Positions 1 to 64,000 of a DNA stretch of 64,000 nt are shown here, piece after piece. How positions within the stretch are numbered: position 1 is the stretch's first letter; each line of letters opens with the position of its first letter. The translations under genes were made by a program, and so were the position numbers. The DNA is from Hyphomicrobiaceae bacterium (GTDB lineage: Bacteria; Pseudomonadota; Alphaproteobacteria; Rhizobiales; Xanthobacteraceae): the NCBI GenBank assembly GCA_021324465.1, contig JAJPJB010000026.1, positions 1 through 64,000 of the forward strand, written 5' to 3'. The notes beneath the pieces are model-generated. The model did no database searches. It was not told the DNA's origin and saw only the letters and a list, made by a program, of their open reading frames with translations.

Positions 1-303
1 TACTTCGCGATGCGCAAGCTCCATTTTCTGGAGAGAGCGCGCGCGCTGGTCGCCTTCCCGGGCGGATTCGGCACGTTTGACGAATTGTTCGAGGTGCTGA
101 CCCTGGTCCAGACGCGCAAGATCAAGCCGATACCCGTCGTGTTGGTCGGCGAGAGCTATTGGCGCAGCGTCCTCGACATCGATCGCATGGTCGAAGAGGG
201 CGTGATCGATGACGAGGATCGGGAGCTGTTTTGGTTCGCCGAGACCGCCGAAGAGATCTGGGCCGGCATCGTGCGCTGGTATCAAGAGCCGGCGGATCAA
301 TGA
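1..303 (+). CDS. LOG family protein, C-terminal part (gene begins before the window)
   Basis: The reading frame is open from base 1 and ends with TGA at 301-303; the visible 100 residues are the C-terminal part. The motif PGGFGTFDELFE matches the PGGxGTxxE signature of the LOG / 'lysine decarboxylase-like' Rossmann family (TIGR00730), whose characterised members are cytokinin riboside 5'-monophosphate phosphoribohydrolases or other nucleotide-monophosphate hydrolases. The Met at base 10 is internal, because the upstream codons (Tyr-Phe-Ala) fit the family and a complete protein would need the missing nucleotide-binding N-terminus. The family is clear; the exact substrate cannot be told from this fragment. 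Confidence 0.85.
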   Translation, partial: YFAMRKLHFLERARALVAFPGGFGTFDELFEVLTLVQTRKIKPIPVVLVGESYWRSVLDIDRMVEEGVIDDEDRELFWFAETAEEIWAGIVRWYQEPADQ

Positions 304-366
304 TCGTCCTGCGCAACCGGGTCGTGCCGCAAATCGCGTGGACGCAACGCTTTTCCGGAGGAATGA

Positions 367-1764
367 GTGAAGTTGTCGTTTCACGGCGCTGATCGCGACG
401 TCACCGGCTCTTGCCATCTGCTGGAATGTGGCGGCCGTCGCCTGCTTGTCGACTGCGGCCTGCATCAGGGCACACACGAGAACGCGGCCCAGAATGCCGA
501 TCCATTCGGTTTCGACCCGGCGGACATTGATTTTGTGCTGCTCACGCACGCGCATCTCGATCATTGCGGCCGCCTGCCGCTGCTTGCGAAACAAGGATTC
601 CGCGGCGAGATCGTCACGACGGCCGCGACGCGCGAGCTCGCCCGCCTGGTCTTGCTCGATGCTGCCCATCTGCAGGAGCAGGAGGCGCGCCTGCACGGAA
701 GCGAAGCCCGAAAACCGCTGCAGCGCGACGGCAACGGCCAAAGGCCGCAGCCGCTTTATTCCCTGCTCGATGCGCTCAACAGCCTTGAGTTCTTCGGGCG
801 AAGCGCCAATTACGGCGAACCTATGGCCATTGCGCCGGGCATTCAAGCGACTTTTATTGACGCAGGCCACATCCTGGGCTCAGCGAGCATTTTCCTGGAG
901 CTCGACGAGCAAGGCCGCCGCCAGCGTGTGCTGCTTTCCGGCGATCTTGGCAGCGGCACGCATCACGTGTTGCGCGGCCCGGACGCGCCGCCGAAGACCG
1001 ACGTCGTGGTCATGGAGACGACTTACGGCGACCGCCTGCATCGGCCTTTCGCGGCCTCGGTCGAGGAACTCTACCAGGCCGTCGGCGAAGCGCTGACGCG
1101 CGGCGGCAACGTGGTCATTCCGACGTTTGCCCTGGAGCGTGCACAGGAGCTGCTCTATTTTCTGCGCGCCGGCATCGCGCAAAGCAGGCTGCCACCCTCG
1201 ATGCAGGTCTTTCTCGATTCGCCGATGGCGATTTCGGCCACGGAAGTCTTCAAACATCACCTTGACTGTCTGGATCCCGAGGTCGCTGCGCTCTTGCACG
1301 ACGGCATCGACCCGTTTGGTCTGCCGGGGCTGCACTTGGTCCGGGAAACTTCAGACTCGATCGCCCTGAACGGCATCAAGAGCGGCGCCATCATCATGGC
1401 CGGACCAGGCATGGCGACCGGTGGGCGCGTCGTCCATCATCTGCGACATAATCTTTCCAGACCGGAATCGAGCATCGTCTTTGTCGGCTATGCCGCCCTC
1501 GGCACGCTCGCGCGCCGCATCATCGACGGTGCCTCCCATGTGAGAATCTTCGACGAGGATGTGCCGGTCCGCGCGCGAATCTACACCATCAACGGCTTTT
1601 CCGCCCATGCCGATCAGGCCGAGCTCGTGGCGTGGCACAATCAAACCGGTGCCGGGCGCACCTTTCTGGTGCATGGCGAGGAAAACGTCATGCAGGTCTT
1701 TGCCGGGAAGCTGACCGGCACGAAAATAGAGTTGCCCACGCTCCACCAAGGCTTCGACATCTAG
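367..1764 (+). CDS. MBL-fold beta-CASP metallo-hydrolase (RNA-processing exonuclease family)
   Basis: A 465-residue protein of the metallo-beta-lactamase fold with beta-CASP insertion (CPSF73/RNase J/TTHA0252-like group), expected to be a cytoplasmic zinc-dependent nuclease acting on RNA. HAHLDH at residues 61-66 is the metal-binding HxHxDH motif; further motifs are the acidic DLG of the central part, FLDSPMA of the beta-CASP domain, GFSAHADQAEL and the terminal FLVHGE. The length is that of the compact one-domain exonucleases; no KH domain follows. The start is GTG at 367, chosen because a GGAGG motif at 357-361 lies six bases upstream; the ATG at 363 is in another frame. It sits 63 bases after the LOG gene, so both could share a transcript. 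A hairpin follows the stop. Confidence 0.85.
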   Translation: MKLSFHGADRDVTGSCHLLECGGRRLLVDCGLHQGTHENAAQNADPFGFDPADIDFVLLTHAHLDHCGRLPLLAKQGFRGEIVTTAATRELARLVLLDAAHLQEQEARLHGSEARKPLQRDGNGQRPQPLYSLLDALNSLEFFGRSANYGEPMAIAPGIQATFIDAGHILGSASIFLELDEQGRRQRVLLSGDLGSGTHHVLRGPDAPPKTDVVVMETTYGDRLHRPFAASVEELYQAVGEALTRGGNVVIPTFALERAQELLYFLRAGIAQSRLPPSMQVFLDSPMAISATEVFKHHLDCLDPEVAALLHDGIDPFGLPGLHLVRETSDSIALNGIKSGAIIMAGPGMATGGRVVHHLRHNLSRPESSIVFVGYAALGTLARRIIDGASHVRIFDEDVPVRARIYTINGFSAHADQAELVAWHNQTGAGRTFLVHGEENVMQVFAGKLTGTKIELPTLHQGFDI

Positions 1765-1850
1765 GCGCGGCGGTCCGGCGCACGGGAGCGGCTTTGCTCC
1801 TGTGCGAGGCGCCGCAACCGGGTATCCGCCGCCCTGCGCGGCCCGAACAA

Positions 1851-1876
1851 AAAACACCGGTATGTGACGGTGTTTT
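1851..1876 (+). terminator. Hairpin terminator candidate after the beta-CASP gene
   Basis: A perfect 9-bp inverted repeat, AAAACACCG (1851-1859) and CGGTGTTTT (1868-1876), with an 8-base loop, lies 87 bases after the stop of the metallo-hydrolase gene. The 3' arm itself ends in four T. The stem is short and only moderately GC-rich, so it is a plausible but not strong intrinsic terminator. Confidence 0.5.
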
Positions 1877-1966
1877 AACCGATCGCATACAGATTTCGGT
1901 GTAACTGATTGAGCGGCCGCATATTGTATTGGCCGAAACGAGACCTGCCCCGTTCGAGAGGCATTG

Positions 1967-2212
1967 ATGATCGACGCGCTGAGGCATGCGCGGCGCCTGC
2001 GCCAATGCGCGCTCAAATCGCTCAGACTCGCTGATCTCAGCCCGACCCGCGAGGTCGCCAGACACTATCGGCTCATCTCCCAGCATTATGCTGCGCTGGC
2101 ACGGCTCGCCGAGAGCGGCAAATACCTGGACCGATCGCCCGAGCATGCTGCCGAACGCGCAGCCGAACATGATTCGCCAATGGCGCCACGCCAGGATGAG
2201 CTGGTCGAATGA
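1967..2212 (+). CDS. Small helical protein of unknown function (paralogue of the gene at 52011)
   Basis: An 81-residue basic, Leu/Ala-rich helical protein with no signal peptide or membrane segment. An ATG at 1967 is favoured over the in-frame TTG at 1964 because the GAGAGG motif at 1956-1961 is then at normal spacing. The spaced pattern LRxxAxxxLxxA ... A..H/Y...A.LA resembles the small protein at 52011-52214 (RLRQCALKSLRLADLS against KLRIQAERLFAFALRT), so both probably belong to the same family of short helical proteins frequent in Bradyrhizobium-like genomes. No function can be given. A minus-strand reading frame (2086-2355) overlaps it and was not preferred. Confidence 0.55.
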   Translation: MIDALRHARRLRQCALKSLRLADLSPTREVARHYRLISQHYAALARLAESGKYLDRSPEHAAERAAEHDSPMAPRQDELVE

Positions 2213-2897
2213 CCGCAGGCTGTCGCCGCAGACCTTCGACCAAGCTGCCGGCCCGCAGCGCCGGGCCACGAATCTGCTGCCAAACTGCAAGCCGAGCACA
2301 GCAGCACTAACGCAATGCTCAGATATTTCGCAATGTCGTCCATCCTACGGCGCAACGCATCAGAGAAGGCTGGGCGGGCATTTGTGCGTCACTGTTCAAT
2401 GATGCTTGGCCGAGATCAGTTCTGCCGCGCTAGACGCAGCGCGGGGGTATCGACATGCGATACGCCGCCAAGCGAACAGACGCCGTGCATTGACGCGGCG
2501 CTAATCGCATCTGCGCCCTTTCCAGATGCGCGTGATGGAGCTGCTGCAAGGTTGCGAAAAGTGTGATCGCAAGCGTCTTGACGACGCGAATGAGCGTTGA
2601 TTGAGCGATCATGGCTGTTTCCTGAAAGCACCAAGCGAAGCGCCCTGGGCGCTCCCTGTCCGGGACAGGTGGTGCCGGCCTTATCGATCTTTAATGCTGC
2701 GTTCAGTGAATGCGCTGTTTCAGGAAGTGAAATAATGCAAAGCTCGAATCGACAACCGACAAATCACTGTCACAAACAAGCGCGTCATTGCTATGGGCAA
2801 ATCGGCGCCGCCGGATGCGCCTGGCTGTCATGCGAATCGGCGCTATTTCGTCTAAGGTCCACCTTCAGACTGCGTGACAACGCCCGTGGGGGTCCGC
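2213..2897. other. Gene-free stretch before the ParA gene
   Basis: About 685 bases without a convincing gene. Short frames exist on both strands (2315-2566 plus, 2430-2612 minus, 2597-3010 plus), but they lack a good ribosome-binding site, recognisable domains or normal codon-position bias, and the last one overlaps the ParA start in another frame. The base composition around 2700-2870 is less GC-rich than the neighbouring genes, consistent with non-coding or decayed DNA. No tRNA-like T-loop or strong terminator was seen. Confidence 0.4.
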
Positions 2898-3569
2898 ATG
2901 AATGCGCTCGTCTTTGCCTCGCGCAAAGGCGGCTCAGGCAAGAGCACGCTCGCCGCACATCTTGCCGCATATGCCAATCGGCCCTCGCGTCGTTGCCTGC
3001 TCGTCGATGACGACCCGCAAGGCTCGCTGCGACTGTGGAACACGCTGCGCAACTACGAGGCGCTGCCGCTCAAGATCGTGGACCGTAGCCTCGCCGACAC
3101 GCTGAAGTCGGCAAAGCGCGACGGCATCGAATGGGCGTTCATCGACACCCCGCCAAATAATTCGGCCAGCGTCATTGACGCGATCCAGGCGGGCACGCTG
3201 ATCGTCATTCCGTGCCGGCCCGGCATATTCGATCTGGACGCAGTGCAGGACACGATCGAGCTCGCCCGTGCGGCACGCACGCCCTATGCCGTCGTCATCA
3301 ATGCGGCGCCGCCCAAGCGCGGCGGCATCGAGGCACCGGCAGTTGCGTCCGCCCGCGCAGCCTTGAGCAAGCTGCAGGTCCCGGTCTGGGGCGGCCAGAT
3401 TACCCAGCGCTCGAGCTATTCGCTGGCGCTCGCCCAAGGCGAAGGCATCAGCGAATACGACGCTTCGTCCGGCGACGAGATCGCCCGACTCTGGCTCGCC
3501 ATCGAGAAATCGGTCAAAGCAATCCGCGGCGGGCGCAACGGCGCCGCAATGCACTGCGTTGCAGCATAA
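2898..3569 (+). CDS. ParA/MinD-family P-loop ATPase, orphan
   Basis: A 223-residue ATPase of the ParA/Soj/MinD family. The deviant Walker A motif KGGSGKST lies about 11 residues from the start, followed by LVDDDPQGSL (Walker A' region) and FIDTPPNNS (Walker B), all in the expected order. Proteins of this type bind DNA or membrane in the ATP state and position chromosomes, plasmids or protein clusters. The start is the ATG at 2898, preceded by a GTGGGGG motif at 2886-2892, rather than the GTG at 2874; relatives usually begin MNxLVFASRKGG. No ParB gene, parS-like repeat or replication gene is nearby, so it is not part of a visible partition operon. The cargo is unknown. Confidence 0.85.
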   Translation: MNALVFASRKGGSGKSTLAAHLAAYANRPSRRCLLVDDDPQGSLRLWNTLRNYEALPLKIVDRSLADTLKSAKRDGIEWAFIDTPPNNSASVIDAIQAGTLIVIPCRPGIFDLDAVQDTIELARAARTPYAVVINAAPPKRGGIEAPAVASARAALSKLQVPVWGGQITQRSSYSLALAQGEGISEYDASSGDEIARLWLAIEKSVKAIRGGRNGAAMHCVAA

Positions 3570-3862
3570 ATTTTGCGACGTGATTGCAACAAATCGAGGT
3601 CGCCCGCCAAAAGAACGCATCCCAACCAAAAACTCGAGCGGCATGACCGTTTACGTTTATGGCCGTCGGCGCTGATCCTTGGAAAAGCCTGGAGCCGCGC
3701 CAACAAGGAAGCGCTGATTAAGGGCGTGCCACGCCGCAGCCGGCGACGCCGACGTCCGTCTGCAGCGCAACATGGCGGATTTGTCGCTTGATCACACTAA
3801 AAGGCAGCAAACGCAGCCAAATATCGGATAATCGGAAGCATTTACATCACCCAAAATAATCC

Positions 3863-4045
3863 ATGCCAAGCAACAAGGATCAAAATGGTAATCGGCGCGC
3901 ACCGCTGATCGCATTGGGTCCTGTAAGATTGCTCTTCGCTATCGGCTGGTTCTTGGCGCAAGAACTCTATGCCAATGAAGAATTGGAGGATTGTCTCCTC
4001 TCCGGCCGTACCAATTGTGCGCCGATCGACAGCCAATCGCGATGA
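3863..4045 (+). CDS. Possible small membrane-anchored protein, unknown function
   Basis: A 60-codon frame starting at ATG 3863. The N-terminus is polar and basic, a hydrophobic stretch LIALGPVRLLFAIGWFLA covers residues 15-32, and the tail carries two cysteines (DCLLSGRTNCAPI), giving the look of a single-pass membrane protein with an extracytoplasmic tail. No clear Shine-Dalgarno sequence precedes it, and the surroundings (3570-3862 and 4046-4186) hold no other recognisable gene. I do not recognise the family; the membrane-segment-plus-two-Cys layout is the only support. Confidence 0.35.
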   Translation: MPSNKDQNGNRRAPLIALGPVRLLFAIGWFLAQELYANEELEDCLLSGRTNCAPIDSQSR

Positions 4046-4186
4046 TGCGGGTGGGTGCTCGAGCACCGTCCCGGCTGTGGAGATCGTGCATCGCCACAAG
4101 AGTTTCACGCCCTCGTCGCGGTAGCGCCACAGACAGCGAGCAAAATGAAGCTCGGGTGCCGGTGAGGGCGTCGAGGAGGATCGACG

Positions 4187-4411
4187 ATGACCGTCCAATC
4201 CGCGTACCTCGCTTTCCCTTCGCGCGGTCTATCGACGCGGGGCCAGGCGGCCGAAAGCCTTCGCCGCCCGAAATGCCCGCGGTGCGGCAGCGTCCTGCTC
4301 ATTGCTGAAGAATCCCGGTTCAATGTCCGAGGCCGCATCGACCATGTCTGGTCCTGTGACGAATGCGGCCACGGCTTCGTGACTTCCATCCGCCTTGGGC
4401 TGGCGCGCTGA
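4187..4411 (+). CDS. Small zinc-ribbon protein
   Basis: A 74-residue protein with two CxxC pairs, KCPRCGS near residue 29 and SCDECGH near residue 56, spaced as in a zinc ribbon, with WSCDECGHGFVTSIR as the second knuckle. A strong GAGGAGGA ribosome-binding site (4171-4178) lies at a good distance from the ATG. There is no transmembrane segment. Such micro-proteins are common in Bradyrhizobium-like genomes; nucleic-acid or protein binding is likely from the fold, but no partner is indicated by the neighbours. Confidence 0.7.
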   Translation: MTVQSAYLAFPSRGLSTRGQAAESLRRPKCPRCGSVLLIAEESRFNVRGRIDHVWSCDECGHGFVTSIRLGLAR

Positions 4412-4628
4412 GGCAGAGGCCGGCGGCTTATGCGCCGCGGGCAAACCGGGTGTGCTGGACGCATACAGACTGTGATGGGACACACGCGTTCTGCATCTAT
4501 GCTGGCAAAATCTATCCTGGCAAACGGCATCCAGCCGCTCTGACTTCGGCCGCGGTACCGGGCATAATTACGGCACGCACGGTGTTTGTGTCCGTGATCG
4601 GCTCGAAACTGTCCAGAAGGAGGAGCAT

Positions 4629-5093
4629 ATGACTGAGACCTATGACCGTCGGTCCATATTGGGTTATGCCGTTGGGGGCGCCGCTGGCGCGGTTTTGCTG
4701 GGGTCGGTTGCACCGGGCCGCGCGGCCACCATGACATTCAAGGCCGACATGAAGGGGTCGACCGAAGTCCCGCCGAACCAATCGCCCGGTACCGGGACCG
4801 TGACCGCGACCTTCGATCCTGCAACCAAAGAACTCAGCTGGAATGGCAGCTTCTCCGGGCTGACCGGCCCGGCCACGGCTGCCCATTTCCATGGACCGGC
4901 CGAGGTCGGCAAGAACGCCGGCGTCCAGGTCTGGATTTCAGAAAAAGGCAAGAACCTCGAAAGCCCCTTCAAGGGCTCGGCCACGCTTACCGACGCGCAG
5001 GCCGCCGATCTGCAGAACGGGCTCATGTACGCCAATATTCATACCGCCGCCAATCCCGGCGGCGAATTGCGCGGTCAGCTCGTGAAAGCTTGA
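4629..5093 (+). CDS. Exported CHRD-domain protein
   Basis: A 154-residue protein with an N-terminal export signal: DRRS at residues 6-9 followed by a hydrophobic stretch LGYAVGGAAGAVLLGSV and a cleavage-like GRAA, which resembles a short Tat-type signal. The mature part is a CHRD domain, with F.GSTEVPPN at its start, the AAHFHGPA core containing the conserved His pair, and YANIHTAANPGGELRGQL at its end. CHRD domains occur in chordin and in many bacterial exported proteins; the bacterial role is not established. An AGAAGGAGGAGC ribosome-binding site precedes the ATG. It is followed by a clear terminator, so the gene is monocistronic. Confidence 0.85.
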   Translation: MTETYDRRSILGYAVGGAAGAVLLGSVAPGRAATMTFKADMKGSTEVPPNQSPGTGTVTATFDPATKELSWNGSFSGLTGPATAAHFHGPAEVGKNAGVQVWISEKGKNLESPFKGSATLTDAQAADLQNGLMYANIHTAANPGGELRGQLVKA

Positions 5094-5121
5094 ACCGCAG
5101 CACGCCCGCTCCGCTTGAGTG

Positions 5122-5150
5122 ACCCGCCGGTTTCGAACGGACCGGCGGGT
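5122..5150 (+). terminator. Intrinsic terminator after the CHRD gene
   Basis: A perfect 10-bp inverted repeat, ACCCGCCGGT (5122-5131) and ACCGGCGGGT (5141-5150), with a 9-base loop, is followed by TTGCTTTGTT. It lies 28 bases after the CHRD stop and separates it from the convergent tgt gene. Confidence 0.8.
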
Positions 5151-5226
5151 TTGCTTTGTTGAGCTTTTCCCGGGCGCAGAGCGGCGCGCAGTAATGCGGC
5201 TGCGCACAAGTCCAAACGACAATGCC

Positions 5227-6357
5227 TCATGCAATGTCGCGCTTGGCTGCCCACTGCTCCTTGGTTTGGGCGACATAGTCCGCAAAATGCCCGGCAGCGA
5301 TCGCCGCACGGGCGCCGGCGACCAGATCCTGGTAGTAGTACAGGTTCACGATCGACAATAGCGTACCGCCGAGCGCCTCGCCCGCCCTGAACAGATGGTG
5401 CAGATAGGCCCGCGAAAATTCGTGCGCCGCCGGGCAGCGGCTTTCTGCATCGAGCGGGCGCGCATCCTCGGCGTGATGCGCATTCTTGATATTGATCGGA
5501 CCAAATCGCGTGAAGGCGAGGCCGTGGCGGCCGTTGCGCGTCGGCAGCACGCAGTCGAACATGTCGATCCCTTGCCCGATCGCTTCCAGAATGTCGGAAG
5601 GCGTACCCACGCCCATGAGATAGCGCGGCCGGTCGGCCGGCAGCATCGGCGCGGTGTCGCCGACGATCTGCAGCATCACTTCTTGCGGCTCGCCGACGGC
5701 GAGACCGCCGATCGCATAGCCGTCAAAGCCGATATCGACGAGCGTGCGCGCGCTCTTTTCACGCAGGCCTTGGTCGTCGCCGCCCTGCACGATGCCGAAC
5801 AATGCGCGGCCTTCGGCACCGCCGTCGAACGCGCGCTTGCAGCGCTCGGCCCAGCGCAGCGACAACAGCATCGCCCGCTCGATCTCGCCGCGCTCCGCCG
5901 GCAGGCCGACCAATTCGTCGAGCTGCATGGCAATGTCGGAGCCGAGCAAATTCTGCACTTCAATGGCGCGCTCCGGCGACAGCGCAACCATGGTGCCGTC
6001 GATATGCGAGCGAAATGTAACGCTCTCTTCGGTCACTTTGCGCAAGGCGGAAAGCGACATCACCTGATAGCCCCCGGAATCGGTCAGGATCGGATAGGGC
6101 CAGCGCATGAAAGCATGCAGCCCGCCGAGCGCCGCGATTCGCTCCGCCGAGGGCCGCAGCATCAGATGGTAGGTATTGCCGAGAACGATATCGGTGCCTG
6201 ATGCGCGCACGTCGTCCTGATGCACGCCCTTGATTGCCGCCTGCGTGCCGACCGGCATAAAGGCCGGCGTGCGCACCAGCCCGTGCGCGGTCATGATCTC
6301 GCCGGTTCTGGCAGCGCCGTCGGTCGCAATCAGGCGAAAGGAAAAGGGGTTCGACAT
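5227..6357 (-). CDS. tgt: tRNA-guanine(34) transglycosylase, with degenerate zinc site
   Basis: A 376-residue TIM-barrel enzyme that exchanges guanine at the wobble position of GUN-anticodon tRNAs for preQ1, the key step of queuosine synthesis. TDSGGYQVMSL carries the catalytic base Asp93, GIVQGG is the base-binding loop, and DMFDCVLPTRNGRHG carries the nucleophile Asp268. The length and start are normal. The C-terminal zinc module is unusual: in the place of the classical CxCxxC...H ligands the sequence reads S306-R-C308-P-A-A311 and later IVNL (V337 for His), so only one of four ligands remains. It is in the same direction as queA, with an oxygenase gene between them. Confidence 0.95.
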   Translation of the reverse strand: MSNPFSFRLIATDGAARTGEIMTAHGLVRTPAFMPVGTQAAIKGVHQDDVRASGTDIVLGNTYHLMLRPSAERIAALGGLHAFMRWPYPILTDSGGYQVMSLSALRKVTEESVTFRSHIDGTMVALSPERAIEVQNLLGSDIAMQLDELVGLPAERGEIERAMLLSLRWAERCKRAFDGGAEGRALFGIVQGGDDQGLREKSARTLVDIGFDGYAIGGLAVGEPQEVMLQIVGDTAPMLPADRPRYLMGVGTPSDILEAIGQGIDMFDCVLPTRNGRHGLAFTRFGPINIKNAHHAEDARPLDAESRCPAAHEFSRAYLHHLFRAGEALGGTLLSIVNLYYYQDLVAGARAAIAAGHFADYVAQTKEQWAAKRDIA

Positions 6358-6613
6358 CGCGTCTATCTAGCACGCGAAGCCGAAAATTTGGCATAGCGGC
6401 TTCTGCGGAACGGCGCCTAATGCAGAGGACTAGGCTTACTGAGCTTCATGAAGCGAGCGGGACCGGGCCATCACTGGGCACCTTGCCCTGCGAACAAGGA
6501 CATTTTTGGAATTGCTGCGATGGTCCGCCGGGCAGCAAATAAGCGAGGCGCCCTCGGGCACCAAACCGGAGCAAGCATGACAAGTCGCATCATCCGATGG
6601 AGTGCAAACTCGA

Positions 6614-7285
6614 TCAGCGCAACTCCAACCGTGCGGTGGGCAGCTCGACGAGCCCGCGGATCATGATGTTGAAGGCGACCACGATGCGCTCCTCAGACTC
6701 GTTCGCCGTGCCTTGCTCGACCGCGTGCGGCAAATGGCTCGGCCAGAACAACATGCGGCCTTTTTCGGCATGGCTGACGAAAATATCGGAATTGAGCTCG
6801 TTCTTTCGCACATAACTGGGTTCGATATTTTTTGTCAGCATGCGCGGCGACATGAAGATGGTCGGCCCGCAATTCCTTGGCGTCTTGATGTAGACGAGCC
6901 CGCTCAACAGGCAATTCGGATGGATATGCACGTTGTGGCGGCGATTGGGGTTGGCGATATTCGCCCACATGTTGCTGATGTAATGCGACTTGCGCTTGAT
7001 CGCCAAAGTGTCGAGAACGATCCCTGCCTCGTCCATAATGACATCGACCAGCTCCTTCATCTCGGGAAGGGTCTGGATGTTGTCCGGCGTCATATAGGCG
7101 AGCACCGCGCCCTCGGGCGAAGAGGTGCCCTTCCCTAGCTTCTGCAGGCGTCGGAGCTTTGCCTCGATACGATCACAGAGCGAGAGATCGGACAGCTTGC
7201 CGGTAAACATCGGCGTCGGGAAAAGCGCGAGCATCTGCTTCTGCGTCAACTCCACCGGCGATAAGCGGCGCGGAACGTCAAGCAT
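6614..7285 (-). CDS. Putative 2OG-Fe(II) oxygenase (TIGR02466 family)
   Basis: A 223-residue protein of the double-stranded beta-helix 2-oxoglutarate/Fe(II) dioxygenase superfamily. The signature MWANI....HNVHIHPNCLLSGLVYI (with His120 and His122) and HLPHAVEQG...EERIVVAFN (His187 and Arg200) matches the family's metal and 2OG-binding residues. The family has no firmly established substrate; many members occur near cyanophage and bacterial modification genes. It lies between queA and tgt on the same strand (257 bases from tgt, 191 bases from queA), so a role in tRNA or queuosine modification is possible by association only. Confidence 0.8.
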   Translation of the reverse strand: MLDVPRRLSPVELTQKQMLALFPTPMFTGKLSDLSLCDRIEAKLRRLQKLGKGTSSPEGAVLAYMTPDNIQTLPEMKELVDVIMDEAGIVLDTLAIKRKSHYISNMWANIANPNRRHNVHIHPNCLLSGLVYIKTPRNCGPTIFMSPRMLTKNIEPSYVRKNELNSDIFVSHAEKGRMLFWPSHLPHAVEQGTANESEERIVVAFNIMIRGLVELPTARLELR

Positions 7286-7440
7286 CGGACTTCATAGGCG
7301 ACGTGCGAGAAAACGGAAAAACAGTCCGCGCGGAACTCTGCTCGAATTGGACCTGGAAATATATGGCGATGGCCGTAAATTCGCTGCTATTGCGGGTAAA
7401 ACGTATATAACCACACGATGTTGGCTTGTGGCGCTCGCAT

Positions 7441-7462
7441 CAGCGGCACCGCGCTGCCGCTG
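7441..7462 (-). terminator. Hairpin 3' of queA
   Basis: A perfect 8-bp inverted repeat, CAGCGGCA (7441-7448) and TGCCGCTG (7455-7462), loop of six, lies 14 bases beyond the queA stop. No U-run follows on the minus strand, so it could be a mRNA-end stabilising hairpin or a weak terminator rather than a classical one. Confidence 0.35.
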
Positions 7463-7476
7463 CGCGGGTCATGGGC

Positions 7477-8562
7477 CTAATGAAACAACAGGCACGCGTC
7501 GCCGTAGGAATAGAAGCGATAGCCGCTATCGATCGCATGCGCGTAGGCACGCCGCATGACGTCAAGCCCGCAAAAGGCGCAGACCAGCATGAACAGCGTC
7601 GAGCGCGGCAGATGAAAGTTCGTCAGCATCACGTCGACGGCACGGAAGCGGTAGCCGGGTGTGATGAAAAGTGCCGTCTCGCCGGAGAAGGCGGATAGCG
7701 TGCCGTCCTCGGCGGCTGCGCTTTCAATCAGGCGCAGCGAGGTCGAGCCGACCGCGACGATGCGACCACCGGCGCGGCGCGTTGCATTCAATGCAGCGGC
7801 CGTTTCGGCGCTGACCGTGCCCCATTCGGCATGCATCTTGTGACCGGACGTGTCCTCCGCCTTGACCGGCAGAAACGTGCCCGCCCCGACATGCAGCGTG
7901 ACGCGATGCAGCGTAATGCCGCGCGCCCGCAAGGCGTTAACCATCGCATCGGTGAAGTGCAGTCCGGCCGTCGGCGCCGCAACCGAGCCCTCTTCGCGTG
8001 CGAACATGGTCTGGTAATCGGCGCGGTCACGCTCGTCGATCGCGCGGCGGCGGGCGATGTAAGGCGGCAGCGGCATGTCGCCGCGCTCGGCCAGCGCCTG
8101 ATCGAGCGCGGCATCGGTGAAGGCGAAGGCGAATGTCACTTCGCCGCCCTCATCGTCCTCGCCCTTTTGCTCGACCGTGGCATCGAGCTGATCGAGGAAG
8201 CACACCCGTCCTTCGCTGCCGAAGCGCACCACGTCGCCGACGGCAAGGCGCCTAGCGGGCTTGACCAAAGCGCGCCAGCGCGAGCCGTCGAGCCGCTTGA
8301 TCAGCGTCGCCGCGATTGTCGGCTCGTGATCGCCGCGGCCGATCCGGCGGCCGTGCAGGCTTGCCGGAATGACTTTGGTATCGTTGACCACAACGGCGTC
8401 GCCCGCGCGCAGCAACGCAGGCAGATCGCGTACGCAGCGGTCCTCGCATTCGGCCGAAGCACCCGGGCGGACCACCAGCAGCTTTGCGGCATCGCGCGGC
8501 GAAACCGGCCGCAGTGCGATACGGTCCTCAGGGAGTTCAAAGTCGAACAGGTCCGTCCGCAT
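7477..8562 (-). CDS. queA: S-adenosylmethionine:tRNA ribosyltransferase-isomerase
   Basis: A 361-residue enzyme that transfers and isomerises the ribosyl part of SAM onto preQ1-modified tRNA to make epoxyqueuosine, the step after tgt. [19 protein letters not shown] is the typical start, and [10 protein letters not shown] and [12 protein letters not shown] are the family's core motifs. The ATG at 8562 is preferred to the upstream ATG at 8580, because GGAG lies at correct spacing just before it and the family begins at this residue. The gene is divergent from the glycosyltransferase that starts at about 8579, so the two 5' ends nearly touch. Confidence 0.95.
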
Positions 8563-8578
8563 TCTTGCTCCGGCCGGC

Positions 8579-9634
8579 ATGAAAGTGCTTTACAAGGCGC
8601 ATATCGCAACCTTTGGCGCGGCAATCAACGTGGCGGCAGGCGCGGTCAGCAAAGTCGCGGTGATCCAGGTCAAGCGCGGCATCGGCGATGTCATCTGGCA
8701 TCTGCCGTTCATCCAGGCCATCGCCGCGGTTTCGCCGGGGCGTCAGGTCACCTTTCTGGCGCCGCCGTCGAGCTGCGCCGAGGAATTGCTGGCGGCGGAG
8801 CCGGCCGTCGCCGAGACCATCTATTTCGAGCATTCCGGTTCCGAGCTGCAGCGCGGGCTCAATCTGCTTCGCCTGGTGGCGCTGTTGCGCTGGCAGCGCT
8901 TCGCCAAAGTGTGGATCCTTGACCGCACCATACGCCCCGCGCTCGCGGCGCTGCTGGCTGGCATTCCGCAGCGCATCGGTCTTGGACTCGGCGCCCAAAG
9001 ACTCTTCATCACCAATTCCGGCATCGATCGCGGCCATTTTCACGACCAGCCGGTCGAGTGGCTCACGGCGCTGATGGCGGCAATGAACGTGCCGCTCGCG
9101 TCAACCGAGCCAAACCTGCATCTGCCGCCGCAAACGCTTGCGGCGATCGCCGAGAAATTCAGGGGCGCGCCGCGGCCGTGGATCGCGCTCGGCATCGGCG
9201 CTTCGCATCCCGACAAGGATTGGCCCGACACGCATTGGGCGGAATTTCTGGCAGGCTTGCGCCAGCGCATCTGCGGCACGGCGTTTCTGGTCGGTGGCAG
9301 CATGAACCGGGGGCGCGCCGAAAAATTCATCGCGCTGAGCTCCGGCGCCCGCGTTGTCAATGCCTGCGATCTTGCGCTTCCCGACGCCGCGGCGCTGTTG
9401 CGCCACGCCGATCTCTTCATTGGTCCAAGCTCCGCACCGATGAATCTCGCCCTCGCCGGCGGCACCGAGGCTTTTGGTTTGTTCGGCTCGACGCCGGTGC
9501 TGCGCTATTCCAAGCGCATCCATGCCATCGTGCCGCCGGGCGGATCAGCGCCGGACGGCATGGCGCGGATCTCGCCGGCGCAGGCGCTCGAAGAAATCGC
9601 GCCCTATCTCGCGCGTGAGAAGGCGCGAATGTGA
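8579..9634 (+). CDS. Glycosyltransferase family 9 (heptosyltransferase-like)
   Basis: A protein of about 351 residues of the GT9/ADP-heptose:LPS heptosyltransferase family. [20 protein letters not shown] near the start is the family's N-terminal nucleotide-fold motif, [14 protein letters not shown] begins the C-terminal Rossmann domain, and [18 protein letters not shown] is the donor-binding loop (usual form: GpDSGpmHLAaA). The usual Asp-Ser-Gly is replaced by Pro-Ser-Ser, so donor choice may differ. The frame is open far upstream, but the coding start is most likely ATG 8579, the first Met before the conserved strand; no good ribosome-binding site is visible, so it could begin up to about 20 codons later. 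Its role would be in envelope polysaccharide. Confidence 0.8.
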
Positions 9635-9863
9635 TGGCTCCGCTCGTGCCCGGGCAAGCGCGCAAAAGGAGGCAACCCAATGCCGGATTCCCCTGCGCGC
9701 CAATAAGCGAAAGAGCCCCGCGCATTTAGCACGCTGCAAATGCCCTGCTTCTGCAGTCGGTCCGCCGGCCCGAAGCCGCGGCACCGCCTGTCATCGGCCC
9801 CACTGCCCCGCAAGCGATGAGTGACCCAGGGACGATGCGTGTGAAAGCGGGCTCCTTGTTCCC

Positions 9864-10373
9864 TCACATGATATCGGCCGCCACCTGCATCTTGACAATC
9901 CGGTCCGGATTGGCTGGCGGCTCGCCGCGCTTGAGCTTGTCGACCACGTCCATCCCGCTCACCACTTCGCCGACCACCGTGTACTGGCCGTTGAGGAAGG
10001 AGCCCTCGTCGAACATGATGAAGAACTGGCTGTTGGCCGAATGCGGATTGGAGGTCCGTGCCATGCCGACGGTGCCGCGCAGATAGGGCACATCGGAGAA
10101 CTCGGCTTTCAGATCCGGATATTGCGACCCGCCGGTGCCGTTGCCGTATTTGCCGTCACCGGTCTGCGCCATAAAACCTTCGATGACGCGGTGAAAGGGC
10201 ACGTCGTCATAAAACTGCTCACGCGCGAGGAGCTTCAGCCGCTCGGCGTGCTCCGGCGCGACATCGTTACGCAATTTGATAACGATGCGGCCCGGCGTGG
10301 CGTCGAGCACCAATGTGTTTTCGGGATCGGCGCCTGGCGGCAGCCTGAGGGAAGCGCTCTTTGGTTCGGCCAT
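9864..10373 (-). CDS. Peptidyl-prolyl cis-trans isomerase, cyclophilin type, cytoplasmic
   Basis: A 169-residue cyclophilin without a signal peptide. VPFHRVIEGFMAQTGD carries the catalytic Arg, and NPHSANSQFFIMF, FLNGQYTVVGEV and the GDGKYGNGTGG loop are typical. It catalyses Xaa-Pro isomerisation in protein folding. It lies 28 bases downstream of the exported paralogue on the same strand, a tandem cyclophilin arrangement that follows coaD in many rhizobial genomes. Confidence 0.93.
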   Translation of the reverse strand: MAEPKSASLRLPPGADPENTLVLDATPGRIVIKLRNDVAPEHAERLKLLAREQFYDDVPFHRVIEGFMAQTGDGKYGNGTGGSQYPDLKAEFSDVPYLRGTVGMARTSNPHSANSQFFIMFDEGSFLNGQYTVVGEVVSGMDVVDKLKRGEPPANPDRIVKMQVAADIM

Positions 10374-10401
10374 CGTGCTGTTCTCCTGTTGCCGCGTCGA
10401 A

Positions 10402-11037
10402 CTACGGCGCGATCGTTGCCGACTTGATGTAGTCGAGCTTCGGAAAGGACGACATCAGATAAGCATTACCTTCGCTTTGGATGCGGCCTTGCTCGGGGCC
10501 GTTGCCTGACGGCGCGCCTTCGCCATAGCCGCCATAGAGCGCATCAACGGCGCTCATGCCGGATATCACCTGCCCGAACGGCGCGAAACCGTTTTGATCG
10601 AGTCGCGAATTGTCGGCGTAATTGATGAAGACCTGGGTGGTGCGGGTGTTAGGGCCCGCGGTCGCAAAGGTGATCAAGCCGCGGATATTGCTCTTGGTGA
10701 CCGGATCGTCATTGATGCGCGCAGTACGCCATTTCGCCGAGATCGCGGGATCGGCATTAATGCCGAATTGCACCATGAAGCCCGGAATCACGCGGAAGAA
10801 GCGGCCCTGGTCATAGAATCCGTTCTTCACCAGATTATAAAACCGATCGGCACCGAGCGGCGCCCAGTCGCGATGAACTTCGACGACAAAGGGTCCCTTG
10901 CTGGTGTCAAATTTCACTTTGTAGGTCGCGGGCGCCTGCTCGCGCAGCGCCGTCGGATTGGTGAGCGCGGATTTGCCTTGAGCAAAGGCGGCAGGCGCAA
11001 TCGTCAAAGCAAGCAGCAGGGCAGCAAGGCGGATCAT
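10402..11037 (-). CDS. Peptidyl-prolyl cis-trans isomerase, cyclophilin type, exported
   Basis: A 211-residue cyclophilin with a clear Sec signal (MIRLAALLLALTIAPAAFA, cleavage after AFA). FFRVIPGFMVQFG contains the catalytic Arg, and TTQVFINYADNSRLDQNGFAPFGQV is the substrate groove. The Gln-Gly loop of standard cyclophilins is lengthened by a KWRTARINDD insertion, as in periplasmic relatives that appear as the second gene in rhizobial coaD-ppi-ppi clusters. Expected to work as a periplasmic foldase. It is followed by the cytoplasmic paralogue. Confidence 0.92.
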   Translation of the reverse strand: MIRLAALLLALTIAPAAFAQGKSALTNPTALREQAPATYKVKFDTSKGPFVVEVHRDWAPLGADRFYNLVKNGFYDQGRFFRVIPGFMVQFGINADPAISAKWRTARINDDPVTKSNIRGLITFATAGPNTRTTQVFINYADNSRLDQNGFAPFGQVISGMSAVDALYGGYGEGAPSGNGPEQGRIQSEGNAYLMSSFPKLDYIKSATIAP

Positions 11038-11078
11038 TTTGTCTCCCGGAGAATTTGTCGGGTCAGATTGGCTTTTGG

Positions 11079-11597
11079 TCAGATTTTGTTTTCGCTTTTG
11101 GCGAATTTCTTCCTCAGCCGCGCGGCGACCTCCGCCGGCACAAAAGCCGAGACGTCGCCACCCATGCTGGCAATCTGACGCACCAAAGTGGCGGTGATCG
11201 GGCGAACCTCCGGCGAGGCCGGTAAGAACACTGTCTGGACGCGCGGCGCCATGGCCGCGTTCATGCCCGCCATCTGCATCTCATAATCAAAGTCGGCAGC
11301 GTCACGCACGCCCCGGATAAGAATGGTCGCGCCTTCGCGCTGCGCCACCGCGACCACCAGATCGGCGAAGGTGACGCAGGCGATCTCACAGCCTGCTTTC
11401 TTGGCGAGCGGCTGGCAAATGGCAACCAGCATTGCGAGCCGCTCCTCAGGCGAGAACAAAGGCGTCTTGCCGGGATGCACGCCGACAGCCAACACCAGCT
11501 TGTCGGCGAGCCGCATCGCGTTTTCGAGCACGTCGAGATGGCCGTTGGTGATGGGATCGAATGATCCGGCAAACAGAGCAATGCGCGGCGAGGTCAT
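11079..11597 (-). CDS. coaD: Phosphopantetheine adenylyltransferase
   Basis: A 172-residue nucleotidyltransferase catalysing the fourth step of CoA synthesis, ATP + 4'-phosphopantetheine to dephospho-CoA. [15 protein letters not shown] carries the TxGH nucleotide-binding motif, and [20 protein letters not shown] and [19 protein letters not shown] are the substrate and ISxTxVR-like motifs (here ITATLVR). Length and start are normal. First gene of a coaD-ppi-ppi series on the minus strand (41 bases to the next gene). Confidence 0.95.
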
Positions 11598-11933
11598 AAG
11601 GCTATCCGGACAACAGGGTGGAGCGCAAAGGCTTGCGCGGTCTAGCCCGCGTGCACGTCAGCCGCAAGCGCGTATCCCGGGCTCAGGGAGGCCGCCATTC
11701 CGCCAAATTCGGCATCGTTGGCGGCGGCCACGGGGGCGAAGGACCGATAAATTGCGTTATCTCTCAATCAGTTGAGCTTAAGCCCATGGTTGTGACGGCC
11801 GTCACGGAACTTTTGGTTCATCGGGACGAAACTGAAAGCAGAAAACGAGACTGCAGGCAGAAAAGAAGCAGCCGGATTGTCGCAACCCGCTGCGTCCGAA
11901 CGTCCTTCAGGTTGCGGCACAGGGGATGGTGTT
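11598..11933. other. Intergenic stretch between coaD and the next plus-strand gene
   Basis: 336 bases without a supported gene. It holds the divergent upstream regions of coaD and of the small exported protein at 11934, and a near-perfect TGTGA-N6-TCAC palindrome listed separately. A long plus-strand frame through it (11618-12304) is in a different phase from the supported gene and has no domain. Confidence 0.4.
11791..11806. promoter_or_regulatory. CRP/FNR-type palindrome
   Basis: TGTGACGGCCGTCACG contains a perfect 14-bp palindrome (11792-11805) and matches TGTGA-N6-TCACA, the consensus of CRP/FNR-family regulators, at nine of ten informative positions. It lies about 130 bases upstream of the start at 11934 and 190 bases upstream of coaD. 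The regulator and the regulated gene are inferred, not shown. Confidence 0.4.
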
Positions 11934-12203
11934 ATGATCAAGACGCTTTACGCCATAACGATCGCCGCGACCGCGGCTGGATGTTTTGTGGCGTTCCCAA
12001 GTCTGTCCGAGCAGGTGCATGCGAGTCCACCGGCGATCGGCGCCAAGGGCGATCGTGCCGATATGCGTCCGCTCGGAACCGATTGCGGTCAGTACGCGTG
12101 GCCTTATTTCGAGGCAGCTTGTTTGCGCGATGCGCGCAGCCCGCTGAAACAGCCCCGCGACGTGCGTTTCGTGTTTGCCGACCGGTTCCCGAATTCCAAG
12201 TAG
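11934..12203 (+). CDS. Small exported protein with a paired-Cys core
   Basis: An 89-residue protein. Residues 4-20 are hydrophobic (LYAITIAATAAGCFVAF), forming a signal peptide or anchor, and the mature part has a short conserved-looking motif, CGQYAWPYFEAACLRD, with two cysteines. Short exported proteins with a CxxxxWPYxExxCLRD motif are common in Bradyrhizobium-like genomes, without known function. The ATG at 11934 is chosen because an AGGGGATG-type site lies before it and the signal peptide begins there; the upstream in-frame ATG at 11877 would put 19 polar residues before the signal. Confidence 0.7.
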   Translation: MIKTLYAITIAATAAGCFVAFPSLSEQVHASPPAIGAKGDRADMRPLGTDCGQYAWPYFEAACLRDARSPLKQPRDVRFVFADRFPNSK

Positions 12204-12359
12204 GAATTCCGCGCAGCGCCTCCGGGTCATTCGCGCCCACGCTGGCAGGTTTGACACGCAAGCTTGGCGGAAGGCGCTGTCCCACCCTTCCACCAAATCC
12301 CTGATTGCCGCATGATCTCGCAACAGCCACCGCGCGCGGCGCCGAAACGGGAGGAGATC

Positions 12360-13349
12360 ATGATGAGCGGATCGGTCGTCCGTCGCCTTCTGCTGGGCCT
12401 GGTCCTCGCCGCGCTGTGCTGTTCGGCAGTGGATGCGCAAACCGCGCCTGAGGCTGGCTATCCCAGCCGGCCGATCCGCCTCATTGTGCCTTATACGGCC
12501 GGCGGACCAACCGATGTGATGGGCCGGCTGATGGCGCAGGTGCTGTCGAACGCGCTCGGCCAGCAGTCCTATGTCGAGAACCGGCCTGGCGCGGGCTCGA
12601 CGCTCGGCGGCAGGATCGCGGCGACCGCTGAACCGGACGGCTATACATTGCTTGTGGCGACCGCCGCTACGCTTGCGATCGGGCCGCAGCTCTATCCCGA
12701 TGCCGGGCTCGATCCGAAAGTCTTTGTGCCGATCGCCGCCTTCGCCACGGTGCCCTATTTCATGATCGCCGGACCAAAGACGCCGGCGGGTACGGTGGCG
12801 GAGGTGATCGCCTATGCCAAGACGCATCCGGGCAAGCTCACCTTTGGCGTCCCCAATGGCGCGCCGCCGCATATGTTGGCGGCCTGGTTCAAGAACCTGA
12901 CGGCGACGGACATTCTGATCGTCACCTACAAAGGCGGCGCCGACGATCTCGCCGATCTGATCGGCGGTCACATCGATCTTGCGATCGAAACCTCGTCGGT
13001 CGTTCTGCCGCGTCTCGCCGACGGCTCGGTACGCGCGCTCGCCACCGCTTCGCCCGCGCGTCTGCCCGAGGCGCCAAGGGTGCCGACCCTGATCGAAAGC
13101 GGCGTGCCGGACTTTCTCGCCTTGTCCTGGACGGGCCTTGTTGGTCCGCCCGGCACGCCGCAGACCGTGGTCGAGAAAGTCAACGCCGCCATCAATGCGG
13201 GGCTGGATTCGCCCGATCTGAAATCCAAGCTCAAGGCGCTCGGCGCGCAGGGCCGTCCCGGCACGCCCACCGATTTCGCCAATTTCATCGCCGGCGAAGT
13301 GCCGAAATGGACCCAAATGGTGAAGCTCTCAGGGCTTCACGGCGAGTAA
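12360..13349 (+). CDS. Bug/TctC-family solute-binding protein
   Basis: A 329-residue exported binding protein of the Bug (Bordetella uptake gene) / TctC family that delivers carboxylates and related solutes to tripartite TctAB transporters. The signal peptide ends at VDAQ, followed by YPSRPIRLIVPYTAGGPTDVMGR (the typical mature start), ENRPGAGSTLGG, PDGYTLL and VTYKGGADDLADLIGGHID. A GGGAGGAG ribosome-binding site fixes the start at ATG 12360 or the adjacent 12363. No TctA/TctB membrane genes are near, so it is an orphan, as most Bug proteins are. A second Bug gene is convergent with it. Confidence 0.92.
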   Translation: MMSGSVVRRLLLGLVLAALCCSAVDAQTAPEAGYPSRPIRLIVPYTAGGPTDVMGRLMAQVLSNALGQQSYVENRPGAGSTLGGRIAATAEPDGYTLLVATAATLAIGPQLYPDAGLDPKVFVPIAAFATVPYFMIAGPKTPAGTVAEVIAYAKTHPGKLTFGVPNGAPPHMLAAWFKNLTATDILIVTYKGGADDLADLIGGHIDLAIETSSVVLPRLADGSVRALATASPARLPEAPRVPTLIESGVPDFLALSWTGLVGPPGTPQTVVEKVNAAINAGLDSPDLKSKLKALGAQGRPGTPTDFANFIAGEVPKWTQMVKLSGLHGE

Positions 13350-13413
13350 GCAGCTTCACGGCGAGCAAATATTTGTCATTGTTGTGCAGGTTCGTGCGCA
13401 ACGACATGTTGCT

Positions 13414-14406
13414 TCATTGCGCGGTGCGATCCAGGCCGAGCGATCTGACTATCGGCGACCAGCGCGCGAGCTCCGCTTTCATCGTCTCGGTGAAATCGGC
13501 CGGGGTGCCGCCGAGGGGATCGACGCTGACCTTGGCGAGTGCGGCGGTGAAGTCGGGCCTCTTGAGGCCCTGATTGATCGCACCGTTGAGCTTGCTAATG
13601 ACCGGCGGCGGCGCATGCGCGGGCGCGAGCAGGCCGGTCCAGGCTACCGTGACGAAATTCGGAAAGCCGCTCTCGATCATGGTCGGCACGTCCGGCAACT
13701 GCGCGATGCGCTTCTGCGCAGTGACCGCGAGCGCGCGCAGCTTGCCGGCTTGAATGAGCGGCAACAAGACGCTGCTGCTCTCAAACGTCATCTGGACGTT
13801 GCCGGCGAGAAGATCAGTGATCGACGGGCCGCCGCCCTTGTAGGGCACGTGCACGATGTCGATGCCGGCGCGCGCCTTGAACAATTCTCCGATCAGATGC
13901 GGCAGGACGCCGATGCCGCCGGAGGAGAAGTTGACCTTGCCCGGATTGGCTTTGGCATAGGCGATAAGCTCGGCCACGGACTTTGCCGGCACCGCGGGAT
14001 TGACGACCAATATGCTCGGGCTTTGACCGACCAGCGCCACCGGATCGAAGCTCCGCAGCGGATCGTAGCCGGCATCGGGGTGCAAAAGCGGCGCGATGAT
14101 CAGCCCGCTCGCCGCGGAATAAAGCAAGGTATAGCCGTCCGGCGTCGCGGCAGCGGCGTCCCTCGAGCCGATCGTATTGCCGGCGCCGGCCCGGTTCTCG
14201 ACGACAAAGGCCTGGCCGAGCGCGTTCTGCAGGTAGTTGGCGGTGATGCGGCCGACGACATCGACCGGACCACCCGGCGGCGTCGGCACGATCACTTTGA
14301 CGGGCCGGCTTGGATAATGCTGCGCCTCCGCGGTACCCAAAGCTGCCAAGACCATGCCGATCGCCGACAGCTTCCACGCGATCCGCAATGCGCTCCCCCA
14401 AACCAT
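13414..14406 (-). CDS. Bug/TctC-family solute-binding protein, second copy
   Basis: A 330-residue paralogue of the preceding gene, on the opposite strand and convergent (64 bases between the stops). Signal peptide up to GTAEAQ, then HYPSRPVKVIVPTPPGGPVDVVGR, ENRAGAGNTIGSRDAAAATPDGYTLL and VPYKGGGPSITDLLAGNVQM. The two proteins share the family's layout but differ widely in detail, so they were not produced by a very recent duplication. ATG 14406 is preceded by GGGAG; the GTG five codons upstream has poor spacing. The ligand is not predictable. Confidence 0.92.
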   Translation of the reverse strand: MVWGSALRIAWKLSAIGMVLAALGTAEAQHYPSRPVKVIVPTPPGGPVDVVGRITANYLQNALGQAFVVENRAGAGNTIGSRDAAAATPDGYTLLYSAASGLIIAPLLHPDAGYDPLRSFDPVALVGQSPSILVVNPAVPAKSVAELIAYAKANPGKVNFSSGGIGVLPHLIGELFKARAGIDIVHVPYKGGGPSITDLLAGNVQMTFESSSVLLPLIQAGKLRALAVTAQKRIAQLPDVPTMIESGFPNFVTVAWTGLLAPAHAPPPVISKLNGAINQGLKRPDFTAALAKVSVDPLGGTPADFTETMKAELARWSPIVRSLGLDRTAQ

Positions 14407-14648
14407 GGCGCGCTCCCTCACCTCTTCGCTTCTTCTTATCGCTGCCTTCGCCGGCAGATTTGGCGCGCCAATCTAGCCGACGAACTGCCAGATGGCAGCA
14501 ATGAAGCTGCAATTTTATGCGGTTTCTCCGACACTCCTAGCCGTGGAATAGCCGCTAATTGCGACCTCTGGTTTAACCGCTAAGTAGTTTCCCCTGGATA
14601 GCTTGCGCGCGACCCGCCAATACCGGCGTCATTAAGCAGGAGCAAATA

Positions 14649-14819
14649 ATGGGTGTCGGCAGCATGATCCGTGAGTTTTTTCGCGACCAAAGTGCCGCGA
14701 CGGCGATCGAATATGGACTGATCGCGGCCGGGATCTCGGTGGCTATCATTGCGGTGGTGAACGGGCTGGGCACTCAGCTCAATTCCACTTTCAGCAGCAT
14801 TTCGTCGCAACTCAAATAG
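14649..14819 (+). CDS. Flp/Fap-type pilin
   Basis: A 56-residue Flp pilin precursor or Flp-like protein. FFRDQSAATAIEYGLIAAGI is the typical Flp signature (Asp-rich leader end, then the conserved Ala-x-Ala-Ile-Glu-Tyr-Gly-Leu core), followed by a hydrophobic stretch up to VVNGLG and a Ser-rich tail ending SSQLK. AGGAG at 14638-14642 is the ribosome-binding site, and a strong terminator follows, so it is a one-gene unit. No cpa/tad assembly genes (prepilin peptidase, TadA ATPase, secretin) are in the window; they must be elsewhere if the pilin is assembled. Confidence 0.88.
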   Translation: MGVGSMIREFFRDQSAATAIEYGLIAAGISVAIIAVVNGLGTQLNSTFSSISSQLK

Positions 14820-14848
14820 CCACTACTCTGAGCACTGTGGCACTGGGC

Positions 14849-14880
14849 AAAGGAGCGCTGAGGAGCGCTCCTTTTCTTTT
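14849..14880 (+). terminator. Strong intrinsic terminator after the pilin gene
   Basis: A perfect 11-bp inverted repeat, AAAGGAGCGCT (14849-14859) and AGCGCTCCTTT (14864-14874), with a GAGG loop, is followed by TTTCTTTTT-like sequence. It begins 30 bases after the pilin stop. Confidence 0.9.
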
Positions 14881-15127
14881 TCGCCATTTCCTTTCGCCCC
14901 CTTGCGTTTCGCCCATTCCTTTTTCCCCTCGTGCATTGCCCAAGCAGCCTTAGGCCCGCTTGCCGCTGACCGGCTTGAGAACCTGTGGTATGCGGGAGCC
15001 AATAGAACGCCGAACACATCTTGCGGCGACATCCCATTGCGACATCTTGCGGCGGCGGAGGATTTCGCAAATGGACAGCAAAGGCCCGCGCATCTAAGAA
15101 TCTTCCGTAAGATCAAGGCCGTTAGCT

Positions 15128-15769
15128 ATGATCCTCCTGATCGACAATTACGACAGCTTCACCTTCAACCTGGTGCACTATCTGGGCGAACTGGGCGCCG
15201 AGGTCGTCGTCCATCGCAACGACAAGCTGACTGCCCGCGCCGCCATCGCCGCTGAGCCCGACGCCATCGTGCTTTCGCCGGGGCCGTGCACGCCCAGGGA
15301 AGCCGGCATCTGTCTCGATCTGATCAAGGTCGCGGCGCCGACCATCCCGATCCTCGGCGTCTGTCTCGGCCACCAGGCCATCGGCGAGGCGTTCGGCGGC
15401 AAAGTAGTGCGCGCACCGGTCCTGGTGCACGGCAAGCTGTCGGAGATTCGCCACAACGGCCAGGGCATTTTCCGCGGCATCAACGGTCCGTTTAAGGCAA
15501 CGCGCTATCATTCGCTGGTCGTGGAGCGGGCAAGCCTGCCGCGCGAACTCACCCTCACTGCCGAAACCAGCGACGGACTGATCATGGGGCTTTCCCATGC
15601 GAAGCTGCCGATGCATGGCGTGCAGTTTCATCCCGAGAGCATTGCGTCCGACCACGGTCATCTGATCCTGAAGAACTTTCTCGAAATCGCCGCGGCCTGG
15701 AACGCTTCGACCGGGCGGCGCGGCGCGGCAAAACCCACCGCGCGGCGGGCGCGCGCGCTTGTCGACTGA
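15128..15769 (+). CDS. trpG: Anthranilate synthase component II (glutamine amidotransferase)
   Basis: A 213-residue class I glutamine amidotransferase that gives ammonia to TrpE (and perhaps PabB) for anthranilate synthesis. [19 protein letters not shown] is the typical start, GVCLGHQ carries the nucleophilic Cys, and [10 protein letters not shown] carries the catalytic His with the downstream Glu. The C-terminus has a basic Ala/Arg-rich extension (about 20 residues after the last family motif). It opens trpG-trpD-trpC-moaC; trpE is not in this window, although it may lie elsewhere on the chromosome. Confidence 0.95.
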
Positions 15770-15782
15770 AGGATCTTGCACC

Positions 15783-16802
15783 GTGACCGTGGAGTTCAGG
15801 GGGCTCATCGGCAAAGTCGCGACCGGCGCCGCGCTTACCCGCGAGGAATCGGCCGCCGCCTTCGAGCAGATGATGGCTGGCGAAGCGACGCCCTCCCAAA
15901 TGGGCGCTCTTCTCATGGGCTTGCGCGTGCGCGGCGAGACGGTGGATGAGATCACCGGCGCGGTCACCGCGATGCGCAGCAAGATGGTACGCGTGAATGC
16001 GCCGCCCGATGCCATCGATGTGGTCGGCACCGGCGGCGACGCGTCGGGCTCGTTCAATATTTCGACCTGCGCCGCGTTGATCGTGGCCGGCGCCGGCGTG
16101 CCGGTTGCCAAACACGGCAATCGCGCATTGTCATCGCGCTCGGGCGCGGCTGATGTGCTGGCGGCGCTCGGCGTCAATATCGATCTCAATCCGGAGCAGA
16201 TCGGCCGCTGCATCCGCGAGGCCGGCATCGGCTTCATGTTCGCGCCGGCGCATCACCCGGCGACCAAGAATGTCGCCGCGACGCGTGTCGAGCTCGGCAC
16301 CCGCACCATTTTCAATTTGCTCGGTCCCCTGTCCAATCCCGCCGGCGTGCGTCGGCAAATGATCGGCGTGTTCTCAAAGCATTGGACCGAGCCCTTGGCG
16401 CTGGTTCTGAAGAATCTCGGCGCCGAAAGCGTATGGGTGGTGCATGGTTCCGACGGGCTCGACGAAATCACCACGTCTGGGCCGACAAGCGTGAGCGCGC
16501 TGGAAGCGGGCGTGGTTCGCAGTTTTGAGATTTCGCCCGAGCAGGTCGGCCTGCCGCGCGCAAAGCCCGAGGCGCTGCGCGGCGGCGATGCCGCGACCAA
16601 CGCGGCCGCCTTGCAGGAGGTGCTTGAGGGCAAGAAAACGCCCTATCGCGACGTCGCTTTGCTCAATGCCGCGGCGGCTTTGGTGGTTGCCGGCAAAGCC
16701 AAAAATCTCGCGGCGGGCCTTGAACTCGCCGCTCAATCGGTTGATTCCGGTGAGGCTGAAGGACGCCTCGACCGGCTGATCGTGGTTTCCAATGATGGCT
16801 GA
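15783..16802 (+). CDS. trpD: Anthranilate phosphoribosyltransferase
   Basis: A 339-residue enzyme joining anthranilate and [21 protein letters not shown] is the PRPP-binding loop with [21 protein letters not shown] is the second conserved segment, and [15 protein letters not shown] carries the Mg-binding acidic residues. The start is taken as GTG 15783, 9-10 bases after GAAGGA; the in-frame TTG at 15759 overlaps trpG. The stop overlaps the trpC start, indicating translational coupling. Confidence 0.95.
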
Positions 16803-17610
16803 TATTTTGCAGAAGATTGAGGCCTATAAGCGCGAAGAGATCGCCGCCGCCAAGCGCGCGCATCCGCTTGCCGCTCTCGAGCGCGAGGCCCAGGCGGCCC
16901 CGGCGCCGCGCGGCTTTGCGCAAGCCATCGAGCGGCGCCTTGCCGCCGGCGCCTTTGCGCTGATCGCGGAAGTAAAGAAAGCGAGCCCGTCCAAGGGCCT
17001 GATCCGCGCAGACTTCGATCCGGCCGCCTTGGCTCAGGCTTATCAAGCCGGAGGCGCGACTTGCCTTTCGGTTTTGACCGACGGACCGTCATTTCAAGGT
17101 AGTCTCGACGATCTCCGCCGCGCGCGGGCTGCGGTGGCGCTGCCTGCTTTGCGCAAAGATTTCATGTACGACACCTATCAGGTGACCGAAGCGCGCGCCT
17201 GTGGCGCCGACTGCATCCTCATCATCATGGCAGCGGTCGGTGACAGCTGCGCTGCCGAACTGGAAGCGGCAGCCGCGGCGGTAGGCATGGACGCGCTGGT
17301 GGAAGTGCATGATGAGCAAGAATTGGAGCGAGCGCTGCGCCTCAAATCAAAGCTCATCGGCATCAATAATCGCGATCTGAAAACTTTTGCGACCTCGCTT
17401 TCGACCTGCGAGCGTCTGGCCCGGCTCGTGCCCCCCGATCGCATCATTATCGGCGAAAGCGGCATATTCACGCCGGCCGACCTGGCGCGGCTCGCCGGAG
17501 CGAACATCTCGGCCTTCCTGGTCGGTGAGAGCCTGATGCGGCAGAACGATGTCGCGGCAGCAACCCGCGCTTTGCTGGCCCCTCAGGCCGCCTTCGCCGC
17601 GGCGCGGTAG
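16795..17610 (+). CDS. trpC: Indole-3-glycerol-phosphate synthase
   Basis: A 271-residue TIM-barrel enzyme closing the indole ring. [21 protein letters not shown] carries the catalytic Lys and substrate-binding Ser/Pro, [15 protein letters not shown] and [11 protein letters not shown] the second Lys, [10 protein letters not shown] the third conserved segment, and IGESGI.TPAD the phosphate-binding site. The start is the second ATG (16795); the first is three bases upstream. It overlaps the end of trpD by eight bases and precedes moaC by four. Confidence 0.95.
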
Positions 17611-17614
17611 TCGC

Positions 17615-18121
17615 GTGGCGCGCAACACAAAAAGGCTTTCGCACCTGGGCTCTCGCGGCGAAGCGCGCATGGTCGACGTGTCGGCCAAGCCCGTCAGCGC
17701 GCGCGTCGCCGTGGCTGAGGGCCTCGTGATCATGCAGGCCAAGACGCTCGACGTCGTGCGCAAAGGTGACGCCAAGAAAGGCGACGTGCTCGGCGTGGCG
17801 CGCGTCGCCGGCATCATGGCGGCCAAGCGCACTCATGAGCTCATCCCGCTCTGCCATCCCCTGCCCCTCTCACAGGTTCAGGTCGACGCCGAGCCCGACG
17901 AAAAGCTTCCCGGCGTCCGAGTGACGGCGCGCGTGAAAGTCGCAAGCCAGACCGGCGTGGAAATGGAGGCGCTCGCCGCTGTTTCGATCGCCTGCCTCAC
18001 CATCTATGACATGGTCAAAGCGGTTGAACGCGGCATGCGCATCGACGGCATCAGGCTCATCGAGAAGAGCGGCGGACGGTCCGGCCATTACCGGGCCAAG
18101 AACTACGGTCAAGACTCGTAA
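17615..18121 (+). CDS. moaC: Cyclic pyranopterin monophosphate synthase
   Basis: A 168-residue enzyme of molybdenum cofactor synthesis that converts the MoaA product to cyclic pyranopterin monophosphate. [19 protein letters not shown] is the family start, and [14 protein letters not shown] and [26 protein letters not shown] carry the active site residues. The start is GTG 17615, four bases after the trpC stop; a Met 22 codons upstream lies inside trpC and is not used. Cotranscription with trp genes and nearness to moeA repeat the arrangement known in Bradyrhizobium-like genomes. Confidence 0.93.
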
Positions 18122-18331
18122 ATTCGGAGGACAGCCGCTGATCGCTTCGTGCCGTCGATCGCAACGGCTGCAAAGATTCCGAACATATCAGGCTGTCGAG
18201 GGCGCCTTCGGCGCCGCGCAGCGGCTTTGCCCTTGACAGCCTGATGTGATCGGAAAAGGACAGTGGCCGTTGCGATCGACGACCGGTCCTGGGCGCAGCC
18301 AACATGTCGGTCGATCCGCAGAGTCCGAATT
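18121..18331. repeat. Nested palindrome in the moaC-moeA spacer
   Basis: Nearly the whole 247-base spacer folds on itself. From outside to inside: AATTCGGA (18121-18128) pairs with TCCGAATT (18324-18331); GTCGATCGCAACGGC (18154-18168) pairs perfectly with GCCGTTGCGATCGAC (18266-18280); TTCCGA (18177-18182) with TCGGAA (18250-18255); ATATCAGGCTGTC (18185-18197) with GACAGCCTGATGT (18235-18247), one mismatch; and a GGCGCC-TTC-GGCGCC hairpin (18201-18215) sits within. It may be an inserted palindromic element (MITE or RIME-like), an RNA structure that separates moaC from moeA expression, or both. Confidence 0.75.
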
Positions 18332-18368
18332 GGTCCAGCATTTGTGACCCTATTAGACGGAGCAGGTC

Positions 18369-19577
18369 GTGGCGCTGATCTCGGTCGAACAGGCGCTCGC
18401 TCGCGTACTTGAACACGCCGCGCCCTTGCCGGCCGAAAACGTGCCGCTGGTGGAGGCGGACGGACGGGTGCTCGCGACCGAGCTCAAGGCGCTGCGCACG
18501 CAGCCCCCGGCCGATGTCTCGGCCATGGACGGCTATGCGGTACGCGCGGACGATGTCGCCGATGCGCCGGTGCAATTAAAGATCATCGGCGAGGTCGCCG
18601 CCGGCCGGCCGTTCACCACGCCGGTCGGCCCGGGCGAAGCCGCGCGCATTTTTACCGGCGGCGTTGTGCCGGATGGCGCCGATGCGGTCGTGGTTCAGGA
18701 AGTGACCCGGCGTGACGGCGATCGCGTCACCATCCACAAATCAACCGCCAAGGGTCGCCACATCCGCCGTCAAGGCCTGGATTTCCGGCAAGGCGACACG
18801 GCCTTTGTTGCAGGCCATCGGCTGCGCCCGCGCGATCTTGCGCTCGCTGCCAGCATGAATCATCCGCACCTGCCCGTGCATCGGAGGCCCAAAATGGCCC
18901 TGTTCGCCACGGGCGATGAGCTTGTGCCGCCTGGCTGCGAAGCGGGTCCCGGGCAGATCGTCTATTCGAACGGCTTTGCCCTTGCCGCGCTGGCGCGCAA
19001 GGAAGGGGCCGAAGTCATCGACCTCGGCTTGGTCCCCGATCGACTGACGGAGACCATTGCGGCGGTCCGCAAAGCGCGCGAGCGCGGCGCCGACATTCTC
19101 GTCACCACCGGCGGCGCCTCGGTCGGCGAATACGATCTGGTACAAAAGGCCTTCGCCGCCGAAGGCATGGATCTGTCGTTCTGGAAGATCGCGATGCGGC
19201 CCGGCCGGCCGCTGATGCACGGCCGGCTCGGCGCGATGCATGTGCTCGGCCTGCCCGGCAATCCGGTCTCCTCCTATGTATGCGCGTTCCTCTTTTTGGT
19301 GCCGCTCATCCGTCGCATGAGCGGACGGCGCGATCTGACCGCGCCAACCGAGTCGGCCGTGCTCGGCGCCGACCTTCCGCAGAATGATGAGCGTGCGGAT
19401 TATTTGCGCGCGACCGTGACGAAGGGGACGGACGGAACGGTCGCGACTGCACTGCCGATCCAGGACAGTTCCATGATGGCGGTCCTGTCCAAGGCGGATT
19501 GCCTCATTGTGCGAGAGCCTTATGCGCCACCGGCGCGCACTGGAAGCATCTGCCGTATCGTTAAATTGGAGCGTTAA
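18369..19577 (+). CDS. moeA: Molybdopterin molybdotransferase
   Basis: A 402-residue enzyme that inserts molybdate into adenylylated molybdopterin. SAMDGYAVRADD near residue 50 is the N-terminal signature, IFTGGVVPDGADAVVVQE the second domain, ATGDELVPPG the MPT-binding part, TTGGASVGEYDLV the core MoaB-like motif, and LPGNPVSSYVCAFLF the C-terminal signature. GTG 18369 is preceded by GGAG. It follows moaC across the structured spacer, and the next gene on the strand is lexA. Confidence 0.95.
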   Translation: MALISVEQALARVLEHAAPLPAENVPLVEADGRVLATELKALRTQPPADVSAMDGYAVRADDVADAPVQLKIIGEVAAGRPFTTPVGPGEAARIFTGGVVPDGADAVVVQEVTRRDGDRVTIHKSTAKGRHIRRQGLDFRQGDTAFVAGHRLRPRDLALAASMNHPHLPVHRRPKMALFATGDELVPPGCEAGPGQIVYSNGFALAALARKEGAEVIDLGLVPDRLTETIAAVRKARERGADILVTTGGASVGEYDLVQKAFAAEGMDLSFWKIAMRPGRPLMHGRLGAMHVLGLPGNPVSSYVCAFLFLVPLIRRMSGRRDLTAPTESAVLGADLPQNDERADYLRATVTKGTDGTVATALPIQDSSMMAVLSKADCLIVREPYAPPARTGSICRIVKLER

Positions 19578-19629
19578 TCGGCGGTTCGCCGGCGCGCTTG
19601 CTTTCTTCACTTCAAATTAAATGGTTGCG

Positions 19630-19659
19630 GAACACATATCGAACGGATAGTGTCCGTTC
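19630..19659 (+). promoter_or_regulatory. LexA (SOS) box of lexA
   Basis: GAAC-ACATATC-GAAC at 19630-19644 is an exact match to the alphaproteobacterial SOS box GAAC-N7-GAAC (GTTC-N7-GTTC on the other strand). The second GAAC begins an inverted repeat with TCCGTTC (GAACGGA 19641-19647, TCCGTTC 19653-19659). It lies 81 bases upstream of the lexA start, as expected for autorepression. Confidence 0.85.
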
Positions 19660-19724
19660 ATGATTTGTTTCGGCCGCAAGGTACTCCTTATCGGGAACCT
19701 TGCCGTGCAGGGGAGAAAGCGCCG

Positions 19725-20426
19725 ATGCTGACCCGCAAGCAAGCAGAGCTCTTGCGTTTTATCCATGAACGCCTCAAGGAGGCAGGCGTCCCGCCGTCCT
19801 TCGACGAGATGAAGGATGCACTCGACCTGCGCTCAAAGTCGGGCATTCACCGCCTGATCACCGCGCTCGAGGAGCGTGGCTTTATCCGCCGCCTGCCCAA
19901 TCGTGCGCGCGCCATCGAGGTGATCAAGCTTCCCGAATCGGTCTCGCACGGCATTGCCGCCGGCCGCTCGCGCGGCTTCACGCCAAGCGTCATCGAAGGC
20001 AATCTCGGCCGGGTGCGAACGGCCTCTGAAGACGAGGGCGGGCGCCCGGTCGCCGTGCCCGTGATGGGGCGCATTGCCGCCGGCACGCCGATCGAGGCGA
20101 TCCAGACGCGCAGCCACACCATCAATATGCCGCCCGATCTGTTGAGCTCCGGCGAGCACTTTGCGCTAGAAGTGCGCGGCGATTCGATGATCGAGGCCGG
20201 CATTCTCGACGGCGACATCGCTCTGCTCAAACGCACCGATGCCGCCGACACCGGCGATATTGTGGTCGCGCTGATCGACGACGAAGAGGCAACGCTCAAG
20301 CGCTTCCGCCGCCGCGGCGCCTCGATCGCGCTCGAGCCCGCCAATGCCGCATACGAAGTGCGCATCCTGCCGCCCAACCGGGTGCGCATTCAGGGCAAAT
20401 TGGTCGGCCTGTTCAGGCGCTACTGA
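19725..20426 (+). CDS. lexA: SOS-response repressor LexA
   Basis: A 233-residue transcription repressor and self-cleaving protease. The N-terminal winged helix ([13 protein letters not shown] ... [20 protein letters not shown]) binds GAAC-N7-GAAC operators. The cleavage site is Ala119-Gly120 (RIAAGTP), the nucleophile Ser154 in [10 protein letters not shown], and the general base Lys192 in EATLKRF. The Met at 19725 gives the standard N-terminus and follows a GGGGAG site; the in-frame start at 19650 would add 25 unlike residues. It is preceded by its own SOS box, and the same box type recurs at 51.5 kb. Divergent in direction from comEC, which it faces at the 3' side. Confidence 0.97.
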
Positions 20427-20563
20427 GCGCGACCGTCTTCAGATCAGACCGAGCGACCTGCGCTGTTGTCCGATGCGGCCTTTTTGAGCGCGGTATTGCG
20501 CGGTTCGGTCACGGCTTGCGTGATTTCGCCGATCTCGCCGCGCCGCACTGCGCCCTCGCGGCA

Positions 20564-22885
20564 CTATTGATCGGCCTCGACATCCTCGGGCTGCGGCGTC
20601 GCGTCGCGCAAGGACCCGATCGGCACAACGGCATTCGCATCGGGGTGTGGAGGCGCGGGCGACCACGGCCGATCGAAGCCGGCCGGGCGGGCCGACTCGA
20701 TCAAAAAGCCGTCGGCGGTGCGACGTAGCGCCAGCGCCCCGCGCTGCCGCCACAGGTCGCGGTCGATCACGATTGCGGCACAGCCGGTCGGCGCCGGCCG
20801 CATTGCCACGACGAGGACGGCCTGCCGGCAATCGTCTTCAAACGCATCCGGCGCCATCGCATAAGCGACCAGAGCGCCATCGGCCAGCCTGCCGACGCAC
20901 CCCGACCGATCGCACGCAATGCCCTGCCCGAGCGAGCCGTCATGGACGTCGCGCTCGTCGGCGTCGGCAGCGAGCCACTCGCGCATCGCAAATGTGTCGG
21001 CGCCGGTATGGTGGAAGGCGAGCCGGCCATCTCCGCCCCGCAGGGCGAAGCTGCGGCCATCATTGGCAATCAGGACGTCCGGCGAGGGAACGCGCGCGGC
21101 CCAGACGCTGGCCAGAACTGCCAGGACCACGCCGCTCCACCGCAGCGGCGTCTTCAACAAGCCCAACAGAAGCAACCCTGCCGTGGCGAGCAGCAGCGGG
21201 CCGGCACCGAACGACGATACGCGCCCGAAGGCGCCGGGCAGGCTCGCCACCCACTGAGCCACGCCGTCCATCCACTCGATGCCATAGCCCATCTGCCGCC
21301 AGCATTCGGCGTCGAAGCCGAACGGCATCATGACGACGCCCAGAATGCCCATCGGCATGACCCAGGCGGAAACGACCGGCATTGCCAGGAGATTGGCGAG
21401 AACGCCATAGGGCGCGATGCGGTGGAAATGATAGGCGGCATAGGGCGTGGTCGCCAGGCCCGCGAGCAGCGAGGCCAAAGTGAGCGCGATGATTTCATTG
21501 ATGCCCCACAGCGCGGCGCGCGCGCCCCACCAGCTGTCGGCGTTGGAGCGCAGCCGGAGGCTGCCTTTCTCATAACCGGCGATCAGCGCCAAGGTCGCCG
21601 CAAAGGACATCTGGAAGCTTGGATGCACGACTGCTTCGGGCGCAAACGAGAGCACGACCAGTGCCGCGATGGTGAGCGTGCGCATGGTAACAGTCGGACG
21701 ATCAAACAAGACACCGACCAGGACGACGGCGATCATGATGAAGGAGCGTTGCGTGGCGACCTGATTGCCTGACAGCAACAGATAGAATGCAGTCACGATC
21801 AGCGCGGCTGCGGCCGCCCATTTTTTAATCGGCGCGCGGTCGGCCAGTCCCGGGACCAGCGCCAGGCCGGCGCGGAACACAAAGAAGATCAGACCCGCCA
21901 CCACCGCCATGTGATAGCCGGAGATCGACAGCACGTGGCCGATGCCGGAGACGAACATCGCGTCATAAAGATGCTGGTCGATGGCGTCGCGCCGGCCGTT
22001 GATCAGCATCGCGGCAATTGCGCCGCGATCGCCCGGCAGCACCGCGCGGATGCGAGCATCGATCGCGTCGCGCATCTGCTGAATGAGTGCATCCGCGCGC
22101 GCCCAGACGCCCTGCGTCGCCGGCGGCGTCACGATTTTGATCGGCCCGCGGGCAAAGCCCGAGGCGCCGATGCGTTGGAAAAACAGATCGCGGGCGAAAT
22201 CGTAGGCGCCGGGCTTAAGCGGCTGCAGCGGCGGATCAAGCAGCGCCCTGGTTTCGATGAAGGAGCCTGGCGGCGGCGCCATGCCGCGCTTGACCGACAG
22301 TCGCACGCGAACCGGCCGCTCATCAGCCTGTATGCGCCCGCCATCAAGCCGATCGAGGCGCAGCACAAAACGATCGGTGTGCTGGCTCTCCTCGCGCAGC
22401 TCGACATGGCCCGCGACGGTGACGTTGGAGGCGGCGTGGCGCAGCACCGGGTGCCTGATGAACGCGGTCTTGAGGGTTGCGACCGCAAAGCCTGCCGCCA
22501 TGAGAGCGAGCCCAAGCGCCGCAACAAAGGCCGCATGATGCCGTCGCAGCCACACGGCCAGGCTCGCGCAGGCTGACGCAAGCGCGAGCACCGCCCAGGC
22601 CGCGGGCTCATGATCTGCGGTGAAGTAGAGAATAATGCCGCAGCCATAGGCTACGGCGAGCCACGCAAACAGCCGATCGGCGGCGACCTCATCCGCCGCC
22701 CAGTGCCGCAGCTTGCTCGCGAGAAGAAATTCGGCGCGCGGCCCGGCCAACCCCGGCGCCGCACGCGCACCAGCCCCAGGCCAAGGAAGAGTACCCGGAA
22801 GGGTACCCGGCATGGTACCCGCCTTGGCGCGCGCCCGGTTTTCGCTCTTGCCGCCCTCCGCCACCCGCGCTCCCCATGCGCGCAA
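20564..22885 (-). CDS. comEC: ComEC/Rec2-family DNA uptake channel, without the metallo-beta-lactamase domain
   Basis: A 773-residue polytopic inner-membrane protein of the ComEC family. It begins with a DUF4131-type part (about residues 70-290: two or three helices and an OB-like domain), followed by the competence core with the signature HVLSISGYHMAVVAGLIFF and many helices up to about residue 590. The last 180 residues are soluble but contain no HxHxDH motif, so the nuclease-like MBL domain of Firmicute ComEC is absent. The first 50 residues are a low-complexity Pro/Gly/Ala stretch containing MPGTLPGTLP, so the true start may be the Met at 22813. Function in transformation is inferred from the family. 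Confidence 0.85.
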   Translation of the reverse strand: MRAWGARVAEGGKSENRARAKAGTMPGTLPGTLPWPGAGARAAPGLAGPRAEFLLASKLRHWAADEVAADRLFAWLAVAYGCGIILYFTADHEPAAWAVLALASACASLAVWLRRHHAAFVAALGLALMAAGFAVATLKTAFIRHPVLRHAASNVTVAGHVELREESQHTDRFVLRLDRLDGGRIQADERPVRVRLSVKRGMAPPPGSFIETRALLDPPLQPLKPGAYDFARDLFFQRIGASGFARGPIKIVTPPATQGVWARADALIQQMRDAIDARIRAVLPGDRGAIAAMLINGRRDAIDQHLYDAMFVSGIGHVLSISGYHMAVVAGLIFFVFRAGLALVPGLADRAPIKKWAAAAALIVTAFYLLLSGNQVATQRSFIMIAVVLVGVLFDRPTVTMRTLTIAALVVLSFAPEAVVHPSFQMSFAATLALIAGYEKGSLRLRSNADSWWGARAALWGINEIIALTLASLLAGLATTPYAAYHFHRIAPYGVLANLLAMPVVSAWVMPMGILGVVMMPFGFDAECWRQMGYGIEWMDGVAQWVASLPGAFGRVSSFGAGPLLLATAGLLLLGLLKTPLRWSGVVLAVLASVWAARVPSPDVLIANDGRSFALRGGDGRLAFHHTGADTFAMREWLAADADERDVHDGSLGQGIACDRSGCVGRLADGALVAYAMAPDAFEDDCRQAVLVVAMRPAPTGCAAIVIDRDLWRQRGALALRRTADGFLIESARPAGFDRPWSPAPPHPDANAVVPIGSLRDATPQPEDVEADQ

Positions 22886-22939
22886 ATTTTGCCCATGCTA
22901 CCGTAGCGCGTGGCCCATGGCTAGGCGTGTGGACAAGGC

Positions 22940-24622
22940 TCAACCCGCTGCGGAAACCTTGGCCCAGGTATCGCGCAGCCCGACCGTGCGGTTGAACACA
23001 AGCCGGTCGGGCGAGGAGTCCGGGTCAGGGCAGAAATAGCCCTGCCGCTCGAACTGCACCGGCTCGTTCGACTTGCTCCTCGCCAGCGCCGGCTCCAGGC
23101 GCGCATCCGCGATCACTTCCAAGGAATTCGGGTTGAGCTCGGTGGCGAAATTCGCAACGTCCGGGTCAGGCTGCGTGAACAGCGGATTATAGAGCCGCAC
23201 TTCGGCCGGAACCGAATCCATGGCGGATACCCAGTGCAGGGTCGCCTTGACTTTCCGACCGTCGGGCGCATTGCCGCCCTTGGTCGTCGGATCGTAGACG
23301 CAGCGCAATTCGACGACGTCGCCGGTCGCGTCCTTCACCACCTCGCGGCAGGTGATGAAGTAGGCATAGCGCAGCCGCACCTCGGTGCCCGGCGACAGCC
23401 GGAAGAATTTCTTCGGCGGATTTTCCATAAAGTCGTCGCGCTCGATGAACAGCTCGCGGCAAAAGCGGATGTGCCGCGTGCCGGCCGTCGGGTCCTCCGG
23501 GTGGTTGACGGCTTCGACCTCCTCGCACCGGCCTTCCGGATAGTTTTCGATCACGATCTTGAGCGGCCGCAGGACGGCCATGCGCCGCTGTGCCGTCCTG
23601 TTGAGATGCTCGCGGATGACAAATTCGAACATCCCCACGTCGACGGTCGAGTTGGCTTTGGCGACGCCGATGCGCCTGACGAATTCGCGGATCGCGGCCG
23701 GCGGCACGCCGCGGCGGCGCAAGCCGGCGAGCGTCGGCATGCGCGGATCGTCCCAACCCGCGACATGGCCGCCGCGCACAAGCTCAGTGAGTACCCGCTT
23801 CGACAGCACCGTATGGGTCAGATTGAGGCGGGCGAACTCATATTGACGCGGCTGCGAGGGCACCGGCAGATTTTCGATAAGCCAATCGTAGAGCGGCCGG
23901 TGATCTTCGAATTCAAGCGTGCAGATCGAATGCGTCACGCCTTCGATGGCATCCGACTGGCCGTGGGCAAAGTCATAGCTTGGGTAGATTGTCCATTTTT
24001 TGCCGGTACGCGGATGTTCGGCATGCAGGATCCGGTAGAGCACCGGATCGCGCATGTTGATGTTGCCGGAGGCCATGTCGATCTTGGCGCGCAACACGCG
24101 CGCGCCATTGGGAAACTCACCGGCCCGCATGCGGCGGAACAGATCGAGATTCTCCTCGACGCTGCGGTCGCGGAACGGTGAGTTCGTGCCGGGCTCAGTC
24201 AACGTGCCGCGGGTTGCGCGCATCTCCTCCTGGCTCTGGTCATCGACATAGGCCTTGCCGGTGCGGATCAGGTGCTCGGCCCATTCGTAGAGCTTTTCGA
24301 AATAGTCCGAGGCATAGAAGAGGTTCTCGCCCCAGTCGAAGCCGAGCCAGCGCACGTCGCGCCGGATCGCATCGATATATTCCTGCTCCTCTTTGGTCGG
24401 ATTGGTGTCGTCGAAGCGCAGGTTGCAGTGTCCGCCAAATTCCTCGGCGATGCCGAAATTGAGGCAGATCGACTTGGCATGCCCAATATGCAGATAGCCG
24501 TTCGGTTCGGGCGGAAACCGGGTGACGATGCTCTTGTGGCGACCCGACTCAAGATCGGCACGCACGATGTCGCGGATGAAATCCTGTCCCGCTTCCCGTG
24601 CTTCCTTCTCTACCACCGACAT
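22940..24622 (-). CDS. glnS: Glutaminyl-tRNA synthetase
   Basis: A 560-residue class I synthetase. [16 protein letters not shown] carries the HIGH motif, [16 protein letters not shown] the Gln/ATP site, VLSKR (in [13 protein letters not shown]) the KMSKS-like loop, and [24 protein letters not shown] the tRNA acceptor-binding part, which sets GlnRS apart from GluRS. The C-terminal beta-barrel anticodon domain is complete (to about residue 550), and no YqeY extension follows. ATG 24622 is chosen over GTG 24625. GlnRS is not universal in alphaproteobacteria, where Gln-tRNA is often made by GatCAB; here it sits between comEC and gltX, a position usually without it. Confidence 0.95.
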
Positions 24623-24919
24623 CACGCCTTCGTTCCTATCGTCGCCGTCTCGCCCGCTTCGGCCTGGACATCGCGAGCGGGCCCGGATTGAACAGTTTGA
24701 TCGGCTGGGTCAAGCCCAAAGCCGCAGTAACGTCCACAGCACCTGCCCGGCATGTCCCGGGCACGACCCGCGCAATCGAGCACTACCGTGAGCCTGCCCG
24801 CAGATTCGCCGATCGTTTTGATGCTTTGCTGGTTATTTGTGCTAAACGGGCCCACATCCAAGGTGTCCACGGCCGAGCCTGGACCATGAGCTTCGGAAAC
24901 GAGGGATTTACCGTCTGAT

Positions 24920-26368
24920 ATGAGCGTGGTCACCCGCTTTGCCCCCTCGCCCACCGGCTTTCTGCATATCGGCGGGGCGCGCACCGCATTGTTCAACTGG
25001 CTTTATGCGCGCGGCCGCGGTGGCAAGATGCTGCTGCGGATCGAAGACACCGACCGCGAGCGCTCGACCCAGGCCGCGATCGACGCCATCCTCGACGGCC
25101 TGGAATGGCTCGGCATCGTCTGGGACGGCGAGGTCATCTATCAATTTTCGCGCGCCGCGCGGCACCGCGAGGTCGCCGAGAGCCTGCTCGCCAGCGGCCT
25201 TGCTTATCGCTGTTACGCGACGCCGGAAGAGCTCGCGCAGATGCGCGAGGCCGCGCGTCGCGAAGGACGTGCCAAGCTCTATGACGGGCGCTGGCGCGAG
25301 CGCGATCCGAGCGAAGCGCCGCCGGGTGCTAAGCCGGCGATCCGTCTTAAGGCGCCGCTGACCGGCGAGACCGTGATCGAGGATCAAGTGCAAGGCCGCG
25401 TCGTGTGGCAGAACGAGAATCTCGACGATCTCGTGCTGCTGCGCTCCGACGGCACGCCGACGTATATGCTCGCGGTGGTCGTCGACGATCACGACATGGG
25501 TGTCACCCACATCATCCGCGGCGACGACCATCTCACCAATGCGGCGCGGCAGAAGCAGATCTATGATGCGCTCGGCTGGACCGTGCCGGTCATGGCCCAT
25601 ATTCCGCTGATCCATGGGCCGGACGGCTCAAAATTGTCAAAGCGGCACGGCGCGCTCGGCGTCGACGCCTACCGCGCCATGGGCTATCTGCCGGTGGCGC
25701 TGCGCAATTATCTGGTGCGGCTGGGCTGGAGCCACGGCGACCAGGAAATCTTCTCGACCGAAGAGATGATCGCCGCGTTTGATCTGCCGCAGATCGGCCG
25801 CGCGCCCGCGCGGTTCGACTTCGCCAAGCTCGAAAATCTCAATGGGCATTATATTCGCCAGAGCAGCGATACCAACCTGCTCAAGGCGATCGAGGACCTG
25901 CTACCGCATCTGCCGGACGGCGATCGCATCGCCGCAAAGCTCACGCCAACCGTCCGCACGCAATTGCTGGCGGCCATGTCGAGCCTCAAAGAGCGTGCCA
26001 AGACGCTGGTTGATCTGATTGACGGCGCTGGATTCCTGCTGTCCGACCGGCCGATCGCGCTGGACCCGAAGGCACAGGCTTTGCTCACGCCGGAGGCGCG
26101 CGACCTGCTCGGCGATGTGTCGGCCGATCTTGCCCGCGTCGAGCCGTGGACCAGCGAGGGCACCGAGCAGGCGGTGCGCAATTTCGCGGAAGCGCGCGGC
26201 GCCAAGCTCGGCGCGGTGGCCCAGCCGCTGCGCGCCGCTTTGACCGGCCGCACCACCTCGCCCGGCATATTCGAGGTGCTCACCGTGCTCGGCAAGGAAG
26301 AAAGCCTGGCGCGGCTCGCCGACCAGACCCACAATGATCGCCGCGCCGGGCAGCAGAATGCCAGCTGA
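24920..26368 (+). CDS. gltX: Glutamyl-tRNA synthetase
   Basis: A 482-residue class I synthetase charging tRNA-Glu. [25 protein letters not shown] holds the HIGH motif, [12 protein letters not shown] the Glu-binding segment, [20 protein letters not shown] the stem-contact part, and GSKLSKRHG the KMSKS motif. The helical anticodon-binding domain is complete, ending in [25 protein letters not shown]. It is divergent from glnS (297 bases between them) and 184 bases upstream of gltA on the same strand, the usual rhizobial neighbour. Confidence 0.96.
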
Positions 26369-26552
26369 AGGCGGGCGGCACGTCTTTGCCGCATCGGGCC
26401 AACCATGGCGAAGGCGCGCGGAGGCTATTATCTTGCAGTGCAAACGGGGTTGCGCTACGCCAAGGGCGCCGGGTCGAGCCTGCCACTCTCGTTCGATTGG
26501 CCAGTCCGGTCCACGGCGTGTCACCGCCGTTGTTGAATGTCGAGGTACGATC

Positions 26553-27860
<1,308 letters not shown>

Positions 27861-28018
27861 TTTGTTTCGGCCGAGAGGCGCACCCACCGCGACATGGGCC
27901 ACCGGGACTATTGAGCGGGCCACCGCCCGGGCTCGTGCGCTAAAGACGATAATCGCCGTCGCCTTGCCCTTCGCGGTGAAATTCTGTGCCAAATGATGGG
28001 CATTGAAGTTTTGGCGGA

Positions 28019-28645
28019 ATGCGCATGTTGCAGCGGCTGACAGTCATTGCACTTCTTTCCGCCCTCGCCGGCACTCAGGCCGCAGCACAGGATGCCATCG
28101 GCGCAGTCAGCCGCATCCAGGGGGAGGCGAGCGCGACACGCGGTGGAACGACGCGGGCGCTGGGCCTGAACGCGTCCGTGTTTCTCAACGAGGCGGTCTC
28201 GACCGGCGACGCGGCGCGGCTGGAAGTTAGGTTCGCCGACAACACGCGGCTGACGCTTGGCGAGAAAGCCAAGCTGACGCTTGACACTTATGTCTTCAAT
28301 CCTGCCGCGGGCCGCGGAACAATCAAGTTTGCGATGGTCGGGGCCTTCCGGTTTCTGTCAGGCCGGGTAGCGAAGCTCGCCAGTTCCGACGTCAGCGTGA
28401 CGACGCCCGTCGCAACGGTCGGCATCCGCGGCACCGAATTTTGGGGCGGGCCGATCGACGATCAGGCGCTCGGCGTATTCCTGATCCAGGGCGCGGTGAG
28501 CGTATCCAACGCCGCCGGCACACAAATCCTCAGCCAGCCCGGTCAGGGCACCAATGTCGCAACGCCTGGCGCGGCACCCGGGCCGGTCACCTTCTGGCCG
28601 GCGGACAAGGTGAACCGAGCGATTGCGACCGTGACGTTCCGATAG
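28019..28645 (+). CDS. Exported FecR-domain protein
   Basis: A 208-residue protein with a signal peptide (LTVIALLSALAGTQAAAQ) and a FecR-type beta-domain: VSRIQGEASATRGG, LNEAVSTGDAARLEVRFADNTRLTLGEKAKLTLD, GAFRFLSGRVA and TPVATVGIRGTEFW are the typical repeats of this domain. Unlike classical FecR it has no N-terminal anti-sigma region and no transmembrane anchor, and no ECF sigma factor or TonB receptor is adjacent, so it is more likely a free-standing periplasmic or surface protein than a FecI regulator. The two Met at 28019 and 28025 are both possible starts. Confidence 0.8.
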   Translation: MRMLQRLTVIALLSALAGTQAAAQDAIGAVSRIQGEASATRGGTTRALGLNASVFLNEAVSTGDAARLEVRFADNTRLTLGEKAKLTLDTYVFNPAAGRGTIKFAMVGAFRFLSGRVAKLASSDVSVTTPVATVGIRGTEFWGGPIDDQALGVFLIQGAVSVSNAAGTQILSQPGQGTNVATPGAAPGPVTFWPADKVNRAIATVTFR

Positions 28646-28732
28646 ACGCCAGATCTGAACCTTCCGGAGGCCGTCCACCGCCGAAAGGTCGAGAGGCCAT
28701 GGTGCGGTCCAACACGCGCGCCCCCGCCTCTG

Positions 28733-29755
28733 TCAGCGCCGACCATACGCCCAAGTGAGATAGGCTCCGCCCCAGGTGAAGCCGCCGCCGAAGGCGGCAA
28801 GGATCAGCCGGTCGCCCGCCTTCAGCTTGCTTTCGTAATCCCACAGGCAGAGCGGAATGGTCGCCGCGGTGGTATTGCCGTATTTGTGGATGGTGATCAT
28901 CACGCGCGCGGCCGGCAGCTTCATGCGCTCGGCGGTGGCCTCGATGATGCGCCGATTGGCCTGGTGCGGCACCAGCCAATCCACCTGGTCACTCGTGAGA
29001 TGATTGCGCTTCATCAGCTCGGTAGCGACCTCGGCCATGCGCGCGACCGCAAATTTATAGACCGCGGCGCCTTCCTGATGGACATAGTGCAATCGCTTGG
29101 CCACGGTCTCCGCGGTCGGCGGCATGCGGCTGCCGCCGGCCTTCTGGTGCAGATGCGGCATGCCGGCGCCGTCCGAAGCAATCAGCGTGTCGATGATGCC
29201 GTATTGTTTGTTCGGCTCGACCAGCACCGCGCCGGCGCCGTCGCCGAACAGCACACAGGTGGCGCGGTCGGTATAGTCGATGATCGCCGACATCTTGTCG
29301 GCGCCGACCACCACGATCTTTTTGTACTTGCCGGTCTCGATGAATTGCGCAGCGATGGCCAGCGCATAGACGAAGCCGGAACAGGCGGCCTGCACGTCGA
29401 AGCTGCCGATGCAACGGATGTCGCACATGTCGCAAATCAGATTGGCAGTCGATGGAAAGACAAAATCCGGGGTCGTGGTCGCGCAGATCAGAAGCTCGAC
29501 AGCCTCGGCCGCTGTCTTCGTCTTTGCGAGCAGCCCCTGCACGGCCTGCGCGCCCATATGCGAGGTGCCGAGCCCCTTGCCCTTGAGGATATGGCGCTCC
29601 TTGATCCCCGTGCGCTCGGTGATCCACTGATCACTGGTCTCGACCATCTCGGCGAGCTCGGCATTGGTGAGCACGTCGGGCGGCACATAACCGTACACCC
29701 CGGTAATGGCGGCCCGGATCGGGGCTTTCCGCGCCGGTCTCTTGATCTTGCTCAC
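28733..29755 (-). CDS. fabH: 3-oxoacyl-ACP synthase III, Bacteroidetes-like form
   Basis: A 340-residue KAS III thiolase-fold enzyme that starts fatty-acid chains from acyl-CoA and malonyl-ACP. Catalytic triad: Cys125 in QAACSGF, His264 in VPHQANRRI and Asn294 in KYGNTTAATIP. Several segments are unlike usual proteobacterial FabH and match what I recall of Bacteroidetes and Chlorobi enzymes: GADKMSAIIDYTDRATC, HLHQKAGGS with a following TVAKRLHYVHQEG, IPLCLWDYESKLK and AFGGGFTWGGAYLTWAY. It starts at GTG 29755, 48 bases after lpxB on the same strand, so it is probably transcribed with the lpx genes; no plsX is present. A transferred second FabH is the best reading. Confidence 0.88.
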   Translation of the reverse strand: MSKIKRPARKAPIRAAITGVYGYVPPDVLTNAELAEMVETSDQWITERTGIKERHILKGKGLGTSHMGAQAVQGLLAKTKTAAEAVELLICATTTPDFVFPSTANLICDMCDIRCIGSFDVQAACSGFVYALAIAAQFIETGKYKKIVVVGADKMSAIIDYTDRATCVLFGDGAGAVLVEPNKQYGIIDTLIASDGAGMPHLHQKAGGSRMPPTAETVAKRLHYVHQEGAAVYKFAVARMAEVATELMKRNHLTSDQVDWLVPHQANRRIIEATAERMKLPAARVMITIHKYGNTTAATIPLCLWDYESKLKAGDRLILAAFGGGFTWGGAYLTWAYGRR

Positions 29756-29803
29756 CGAGGATTCTTCGAACTGACGCTTCAGGCTTTGAGTGGGATGTGC
29801 GGC

Positions 29804-31039
29804 TTAGCAGGATGATTGCGGCAATGGTAGAGGCGCGGCCCGCGGCTTCCTCGCCGCGCCCACTGTCTCGAGGACGATGGCCGCGGCCTTGGCGCTTGGG
29901 CTTACGCCGCCGACGCCCATGATCTGATCGAGACGGCCGAACGCGGCGACCTGGCGCGCGCGCTCCGGTGTTTCCGACAGAAGTGGAAGGAGCGCTTCGG
30001 CCAGCCGGTCCGACGTGCATTTCTCCTGGATGAATTCCGGAACCGCGTTCGCACCGAGCACCAAATTTGCCAGAATTACGCTCGGCAGCCGCGACTGGAT
30101 GCGAATGAGCCGGGCGATCACCGCTTCGAGGATGTGCAGGCGGTAGGCGGCCACGGTCGGCACACCGGCGAGCGCGAGTTCGAGCGTTACTGTTCCGGAC
30201 GCCGCGAGCGCCGCCCGCGCGGTGCGGAACGCCGCCCATTTCTGCGCCGGCTCGACGACAATCCGGGGCGCCATCGGCCAGCCGGCCGCCGCCTCGCGCA
30301 CGCGCGCGGCCAAATGCGGCACGGTCGGCAGTACGATCTCCAGCGGCCCGACGCGCCGGCCGACACGGTCGAGCGCTGCGCCAAAAATCTCGATATGCCG
30401 CCTGATCTCGGTCGAGCGGCTTCCCGGCAGCGCAAGCACAATGGGCGGTGCGCTTGCGCGGCGCGCCGCCTCTTCGGCGTTGGGCCGCAGTTCGGACAGC
30501 CGCTCGATCAAGGGATGGCCCACATAGGAGCACGGCGGACCCTTGAGCCGCCCATATGCCGCCGGCTCGAAGGGCAGGATCGCGAGCACGCGGTCGACAT
30601 AAGCGCGCATCGCCCGCGCCCGGCCGGACCGCCAAGCCCAGACCGAAGGCGACACGTAATCAACGATGGGAATCATCGGCGCCAGTTCGCGCACCCGGCG
30701 CGCCACGCGATGGGTGAAGTCCGGACTGTCGACAATGACCAGCGCGTCCGGGCGTGCGGCCAGCACGGCCGCGGTGGCCTCGCGGATTCTGCGAAAGATT
30801 TTCGGCAGCTTTTGCGGAATCGCGGTCAGGCCGACGATTGCCAGTTCATCGATCGCAAACGGGCTCAAAATTCCGGCCGCCGCCATGGCGCGCCCGCCGA
30901 TTCCGGAAAGCGTTATCGCCCCGCCGGTTTGCGCGGTCAGCGCACGCGCCAAAGCCGCTCCCAGCGCATCGCCGGATTCTTCCGCCGCGATGATGTAGAC
31001 CGAGGGCGGCGGCAGCGGCGCGGATTCAGGCGCATTCAT
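29804..31039 (-). CDS. lpxB: Lipid-A-disaccharide synthase
   Basis: A 411-residue GT19 glycosyltransferase joining lipid X and UDP-2,3-diacylglucosamine into the tetraacyl disaccharide at the inner membrane. AAEESGD is the (G)EpSGD signature, VDSPDFTHRVA, YVSPSVWAWR, LPFEPAAY and YVGHPLIERL follow in the family order, and LPGSRSTEIRRH is the UDP-binding loop. The start codon overlaps the lpxI stop (ATGA), so translation is coupled. The next gene downstream is fabH. Confidence 0.95.
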   Translation of the reverse strand: MNAPESAPLPPPSVYIIAAEESGDALGAALARALTAQTGGAITLSGIGGRAMAAAGILSPFAIDELAIVGLTAIPQKLPKIFRRIREATAAVLAARPDALVIVDSPDFTHRVARRVRELAPMIPIVDYVSPSVWAWRSGRARAMRAYVDRVLAILPFEPAAYGRLKGPPCSYVGHPLIERLSELRPNAEEAARRASAPPIVLALPGSRSTEIRRHIEIFGAALDRVGRRVGPLEIVLPTVPHLAARVREAAAGWPMAPRIVVEPAQKWAAFRTARAALAASGTVTLELALAGVPTVAAYRLHILEAVIARLIRIQSRLPSVILANLVLGANAVPEFIQEKCTSDRLAEALLPLLSETPERARQVAAFGRLDQIMGVGGVSPSAKAAAIVLETVGAARKPRAAPLPLPQSSC

Positions 31040-31953
31040 CGCGGCGGCTCCTCACGCAGGCCGTGTTCGTGCACGCCGATGACAAAAATGCCGGCGCGAT
31101 CGGCGGCGGCGAGCATCTCCTGCGCATCCGCCATCATCGTGCAGCCGGCGGCCACGGCGAGGCCGGCAAGACCGGCGCGGGCCACATTCTCGATCGTGCG
31201 CGGCCCGATCGAGGGCAGGTCGAAGCGACGGTCCTGACCGGGCTTCGGCGCCTTCACCAGAACGCCGACGCCTGGCGCAGCCGTCACGCGGCCGAGCTTG
31301 CGCAATTCGGCGATGCGCAGCAGCATATTGTCGGTGCCTTCGGCGGCCTCGACTGCGAGCACGTGATTGTTCGCAACGATCGCAGCCTGCCCGATATCGA
31401 ACGGTCCGAGCGCGGCGATGACCGTGAGCGCGCGGGCGATGTCGGCGCGATCGCGGTCCGTCGGCTGGTGCCGCCCCAATATGCCTTCCGGCGCGAAAAC
31501 CTCCGGCGCCACATCCCTGACACCGACCACTCGCAAGCCGCCGCTCTCGGCCACGCCGGCAACGCCGGACAACAGCCTGTCGTCGCCGCCGCGGAAAAAG
31601 CGAATGACGCGCGGCATCAGCTTGAGTGTCGTCCAGTCGAGCCGCAGCGCCGAAATCGGCGGTCGCAGGACCGTGCCGATGAACAGCACCTCGCGGCAGT
31701 TCTCGGCGCGCGCCAGCCGAAAGAAGCGGCCGGCCTGGCCGATGGCGATCCAGTGATGCGGATAACGCGCAATCACTTTTTCGTCGGCCCAGCCTTTGAC
31801 GCCGAACATCACCGGGCGACGGCCGCGCCGCGCCACTGCATCGGCGATCGCGCCCGGAAAACTGCCGCCGCCGCAGATGATCGCCAGCGAATCCGAGGAG
31901 GGTTGCGCGTCGGCCATGACCGGCTCACTCTTGGCAAGGCTCACAAAGCTCAT
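31036..31953 (-). CDS. lpxI: UDP-2,3-diacylglucosamine pyrophosphatase LpxI
   Basis: A 305-residue DUF1009-family protein that hydrolyses UDP-2,3-diacylglucosamine to lipid X in alphaproteobacteria, in place of LpxH. IICGGGSFPGAIADAVARRG is the N-terminal motif, DRLLSGVAGVAE and the C-terminal segment VLVKAPKPGQDRRFDLPSIGPRTIENVARAGLAG are typical. The start ATG overlaps the lpxA stop, and the stop overlaps the lpxB start, so lpxA-lpxI-lpxB form a tightly coupled set. A Met at 31917 would also be possible, but the overlap supports 31953. Confidence 0.95.
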   Translation of the reverse strand: MSFVSLAKSEPVMADAQPSSDSLAIICGGGSFPGAIADAVARRGRRPVMFGVKGWADEKVIARYPHHWIAIGQAGRFFRLARAENCREVLFIGTVLRPPISALRLDWTTLKLMPRVIRFFRGGDDRLLSGVAGVAESGGLRVVGVRDVAPEVFAPEGILGRHQPTDRDRADIARALTVIAALGPFDIGQAAIVANNHVLAVEAAEGTDNMLLRIAELRKLGRVTAAPGVGVLVKAPKPGQDRRFDLPSIGPRTIENVARAGLAGLAVAAGCTMMADAQEMLAAADRAGIFVIGVHEHGLREEPPR

Positions 31954-32777
31954 TCGACTCCGTCACTTGCAGGTCCGTCGGCGCCGCGCCGCGCGCGCGG
32001 TCGCATCAGCGGCCGCTTGCCGCCGGCGCGGATGAACGCGATCATCTTGCCGACCAGCGGATCGCCGGCAAATTCCCGCGCCACCGCTTCGATCCGATCG
32101 GCAATCCGGCCCTCGACAAAAAACAGCAACCGGTAGGCGCGCCGGATGCGATGCATCTCGGCCTTGGTCGCGCCGCGCCGGCGCAAGCCGACAATATTCA
32201 ACCCGACCAGCGCCCCGGTCTGGCCGAGCGCGAAACCGAATGGGATGATGTCATCGCGCGCCGCCGACATGCCGGCCATCATCACGCCTTCGCCGATGCG
32301 GACAAACTGATGGATGGCGACATGGCCGCCGAGGAAGGTGTGATCGCCGACGCTGACGTGGCCGCCGAGCACGGTGTTGTTGGCGAGCGTCACGTTATTG
32401 CCGACGCAGCAATCATGCCCGACATGGGCGCCGACCATGAACGTGCAGCGGTCGCCGACGCTCGTGATGCCGGCGCCGTCTTCAGTCCCGGTATTCATGG
32501 TGACGCCCTCGCGCAATTCGCAATGTGCGCCGATCACAAGCCGCGTCGGGCCGCCTCTATAATGGACCGATTGCGGCGGTGTGCCGAGCGAGGCGAAGGG
32601 GTAGACCACGGTGCCTTCACCGATCGCGGTGACGCCCGTGACGTTGACGTGGCCGAGGAGCCGCACGCCGGGCGCAAGCTCAACCTGCGGCCCGATCAGA
32701 CAATAGGGCCCGATCTCGACAGAGTCGGCAATACGGGCACCGTCGGCAATGCGCGCGGTCGGATCGATCATCGCCAT
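31950..32777 (-). CDS. lpxA: UDP-N-acetylglucosamine acyltransferase
   Basis: A 275-residue left-handed beta-helix acyltransferase for the first step of lipid A synthesis, ACP-linked hydroxyacyl transfer to UDP-GlcNAc. Hexapeptide repeats run through the first 190 residues; MVGAHVGHDCCVGNNV contains the catalytic His, and FLGGHVAIHQFVRIGEG and MSAARDDIIPFG are family motifs. The C-terminal helical part is followed by an Arg-rich tail of about 20 residues. Start at ATG 32777 or 32771. It lies 132 bases after fabZ, the largest gap in the fabZ-lpxB run. Confidence 0.96.
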   Translation of the reverse strand: MAMIDPTARIADGARIADSVEIGPYCLIGPQVELAPGVRLLGHVNVTGVTAIGEGTVVYPFASLGTPPQSVHYRGGPTRLVIGAHCELREGVTMNTGTEDGAGITSVGDRCTFMVGAHVGHDCCVGNNVTLANNTVLGGHVSVGDHTFLGGHVAIHQFVRIGEGVMMAGMSAARDDIIPFGFALGQTGALVGLNIVGLRRRGATKAEMHRIRRAYRLLFFVEGRIADRIEAVAREFAGDPLVGKMIAFIRAGGKRPLMRPRARRGADGPASDGVE

Positions 32778-32850
32778 TCAGGGCAAGTCCCGAACGAACT
32801 GCGCTAGAGCCCGCTCATTCCCGCGCAAGAGGAAATCCTGAAGGGCTGGG

Positions 32851-32868
32851 TCCCCGCCTTCGCGGGAA
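32851..32868. repeat. Short GC hairpin between fabZ and lpxA
   Basis: TCCCCGC-CTTC-GCGGGAA forms a short stem with a CTTC loop in the 132-base gap. CCCCGCCTTCGCGGG hairpins of this kind are widespread intergenic repeats in alphaproteobacteria. It may stabilise or separate the two halves of the transcript; no U-run makes it a terminator. Confidence 0.4.
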
Positions 32869-32909
32869 CGAGCGGAACGTCGGGCAAATTCACGCATGCA
32901 CGCCATACA

Positions 32910-33368
32910 CTACGCCTCGGTGATCACTGCGCCGACTTCGGCTTCGGCGATCAGTGCATCGCCGACCTTGGCCTCTGCCCGGTACCACCACATGTTGCGG
33001 CGGTGCGCGATCTTGTTGACATGATACTGAACGGTATCGCCCGGGACGGCGGGCCTGCGGAATTTCGCCTTGTCGATCGTGAGAAAATAGAACACGGCAT
33101 TTTTCCGCGTCGCCTCGTCCATCTGACGCAGACACAGCACGCCCGCAGTCTGCGCCATGCCTTCTATCAACAGCACGCCCGGCATCACGGGATTACCTGG
33201 AAAATGTCCTTGGAACTGCGGCTCGTTGACGGTGATATTTTTGATGCCGATGCCATGCTCTTCGCCCTTGATGTCGATGATGCGATCGATCATGACAAAG
33301 GGATAGCGATGCGGCAAAAGCCGCAAGATCTCGCGGATCTCGGCGGCCTCGATAACCTCGCCGCTCAT
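32910..33368 (-). CDS. fabZ: 3-hydroxyacyl-ACP dehydratase FabZ
   Basis: A 152-residue hot-dog-fold dehydratase of fatty-acid elongation. LLPHRYPFVMIDRI is the typical start, and GHFPGNPVMPGVLLIEGMAQTAG carries the catalytic His and Glu. The ATG at 33368 overlaps the lpxD stop (ATGA) and gives the normal length; the frame continues 23 codons upstream inside lpxD. Its place between lpxD and lpxA is conserved in Gram-negative bacteria, balancing use of hydroxyacyl-ACP for phospholipids and lipid A. Confidence 0.96.
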   Translation of the reverse strand: MSGEVIEAAEIREILRLLPHRYPFVMIDRIIDIKGEEHGIGIKNITVNEPQFQGHFPGNPVMPGVLLIEGMAQTAGVLCLRQMDEATRKNAVFYFLTIDKAKFRRPAVPGDTVQYHVNKIAHRRNMWWYRAEAKVGDALIAEAEVGAVITEA

Positions 33369-34417
33369 GCCTCTTCCCCTCCGCCCTCGTCGCCGCGCAG
33401 CACCAGCTTGCGCACCATCGCGACGCCTTTGAGCCATTCGCGCGCCGGCCGCGCCGGGAAGCCGCCCCAGCGCGCCTTCGCCGGCACATTGGACATTACT
33501 CCGCTCTTGGCGCCAAGCACGGCGCCAGAGCCGATATTGAGGTGATCGGCGACGCCGACCTGGCCCGCCATGGTGACGAAATCACCGATCGTAACGCTGC
33601 CGGAAATACCGGTTTGCGAGACAATCACGCAGTGCCGGCCGATCGAGGTGTTGTGTCCGATCTGGACGAGATTGTCGATCTTGGTGCCCTCCCCGACGAC
33701 GGTATCGCGCGAGGCGCCGCGGTCGATCGTGGCATTGGCGCCGATCTCGACATCGTCCTGGATGATGACCCGCCGCGTCTGCGGGATTTTCTGATAGCCC
33801 TTGGCGCTCGGCAGATAGCCGAAGCCGTCCTGGCCGATCCGGGCGCCGGGATGAATGATCACGCGGTCGCCGATCAGCGCGCAAAGCACCGAGGCATTGG
33901 CGCCGACCGCACAGTCGCGACCGATCCGCACATCCGGACCAATGACGGCGCCCGGTCCGATCAGCGTGCCGGAGCCGATTTCGGCGCGCGGCCCGATCAC
34001 AGCAAAGGGATCGACGGTCACGCCGGCTTCCAGCCGCGCGGTCGGATGGATCTGCGCCGCCTCGGCACGCCCGCGCGTCGCAAGCAGGGAGGCCGGCCGC
34101 AGCGCGTCGGGAAACAGTTTGCGGGTGACGGCAACGAAGGCGGGATAAGGATGCGCGGTCTCGAGCGCGGCGATGCCGCGCGGCACGGCGCCCGTAAAAC
34201 GCGGCCCGACCAGGCAGGCGCCGGCGCGCGTGCCGGCGAGTTCGCCGAGATATTTTGAATTATCGAGGAAGCTGATGTCGGACGGCCCCGCGGTATCGAG
34301 CGGCGCAACATTGCGGATGCGGCGATCCGCAGGGTCGCCTTCGCGCAAAGTGGCGCGCGTGAGTGTGGCGATCTCGCCGGTCGTCAACTCGCAGCTCGGG
34401 GTAACAAGATCGGGCAT
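33365..34417 (-). CDS. lpxD: UDP-3-O-acylglucosamine N-acyltransferase
   Basis: A 350-residue left-handed beta-helix acyltransferase, the third step of lipid A synthesis. An N-terminal uridine-binding domain (about residues 1-105, with DISFLDNSKYLGEL) is followed by many hexapeptide repeats and GQDGFGYLPSAKGYQKIPQ; the catalytic His lies in VQIGHNTSIGRH. The start is taken as ATG 34417, because the 28 residues upstream are not family-like and run into the palindromic repeat. Its stop overlaps the fabZ start. Upstream is bamA, with the repeat between. Confidence 0.95.
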   Translation of the reverse strand: MPDLVTPSCELTTGEIATLTRATLREGDPADRRIRNVAPLDTAGPSDISFLDNSKYLGELAGTRAGACLVGPRFTGAVPRGIAALETAHPYPAFVAVTRKLFPDALRPASLLATRGRAEAAQIHPTARLEAGVTVDPFAVIGPRAEIGSGTLIGPGAVIGPDVRIGRDCAVGANASVLCALIGDRVIIHPGARIGQDGFGYLPSAKGYQKIPQTRRVIIQDDVEIGANATIDRGASRDTVVGEGTKIDNLVQIGHNTSIGRHCVIVSQTGISGSVTIGDFVTMAGQVGVADHLNIGSGAVLGAKSGVMSNVPAKARWGGFPARPAREWLKGVAMVRKLVLRGDEGGGEEA

Positions 34418-34469
34418 CAATCGGTCCGTAGCGCAAGCATGCAATTCGGACTGGCCCAAGATTTTAGTC

Positions 34470-34519
34470 GAGCATGATCCTTTCCCGGAGCCGGCTTCCA
34501 CTTTTCGGGGATCATGCTC
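34470..34519. repeat. REP-like palindrome between bamA and lpxD
   Basis: GAGCATGATCC (34470-34480) and GGATCATGCTC (34509-34519) are perfect 11-bp arms around a CGGAGCCGG...-type centre of 28 bases. Elements with GAGCATGATCC ends are abundant intergenic palindromes in Bradyrhizobium and relatives. It begins four bases after the bamA stop and could act as an mRNA-end structure for bamA. Confidence 0.75.
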
Positions 34520-34522
34520 TGA

Positions 34523-37144
34523 TCAGAATTTGGCGCCGCCGCCAAAGGCGAAGAACTGCGTGCGATCGTAGGGGCCCTTGGTGATCGGATAGGCAAAGTC
34601 GAAGCGCAGCGGTCCGAACGGCGAATCCCAGATCAGGCTGGCGCCGACCGAGGAGCGAATGAGCGCGCTGTCGTTGTAGACCATGCCGCACTGGCAGACA
34701 AAGCTACCGCCGTTAGTGGTGGCGTTGGTGGCTACGGTGATCGGGCCGTTGATTTCGCCGGTGGCAAAATTTTGCGTCTCCCCCTTGTAGCCCCAGACCG
34801 ATCCGGCATCGACGAAGACCGCACCCTTGAAGCCGGAATCCTTCGGCAGGAAGTAGAACGGATACTGGAATTCGAGGCTCGCGCCCCAGTATTTGGTGCC
34901 GCCGATATTGTCGTTGGTCGTCCCGAACGTGATGTCGCGCGGCCCGATGCCGGCCGGCTGGAAGCCGCGCACCAGATTCGGACCCATCTTGAAATCGTCG
35001 AGCATGCGCACATAGCCGCTGTTCGACACGCATTCGCCGGCCTGTGGGCAATCCTTCAGACCATAGATGTCGCCTGCCTGCAGGTGCACGATGCCGACCA
35101 GATCGGAGACGATTTCGTAGTAGCTGCGGAAATCGACCGTGCTCTTGATATAGGCGGTGTCGCCGCCGGCGCCGGCAAAGTCCTGACCGAAATTGAGGAA
35201 GATGCCGTTGGTCGGATTCTTGTTGTTGTCGAGCGTGTTGAAGACGATGCCGTAACCCGGCGCCGAGGTGAACGTGGCGCCTTGGCCCAGCTCGACGCGC
35301 ACCGGCAGCGAGGCCTCGCCGTCCTGGAGACAGTTGCTCTGAGTGCCGTTGGTAATAGCCGTGTTGTAAGCTGGATTGTAAGGCGTGCCGCCCGATGACA
35401 TCAACGCGCTCGGGGTGGGGAAGGTATTGGCAAAATCCGGATTGAGGTTGTTGCAGTTGTCCAGATAGTACGGCAGCGTGATCTTCTGCACGAAGGCCGA
35501 ATAGCGCAATTGAATCGCAAAATCTTCGCGCAGCGGCAGGCCCCATTTGAGCACGCCGCCATACGACGTCGTCCCGTAAGACAGATAAGTATTGGCCAGC
35601 GTCTGCTTGGCGAACAGATCGATGCCCATGCTGGAGCGCGTATCGAGAAAATACGGCTCGGCATAATCGATCTCGATGCCGCGGACATATTGGCCATAGG
35701 TGACCGCGGTGCGGGCGAAGCGGCCGGTGCCGAGGAGATTGCGTTCTTGCACCGAGACTTCGCCCAGCCAGCCGTCGGAGGTTGAATAGCCGCCCATGAT
35801 GGAGAAGTCGCCGGTCGATTGTTCCTCGACATCGACATTGATGACAACGCGGTCGGGCGCCGAGCCCGGCTCGTTGGTGATCTTCACATTCTTGAAGTAA
35901 CCGAGATTCTTGATGCGGCGCTCGGCGCGGTCGATCAGCGCGCGGTTGTACGGATCGCCTTCGCCGATGTCGAATTCGCGCCGGATCACATAATCGCGGG
36001 TGCGATAATTGCCGCGGATATTGATGCGCTCGATATAGGCGCGCGTGCCCTCGTCGACCACGAACACCACGCCGATCGTGCGAGCCTGCGGATTGCGGTC
36101 ACCGCGCGGGCGCACCGTGCCGAACGGATAGCCGCGGCGCGCCAGCTCGATCGTCATGTCCTCCACGGTCTTTTCGATCGCCTCGCCGTTGTAGATCTGG
36201 CCCGCGGCCATCCGCAGACTGGGCCGCAGCGACTGCGCATCGACGGCGCGGACGTTCGATTGGATGTCGATGGTGCCGAAATGGTAGAGCGGCCCCTCCT
36301 CGATCGTGAAGGTGACGATGAAGCCCTTCTTGGCGGGATCGTAGACGCCGGTCGCCGAGACGACCTGAACGTCGGCATAGCCGTGCTTGAGATAGAAGCG
36401 CCGGATCAGATCGCGGTCGGCTTCGATACGATCCGGATCGTAGACGTCGGTGGTCTGCAGGAAGCTCAGCCAGTTGGATTCGGCGGTCTTGATCACCTCT
36501 TTGAGGCGCCAGTCCGAATAGGCGGTGTTGCCGACGAAGACGATCTTCTTGATGCCGGTCTTTTCGCCTTCATTGATCTTGAAGATCAGATCGACGCGGT
36601 TGTTCGGCCGCTCGATGATCTGCGGCACGACGGTGACGTCAAAGCGGCCGTTGCGCTGATAGATTTCGATGATGCGCTGAACATCGGCCTGGACGGTGGG
36701 TTTCGACAGCGCGCCACGTTCCTTGGACTGAATTTCCTCGGTGAGCTGCTCGTCCTTGAGGCGGCGATTGCCTTCGAAGGCGATGCGGTTGATCACCGAG
36801 GCCTCGACCACCGTGACAATGAGCTTGCCGCCCGATTGCGCGATGTGAACATCCTGGAACAGGCCGGTGGCATAGAGCGCTTTGAGGCCGGCATCGATCG
36901 CCGCGGCATCGAGCCGTCCCGAGGGACCGGGCTTGAAGTAGGAGCGGATCGTATCGGCTTCGACGCGGCGATTGCCTTCGACAACGATCGCGCTCGCAGG
37001 CACGCCGGATTCGGCCGGCGCCGCCACGGCGGCCGTCATGAAGCCGCCGGCCGTCGCGCCCAACAGCGACGGGCCAAAGCCCCCCAATGCGAGGAGCAAG
37101 CCGGCCACGACAAGCCCTCGTTTTACCCGCACACACATGTCCAT
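34523..37144 (-). CDS. bamA: Outer-membrane protein assembly factor BamA
   Basis: An 873-residue Omp85 protein that inserts beta-barrel proteins into the outer membrane. After a signal peptide (hydrophobic VVAGLLLALGGFG) come five POTRA domains, the first starting at SAIVVEGNRRVEADTIRSYF and the last including IRGNYRTRDYVIRREFDIGEGD; the barrel spans about residue 430 to the C-terminal aromatic FAFGGGAKF. GFQPAGIGPRD is the VRGF-like loop-6 motif in the barrel (VRGFQPAG). Surface loops carry several Cys (CNN, SNC, DCPQAGEC, CQCG), likely disulphide-bonded. ATG 37144 follows AAGGGCG; TTG 37150 is the alternative. Follows rseP in the cluster. Confidence 0.95.
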   Translation of the reverse strand: MDMCVRVKRGLVVAGLLLALGGFGPSLLGATAGGFMTAAVAAPAESGVPASAIVVEGNRRVEADTIRSYFKPGPSGRLDAAAIDAGLKALYATGLFQDVHIAQSGGKLIVTVVEASVINRIAFEGNRRLKDEQLTEEIQSKERGALSKPTVQADVQRIIEIYQRNGRFDVTVVPQIIERPNNRVDLIFKINEGEKTGIKKIVFVGNTAYSDWRLKEVIKTAESNWLSFLQTTDVYDPDRIEADRDLIRRFYLKHGYADVQVVSATGVYDPAKKGFIVTFTIEEGPLYHFGTIDIQSNVRAVDAQSLRPSLRMAAGQIYNGEAIEKTVEDMTIELARRGYPFGTVRPRGDRNPQARTIGVVFVVDEGTRAYIERINIRGNYRTRDYVIRREFDIGEGDPYNRALIDRAERRIKNLGYFKNVKITNEPGSAPDRVVINVDVEEQSTGDFSIMGGYSTSDGWLGEVSVQERNLLGTGRFARTAVTYGQYVRGIEIDYAEPYFLDTRSSMGIDLFAKQTLANTYLSYGTTSYGGVLKWGLPLREDFAIQLRYSAFVQKITLPYYLDNCNNLNPDFANTFPTPSALMSSGGTPYNPAYNTAITNGTQSNCLQDGEASLPVRVELGQGATFTSAPGYGIVFNTLDNNKNPTNGIFLNFGQDFAGAGGDTAYIKSTVDFRSYYEIVSDLVGIVHLQAGDIYGLKDCPQAGECVSNSGYVRMLDDFKMGPNLVRGFQPAGIGPRDITFGTTNDNIGGTKYWGASLEFQYPFYFLPKDSGFKGAVFVDAGSVWGYKGETQNFATGEINGPITVATNATTNGGSFVCQCGMVYNDSALIRSSVGASLIWDSPFGPLRFDFAYPITKGPYDRTQFFAFGGGAKF

Positions 37145-37341
37145 GCGCAAAGCGCCCTTATACCCCTCGTGGCCGCCCCCAGCGGCGGGTTACCTGCAGA
37201 TCTCCCTCAATTGCGCCTTGCTCAAATTCGAAATTCTATTGAGATATCTTTCACTTCTGACCATCCCCAATAGCATCCCCACGTGCTCGCTGCCACCCCC
37301 CGACATGTCGGCCCAAGCCCTTCCCCAGGGTCTTAAGACCC

Positions 37342-38514
37342 TCAAGAGGTCGTCAGACGGACGATGTCATTGAAAGTTGCAAATATCATCAACATCACGA
37401 CGATGGCGAGACCGATCCGAAACCCAACCTCCTGCGCACGGTCCGAAAGCGGACGGCCGCGCACCCCCTCGATCGCATAAAACAAAAGGTGGCCGCCATC
37501 GAGGAGCGGGATGGGAAACAGGTTGAGCAGTCCGATCGAGACCGACAGGACGCCAACCAGGTGGACCAGCGCGACAAAGCCGATCTTGGCCACCTGCCCG
37601 GAAATCTGCGCGATCCGCGCCGGGCCGCCGAGCTCATCGGCCGACTCGCGCCCGACGATCACGCCGCCGATATAGCTGAGCGTCCGATCGACGATGAACC
37701 ATGTCTCCTGCACGCCCATCACGACCGCTTGCGGCGGCGAGACCGGCTGGAATTTGAGATCGGCGACGTCCATCGAGCGGCTGATGCCGAGAATGCCGAT
37801 GCGATGCATGTTGCCGAAATTGTCCCTGACCTCTTTCAGCGCCGGCGTCGCCTTGAGCACGATCGGCGTGCCCTTGCGGTCGACTTTGATGGTGAGGCTC
37901 TCGCCGGCGCTTTCGCTGACGATGCGCTGCATGTCCGCAAAGTCGGCGATCGGCTTGCCGTCGATCGCCACAACCACATCGCCGGGCTGGAAGCCAGCCG
38001 CGGCCGCCGCGCTGTCCGGCTGGACCGTATCGACGCGCGCACTCATCGATTGCTTGCCGTAGATCATGAAGATCACGGCGAAGATCGCGATGGCCAAAAC
38101 GAAATTGGCCGCGGGCCCGGCGACGACAATGGCTGCGCGCTTGAGCACCGACTGGAAATGAAAGCTCAGCGCACGTTCGCTCGCGCTCATGGCTTCGAGC
38201 TGTGCGGTGCTCGGGGCGCTGCCGGCGTTTTCGTCGCCGAAGAACCTGACATAGCCGCCGAGCGGGATGGCCGAGATCTTCCAGCGCGTGCCGTGACGAT
38301 CATTAAAGCCGGCAAGTTCCGGGCCGAAGCCGATCGAAAAGACCAAAACCCGCACGCCACACAGACGCGCGACGATGAAATGCCCGAATTCGTGGAAGAA
38401 CACGACCACGCTGAGCACGAACAGGAAAGGGATGAGGTAGCCGGAAACACCTCCTCCCAGCGCATGCAAATGCGACAGCAAATACGACCCCATGACGTTG
38501 TCCGACGCCCCCAT
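37342..38514 (-). CDS. rseP: Site-2 membrane metalloprotease RseP
   Basis: A 390-residue intramembrane zinc protease (M50). HEFGH in the first helix is the zinc site, NLFPIPLLDGGH in the third core helix supplies the Asp ligand, and a PDZ domain (about residues 145-220, with AGFQPGDVVVAIDGKPIADFADM) lies between. Only one PDZ is evident, whereas E. coli RseP has two, as is usual in alphaproteobacteria. It cleaves anti-sigma factors and remnant signal peptides. GAGG before ATG 38514 supports the start. Its place between dxr and bamA is standard. Confidence 0.95.
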   Translation of the reverse strand: MGASDNVMGSYLLSHLHALGGGVSGYLIPFLFVLSVVVFFHEFGHFIVARLCGVRVLVFSIGFGPELAGFNDRHGTRWKISAIPLGGYVRFFGDENAGSAPSTAQLEAMSASERALSFHFQSVLKRAAIVVAGPAANFVLAIAIFAVIFMIYGKQSMSARVDTVQPDSAAAAAGFQPGDVVVAIDGKPIADFADMQRIVSESAGESLTIKVDRKGTPIVLKATPALKEVRDNFGNMHRIGILGISRSMDVADLKFQPVSPPQAVVMGVQETWFIVDRTLSYIGGVIVGRESADELGGPARIAQISGQVAKIGFVALVHLVGVLSVSIGLLNLFPIPLLDGGHLLFYAIEGVRGRPLSDRAQEVGFRIGLAIVVMLMIFATFNDIVRLTTS

Positions 38515-38541
38515 TATGCCTCGTTCCCCAATCCGTTAACG

Positions 38542-39789
38542 CTAGGATGCCATTGCGGCAATTTCGGGCAAGAGGTCGGACGCCAACCTTCTTGCACTAT
38601 GGTCAATGGCAAGCGCTTCGTCGACGGTTTGCGGCTCGGTCATTCCGCCGCGCCTTTCCATGCCCTCAAGGGTCGCCTCGACGAGCGCGGCGATTCCGCT
38701 AAAGCCCAGGCGCCGCTCGACAAATTCCCGCACGGCGACCTCGTTGGCGGCGTTGAGAATGGTCGGCGCAGCACCACCGGTTGCGAGCGCCCGCCGCGCG
38801 ATCGCCAACGCCGGGAATCGCACCAGGTCCGGCGCCTCGAAGGACAGTGTCGAAACCTGGGCCAAATTAAGCCGCGCCGCCGGTGTCCCCATGCGCACAG
38901 GCCAGGCCAGGCAATGCGAAATCGGAATGCGCATATCCGGCGCGCCCAGCTGCGCGATCACCGATCCGTCTTGAAACTCGACGAGCCCATGCACGATCGA
39001 CTGTGGATGAACCACCACGTCGAGCATATCGGGCGGCAAGCCGAATAGATGATGCGCCTCGATGAGTTCGAGACCCTTATTCATGAGTGTCGCCGAATCG
39101 ATGGTGATCTTCGGGCCCATCGACCAGGTCGGATGCTTGAGCGCCTGCTCGACGGTGACATTGCGAATCGCGTCGAGCGTCCACGTGCGAAAGGGGCCGC
39201 CCGACGCGGTGAGGACGACGCGCCGAACGTCCTCGCGCCGGCCCGACCCCAGCGCCTGGAAAATGGCATTGTGCTCGGAATCGACCGGCAGCACGGAGGC
39301 CCCGGCGGCAGCGGCGCGCCGCATGAACAAGGCGCCCGCGCAGACCAGGCATTCTTTGTTGGCGAGTGCCACCGCCGCGCCGCGCTCCGCCGCGGCCAGT
39401 GTCGGCGCCAGAGACGCGGCGCCGGTGATCGCCGCCATGACCCATTCGGCGGGACGCTGCGCCGCTTCGATCAGCGCTTGTGGACCCGCCGCCGCTTCGA
39501 TGCCGGAGCCCGATAATTCGGATTTGAGTGCGGCATAGGCCGCCGGATCCGCCACCGCCGCAAAGCGCGCGCCAAGTTCGCGCGCGAGCCGCGCCAGCGC
39601 GACCGCATCGCGGTGGGCGGTCACCGCCTCGACGGCGAAGCGGGCCGGGTCACGCCGCAACAGATCGGCCGTGCTCGAGCCGATCGACCCGGTGGCGCCG
39701 AGGATGGTCACTCTCTTAGTCACTGCCTTGGGGACAGGCTGCGGCAAGATTTTTGCCAAAGGGCGTTTCTGTCTCATCGAATGGCTCAA
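38542..39789 (-). CDS. dxr: 1-deoxy-D-xylulose-5-phosphate reductoisomerase
   Basis: A 415-residue enzyme of the MEP isoprenoid pathway (DXP to MEP, NADPH). [18 protein letters not shown] is the NADPH-binding start, [12 protein letters not shown] carries the metal-binding Asp/Glu, TASGGPFR the flexible loop, and [19 protein letters not shown] the second metal site. The frame begins at TTG 39789, which has AGGA just upstream; ATG 39777 or GTG 39723 (directly before the conserved strand) are alternatives, since the first 22 residues are not conserved. Eight bases follow the cdsA stop. Confidence 0.94.
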
Positions 39790-39796
39790 ACAAATC

Positions 39797-40693
39797 CTAC
39801 CATACCAACAGGCCGCGCGCGGGAGCGGCCAAGCCCTGCCGCAAAATTCCGATCAGCACGGCCGCCACAGCGGCAACGAGGAAACCGTCCAGGCGATCCA
39901 TCATGCCGCCGTGGCCGGGAATGAGATTGCTCGTATCCTTGACGCCAAACCGGCGCTTGACCGCGGATTCGAGGAGGTCGCCGGCTTGCGCGGCGATCGA
40001 GAGGATCAAGGCCAGAGTCCCCGCGACCGCCGCCCGCGGGCCCCCGCTCGCATAGGCGACTGCGACGGTTGCGGCAACCCCCCCGACGAGCCCGCCTAGT
40101 GCGCCGGCCCAGGTCTTGTTCGGGCTTAGACGCGGCCATAACAGCGGGCCGCCGATCGCCCGGCCGACGAAATAGGCCAGAATGTCGGTGGCCCACACTG
40201 CCGTGAACAGAAACAGGAGGGCGCGAAGGCCAAAATCCGGGTCATTGCGCAGCAGCACCGCGCTGAGCAGGAGGATGCCGGCATAGATCACGCCCCCCGC
40301 GCCCCAGAGCGGCGGCATCGCAGGCCGGTCGCGCTGCGGCCAGGCGCCGAGCGCCAGCCCCGCCAGGATTGCTCCCGACAGCGTGATTGCAATTGCGATT
40401 GGGGTTTCGCCCAATCCGGCAAGAACCGCGGCGAGACCCAGCGCGAACAGGCCGGGCGCCACGACCCGCGGATCGGGACGGTGCGTCGCAAGCGAGGCCC
40501 ATTCCCGCAGGATCGCGGCGGCGGCGACCAGGCTGACAAGTGTGAAGGCCCAGCCGCCGAGATAGGCCGCGCCGAGCGCGACTGGTGCCAATACCAGAGC
40601 CGACACCACGCGGCGCCCAAGATTGCGCGCGCCCGTCTCTTCCGACGCGACGGAGCCGCCAGCGCCGGGATTGCCGTGGTGATCCGCGGTCAC
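39797..40693 (-). CDS. cdsA: Phosphatidate cytidylyltransferase
   Basis: A 298-residue polytopic membrane enzyme making CDP-diacylglycerol for phospholipids. The family signature is near the end: [28 protein letters not shown], with the metal-binding Asp residues; about eight hydrophobic helices precede it. The start is GTG 40693, which overlaps the uppS stop (GTGA); the longer open frame lies inside uppS. Residues 1-25 are polar. Confidence 0.93.
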
Positions 40694-41484
40694 GAGCCGG
40701 TCTGCGCGACTAAACCGCCGAAGCGTCGTTCGCGTCGCTGATATTCGGCAATCGCGCATTCAAGCGCCGTGCGGTCGAAATCGGGCCAGTTGAGCGGTAC
40801 AAATACCAGTTCGCTATAGGCCGACTGCCAGAGCAGGAAATTCGACAGCCGCTGCTCGCCGCTGGTGCGAATGATCACGTCGGGATCGGGCAGGTCGGGC
40901 GCATCGAGGTGCCGCGTCAGAAGCTCGGGCGTGATGTCGTCGGCCTTGAGCCGACCCTCCGCCACCTTGGCCGCAAGCCGCCGCGCCGCGCGCGCGATCT
41001 CCTGCCGTGCGCCGTAATTGAAGGCGACGACCAGCAACAGCCCGTCATTGTGGCGCGTCAAATTTTCCGCCTCTTCGAGCAGGCTTCTGATATCGGCGGC
41101 CAGATCATCGCGTTCGCCAATGACGCGCACTCGCACATTGCTCTTGTGCAGCTCGGCAAGATCATTGCGGATGAACCGGCGCAGCAGCGACAAGAGATCA
41201 TGGATTTCCGATTCCGGCCGCGACCAGTTTTCCGAACTGAAAGAGAAGATCGTCAGCACTGAGATGCCAAGTTCGCCGGCGGCGCGCACCGTCCTGCGCA
41301 AGGCTTCGACGCCGCGCCGGTGGCCTTCCACCCGCGGCAGTCCGCGCGCCGCCGCCCAGCGCCCATTGCCATCCATGATGATGGCAACGTGGCGCGGCGC
41401 ATGGAAGCTGCTGCAGGATCTTCCATCCTTGGCGCTCGCCGGCATCGCGGCCTTATCGATCGTCGTGTCCGCGGCGTCACTCAC
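40690..41484 (-). CDS. uppS: Undecaprenyl-diphosphate synthase
   Basis: A 264-residue cis-prenyltransferase making the C55 carrier for peptidoglycan and O-antigen. [25 protein letters not shown] carries the catalytic Asp and diphosphate-binding Arg, [15 protein letters not shown] the substrate loop, and [25 protein letters not shown] the second diphosphate-binding site. The start is GTG 41484, overlapping the frr stop (GTGA); the next Met, 13 codons later, is an alternative. The 116 codons open upstream are a shadow of frr. Confidence 0.95.
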
Positions 41485-42044
41485 ACCGTCATGATCTCCT
41501 TTTCCTTGGCGCCGAGCAGCTTCTCGACTTCGGCGATCGTTGCATCCGTCACTTTTTGCACCTCGGCCGCCTGGTGCTTGTGCTCGTCCTCGCTGATCTT
41601 GTGATCCTTCTCGAGCTTCTTGAGCAGATCGAGACCGTCGCGGCGGACGTGGCGCACCGCAACGCGGGCGCCTTCGGCATATTTGTGCGCGAGCTTGACG
41701 ATTTCCCGCCGACGCTCTTCGTTGAGCTCGGGGATGCGCAGCCTCAAATTTTGCCCTTCGGTCGACGGCGTCAAACCGAGATTGGCCGCCGAGATCGCCT
41801 TCTCGACCGCATGCACCATCGCGCGATCCCACACCTGCACGTTTAGGAGCCGCGGCTCCGGCACGCTGATCGTGGCGAGCTGATTGAGCGGCATGTGGCC
41901 GCCATAGGCCTCGACCTGAATATTGTCGAGCAGCGCCGTGGAAGCCCGTCCGGTGCGCAAGCCGGACAATTCGTGCCTCAACGATGTGATCGCGCCCTGC
42001 ATCCGGCGCTTGAGATCGTTCATGTCAAATGTGGCCGTTGCCAT
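41481..42044 (-). CDS. frr: Ribosome-recycling factor
   Basis: A 187-residue tRNA-mimic protein that, with EF-G, splits post-termination ribosomes. [30 protein letters not shown] is the first helix of the three-helix domain, [24 protein letters not shown] the beta-domain, and [34 protein letters not shown] the hinge and second helix. Length and ends are normal. The stop overlaps the uppS start. Confidence 0.96.
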
Positions 42045-42200
42045 GTCGGCTACTCCTGTAACCCTCGGGCAATTCCCCGGCGCCTTTGCTCGCGCTCTCC
42101 CGGCATTGCTTCCTCAACCCGACCAAAAACCGATTCGGCAGGCGTGGAACCCGGCGTATCAGGAGACGCCGCCAATGCCGAGTCGGATGCGACCGCGAGC

Positions 42201-42914
42201 CTAGCCGACCGTTGTGAAGGGCCCTTTTCCGCACAGGACGTTCTCGATCGCGCCCTGCTCGCGGATCGAAAACACGATGATAGGCATACGGTTTTCCTGG
42301 GCAAGCGCGAATGCCGTCGCATCCATGACCTTGAGCTTGCGGTCGAGCGCCTCCTGGTGGTCGAGGCGGTCGTAGCGGGTGGCCTTGGGGTCCTTCTTCG
42401 GATCGGCGGTATAGACGCCGTCGACATCGGTCGCCTTGAGCACCGCCTGGCATTCCATCTCGGCCGCGCGCAGGACGGCGGTCGTGTCGGTGGTGAAGAA
42501 CGGGTTGCCGGTGCCGCCGGCAAACACGATGATGCGGCCCTGCTCGAGATGGCGCAGCGCACTTTGGCGCTCGTAGGTCTCGCAGACCTGCGGCATGATC
42601 AAAGCCGACATGGCACGCGCGCTCACGCCGGCGCGCTCGATTGCCGTGACCAGAACCAGCGCGTTCATCACGGTTGCCAGCATGCCCATGGCATCCGCCG
42701 TGGGCCGCGACAGGCCGTTTTCCGAAATCTGCGCGCCGCGCAGCACATTGCCGCCGCCGACCACGACGCCGAGTCCGGTGCCGAGCTTGTGCGCGGCGAC
42801 CAGATCGGCTGCGAAACGATCGATGGTCGGCTGGTGAATGCCGAACTTCTCGGGCCCTGAAAGCGCCTCGCCGGACAATTTGACGATCACCCGGCGATAG
42901 TTCGGCTTGGCCAT
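42201..42914 (-). CDS. pyrH: Uridylate kinase
   Basis: A 237-residue bacterial UMP kinase of the amino-acid kinase fold. [13 protein letters not shown] is the start motif, [10 protein letters not shown] the phosphate loop, [15 protein letters not shown] the GTP/UTP effector part, [23 protein letters not shown] the substrate site, and [18 protein letters not shown] the ATP site. It is nine bases downstream of tsf and 156 bases before frr. Confidence 0.97.
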
Positions 42915-42923
42915 CGTTCGATC

Positions 42924-43850
42924 CTAATGCGTGCCGGCCAGCGCAGCGACCTCGCCGCCGAAATCGCCGGTGGGGCGGTCGATGCCTTCGCCAAGCGCAA
43001 AGCGCTTGAAGCCGACGACCTTGACCGGACCACCGACCCTAGCTTCGGCCTCTTTGATGGCCTGCGCCACGCTTTTCTTGTCGTCATGGACGAAAGCCTG
43101 TTCAAGCAGGCAGACTTCCTTGTAGAACGTCTTCAGCCCTGACTCGACGATCTTTTCAACGACATTGGCGGGCTTGCCCTGGGCCTTGGCCTTGTCAGCG
43201 AGCACATTCCTCTCGCGCTCGACCACAGCGGCGTCGAGCCCGAACGGATCGACCGCTTGCGGATTGGCCGCGGCAACGTGCATCGCCAGCAGGCGCCCGA
43301 AGGCTTTGAGTTCATCGGCCTTGCCGCTCGACTCCAGCCCGACAATCACGCCAATGCGGCCGAGCCCGTCGGTGACCGAACTGTGCACATAGCTTGCCAC
43401 AACGCCGTTGCCGACCGACAGCTCGGCGGCGCGGCGCAAGGTCATGTTCTCGCCGACCTTGGCGACCGTGTCGGCGATCGCATCGGCAATGGTGATATTG
43501 CCGGCCTTCGCGGTCAGAATCTTGCTCAAGTCAGCGCCCGCAGTGAGCGCGGCATCCGCGATCATCTTCACCAGGCCCTGGAACAGATCATTACGCGCGA
43601 CGAAGTCGGTCTCCGAATTGACTTCGACCACGATGCCTTTGTTGGCCGCAACCGCAACGCCGATCAGGCCCTCGGCCGCGACCCGGCCGGCCTTCTTGGC
43701 GGCCTTCGACAGGCCCTTCTTGCGCAGCCAGTCGACGGCCGCTTCGATATTGCCGCCCGTTTCGCTGAGCGCCGCCTTGCAATCCATCATGCCGGCGCCC
43801 GTCTGCTCGCGGAGCTCTTTGACCATGGATGCGCTGATCGTCTCTGCCAT
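42924..43850 (-). CDS. tsf: Elongation factor Ts
   Basis: A 308-residue guanine-exchange factor for EF-Tu. [38 protein letters not shown] is the UBA-like N-terminal domain, and [13 protein letters not shown] the TDFV motif that displaces Mg from EF-Tu. The core, coiled-coil and C-terminal parts follow. The ATG at 43850 is preceded by AAGGAC at good distance; upstream in-frame codons do not fit the family. Follows rpsB by 157 bases. Confidence 0.97.
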
Positions 43851-44007
43851 TGCTGTTGTCCTTGCGCCTTCATCATCTTGAGGAGCCGAGCAACGCGACG
43901 AGCTCGGCCCCATACTCATCGGCACTCGATAGGAGCGCGAGCGAGAAGCTGCCGCGCCGTGCGTTCCAGAGCGGCGGACGAGCGCCCGCGTCCCGGAATG
44001 ACGCGCC

Positions 44008-45006
44008 TTACACTTCCTCGGCCGTCAACTGCTTGGCCTTGGCGATCCAGCTTTCGACGCGGCCGGGGAGCCCGACCTCCTCGCCGACATTGTGGGCCGC
44101 TTGCGGCGAGAACTCGGCGATCTGCTGGTAGTGGAAGATGCCGAGGTCGTTGAGCTTCTTCTCGATGGTCGGCGACACGCCGGGAAGCTTCTTGAGATCG
44201 TCGGCAACGCCGCGCGGGCCCGACAGCGGCTCGAAGCCGAGCGTGCTGGTCTCCGCCGGCAATTCCTCGGCGACTGGCTCGGCCTGGGCGCCGATGTCGA
44301 TGCCCTGGACGCCTTGCGCGCGCGAAATGCCGTCGATCGCGGCCTTTGCCACGAGATCGCAGTAAAGCGTGATCGCACGGCTCGCATCGTCATTGCCCGG
44401 CACGACATAGGTAATGCCGTCCGGATCGCAATTGGTGTCGACGATGGCGGCAACCGGCACGCCAAGCCGCTGCGCCTCCTTGATCGCGATATCTTCCTTG
44501 TTGGTGTCGATGACAAAGACCATGTCGGGAAGCCCGCCCATGTCCTTGATGCCGCCAAGCGCGCGATCGAGCTTGTCGCGCTCGCGCTGGAGCGTCAGCC
44601 GCTCCTTCTTGGTGTAGCCCTGCGCCTCGTTCGAGCTGAGCATCTCGTCGAGCGCGCGCAGCCGCTTGATCGAATTCGACACCGTCTTCCAGTTCGTCAG
44701 CGTGCCGCCGAGCCAGCGCGAATTGACGTAATATTGCGCGCAGCGCTTGGCCGCGTCCGCAATCGCGTCCTGCGCCTGCCGCTTGGTGCCGACGAACAGG
44801 ATACGCCCGCCTTCGGCGACGGTGTCGCTGACCGCCTGCAGCGCCCGATGCAGCATGGGCACCGACTGCGTGAGATCGATGATATGGATGTTGTTGCGGG
44901 TGCCGAAGATGTACTCGGACATCTTCGGATTCCAACGGTGGGCCTGATGGCCGAAATGCACGCCAGCTTCCAACAGCTGGCGCATGCTGAAGTCTGGCAG
45001 CGCCAT
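44008..45006 (-). CDS. rpsB: Ribosomal protein S2 with C-terminal helix-hairpin-helix extension
   Basis: A 332-residue S2 protein of the small subunit. [22 protein letters not shown] and [13 protein letters not shown] are family signatures, and [36 protein letters not shown] closes the core near residue 200. About 75 extra residues follow: an acidic linker, then [31 protein letters not shown], a helix-hairpin-helix like motif of the type also found at the ends of rhizobial L21 and NuoE. GGAG precedes ATG 45006; the long upstream frame is a shadow. First gene of the rpsB-tsf-pyrH-frr series. Confidence 0.96.
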
Positions 45007-45111
45007 AAAGACATTCTCCGGTTGATCCGCCGCGGACCGCGAGCCGACCTCCTGAAGGAGACCGACACCGGACGGCATAAGCCAAGGTCCGCGTGTGAGA
45101 TTGCCGCGCTT

Positions 45112-45140
45112 ATATAGGGACGTTGGGCCGGAAGCAACAA
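45112..45140 (-). promoter_or_regulatory. Probable sigma70 promoter of rpsB
   Basis: On the minus strand TTGTTG (45140-45135), a 17-base spacer and TATATA (45117-45112) form a good housekeeping promoter about 105 bases upstream of the rpsB start, just after the ABC-F stop. The remaining leader could carry S2 autoregulation. The match is by eye only. Confidence 0.5.
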
Positions 45141-45151
45141 CCCATAGGCGG

Positions 45152-46873
45152 TCAATACCCCCTTCGGCGGCGCCTTCTCGCGGCCTTTTTGGCCGCATAG
45201 CGCGCTTCGGCGGCCGCCTTTTGCTCGGCGGCGACGACCGCTTGCGCATCGGCCAAGTCGTCCGCGGACGCACGATGTACCGCGCCTTGCGAAGGCGCGC
45301 GTCCCCCTGCCCGCGCCCGCTCCACAACGAAACGGGCGTAGTCGTCCATATCGCCCTGGAACGGCTTGATCTCGCCGTCGGCGGTCAGCCACAGCCGGTC
45401 GGCGACGAGCTCGATCAGCGAGCGATCGTGCGTGATGAGAATGACCGCGCCTTCATAATCGTTGAGCGCATCAAGCAGCGCGCGCCGACTCTCGAGGTCG
45501 AGATGGTTGGTCGGCTCGTCGAGAATGAGCAGGTGCGGCGCGCTCATGCCGATCAGGTTAAGCAGCAGCCGCGCGCGCTCACCGCCGGAAAGATTGGCGA
45601 CGGTGGTGTCCTGCTTCTCGCAAGCGAGGCCGAATTGCGCGAGCCGCGCGCGGTGCGCGGATTCGCCAAGGTCGGGCTGTTTGCGCCGCAGAATGTCGCG
45701 CGGCGTGTCGTGCGGATCGAGCGCTTCGATCTGATGCTGATGAAACCAGCCGACCTTGATGCGGCTGTCGCGTTTCATCTGGCCGGCCTGCAGCGGCAGT
45801 GCGCCGGCGATCATCCTGGCAAAGGTCGATTTGCCGGCGCCGTTGACGCCGAGAAGCCCAATCCGGTCGTCGACATCGAGCCGCAGATTAAGTTTCCGCA
45901 GCACCGGCGTGCGGTTGTAGCCGACGGCGGCACCTTCAAGCTGCAACAGCGGCGGCGCCAGCGGCCGATTCGGCGACGGCAGCGTGAACGGCGCGACGCG
46001 CTCCTCGACCAGTTCGGCAATCGGTTCGAGCTTGGCGAGCCGCTTGATGCGCGACTGCGCCTGCGCCGCCTTGCTCGCTTTGGCGCGAAAGCGATCGATG
46101 AACTTTTGCAGATGCGCGCGCTCGGCCTCCTGCTTGGCGCGCGTGGCGGCCTGGAGGCGCGTCTTCTCGGCGCGGCGGGTCTCAAACTGGTTGTAGCCGC
46201 CGGAATAGAGCTCAAGCTTGCCCTGGCTCAAATGCAGGATGGCATCGACCGAGCTGTTGAGCAGCTCGCGGTCGTGGCTGACGATCAGCGCGGTATTGGG
46301 ATATTTCCTCAAGCGCGCTTCGAGCCAGAGCGCGCCTTCGAGATCGAGATAGTTTGTGGGCTCGTCGAGCAACAGAATATCCGGCTCGGCGAACAGCGCC
46401 GCCGCAAGCGCAACGCGCATGCGCCAGCCGCCGGAAAATTCCGCCATCGGGCGGGCGAGATCGTCGTTGGAAAAGCCGAGCCCGCGCAAAATCTCAGCCG
46501 CCCGCGAGGGCGCACGATCGGCGTCGATGGCGTTGAGCGCGCAATAGATTTCGGCGAGCTCTTCAGGCGCGGCGGTCGCAAGTTGCGCGTTGAGATCTTC
46601 GCGCCTGTGATCCGCCGCCAGAACGGTGTCGAGCAGTGTCACCGGCGTGGCCGGATGTTCCTGCTCGACCGAGCCGATCCGCGCCCGCTTTGGCAGGATG
46701 ATATCGCCGCCCTGCGGCACGAGATCGCCGAGGATGAGCTTGAACAGCGTCGATTTGCCGACGCCGTTGCGCCCGACCAGGCCGACCTTGGTGCCGGAGG
46801 GGATCGTCACGCTGGCGGAATCGAAGAATTTTCGGCCCCAGGCGCTGAAAACGAGATTCTCGATCCGAAGCAT
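45152..46873 (-). CDS. ABC-F family ATPase (Uup/YheS type)
   Basis: A 573-residue soluble protein with two ABC domains in tandem and no membrane segment. First domain: [12 protein letters not shown] (Walker A), [15 protein letters not shown] (signature), [12 protein letters not shown] (Walker B). Second: [37 protein letters not shown]. The linker [20 protein letters not shown] is the typical ABC-F connecting helix pair (P-site tRNA interaction motif). The C-terminal end is short and Arg/Lys-rich rather than a long coiled coil, as in YheS. ABC-F proteins act on the ribosome. It lies upstream of rpsB on the same strand. Confidence 0.93.
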
Positions 46874-47113
46874 ATTTTCGGGGCCAGACTGCCGTAATTG
46901 GTCGGAAAATGACGCGGCCGCTGTTTAGCGCAGAGCGCTTCACATAGCGGGTGAAGGGGCCAATTCCAAGTGCAGCCGAATTGGCTTGCCCATAGCGTGA
47001 CGGCCGGACCTGGCGGGGGCCCGTCCACCTCTTGCTGACCTGTAGCGCGCAAGACGTGGACTGCCGCGACAAGCGCGGGCATAACGCCGTAGTATAGGCC
47101 GCAAGGATCGCAA

Positions 47114-47557
47114 ATGGCGAGGCGCCGCATTGAAACCGAGATCGACATCAATGCGTCGACTGCGAAGGTTTGGGCGGTCCTGACGGATTTTGCGCAAATC
47201 GGCGCCTGGAATCCGTTCATCACGTCGATTGCGGGCAACCTCGCAGCCGGCGAACGTCTGACCATTAACCTTCATCCCCCCGGCAAGTCGGCCATCACGC
47301 TACGCCCGACGCTGCTTAGGGTCCGGCCGGAACGTGAGCTGCGCTGGCTCGGTCATTTTGTCGTCCCGGGAATCTTCGACGGCGAGCACTATTTTCTGCT
47401 CGATCCGCTGGGCGCGGACCGCACCCGCTTGACGCACGGCGAAAATTTTTCCGGTCTTCTGGTGGGCATGCTCCGGGCCACGCTCGACGCGACCGAGACC
47501 GGTTTCAACGCCATGAATGCCGCCCTGAAGCGGCAGGCCGAGTGGAGCTTGGCATGA
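47114..47557 (+). CDS. SRPBCC (START/Bet v1-like) domain protein
   Basis: A 147-residue single-domain protein. IETEIDINASTAKVWAVLTDFAQIGAWNPFITSIAG is the typical SRPBCC start with first helix, ERELRWLGHFVVPGIFDGEHYFLLDP the hydrophobic cavity strands, and the last helix MLRATLDATETGFNAMNAALKRQAE closes the fold. Such proteins bind lipids or hydrophobic ligands; the ligand is unknown. AAGGA before ATG 47114. It ends one base before the stop of the convergent dnaE, so there is no room for a terminator between them. Confidence 0.85.
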   Translation: MARRRIETEIDINASTAKVWAVLTDFAQIGAWNPFITSIAGNLAAGERLTINLHPPGKSAITLRPTLLRVRPERELRWLGHFVVPGIFDGEHYFLLDPLGADRTRLTHGENFSGLLVGMLRATLDATETGFNAMNAALKRQAEWSLA

Positions 47558-47558
47558 G

Positions 47559-50500
47559 CTACAGCGCCTCGACCGTGACCACGCCGGTCACCGCCTTGAT
47601 GGCGCCGGCGATCTGCGGCGAGACCTTGAAGCGGCCGGGCAATTTGATCTCGACCTCGCTGCCGTTTTGCAGCATCAGCACCATCGAGACTTCGCCCGCG
47701 CTGTAATCCGCGCCGTTGCGGCCGCCGTTCTGCATCGGCTCGAGCCGGCGCGCCACCCCCGCAATCGGCGCCTCGTCGCGCAGGAACACGCGCAGACCGC
47801 GCTGCATGCGCGCCGCCGCTTCGTTGAGCGGCTCAACCGACTGGATGCGCGCACGCACTTCGTCGCCCTGCACTTCGGCGGTGAGGAACAGCAGCACGGC
47901 GGTGCCCGGCTCGAGCAGATCGCGATATTGCGCAAGCCCCTCGGCAAACAGCACCGCCTCGTAATGCCCGCTCGGGTCGGACAATCCGATAATGCCCATC
48001 TTGTTGCCGGTCTTGGTGCGCCGCTCGGTGCGCGTCACGACCGTGCCGGCGACGCGCCCTGCCCCGGCCCCGGCTTTCACCGCGCGCGAAAATTCCGACC
48101 ACGACTGCACGCGCAGCCGCTTGAGCGCGGCGCCGTAATCGTCCAGCGGATGGCCGGTGAGGAAGAAGCCGACCGCTTCATATTCACGCTGCAGGCGCTC
48201 CGCGGGCAGCCACGGCTCGCGCGCCGGCACCGCGATCGGCGCGGCCGAAGCCGCGGCGCCAAACAGTTCCGACTGTCCGAGCGCCAAATCGTCATGCGTG
48301 CGCTGCGCGGTCGCAAGGATTGCATCGACCGCGGCGAAAGCGCGCGCGCGATTGGGCTCGATCGCATCGAAACAGCCGGCCGCTGCAAGGCTTTCCAGCA
48401 CGCGCTTGTTGATCGCACGCGGATTGATGCGCCGGCCGAAATCGGCCAGGCTTTCAAACGGCGTGTCGCCGCGCGCGGCGACGATGCTTTCGACCGCCTG
48501 GCGGCCCACTCCGCGCAAAGCCGCAAGCGCGTATAAGATCGTATTGTCGCCGACCTCGAATTCGACGGCCGAGCGATTGATCGACGGCGGCTCGACCTTG
48601 ATGCCGAGCCGCTCGGCCTCGGCGCGGAATTCGGCGAGCTTGTCGGTATTGCCCATGTCGAGCGTCATCGAGGCGGCAAGAAACTCGACCGGATAATTCG
48701 CCTTCATGTAGGCGGTCTGATAGGTGAGCAGCGCGTAAGGCGCCGAATGTGACTTGTTGAAGCCATATTCTGCGAATTTCGCGCAGGTATCGAAGATCGC
48801 TTCCGCATCGGCACGTCCGATACCGCGCTCGACCGCGCCGGAGACGAAGCTGTCGCGTTGCGACGCCATCTCCTTCTTGTCTTTCTTGCCCATGGCCCGG
48901 CGCAGAATGTCGGCCTTGCCGAGGCTGTAACCGGCAAGATCGCGGGCGATCTGCTGCACCTGTTCCTGATAAGTGATGATGCCGTAAGTCGCTTTGAGGA
49001 TTGGCTCGAGCTTTGGGTGCAGGTAATCCGTGGGTTCGTGACCCAGCTTGCGCGCGCAATAGGTCGGAATATTTGCCATCGGGCCCGGGCGATACAGCGC
49101 CACCAGCACGATCAGATCTTCGAATCGATCGGGACGCATGTCGACGAGCGCTCGCCGCATGCCGGCACTTTCCACCTGGAACACCCCGACCGTCTCGCCG
49201 CGCGCCAGCATTTCATAAGTCTTGGCGTGATCGAGCGGCAGGTTGGACAAATCGATGTCGATGCCGCGCCGCTTGACAAGCTTGACCGCGACGTCGAGCA
49301 CGGTGAGCGTCTTCAAGCCCAGGAAGTCGAACTTCACCAAGCCGGCCGGCTCGACCCATTTCATGTTGTATTGGGTCACCGGCATCAGCGATTTCGGATC
49401 GCGATAGAGCGGCACGAGCTCGGTCAACGGCCGGTCGCCGATCACGATGCCCGCGGCATGGGTCGAAGCGTGGCGATGCAGGCCCTCGAGCTTCTGCGCG
49501 ATGTCGAACGCTCGCCGCGTTACCGGATCGCGATCCCGCTCGGCTTGCAGCCGCGGCTCGTCTTCGATGGCACGGCCGAGCGGGATCGGATTGGCCGGAT
49601 TCTGCGGCACGAGTTTGCACAGCTTGTCGACCTGCCCGTAGGGCATTTGCAGCACGCGGCCGACATCGCGCAGCACCCCGCGCGCCTGCAAGGTGCCGAA
49701 GGTGATGATCTGCGCCACCTGATCGCGGCCGTATTTCTCCTGCACATAGCGGATCACTTCGTCGCGCCGGTCTTGGCAGAAATCGACGTCGAAATCCGGC
49801 ATCGACACGCGCTCCGGATTGAGGAAACGCTCGAACAGAAGGTCGAAGCGGATCGGATCGAGATCGGTGATGGTCAGCGCATAGGCGACCAGCGAGCCGG
49901 CGCCCGAGCCGCGGCCCGGCCCGACCGGAATGCCCTGCGCCTTGGCCCATTGGATGAAGTCGGCGACGATCAGAAAGTAGCCGGCATAGTTCATGCGCGC
50001 GATGACGCCGAGCTCGAAATCGAGGCGCTCGTAATATTCCTGTTCGGTGTGGCCCTGCGCGATGCCGTGACGGGCGAAGCGCTTTTTCAGGCCGGCCAGA
50101 GCCGCATCGCGCAATGCCTGCGGCTCGTCGCCCTCGGTGAAGCGCGGCAGGATGGGCGCCTTTTTCTGCGGACGGAAGCTGCAGCGCTCGGCGATTTCGA
50201 TCGTGGCGGCCAGCGCTTCCGGCAGATCGGCAAACAGGTCCGCCATTTCGGCGCGGCTCTTGAAGCGGTGCTCGGCGGTCAATTGCCGGCGGTCGCTGTC
50301 GGCGATGAGCCTGCCCTCGGCGATGCACAGCAGCGCGTCATGCGCCTCGTAATCCTCCCGCGCCGCGAAGAACGGCTCATTGGTGGCAACCAGTGGCAGC
50401 GCGCGCGCATAGGCAAGATCGATCAAGGCCGACTCGACAGCCCGTTCGGCCGGCATGCCATGGCGCTGCAATTCGACATAGAGCCGATCGCCGAACAGGC

Positions 50501-51002
50501 TTTGCAAAATCTCACAGCGCGACGCGGCCAGGACATTTTGGCCGCCGGCGATGGCGGTATCGAGCGGGCCGCCCGGGCCGCCGGTGAGCGCGATCAGGCC
50601 CCTGGTCTCGCCGGCAAGCGCTGCGAGCGTGATATGCGGGCGCTCCTGCGGCGAGGTGTCGAGATAGGCGCGCGAGATGAGCCGCATGAGGCTGCGATAG
50701 CCTTGCTCCGCGGCAGCGAGCAGCACGATGCGCGGAAAATTCTGGTCGTGCGCACCATTGCGGCTCTCCTGATCGGCGAAATCGATGCCGACCGCGCAGC
50801 CGATGATCGGCTGAATGCCGTAGCCGGCGAGCTTTTCGGAAAATTCGAGCGCACCGAACATATTGTCGGTGTCGGTGAGCGCCAGAGCCGGCTGCCGATC
50901 CTTCTTGGCAAGCTCGGCCAGCCGCGCAATCGTCAGCGCGCCTTCGAGCAGCGAGTAGGACGAGTGAACGTGCAGATGGACGAAGCCGGGCTCAGCGGAC
51001 AT
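47559..51002 (-). CDS. dnaE: DNA polymerase III alpha subunit
   Basis: A 1147-residue replicative polymerase. The PHP domain begins FVHLHVHSSYSLLEGAL; the catalytic core includes GPGRGSGAGSLVAYALTITDLDP and PDFDVDFCQDRRDEVI with the catalytic Asp pair; the motif FNKSHSAPYALLTYQTAYMKANYP and the (HhH)2 region follow, then an OB-fold (VAGTVVTRTERRTKTGNKMGIIGLSD) and the tau-binding tail. Full length for DnaE1. ATG 51002 matches the usual start; the GTG-led frame ten codons upstream does not. Proteins of the lol and proS genes follow further upstream, as in other rhizobia, with a small-gene island inserted. Confidence 0.97.
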   Translation of the reverse strand: MSAEPGFVHLHVHSSYSLLEGALTIARLAELAKKDRQPALALTDTDNMFGALEFSEKLAGYGIQPIIGCAVGIDFADQESRNGAHDQNFPRIVLLAAAEQGYRSLMRLISRAYLDTSPQERPHITLAALAGETRGLIALTGGPGGPLDTAIAGGQNVLAASRCEILQSLFGDRLYVELQRHGMPAERAVESALIDLAYARALPLVATNEPFFAAREDYEAHDALLCIAEGRLIADSDRRQLTAEHRFKSRAEMADLFADLPEALAATIEIAERCSFRPQKKAPILPRFTEGDEPQALRDAALAGLKKRFARHGIAQGHTEQEYYERLDFELGVIARMNYAGYFLIVADFIQWAKAQGIPVGPGRGSGAGSLVAYALTITDLDPIRFDLLFERFLNPERVSMPDFDVDFCQDRRDEVIRYVQEKYGRDQVAQIITFGTLQARGVLRDVGRVLQMPYGQVDKLCKLVPQNPANPIPLGRAIEDEPRLQAERDRDPVTRRAFDIAQKLEGLHRHASTHAAGIVIGDRPLTELVPLYRDPKSLMPVTQYNMKWVEPAGLVKFDFLGLKTLTVLDVAVKLVKRRGIDIDLSNLPLDHAKTYEMLARGETVGVFQVESAGMRRALVDMRPDRFEDLIVLVALYRPGPMANIPTYCARKLGHEPTDYLHPKLEPILKATYGIITYQEQVQQIARDLAGYSLGKADILRRAMGKKDKKEMASQRDSFVSGAVERGIGRADAEAIFDTCAKFAEYGFNKSHSAPYALLTYQTAYMKANYPVEFLAASMTLDMGNTDKLAEFRAEAERLGIKVEPPSINRSAVEFEVGDNTILYALAALRGVGRQAVESIVAARGDTPFESLADFGRRINPRAINKRVLESLAAAGCFDAIEPNRARAFAAVDAILATAQRTHDDLALGQSELFGAAASAAPIAVPAREPWLPAERLQREYEAVGFFLTGHPLDDYGAALKRLRVQSWSEFSRAVKAGAGAGRVAGTVVTRTERRTKTGNKMGIIGLSDPSGHYEAVLFAEGLAQYRDLLEPGTAVLLFLTAEVQGDEVRARIQSVEPLNEAAARMQRGLRVFLRDEAPIAGVARRLEPMQNGGRNGADYSAGEVSMVLMLQNGSEVEIKLPGRFKVSPQIAGAIKAVTGVVTVEAL

Positions 51003-51204
51003 TGCCAATTTCCTGTCGACCGTTCCGCGCAAGGCGTCCGGGGATCGCGCGGCCGCGACCGATCACGTGCGACTGACTTACAGACAATCGGCGATTCTTG
51101 TCGCGACGTTTGGCCAAGTCCCCTCTACTTTTCCCCAATATGCCCGCAGGCAAGGTCCGCAAGGCGAGCCCGCAAGCCGCTTGCGCAGGGCGCCGCGGAT
51201 CGTC

Positions 51205-51328
51205 ATGCCCGCGTATGCCGCGCGAAGGTGGGGTCGCTTCGCGCGCCTTTCACGCGGGCATCCGCGTCTCTGTCCACTGTCCTGGGCAGACAAGTGTGCT
51301 TTAAGACGACAAAGACGTGGATGGCCGG
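51205..51328. repeat. Mosaic of intergenic palindromes upstream of dnaE
   Basis: ATGCCCGCG (51205-51213) pairs with CGCGGGCAT (51253-51261) and encloses GCGCGAAG (51220-51227) with CTTCGCGC (51237-51244). Overlapping this, a 21-base arm at 51254-51274 pairs with 51308-51328 at 17 of 21 positions. Such GCGGGCATCC...-ended elements are typical dispersed repeats of Bradyrhizobium-like genomes. They occupy most of the 394 bases between dnaE and the micropeptide gene; no gene was seen in that stretch. Confidence 0.6.
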
Positions 51329-51396
51329 AGCAAGCGGTCCTGCGGACCGATCGCAGGACGCAAACGTCCGGCCACGACGAACCGTCGCGTCGCGGC

Positions 51397-51495
51397 CTAG
51401 ACCACGCCGAGCACCTGCGCCCAGACCGCGACCGTAGCCAGAAACAAGCCGATTGCCGCCAGCGCCAAAGCCTCTTCGACGACCGAGCGAACCAT
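51397..51495 (-). CDS. SOS-boxed 32-residue membrane micropeptide
   Basis: ATG at 51495 opens a 32-codon frame ending in TAG. The peptide starts MVRSVVEEALALAA, continues with a hydrophobic helix through about residue 28 (IGLFLATVAVWAQV) and ends LGVV: a basic and acidic N-terminus followed by one membrane helix. AAAGGGG lies nine bases before the ATG. Upstream, a promoter with two LexA boxes is directed at it, so DNA-damage induction is expected. Size, layout and control are those of SOS membrane peptides such as Caulobacter SidA (29 residues, inhibits FtsW/FtsN) or E. coli TisB; sequence homology to these could not be tested. I infer a checkpoint or toxin-like role with caution. Confidence 0.7.
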   Translation of the reverse strand: MVRSVVEEALALAAIGLFLATVAVWAQVLGVV

Positions 51496-51525
51496 GATTG
51501 ACCCCTTTCCTGACGCCCTGTGTAG

Positions 51526-51566
51526 GAACGAATAGGGAACATAGTTCACTTCTTGTTCCGGGTCAA
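51526..51566 (-). promoter_or_regulatory. Promoter with two adjacent LexA boxes
   Basis: On the minus strand TTGACC (51566-51561), 17 bases, TATGTT (51543-51538) form a promoter 43 bases before the micropeptide ATG. Two exact SOS boxes cover it: GAAC-GAATAGG-GAAC at 51526-51540, which overlaps the -10, and GTTC-ACTTCTT-GTTC at 51544-51558, which fills the spacer. They are head to head with three bases between. The consensus is the same as in front of lexA. Confidence 0.85.
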
Positions 51567-51573
51567 TGTCAAG

Positions 51574-51647
51574 CGCGACGTTACACTTGACATTGCCAAG
51601 CGTAACGTCGCGAACGTTGGCACTGGGGTCAGTTGAACTGACCCAGT
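51574..51647. repeat. Palindrome cluster beside the LexA operator
   Basis: CGCGACGTTAC (51574-51584) and GTAACGTCGCG (51602-51612) are perfect 11-bp arms. TGTCAAG (51567-51573) and CTTGACA (51586-51592) form an alternative pairing. GGGTCAGTT-G-AACTGACCC (51626-51644) is a near-continuous palindrome that extends to ACTGGG/CCCAGT with one bulge. From here to 52010 no gene is convincing; frames on both strands (51546-51800 minus, 51566-52006 plus) lack domains. Confidence 0.6.
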
Positions 51648-52010
51648 ACCCCAGCGTTTTCGCCTCGCCTCGAACGCGTCGAGCCCATCAATGGATGTTC
51701 CGCCGTTTCCCGAAGTCGGTCTGTCCAAGGCGGACGCCGCTCGGTGAGGCAGGTGCGCGAGTTTGCAAGACGGGCCATTATTCAAGTCCGGCATTCGCAT
51801 TCGACTTCGCGGCTTTCGGCCCTGCTTGGGTGATTCTCAGTTCCCGGCGGGTCGGGGAGCGCGTTGCGCCGTGGGCAACGGCCGGCCGGAGAGCAGCCGA
51901 TGCATTCGCCGCGACCGTCATTCCGGCGAAGTGCCATACTCGTCCATGTCGCACTGATCCTGGGCGCCACGCCGCGGCCCTTATTTGCCGGGTTCCCGGC
52001 GTGTAACGCC

Positions 52011-52214
52011 ATGATCAGTGCAGACAAGTTGCGCATCCAAGCCGAACGGCTGTTCGCCTTTGCGTTGCGCACGCGTCATGTCGGCGACCCGGCGGACGCC
52101 GAACACCTCGCCAGACGGGCCGCGCAATATCTCGACGAGGCCGAGCGTTTGGCTGCGCAGCAGCGCCGCGATGAGATCGTGCAGCAATCACCGCGACGGC
52201 AAGAGGCGTCCTGA
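52011..52214 (+). CDS. Small helical protein of unknown function (paralogue of the gene at 1967)
   Basis: A 67-residue amphipathic helical protein without membrane segment: DKLRIQAERLFAFALRT, then DPADAEHLARRAAQYLDEAERLAAQQ. The heptad-like pattern of Leu/Ala and the central Asp-Pro fit a two-helix hairpin. It resembles the protein at 1967-2212 in the LRxxAxxLxxxA start and the second-helix AxxYxxxAxxLA. Start at ATG 52011; the frame is open upstream to 51864, but that part is over a repeat-rich stretch. No clear ribosome-binding site. Function unknown. Confidence 0.5.
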   Translation: MISADKLRIQAERLFAFALRTRHVGDPADAEHLARRAAQYLDEAERLAAQQRRDEIVQQSPRRQEAS

Positions 52215-52541
52215 CCAAGCGCCGGGCGATGCCTCGCGCGGCTTGCGCACAGCAATGTGCGGGACAGCGTCGCGGGCAAGTCGAGCGTGAGCGGCGTTGT
52301 GATCGGCATCTTTGTGCCGTGCAACCACACTGCCATTAATTACAGGAAGTTAACCCCGCGTCCCTACTCGAGCACCGACCCGCCGCAGGCGATCGCGCAT
52401 ATAAGAGTCGTCGAACCGATCTGATTCCGCCGGATCGGTGCTACGGAGATGCAACTTCGCCCCGCGTTGTCGCCGCGCCGTAGCAATTTTGGCCTGATCG
52501 GCACGAAAAGGAACGAAAAGGAAGATGACGAGGAGAGTGCT
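52215..52541. other. Intergenic leader before the Cys-rich exported protein
   Basis: 327 bases without a gene. GCTACGG (52440-52446) and CCGTAGC (52481-52487) form a long-loop inverted repeat, and CCGATC/GATCGG a small hairpin near 52420; the second half is probably the promoter and leader region of the gene at 52542. Confidence 0.35.
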
Positions 52542-52769
52542 ATGCGCAGACTGACACTGACCTTGGCCACAGCCGCACTGATGCTGAGTGGCTTGGCGAT
52601 CGCCGCGAATGCCCAAACACAGGCGGGCGGCGCTTCGAGCCTGCACGCTCAAATTCAGAACGCCACCCCGCTCAAGCAAGCCGCCTGTCGCGGCTTCGGC
52701 CCCTATTGCCCGCCGGGCTGGGTCCGCGCCTGCGGTCCCTGGGGGTGCCGTTGCCGACCGTGCTGGTGA
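52542..52769 (+). CDS. Small exported Cys-rich protein
   Basis: A 75-residue protein with a Sec signal (LTLTLATAALMLSGLAIAANAQ) and a mature part of about 50 residues ending ACRGFGPYCPPGWVRACGPW followed by GCRCRPCW, with six Cys in 28 residues. GAGGAGAG before the ATG is a good ribosome-binding site, and a strong terminator follows. Short exported proteins with a CPPGWxRxCGPxGCxCxPC tail are found in Bradyrhizobium-like genomes; their role is unknown. Disulphide-bonded or metal-binding functions are possible. Confidence 0.8.
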   Translation: MRRLTLTLATAALMLSGLAIAANAQTQAGGASSLHAQIQNATPLKQAACRGFGPYCPPGWVRACGPWGCRCRPCW

Positions 52770-52793
52770 GTTCCGTTGCAGCACGCACAGTTG

Positions 52794-52817
52794 GGAGGCC
52801 GCCGCCGGGCGGCCTCC
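52794..52817 (+). terminator. Intrinsic terminator
   Basis: GGAGGCCGCC (52794-52803), loop GCCG, GGCGGCCTCC (52808-52817), followed by TTGTTTTC. A perfect 10-bp GC-rich stem 25 bases after the stop of the Cys-rich protein gene. Confidence 0.88.
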
Positions 52818-52935
52818 TTGTTTTCGAGGTGACCTCCGGCACAGCCCTGCCGAGCCTCCATCAGGCCTGTTGCACGCGAGATGAAATAACGGCGCCGCAC
52901 CGGCGTTCATCCCGCAAAGCCTCGGGAGGTTGGAT

Positions 52936-53187
52936 ATGAAGCCCGTCCCGCTCTTCGCCCTTGCTACGGCGCTTGGACTGAGCGGCTCGGCGCCGCCCGC
53001 CTTCGCGCAGAGCAATTATCCCTGGTGCCTGATATCGACCGCCTTTGAAGGCGGCGAGAATTGCGGCTTTGTCACATTCGACCAATGCCTGGCGTCACGG
53101 CTTGGCATCGGCGGCTTTTGCCAGATCAACACACAATACCAGCCGAGCGTCTCAGCGGGGCCGCGCCGAGCGCAGAAGGCGCCTTGA
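52936..53187 (+). CDS. DUF3551 exported protein, copy 1
   Basis: An 83-residue protein: signal peptide (VPLFALATALGLSGSAPPAFAQ), then the DUF3551 core SNYPWCLISTAFEGGENCGF, FDQCLASRLGIGGFC and a short tail. Four Cys (WC, NC, QC, FC) have the family's spacing, probably two disulphides. CGGGAGG at 52923-52929 selects ATG 52936. DUF3551 proteins are numerous in Bradyrhizobium-like bacteria and have no known function. First of three tandem copies on one strand. Confidence 0.85.
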   Translation: MKPVPLFALATALGLSGSAPPAFAQSNYPWCLISTAFEGGENCGFVTFDQCLASRLGIGGFCQINTQYQPSVSAGPRRAQKAP

Positions 53188-53248
53188 GCCGCTGCGCCGA
53201 TGCGCCCACCGGGAGGCGAGGATTGGAAGGCGAGCATTGCGAGGCAAT

Positions 53249-53521
53249 ATGAGATTTTGGCCGTTTCTGTCCGTCGCCCTCACCATGCCGGCGCTGTCTG
53301 CGGCCCCCGCAACGCCCGGTGATGCCCAGACCAATTATCCATGGTGCTCGAACTTTGCCGACGGCTTTGGCGGCACCAATTGCGGCTTCGTCTCTTACGA
53401 GCAGTGCATGGCGACGGTGCGCGGCTCGGGCGGCTTCTGCGCGAGGAACGATACGTATAAGCCGCCGCTCGCAGGAGCGCCGGCGGGCCATCCGCGCAAA
53501 CTGCATGCACGCAACTCTTAG
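53249..53521 (+). CDS. DUF3551 exported protein, copy 2
   Basis: A 90-residue protein with a signal peptide (FLSVALTMPALSAAPATPGDAQ) and the core TNYPWCSNFADGFGGTNCGF, SYEQCMATVRGSGGFC, followed by a basic tail (GHPRKLHARN). The same four-Cys pattern as its neighbours. GAGG shortly before ATG 53249; the frame open further upstream is not signal-like. It shares GFGGTNCGF and GxGGFC with copy 3, so these two are the closest pair. Confidence 0.83.
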   Translation: MRFWPFLSVALTMPALSAAPATPGDAQTNYPWCSNFADGFGGTNCGFVSYEQCMATVRGSGGFCARNDTYKPPLAGAPAGHPRKLHARNS

Positions 53522-53557
53522 AGCGATGCCCGATTAAGGCAGCAAACGGAGGTTATC

Positions 53558-53806
53558 ATGAAGACAGCGCTTCTGGTCTTTGGGATCGCGGCGGCGATGA
53601 GCGCCGTCGCACCGCCTGCGCAGGCGCAAAATTATCCGTGGTGCGCACGCTACGGCAACGGCTTCGGCGGCACCAATTGCGGCTTTTCCACCCTCGCCCA
53701 GTGCTTGGCCACGGTGCAGGGCATCGGCGGCTTCTGCCAGCAGAACGACTGGTACCGGCCGCCTGCTCCGGCCGTGCGGTCACGGCATCCGCGTGCGCAG
53801 TATTAG
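53558..53806 (+). CDS. DUF3551 exported protein, copy 3
   Basis: An 82-residue protein with signal peptide (ALLVFGIAAAMSAVAPPAQAQ) and core NYPWCARYGNGFGGTNCGFS, LAQCLATVQGIGGFC; the tail ends RSRHPRAQY, as in copy 2 (basic, with HPR). A GGAGG site precedes ATG 53558. Gaps of 61 and 36 bases separate the three copies without terminators, so they are likely cotranscribed. Confidence 0.87.
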   Translation: MKTALLVFGIAAAMSAVAPPAQAQNYPWCARYGNGFGGTNCGFSTLAQCLATVQGIGGFCQQNDWYRPPAPAVRSRHPRAQY

Positions 53807-54030
53807 ACCGGTCGGCGGAATCGCCTCGGCGAGACGTCCATTGATGCTAACCGTGATCGCGGGACGGCATTGATCTTGCTCTGCTGCCGCCGGCCAAAAC
53901 CACACAACAAAGGCGGCTCCTGACACGACCGGACCCGCCACCTGCTCCCATGAGGCCACGCATCTGGTTGGACTTTCGCCAAGCCTGGAGTGTTTCCGAT
54001 CCGATCGAATCGGGAAACGCTCCGCCTTGT

Positions 54031-54077
54031 CGCATTTTCCTGCGGAGAACTGGTGTCCGCTTTTTCCGGAAAATGCT
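54031..54077. repeat. REP-like palindrome downstream of lolD
   Basis: GCATTTTCC (54032-54040) and GGAAAATGC (54068-54076) are perfect arms around a GCGGAGAACTGGTGTCCGC-like centre that is itself partly self-complementary. Elements with AGCATTTTCC ends and a GGTGTCCGCTTT centre are common intergenic repeats in Bradyrhizobium-like genomes. It abuts the lolD stop (54078), as the 34470 element abuts the bamA stop. Confidence 0.7.
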
Positions 54078-54812
54078 CTAATCCAACTCCAGCACCGCAC
54101 CGTCGCGGATGGTGACGCGGCGATCCATTTGCGCGGCGATGTCCATATTGTGGGTAGCGATGATGGCGGCGAGCCCCGAGGCACGCACCAACTGATTGAA
54201 GGTTGAGAAGACGTGATCGGCAGTGCGGGCGTCGAGATTGCCGGTCGGCTCGTCGGCGAGAAGAATGCGCGGCGCGTTTGCCACCGCGCGTGCAATCGCC
54301 ACACGCTGCTGCTCGCCGCCCGACAGCTCGGCCGGACGGTGCGCGAGCCGATCCTTCAGGCCGAGATAGGCCAGCAATTCGGTACCGCGCGAAACGGCCT
54401 CGGCGCGCGACAGGCCGCGGATCAGCTGCGGCAGCATGACATTTTCCAGCGCCGAGAATTCCGGCAAGAGATGGTGAAACTGATAGACGAAGCCGATCTC
54501 GGTGCGGCGGATGCGGGTGCGCTGAACGTCGGTGAGCTGCGACGTGGCGATCGCATCGATATAGACCTCACCGGCATCCGGATGTTCGAGCAGGCCCGCG
54601 ATGTGCAACAGCGTCGATTTGCCGGAGCCCGACGGGGCCACCAGGGCCACCGACTGGCCGGGCCAAACCGCAAGCTCGGCTTCCTTGAGGATGTCAAGGC
54701 GCGAGTCGCCCTGCCGGAAGTGACGGCAGATGCCATGCAGAAAGACGACCGGTTGCTCCTCCTTGTCGGTGATCGACGTTGCGGCCTCGCCTATCGCGGT
54801 GGTGTCGTCCAT
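54078..54812 (-). CDS. lolD: Lipoprotein-releasing ABC transporter ATPase
   Basis: A 244-residue ABC ATPase. [21 protein letters not shown] (Walker A), [21 protein letters not shown] (the LolD-typical Q-loop region), [32 protein letters not shown] (signature and Walker B) and [13 protein letters not shown] (H-loop). It energises release of outer-membrane lipoproteins to LolA. The N-terminal 25 residues are a polar extension. Ten bases after lolC, same strand. Confidence 0.95.
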
Positions 54813-54821
54813 GGCGGCTGA

Positions 54822-56090
54822 TCACTCGTAGCGCAGCGCTTCGACCGGATCGAGCCGCGCCGCCCGCCACGACGGATAGAGGGTTGCCAGCAGCGACAGT
54901 CCGAGCGCCATGATCAGGACTGCCGTGGTTTCCTTGACATTCATGTCGGCCGGAAGCTGCGACAGGAAATAAAGCTCCGGCGAGAACAGCTCGGTATTGG
55001 TGAGCCAGGACAGAAACCGGCGAATCTCCTCGATATTGAGGCAGACGACGGTGCCGAGAATGAAGCCGACCAGCGTGCCGATGACGCCGATCGAGGCGCC
55101 GGTGATCAGGAACACGCGCATGATCGCGCCCTGCGACGCCCCCATGGTGCGCAGGATCGCAATGTCGCTCGACTTGTCTTTGACCAGCATGATGAGGCCG
55201 GAGACGATATTGAGCGCGGCCACCAGCACGATCAAGGTCAGGATCAGAAACATCACATTGCGCTCGACCTGCAGCGCGTTGAAGAAGGTGGCGTTGCGCT
55301 GGCGCCAGTCGACCATGTAGATCGGCCGCGCCGCCGCAGTCGTCACCGCTTTGCGGAAATTGTCGATATGATCGGGATCGTTGGTATAGACCTCGATGGC
55401 GGTGACGTCGCCCGAGCGGTTGAAATAGGCCTGCGCCTCGGTCAACGGCATGAAGACGAAGGCGGAGTCGTATTCCGACATGCCGATCTCGAATACGGCG
55501 GCGATCTTATAGGCCTTGATCCGCGGCGTCGTGCCCATCGGCGTCACGGCGCCGCGCGGCGCGACCAGCGTGAGATTATCGCCGGCGCGAACCGAGAGCT
55601 GTTCGGCAAGCCGGCTGCCGATCGCGATGCCTTGGTTGTCGTCGAAGCCATCGAGCGTACCCTGCTTGATGTTCTTTGCGACTTGCGTGAGCTTTGCCAG
55701 ATCGGCGCCGCGCATGCCGCGCACCACCACGCCTGACGCATTGAAGGGCGAAGAGGCCAGCGCCTGCCCCTCGACCAAAGGCGCGGCGAGATAAATGCCG
55801 TCGACTTTCGACACCCGCGCCGACACATCCGCATAGTCGGTGAGCGGCGATTCCAGCGGCTGGATCAACAGATGGCCGTTCAGGCCGAGAATTTTTGACA
55901 GCAGCTCCTGGCGGAAACCGTTCATCACCGCCATGACGATGATCAGCGTCGCCACGCCGAGCATGATGCCGACGAATGAGAATCCGGCTATGACGGAGAT
56001 GAATCCCTCCTTGCGCCGCGCGCGCAGATAGCGCAACGACAACATCCATTCGAATGCCGAGAAGGGATGGGTGCCGGTCGGCTCGGCCAT
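54822..56090 (-). CDS. lolC: Lipoprotein-releasing system permease
   Basis: A 422-residue inner-membrane protein of the LolC/LolE family with four helices: one near residue 30 (FVGIMLGVATLIIVMAVMNGFR), a large periplasmic domain (to about 270) and three C-terminal helices in the FtsX domain (MFLILTLIVLVAALNIVSGLIML to the end, with SWRAARLDPVEALRYE). The segment SLRYLRARRKEGFISVIAGFSF is the typical start. Alphaproteobacteria often have a single LolC/E homologue that works as a homodimer (LolF), which would fit here since only one gene is present. Confidence 0.93.
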   Translation of the reverse strand: MAEPTGTHPFSAFEWMLSLRYLRARRKEGFISVIAGFSFVGIMLGVATLIIVMAVMNGFRQELLSKILGLNGHLLIQPLESPLTDYADVSARVSKVDGIYLAAPLVEGQALASSPFNASGVVVRGMRGADLAKLTQVAKNIKQGTLDGFDDNQGIAIGSRLAEQLSVRAGDNLTLVAPRGAVTPMGTTPRIKAYKIAAVFEIGMSEYDSAFVFMPLTEAQAYFNRSGDVTAIEVYTNDPDHIDNFRKAVTTAAARPIYMVDWRQRNATFFNALQVERNVMFLILTLIVLVAALNIVSGLIMLVKDKSSDIAILRTMGASQGAIMRVFLITGASIGVIGTLVGFILGTVVCLNIEEIRRFLSWLTNTELFSPELYFLSQLPADMNVKETTAVLIMALGLSLLATLYPSWRAARLDPVEALRYE

Positions 56091-56237
56091 CTAGGTCTGG
56101 TCCCCGCGATTACCCCGAGTTTCACACGATTCTGGCGGTTTCAAGCCTGGTAGTGTCGCACCAAGGAGCGTCACGCACAGGTTCCTTGCGCGCGCCCGGA
56201 AACGGCCCTGTTGGGCAGTCTTAGCAAGCCGCAGAGC

Positions 56238-57581
56238 TTAGGCGTAAAGCAAGTTGCTTCCTTGGGAAATCCGCGTCACGGCATCGGCCGGCGACATGAG
56301 TTCCCGCGTCCCGTCGGCACGGCGCTTGACCTCGACCTTGCCCTCGGCAAGCCCGCGCGGGCCAACCAGGATCTGCCAGGGAATACCGATCAGGTCGGCG
56401 GTCGCGAATTTCGACCCCGGGCGCTCCTCGAGGTCATGGTAGAGCGTGTCGACCCCCTTGGCGGTGAGTTCCGCATAGAGCCGTTCACAGGCCGGATCGG
56501 TATCGGCGCCGCCCTGCTTGAGATTGAGGATGATGGCACCAAACGGCGCCACGGATTGCGGCCACTTGATGCCGGCATCGTCATGGAATGCCTCGATGAT
56601 GGCGGCCACCAGCCGGCTCGGACCGATGCCATAGGAGCCGCTATGAACCGGCCGATCGGTCCCGTCCGGTCCTGTCACAATGGCCTTCATCGGCTCGGAA
56701 TATTTTGTACCGAAATAGAAGATATGTCCGACCTCGATGCCGCGGGCCGAGAGGCCCTTGCCTGGACCGAGCTTGGCGAAAAGGGACGGATCGTGCTTTT
56801 CCGACGTCGCCGCATAGAGCGACGTCCATTTGTCGACGATGGCCTGCAGCGCCTTGGCATTGTCGAAATCCACGTCCGGCCCCGGCACCTCGAAGGTCAG
56901 ATAGTCGCCGTGGCAGAACACTTCGCTCTCGCCGGTATCGGCCAGGATGATGAATTCATGGGACAGATTCCCGCCGATCGGCCCACTCTCCGCGACCATG
57001 GGAATGGAACGCAGCCCCATCCGGGCAAAGGTGCGCAAATAGGCGACGAACATGCGGTTATAGGAATGCTTGGCGCCTTCGAAATCGAGGTCGAAAGAAT
57101 AGGCGTCCTTCATCAGGAATTCGCGCCCGCGCATCACGCCAAAGCGCGGTCGCACCTCGTCGCGGAACTTCCACTGGATATGATAGAGATTGAGCGGCAA
57201 ATCCTTGTAGGACCGCACATAGCTGCGGAAAATCTCGGTGATCATCTCCTCATTGGTCGGGCCGTAGAGCATTTCCCGCTCGTGGCGGTCCTTGAACCGC
57301 AGCATCTCCTTGCCATAGGCCTCGTAGCGGCCGCTCTCCCGCCAGAGCTCCGCCGACTGGATGGTGGGCATCAGGAGCTCGATTGCGCCGGAGCGGTTCT
57401 GTTCCTCGCGCACGATGCGGCACACCTTGTCGAGGACCCGCAATCCCAGCGGCAAGAAGGCATAGATGCCGGCTGCCTCCTGCCGGATCATGCCGGCCCG
57501 CAGCATGAGCCGGTGGGAGGCGATCTCCGCCTCTTTCGGTATTTCGCGCAGGATGGGCAGGAAGTATCGGGAGAGGCGCAT
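56238..57581 (-). CDS. proS: Prolyl-tRNA synthetase, short alphaproteobacterial form
   Basis: A 447-residue class II synthetase. [46 protein letters not shown] is split in the entry as [11 protein letters not shown] through GIYAFLPLG and is the family start; [14 protein letters not shown] is motif 2 region, [26 protein letters not shown] follows, and [16 protein letters not shown] is motif 3. The INS editing domain (about 180 residues) of E. coli ProS is missing, as is usual for alphaproteobacteria, which carry free-standing editing proteins. The frame extends 102 codons upstream, but ATG 57581 fits the family. Confidence 0.95.
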
Positions 57582-58409
57582 GAAAATCCGCTGTGCCGGA
57601 TCGGCGGTCGAGACCGGCGGCCAAACAAGCCGCAAAGGTCTCCGAATTACAAGAGCAATCGCCGGGGCGCAGGTCCGCCGGAGAGCGATCCCGGATCGCC
57701 GTCCGAACCAGAATTTTTTTGCGCCGGGCGATGGTAAGATGATGACAAGGCTTTGAAGATCGATTACGACTAGCTGGCGAGCCTCGGAGCGCCGACTGAT
57801 CGGCAAGCTGCGGGGTAGCGGTCCAAGTCTCGGGAGGATGACCCGCGAGCGGAAAGCATCGCCAGCCACGTCCAAGCCGAAATGCAAGCCGCATCCAGAT
57901 AATTAAACGTGGGTTATGGGTCAGACGAGGATTTTACAGCAGGGCGTTGGCCCTGCTTTTCTTTTGTGATGGGCACCTGGCGGAGCGCGGCCCATTCCCC
58001 CACAGGTTTGAAGAACCGAGCAATCCAGCACAACATGTTGATACTACAGCGAATTCATTTTTGACGGAGCATGCCGGCGCGGGCGAGATAGTTGACGCAT
58101 TGCGGGGGATGAAACGGACGAGCGCGTCGCCGAAGGCGTCCCACATCGAGGTTTTCCAGCGCCCATGCGGAAACACCGGAAACTGGGGCGACCAGCCGCG
58201 GCGCGCGAGGCAATCGAGGCTCGCCAAGCCAGTTTGCGGCGCCAACCCCCATACACTCGCGCAGATCGCCGCCCAAGCCGGCGCCTCATCTGCAACGGCC
58301 GCATGTCGCGTCAGCGCGGGCCTGGCAAACCTGCCGCATGAGAGCCGGCCCGAGGCGGGCAGCGTTGCGAGCGCGAGGAGCCCTGCCAGCTGTGCGCATG
58401 ATCAGAAGA
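57582..58409. other. Gene-poor stretch upstream of proS
   Basis: 828 bases. A tiny frame at 57838-57906 (22 codons, start MTRERKASP, rich in Lys and Pro) lies 31 bases before an isolated terminator, but the Shine-Dalgarno directly abuts its ATG. From 57960 to 58409, overlapping frames on both strands (57947-58492 plus, 57934-58245 and 58055-58276 minus) have no domain and no good start. It could be a decayed gene or the region of a small RNA. Confidence 0.4.
57938..57965 (+). terminator. Orphan intrinsic terminator
   Basis: AGCAGGGC (57938-57945), loop GTTG, GCCCTGCT (57950-57957), followed by TTTCTTTTG. A good plus-strand terminator although no plus-strand gene of normal size lies upstream; proS is on the other strand. 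It implies a short transcript ending here, either a small RNA or the 22-codon frame. Confidence 0.75.
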
Positions 58410-59291
58410 TCAATTCGTCAGCGCCTCTGAGTAGCGCGCATAGAGGCCGTCGATGCGGCTTTCCCACATTCTTACAAAGGCGCCGGACGTGAGATTGTCG
58501 ACGGATTTCCAGATTTGTTTGACCTCAGGAAGCGTGTTGGCCCAGATCGCCCGCTTGCACCACGCCTCGCCCTTTTCTCTGCCTTCGTCGGTGGCGCACA
58601 TCGACTTCCAGGCGACACGCTCGGGATGATTGACGTGCTCCTCCGCGCCTTGCGTGCCTTGCTGATGGATCAGATAGAGATCGCTGATCGTCGGCTTCTT
58701 GTGTGTCGTGAGCTCAAACATGATGGCCGAGGTCGCGAACTTGAATGCGGCAGCAATGGCATTGTCACGCGGATTGAGAATATCGCCGGAGCCGTATTTG
58801 GCGAACTCGTACTTGCTGAGCTGGAATAGGCCGACATACGAGCCCGTGCGCTGCGTCGGATCGAAATCGGACTCCACCTTCGCGACCGCCTTCATGAAAT
58901 TGAAGTCCAGGCTGAAGGCGTCGGACGCGTGTTTGATTTCCTCGACGGGCGTCCCGAGCGGAACGTCTTTCAGCGAGGCCAGCGCGATATCGGGCGGCCG
59001 CTGTTGCGGCGGCACTTCCGAATAGACATAGGCATGCACCAGATAAGAAAGCTGCTTTGCGACGCTCAAATCAGGCAGCCGGCTGTTCGGAGCGAAGAAT
59101 TTCTGCAAACGAACAACTTTCTGAGTGAGCACATCGGTTATGCCTTTGAGGCGGTCCGACTTCAGCGGAACCACGACGATCGGCTCGGCCGCAGATTGCT
59201 CCGCCTGCTGAGGGTCGTCCCGCAAAACGAGGAACGTTCCCGCAAACGTAGCCACGGCAACAGCAATATACAGGAAAGACGTGCCCCGCAT
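58410..59291 (-). CDS. Lytic transglycosylase (SLT domain), membrane-anchored
   Basis: A 293-residue protein with an N-terminal hydrophobic anchor (FLYIAVAVATFAGTFLVL, uncleaved or signal) and a periplasmic SLT-like lysozyme-fold domain from about residue 115. FNFMKAVAKVESDFDP carries the catalytic Glu, SYVGLFQLSKYEF the GLxQ motif, and DNAIAAAFKFAT and YLIHQQGTQGAEEHVNHPERVAWKSM complete the family core. It would cleave the MurNAc-GlcNAc bond of peptidoglycan. The linker (residues 30-110) is unique. Single gene, with no operon partner. Confidence 0.82.
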   Translation of the reverse strand: MRGTSFLYIAVAVATFAGTFLVLRDDPQQAEQSAAEPIVVVPLKSDRLKGITDVLTQKVVRLQKFFAPNSRLPDLSVAKQLSYLVHAYVYSEVPPQQRPPDIALASLKDVPLGTPVEEIKHASDAFSLDFNFMKAVAKVESDFDPTQRTGSYVGLFQLSKYEFAKYGSGDILNPRDNAIAAAFKFATSAIMFELTTHKKPTISDLYLIHQQGTQGAEEHVNHPERVAWKSMCATDEGREKGEAWCKRAIWANTLPEVKQIWKSVDNLTSGAFVRMWESRIDGLYARYSEALTN

Positions 59292-60099
59292 TCCCCCTCA
59301 GCCCACCCATCCGATCCGGCAACCCAGAGTGAAAGCGCAAACGATTAACGATTCTTGAGTGTGGCAAAAGTGAGAGGACGGCGTCGCGAGATTGCGGCGG
59401 AATGCAGGCCACACGCAATCAGGAAGCCACGCCTTGCAAAGGGCCTGCCGTGGACCTGCTGTGGGCCTGTTGGGTGACCGGCCCGTTCTCCGTCGCCTCC
59501 GCCGATCGACCGTGTAACCCCTGGGTGAGTGTCGATGCCTGCCGCCTCGGACCTGAATCTGCCGTGACCGCCGCCGTCTCAGCTCCCCAGTCCGGTCGTC
59601 AGCCGAGGGCGATCTGGAGCGTGACACAGGCGTCGCCAGCGAATTGAGCCGGATTGTTGCCAAGCGAGCTTTGCGCAGCGTCGCCTCGCACGCTGACATC
59701 ATATCGCAGCGACATAGGATCGCAGCGATAGAATTTATCAATGACCGCATTCCGTATTCAAATTGATCTTCACGATCCTGCCTGCACGAATTTGATTGCA
59801 AATATCTGGCGATACGAGACAGGCGCGTGAGTAGTTGTCTCCTCCGGCTTCTTCTTGGCCTCTGATGTGCGGTGCAACGGACCAACGGTTCGGCGCGGCA
59901 TCAAACCAAAGTTGGATTGACCGCGGAACATGCTTGGGGTCGGAAGTCCCAAGATGTGGTGAAGCTGCGACCTCATGGAATACGAGGAAGCGGCGCACCG
60001 CGTGTGAATGACAGTTGCGCGCCGGGGGCCGCCGGAAGGTGCGCGAATAACCATGCGCGGGGTCAACCCCGCAGACGTCAGTTAAGGGAGGATTGCGAA
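59292..60099. other. Intergenic region before the branched-chain amino acid transporter
   Basis: 808 bases without a supported gene. Frames at 59298-59885 (minus, Arg-rich), 59402-59647 (plus) and 59738-60238 (minus) have shadow-like composition. A short direct repetition of GGCCTG.TGTGG-like units is seen at 59447-59475. GCGGGGT (60057-60063) and ACCCCGC (60066-60072) form a tight palindrome 28 bases before the next start, a possible operator. From about 59700 the G+C is lower, probably the promoter region. Confidence 0.4.
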
Positions 60100-61458
60100 A
60101 TGTCTCGACCGACATATGAACGCAGCGTCTCGCGTCGCAACCTGTTGCAAGCGGGGGCCGGATTGGCCGGCAGCGCGCTAATGGCGCAGTCGTTCGGCAC
60201 GCCCGCATTGGCCGTAGGTATTTCCGACCAGCAGCCAATCGGCACTTGGCCGGCCGGAGTGCAAGGCGACACCGTCTATATCGGCGCGGCGGTGCCGCGC
60301 ACCGGCACCTACGCGGTGCAAGGCGAGGACGAGCTCAAAGGCTGGCAGCTTGCAGTCGAGCACATCAATAACGGCGATCCGCTCTTGCAGAAGATCGCGC
60401 CGAAGGTGAGCAAGGGCCTGCTCGGCAAGAAAGTCGATCTGGTCGTCGCCGACTCCGCCGCCAAGCCGAACGAGGCGGTGCAGGAACAGCAGACCTTCAT
60501 CAACCAGAACAAGATCATCCTCATGACCGGTTCGACCTCGAGCGCGGTCGCGGTTGCACTGAACAAATTCGCGCAGCGCGAAAAGGTCCTCTACGTCACC
60601 GGCATTTCCGGTTCCAACGACACCACCGGCAAGGACTGTGTGCGCTACGGCTTCCGCCAGAACTTTTATGGCGAAACCGCCGCCAACGCGATCGGCCCGG
60701 TGCTGCTCAAGCAGTTCGGCAAGAACCGCAAGGCGGCGTTCATGACGCCGGACTATACCTATGGCCACACCGTGACCAAGTCGGTGAACGATTATCTGAC
60801 CCAGAACGGCGGCTGGACCATGGTGACCAACCAAATCTCGCCGCTCGGCACGCAGGACTTCAGCCAGTATCTCACCAATATCGCCAATTCCGGCGCCGAG
60901 TTCCTGGTCAACGTGAACTGGGGCCGCGACGCGGTGCTGTCGATCCAGCAGGCCAAGCAGTTCGGCATCCTGCCGAAGATGACGCTGGTCGTCCCCTATC
61001 AGATTCCCTTCCTCGCCAAGGAGGTCGGGCCGGAGCTCACCGCCGGCGTCTATGCCGCCACGGACTTCTGGTGGACGCTCGAGGACAAATATCCGCTGGC
61101 CAAGATGTTCGTCGACGCTTTCTACAAGAAGTACAACTATCGGCCGGAATGGGGGGCCGAGAACTCGTATATGAGCTTTGCCATCTGGGCGCGCATGGTG
61201 TCGGAGGCGGGAACGTTCTATCCGCCCGATGTCATCAAGCAGTACGAGAAGGGCGAAACCTTCCCCTCCGTCGTGGGCGACGTGCATTTCCGCGCCGCTG
61301 ACCACCAGCTGGTCCGTCCGGTCGTCATCGTCCGCGGCAAGAAGCCAAGCGACATGAAGAACAACGAGGATTATTGGGAGGTTCTCGAAGTCGTGCCGGG
61401 TGAGCCGCTGATGCAGAAGCCCGATGCCTTCGGCTGCAATCTGGGCGATTACACCTGA
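60100..61458 (+). CDS. Branched-chain amino acid/urea-type ABC transporter substrate-binding protein, Tat-exported
   Basis: A 452-residue type I periplasmic binding protein of the LivJ/UrtA-like family. The N-terminus SVSRRNLLQAGAGLAGSALMA is a Tat signal with SRRNLL. Mature part: VYIGAAVPRTGTYAVQGEDELKGWQLAVEHIN, LLGKKVDLVVADSAAKPNEAVQ, ILMTGSTSSAVAVALNKFA and FMTPDYTYGHTVTKSVNDYL. AAGGGAGGA at 60084-60092 fixes ATG 60100. It is followed by a hairpin, livH and a fused livM-livG, so it is the receptor of that transporter. The ligand (amino acid, amide, urea or aromatic) cannot be given. Confidence 0.93.
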   Translation: MSRPTYERSVSRRNLLQAGAGLAGSALMAQSFGTPALAVGISDQQPIGTWPAGVQGDTVYIGAAVPRTGTYAVQGEDELKGWQLAVEHINNGDPLLQKIAPKVSKGLLGKKVDLVVADSAAKPNEAVQEQQTFINQNKIILMTGSTSSAVAVALNKFAQREKVLYVTGISGSNDTTGKDCVRYGFRQNFYGETAANAIGPVLLKQFGKNRKAAFMTPDYTYGHTVTKSVNDYLTQNGGWTMVTNQISPLGTQDFSQYLTNIANSGAEFLVNVNWGRDAVLSIQQAKQFGILPKMTLVVPYQIPFLAKEVGPELTAGVYAATDFWWTLEDKYPLAKMFVDAFYKKYNYRPEWGAENSYMSFAIWARMVSEAGTFYPPDVIKQYEKGETFPSVVGDVHFRAADHQLVRPVVIVRGKKPSDMKNNEDYWEVLEVVPGEPLMQKPDAFGCNLGDYT

Positions 61459-61515
61459 ATGCAGCCGAGTCCCTCGCCGTCCGAGCTCCTGACGGCGTCT
61501 CTGCCGAAGACAGCG

Positions 61516-61546
61516 CGGCATGCCCGGCGCACCGCCGGGCATGCCG
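61516..61546 (+). repeat. Strong hairpin between binding-protein and permease genes
   Basis: CGGCATGCCCGGC (61516-61528), loop GCACC, GCCGGGCATGCCG (61534-61546): a perfect 13-bp stem, 57 bases after the stop of the binding-protein gene. There is no U-run, so it is more likely an mRNA-stabilising or partial-attenuation element that lets the binding protein be made in excess of the permeases. Confidence 0.75.
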
Positions 61547-61580
61547 GCGACATTAACGTGAAACGAATTGCGGATGCCGC

Positions 61581-62456
61581 GTGGTCAACTGGGCTAATTT
61601 CATCTCGCAATGCTTCAACGGGCTGGTGCTCGGCGCGCTGCTCGCGCTGATCTCCTCCGGGCTGACGATCATCTATGGCACGCTCGGCGTGCTCAATCTC
61701 GCGCATGGCGCCATGTTCATGCTCGGCGGCTATGCGGGCTGGCTGGCCTATAGCTATAGCGGCTCGTTCATCGCCGCCGTCGTTGCCGGTTCCCTGTTCA
61801 CTCTGATCGTCGGCTTGGTGACGGAGCGAGCGATCATCCGGTATTTCTACAAACGGCCGCATGAGGACCAGCTCCTGGTCACGTTCGGGATCGGCATCGT
61901 CTTTGTCGAGACGATACGGTTCTTCTTCGGCAGCCTGTCGAAGGCGGTGCCGCCGCCGCCGCCGCTCCTTGGGATCACGCCGCTCGGCTTCATGTTTTAC
62001 CCGACCTATCGGCTGGCGCTGCTCGGCATTGTCGCGGTCGCTTTGCTCGCGCTCTATGCCGTGCTCTACCGAACGCGGATCGGCATGATCGTGCGCGCCG
62101 GCATCGAGGATTCGGTGATGGTCGATGTGCTGGGCATCGACGTTTACAAGGTCTTCATGCTGGTGTTCGGCATCGGCGCCATGGCGGCAGGATTCGCCGG
62201 CATCATCAATGCTCCGGTGGTGTCGATCGCCCCCGACGTGGGCGAGGCGATCCTGGTGCAGACCTTCGTTGTGGTCGTCATCGGCGGCGTCGGATCCTTT
62301 CCGGGAGCGGTTCTCGGCGGCTTGATCGCCGGCGAGATCATCAGCATTACTTCGATGTTCAATCCGGGCTATTCCTACGTCATGCTGTTCGTCGCCATGA
62401 CGCTGGTGCTGGTGCTGCGTCCCTATGGGCTGCTTGGCACCGCCGGCCGCGAATGA
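61581..62456 (+). CDS. livH: Branched-chain amino acid type ABC permease LivH
   Basis: A 291-residue polytopic permease with about eight helices. FISQCFNGLVLGALLALISSGLTIIYGTLGVLNLAHGAMFMLGGY is the typical LivH start (split here by helix), RTRIGMIVRAGIEDSVMVDVLGIDVYKVFMLVFGIG is the EAA-like cytoplasmic loop for the ATPase, and FVVVVIGGVGSFPGAVLGGLIAGEI closes the core. The start is GTG 61581. It lies 122 bases after the binding protein and 13 before the LivM-LivG fusion. Pores of this family import hydrophobic amino acids and relatives. Confidence 0.94.
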   Translation: MVNWANFISQCFNGLVLGALLALISSGLTIIYGTLGVLNLAHGAMFMLGGYAGWLAYSYSGSFIAAVVAGSLFTLIVGLVTERAIIRYFYKRPHEDQLLVTFGIGIVFVETIRFFFGSLSKAVPPPPPLLGITPLGFMFYPTYRLALLGIVAVALLALYAVLYRTRIGMIVRAGIEDSVMVDVLGIDVYKVFMLVFGIGAMAAGFAGIINAPVVSIAPDVGEAILVQTFVVVVIGGVGSFPGAVLGGLIAGEIISITSMFNPGYSYVMLFVAMTLVLVLRPYGLLGTAGRE

Positions 62457-62469
62457 GTGCGGCCGTCTG

Positions 62470-64000
62470 ATGCTCCGGCAGCGCCCGCTCATCGTCGAAA
62501 CCCTAACCGCGGCCGCGCTCATTGCCGCGCCGTTCGTCCTGCCCTACCTCGGCTTCACGCCTCCCACCATCAACCGCATTCTGGTCTGGGGGCTGTTCGG
62601 CATCGGCTTCGACATCCTGTTCGGCTTCACCGGGCTGCTGTCGTTCGGGCAGTCCGCTTTCTACGGCACCGGCGGCATGGTGGCGGCCTATTTGCTGACG
62701 GTCGTCAATTTTCCGCACGTGATCACCGCGGTATTCATCGGCATGATCGCGGCCGCCGTTGTCGGCTTCCTGGTCGGGCTGATCGCGCTGCGGCGCACCG
62801 GCATTTATTTCGCCATGATCACGGTGGCGATCGCCGAAGTCTTTTACTTCGTCGAGTTCAATCCGCTCTCCGCCTACACCGGCGGCGAGAACGGATTGCC
62901 GGGCGTCCCGACGCCGACGCTGTATCTCGGCTTCACCACGATTCACTTCGACAGCGACACCAAGCTCTACGCGTTTCTGGCGTTCTGGTACTTCGTCGTC
63001 CTGGTGCTGGCGCTGCGCATCGTGCGCTCGCCGGTGGGCGCGGTGCTGCGCGCGATCCGCGACAATCCGGTGCGCGCCGCCGCCGTCGGTCACAACATCC
63101 ACGGCTACAAGCTGACCGCCTTCGTCATTGCCGCCGCCTATGCCGGCTTTGCCGGCGGCCTGCTTGGCATCATGCAGGGCTTCATGCCGCCCGACGCGTT
63201 CACCTTCGACACGTCCGGGCAATTGGTGATGCAGACGGCGATCGGCGGCGCCAGCACGCTGTTTGGCCCGCTGGTTGGCGCGACCGTCTGGCTCTATCTG
63301 AGCGACTTCTTGCAGACCACGCTGCATCTCGGCGCGACCTGGAAGCTCGTCCTCGGCGTCGTCTTCGTCCTGCTCGTTTGCTTCCTGCGCCACGGTATCG
63401 TCGGCGCCTTGCGCGACCTTGCCAGCCTGGCCGGTCGGCGCACGCCGCGCGAGGCGCCCGTCTCCGATTCGACGATCGCGGCGCAGCCGGCCACCATGTC
63501 GAGCGCAGCTTCGGTGGTTCCTCTGCCCTCGCACGCCAGCAAACCCGGCGAAATCCTGCTCACGGCGCAAGGCCTGACCAAGCGCTACGGCGGCCTCATC
63601 GCCAATGACCACATCGATTTCTCGGTCCGTCGCGGCGAGCGGCGCGGCATTATCGGCCCGAATGGCGCCGGCAAGACGACATTCTTTCGCATGTTGACCT
63701 GCGAGTCACCGCCGACCGCCGGACAAATCGTGTTCGACGGCCGCGACATCACGGGCATGAGCGTCACCGACGTGTGCCAGCTCGGTCTGACCAAGAGTTA
63801 TCAGATCAATCAGCTGTTCACCCGGCTCACCGTGCGCGAGAACCTGACTATCGCCGCTTTGGCACGGCTGCGCGGCAGCTTCAGGCTCGATCTATTCCGC
63901 AGCCTGCTCGCCCTGCCCGGTCTGCGCGAGCAGGTCGAGCGCACGCTCGAACTGGTCGATCTGCGCGGTCGCCTGGATACGCCCGTATCGGAGCTCGCCT
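62470..64000 (+). CDS. Fused LivM permease and LivG ATPase, partial at the window end
   Basis: One frame runs from ATG 62470 to the last base without a stop (510 codons seen). Residues 1 to about 317 are LivM: FGIGFDILFGFTGLLSFGQSAFYGTGG, RRTGIYFAMITVAIAEVFYF, VLRAIRDNPVRAAAVGHN (ATPase-contact loop) and GYKLTAFVIAAAYAGFAGGLLG. A Ser/Ala/Pro-rich linker (about 320-358) leads into LivG at about residue 361: LLTAQGLTKRYGGL, GPNGAGKTT at 396-404 and LGLTKSYQINQLFTRLTVRENL (Q-loop). Permease and ATPase are therefore one protein. Signature and Walker B lie beyond the window. LivF is expected next. Confidence 0.9.
   Translation, partial: MLRQRPLIVETLTAAALIAAPFVLPYLGFTPPTINRILVWGLFGIGFDILFGFTGLLSFGQSAFYGTGGMVAAYLLTVVNFPHVITAVFIGMIAAAVVGFLVGLIALRRTGIYFAMITVAIAEVFYFVEFNPLSAYTGGENGLPGVPTPTLYLGFTTIHFDSDTKLYAFLAFWYFVVLVLALRIVRSPVGAVLRAIRDNPVRAAAVGHNIHGYKLTAFVIAAAYAGFAGGLLGIMQGFMPPDAFTFDTSGQLVMQTAIGGASTLFGPLVGATVWLYLSDFLQTTLHLGATWKLVLGVVFVLLVCFLRHGIVGALRDLASLAGRRTPREAPVSDSTIAAQPATMSSAASVVPLPSHASKPGEILLTAQGLTKRYGGLIANDHIDFSVRRGERRGIIGPNGAGKTTFFRMLTCESPPTAGQIVFDGRDITGMSVTDVCQLGLTKSYQINQLFTRLTVRENLTIAALARLRGSFRLDLFRSLLALPGLREQVERTLELVDLRGRLDTPVSELA

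Follow-up and report, generated by a model that had tools for sequence, protein, structure and literature searches.

The lpxB-linked fabH and Its Genomic Neighborhood

Analysis of the window (the whole 64,000-nucleotide stretch studied here, from a soil alphaproteobacterium with a genome of 4.57 Mb and a completeness of 99.67%) led to a fabH gene of Bacteroidota type at position 28733–29755 of the reverse strand. It has a GTG start and is predicted, on the basis of TIGR00747, phylogenetic trees and its catalytic triad, to encode a beta-ketoacyl-ACP synthase III (KAS III) of 340 aa. On the same strand lie lpxB (29804–31039; PF02684, 264.2 bits), which encodes the lipid-A-disaccharide synthase, and lpxI (31036–31953; PF06230 and PF17930). 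Upstream of them lie four ORFs on the reverse strand that were named by reading their sequences, namely lpxA (31950–32777), fabZ (32910–33437), lpxD (33365–34501) and bamA (34523–37150). The starts of fabZ and lpxD are uncertain, and homologs of the four are established in the same order in the other carriers of the gene with enough flanking sequence. As the initial annotation had it, fabH is located 48 nt downstream of lpxB and in the same direction. No terminator-like or promoter-like sites were reported inside this gap (29756–29803, reverse strand), and its shortness together with the lack of a terminator-like site is suggestive of co-transcription with lpxB. On the other side, the insertion site is bordered by the convergent gltA (26334–27860, forward strand; PF00285), whose mechanically called ORF start is probably too early, and a gene with a FecR domain (28019–28645, forward strand; PF04773, 43.3 bits) is found between gltA and fabH. 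In other carriers with gltA in view the gap 3′ of fabH ranges from −4 to 1461 nt and is often shorter than 100 nt.

Concerning composition, the GC content of fabH (0.632) falls inside the range of nine neighboring genes (0.597–0.685) and its GC3 (0.827) is slightly over theirs (0.716–0.818). A recent mobile origin was rejected, because the composition of the gene resembles that of its neighbors. A search against plasmids gave, among the matches listed (15 of 17 records), five rows with more than 50% identity, all from Bacteroidota, with Bernardetia presenting the highest (62.9%); the remaining rows had at most 42%.

FabH Identity and the Native plsX-Linked Copy

Family models and the conserved triad indicate that the window gene encodes a full-length FabH. 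The protein scores above the cut-off of the curated FabH model TIGR00747 (363 bits, cut-off 292.1) and of PRK09352 (401.6 bits, cut-off 249), and solved FabH chains align along nearly its full length, the best being 8vd9 (262.7 bits). Cys125, His264 and Asn294 align with C112, H244 and N274 of Escherichia coli FabH, and this triad is kept in all 51 rows of the lpxB-linked clade described below. Additionally, there are 14 positions at which a residue fixed in Bacteroidota FabH differs in alphaproteobacterial FabH and is kept by the lpxB-linked clade, M155, H223, Q227 and F322 being among them, while the changes of the clade's own, by the thresholds used, are five (35, 135, 233, 242 and 288).

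Five sequence stretches had been proposed as Bacteroidetes signatures. All are present in the window protein, but as exact strings most of them turned out to mark the alphaproteobacterial lpxB-linked clade rather than Bacteroidota. Specifically, GADKMSAIIDYTDRATC occurs in 16/51 rows of the clade and in 0/68 of the Bacteroidota FabH rows, YVHQEG in 36/51 and 1/68, LCLWDYESKLK in 9/51 and 0/68, and AFGGGFTWGGAYLTWAY in 6/51 and 0/68, respectively. LHQKAGGS is common to both groups (44/51 and 10/68), and so is the shorter ADKMS (47/51 and 44/68). Neither the five stretches nor ADKMS were found in any of the 14 alphaproteobacterial plsX-linked FabH rows.

The C-terminal family of KAS III has three matches in the host genome. 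Apart from the window gene, there is a native fabH on contig C99 with the gene order DUF177-plsX-fabH-ihfA-merR, whose product is 43% identical to the window protein and scores 413.1 bits on TIGR00747. The claim that the window fabH is not next to plsX is thus upheld, and the second, plsX-linked fabH that had been proposed for a check is present elsewhere in the genome. Among the 61 genomes scanned, a separate native-like FabH match (41–47% identity) was detected in 19 of 20 carriers; the only carrier without it (G003) is 79% complete, and in G004 and G005 the match appears only as fragments. The lpxB-linked fabH is an addition to the native fabH. The third match, on contig C27 (locus L005, 5099–6190, reverse strand), is a distant KAS III-like gene and probably a type III polyketide synthase. 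At E ≤ 1e-20 NCBIfam gives a single match, DpgA, which stays below its cut-off (132.5 bits, cut-off 425), and the ORF that follows it on the same strand resembles an FAD oxidoreductase by eye.

Relatives in Bacteroidota and Horizontal Origin

The window protein is 70–75% identical to the plsX-linked FabH of Spirosomataceae and close kin, and 39–47% identical to alphaproteobacterial FabH of the plsX type, that of its own genome included. In the aligned set, identity to the window protein was 62.0–87.8% for the rows of its own clade (n = 50), 46.6–75.2% for 68 Bacteroidota FabH-1 rows, 42.6–45.4% for 14 alphaproteobacterial plsX-linked rows and 40.3% for E. coli FabH. A scan of named genomes, limited to the top 80 loci among at least 556 relatives, led to five MAGs of Xanthobacteraceae/Hyphomicrobiaceae and 75 Bacteroidota loci, and nearly all of the latter belong to Spirosomataceae or close kin (67–75% identity). 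One FabH inside the Spirosomataceae group (locus L093, 5995–6978, forward strand) comes from a genome titled Flavobacterium sp. SUN052, which points either to a misnamed genome or to a transfer.

A match at E ≤ 1e-60 was present in each of the 118 sampled Bacteroidota genomes, the weak cases being G248, G289 and G331, with only 38–41% identity, and G345, with only a fragment. In the best-80 scan plsX adjoins the gene in 70 of the 75 Bacteroidota loci, and the five without it (L108–L112) are second copies of Dyadobacter (67–68% identity to the window protein). In a wider Bacteroidota sample plsX was located within 1.5 kb in only 16 of 30 loci, so the link with plsX can be regarded as firm in the donor group alone. 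The genes 3′ of fabH in Runella and Spirosoma resemble efp, accB and accC by eye and, along with the adjacent plsX, point to an ordinary fabH locus in the donor group. FabH of the window type looks like the ordinary copy in Bacteroidota.

Phylogenetic trees of KAS III proteins were built from 225 rows, from which 144 were chosen for a quick tree and 68 of these for a careful mixture-model tree, identical sequences being dropped in both cases. In the 68-row tree the lpxB-linked FabHs fall into a single clade (100/100), which is nested in Bacteroidota FabH. Its grouping with Spirosomataceae and close kin, which leaves out Siphonobacter, has a support of 97/96, and the 144-row tree agrees on this placement. 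The alphaproteobacterial plsX-linked FabHs form a clade of their own (100/98) with E. coli FabH as neighbor. Placement inside this latter group, which the initial annotation had named as the outcome that would speak against its proposal, is rejected, as a tree forced to unite lpxB-linked and alphaproteobacterial plsX-linked FabH is worse by 97.85 log units (p-AU 6.66e-05). Forcing Bacteroidota FabH-1 to be a clade without the lpxB-linked one costs 22.3 units, and since its p-AU is only 0.024, nesting inside Bacteroidota FabH-1 is supported, but less strongly. Warnings of long branches meeting were given for both trees, between FabH-2 and FabH-3 rows in the 144-row tree and between FabH-2 and the entire FabH-1 group in the 68-row tree.

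Both a Bacteroidetes-type FabH and its horizontal acquisition had been suggested from the window alone, and identity, trees and gene order now support the two proposals. Based on these sequence comparisons, a horizontal origin from Bacteroidota is strongly supported. The reverse transfer, from alphaproteobacteria to Bacteroidota, is disfavored because nearly all of the Bacteroidota sampled have the type and the clade is placed within Bacteroidota.

Distribution in the Family

A total of 50 out of 198 family genomes passed a threshold of E ≤ 1e-85. G190 and G211 (47% identity) were counted as plsX type and dropped, giving 48 carriers among the 198 genomes and in 13 of 47 genera, and six more carriers outside that count were seen only in the 61-genome scan. 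In samples of the phylum (n = 398) and the order (n = 397), in which up to five candidates were scored per genome, only the window's own genome had a match at E ≤ 1e-92. The matches of these two samples include no known carrier other than the window's genome, and consequently an occasional carrier from another family may have escaped detection.

The adjacency to lpxB is conserved among the carriers. In 55/55 loci from 50 distinct genomes the gene comes after lpxB in the same orientation, a count made without G010 and G166 (contig ends) and G188, and locus L025 agrees. The distance from the lpxB stop to the first aligned FabH residue ranges from −4 to 223 nt in the 55 loci. In L025 itself (G001; 1480–2312, reverse strand) fabH is split into two overlapping frames, reflecting either a frameshift or an assembly error. 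G019 has an extra copy of the Bacteroidota-type FabH on contig C34, away from lpxB (L041, 3047–4378, forward strand; L240, 5121–6452, reverse strand), and an ORF near it resembles acetoacetate decarboxylase by eye. On contig C244 of G014 and contig C120 of G019 the lpxB-linked and the plsX-type fabH are about 7–9 kb apart on one contig. Finally, a genome from another family of the order (G047, locus L033) has a FabH tandem after plsX (495–1472 and 1420–2475, forward strand).

Relatives lacking the gene had been said to have gltA next to lpxB. This holds for 20 of 29 lpxB loci, drawn from 30 presumed non-carriers, where the convergent gltA adjoins lpxB. Two of the other nine loci (G002 and G016) stop at a contig edge immediately behind lpxB, so that these genomes may be carriers. 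No FabH remnants were detected at the 29 loci (best tblastn E-value = 0.52).

Selection, Gain and Loss

The lpxB-linked fabH is under purifying selection: its dN/dS was 0.032–0.146 in ten close pairs and in all ten was equal to or below that of lpxB. Divergence of FabH also follows that of its neighbors, though only moderately, with a Spearman coefficient of 0.56 between FabH and lpxB identity (1081 pairs of 47 rows) and of 0.45 between FabH and gltA identity (406 pairs of 29 rows), the pairs in both cases not being independent. On the lpxB tree, which comprised 80 rows including a few duplicate loci, 52 of them scored as carriers, carriage needs 11 changes, at least 7 of which are forced by starred branches, compared to 23.5 in shuffles. 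The number may be inflated, because G002 and G016 were scored as non-carriers though they end at a contig edge. Eleven changes imply either frequent loss, in keeping with a role that is conditional or dispensable, or movement within the family, and one old gain with repeated loss and a combination of loss and exchange within the family both fit. It is also conceivable, though somewhat unlikely, that the clade was repeatedly transferred within the family into the same lpxB-gltA gap instead of being gained once and lost many times. Carriage is patchy inside genera (g1 and g11) and the FabH and lpxB trees partly disagree, as such transfer would have it, but there is a single FabH clade at a single site and its divergence correlates with that of lpxB and gltA. 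Loss and exchange by recombination through the flanks fit the present data alike.

Putative Role of the Second FabH

The most probable explanation, in our judgment, is that the window gene encodes a working second KAS III, acquired once from Bacteroidota and serving as an extra initiator that is co-expressed with the lipid A genes. An ancestor in this alphaproteobacterial family would have acquired fabH on a single occasion from a bacterium near the base of Spirosomataceae. Its place of insertion would have been the lpxB-gltA gap, 3′ of bamA-lpxD-fabZ-lpxA-lpxI-lpxB, and the native plsX-linked fabH would have been retained alongside it. Its product would most likely condense a short acyl-CoA with malonyl-ACP, starting type II fatty-acid synthesis. 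Because the gene sits in the lpx operon, acyl-chain start-up would be tied to lipid A demand and would rise with the synthesis of lipid A and the outer membrane. As fabZ is already part of the operon, fabZ and fabH together would put two steps of fatty-acid synthesis beside the lipid A enzymes. The conserved linkage to lpxB fits a role in the envelope, and we prefer the reading that chain initiation is coupled to the demand for lipid A; co-transcription with lpxB, the KAS III activity of the lpxB-linked FabH and its benefit are inferred.

The initial annotation had suggested a use in lipid A or with branched or odd-chain starters. A rather unlikely alternative of this kind is that the enzyme primes with isobutyryl-, isovaleryl-, 2-methylbutyryl- or propionyl-CoA, yielding iso, anteiso or odd chains, perhaps the 3-hydroxyacyl chains of lipid A. 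The retention of M155, H223, Q227 and F322, fixed in Bacteroidota and different in alphaproteobacteria, is in line with this. F100 (E. coli F87) and Q227, presumably lining the pocket, are kept in 44/51 and 49/51 rows of the clade, respectively. The supply marker PF12573, which we take to be the E1 alpha of the proteobacterial branched-chain 2-oxoacid dehydrogenase, was searched for in 42 non-control genomes and found in 0/20 carriers, 2/20 non-carriers and 0/2 Spirosomataceae-type genomes (controls 0/14). The carriers thus show no sign of a branched-chain starter supply by this marker, but as it is equally absent from the Spirosomataceae-type genomes and the controls, it is not diagnostic. 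A search with PF00676 in four carriers gave four matches in the window genome, which were read as pdhA-like, sucA-like, transketolase-like and part of an extra E1 pair. The extra E1 alpha stays below both NCBIfam cut-offs (334.8 vs. 393.85 and 248.9 vs. 411.35) and the extra E1 beta exceeds the cut-off of one broad model only, PRK09212. Genera of the donor phylum do make branched-chain fatty acids, Flavobacterium and Bacteroides being named as such in an excerpt of PMC5011732, and FabH alone can bring branched chains to a straight-chain host, as a Ralstonia fabH mutant with the fabH of Xanthomonas campestris had more than 33.8% branched chains (PMC5011732, excerpt). Sequence nevertheless does not predict the starter, X. 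campestris FabH being more similar to straight-chain FabHs (PMC5011732, excerpt), and since similarity misleads in that case, the pocket residues were set aside as a predictor.

The gene could instead encode a backup or regulatory isoform that shares the acetyl-CoA chemistry of the native FabH and is retained for being less sensitive to a natural FabH inhibitor encountered in soil or differently regulated, and we consider this to be similarly improbable. Both copies exceed the cut-offs of the FabH models and keep the triad, the repeated absence of the gene in relatives suits a conditional benefit, and natural FabH inhibitors exist (reviewed in PMC6332302, excerpt). However, resistance alone would leave the fixed place in the lpx operon unexplained. 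More doubtful is the proposal that the acyl chains of lipid A receive a dedicated starter from the imported FabH, be it branched, odd or unusual in another way; if true, a whole branch of the family would rely on a Bacteroidota-type primer for part of its outer membrane.

Concerning biotin synthesis, the window protein reaches 242.7 bits on NF004623, which we presume to be a BioZ-like model (cut-off 437), and proteins over this cut-off occur in 0/20 carriers vs. 4/20 non-carriers and 0/14 controls (Fisher p = 0.106), a distribution leaning toward a BioZ role, but with both enzymes missing from 16 of the 20 non-carriers. A BioZ-like KAS III starting biotin synthesis from glutaryl-CoA is highly improbable and was rejected on the NF004623 and 6kue scores: in Rhizobiales a second KAS III may well be a BioZ (PMC8024396, excerpt), but PDB 6kue, which is AtBioZ (PMC8024396, excerpt), gives 162.3 bits compared to 262.7 for the best FabH chain, and the recognized neighbors are lpx genes and gltA. 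The non-carriers with a KAS III passing NF004623 are G020, G024, G036 and G190.

Comparison with Known Systems

Judging from the comparisons above, a central fatty-acid enzyme passed from one phylum to another, apparently on a single occasion, and took a place in the lpx operon, where at least 13 genera retain it next to the native copy. This links fatty-acid initiation genetically to lipid A synthesis. The lpxB-linked fabH also offers a simple test for a separate primer of the lipid A acyl chains. Among the matches listed in our searches, which were partly narrow and left subscription papers mostly outside, there was no literature on an lpxB-linked FabH of Bacteroidota origin. FabH as such and the Bacteroidota FabH are already known, as is the case of a second KAS III taken up by another operon (BioZ; PMC8024396, excerpt).

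X. campestris FabH is, like the window protein, a proteobacterial FabH, and the X. campestris enzyme starts branched chains, but it is 61.2% identical to E. coli FabH (PMC5011732, excerpt) and not an extra copy of Bacteroidota type. The BioZ of Agrobacterium and Brucella is likewise a second KAS III recruited into the operon of another pathway in Rhizobiales, but it derives from Rhizobiales FabH and not from Bacteroidota (PMC8024396, excerpt), and it is a weak match here. The native FabH of contig C99 belongs to the same enzyme family (TIGR00747), but differs in its 43% identity, its separate clade beside E. coli FabH and its plsX locus. The closest counterparts are the FabHs of Spirosomataceae and kin (Runella, Larkinella, Spirosoma and Dyadobacter), which share 70–75% identity with the window protein over nearly the full length, the same triad and the Bacteroidota-type residues, and are joined with it in the tree; theirs, however, is located after plsX (70/75 loci), whereas the extra gene of the window is established after lpxB.
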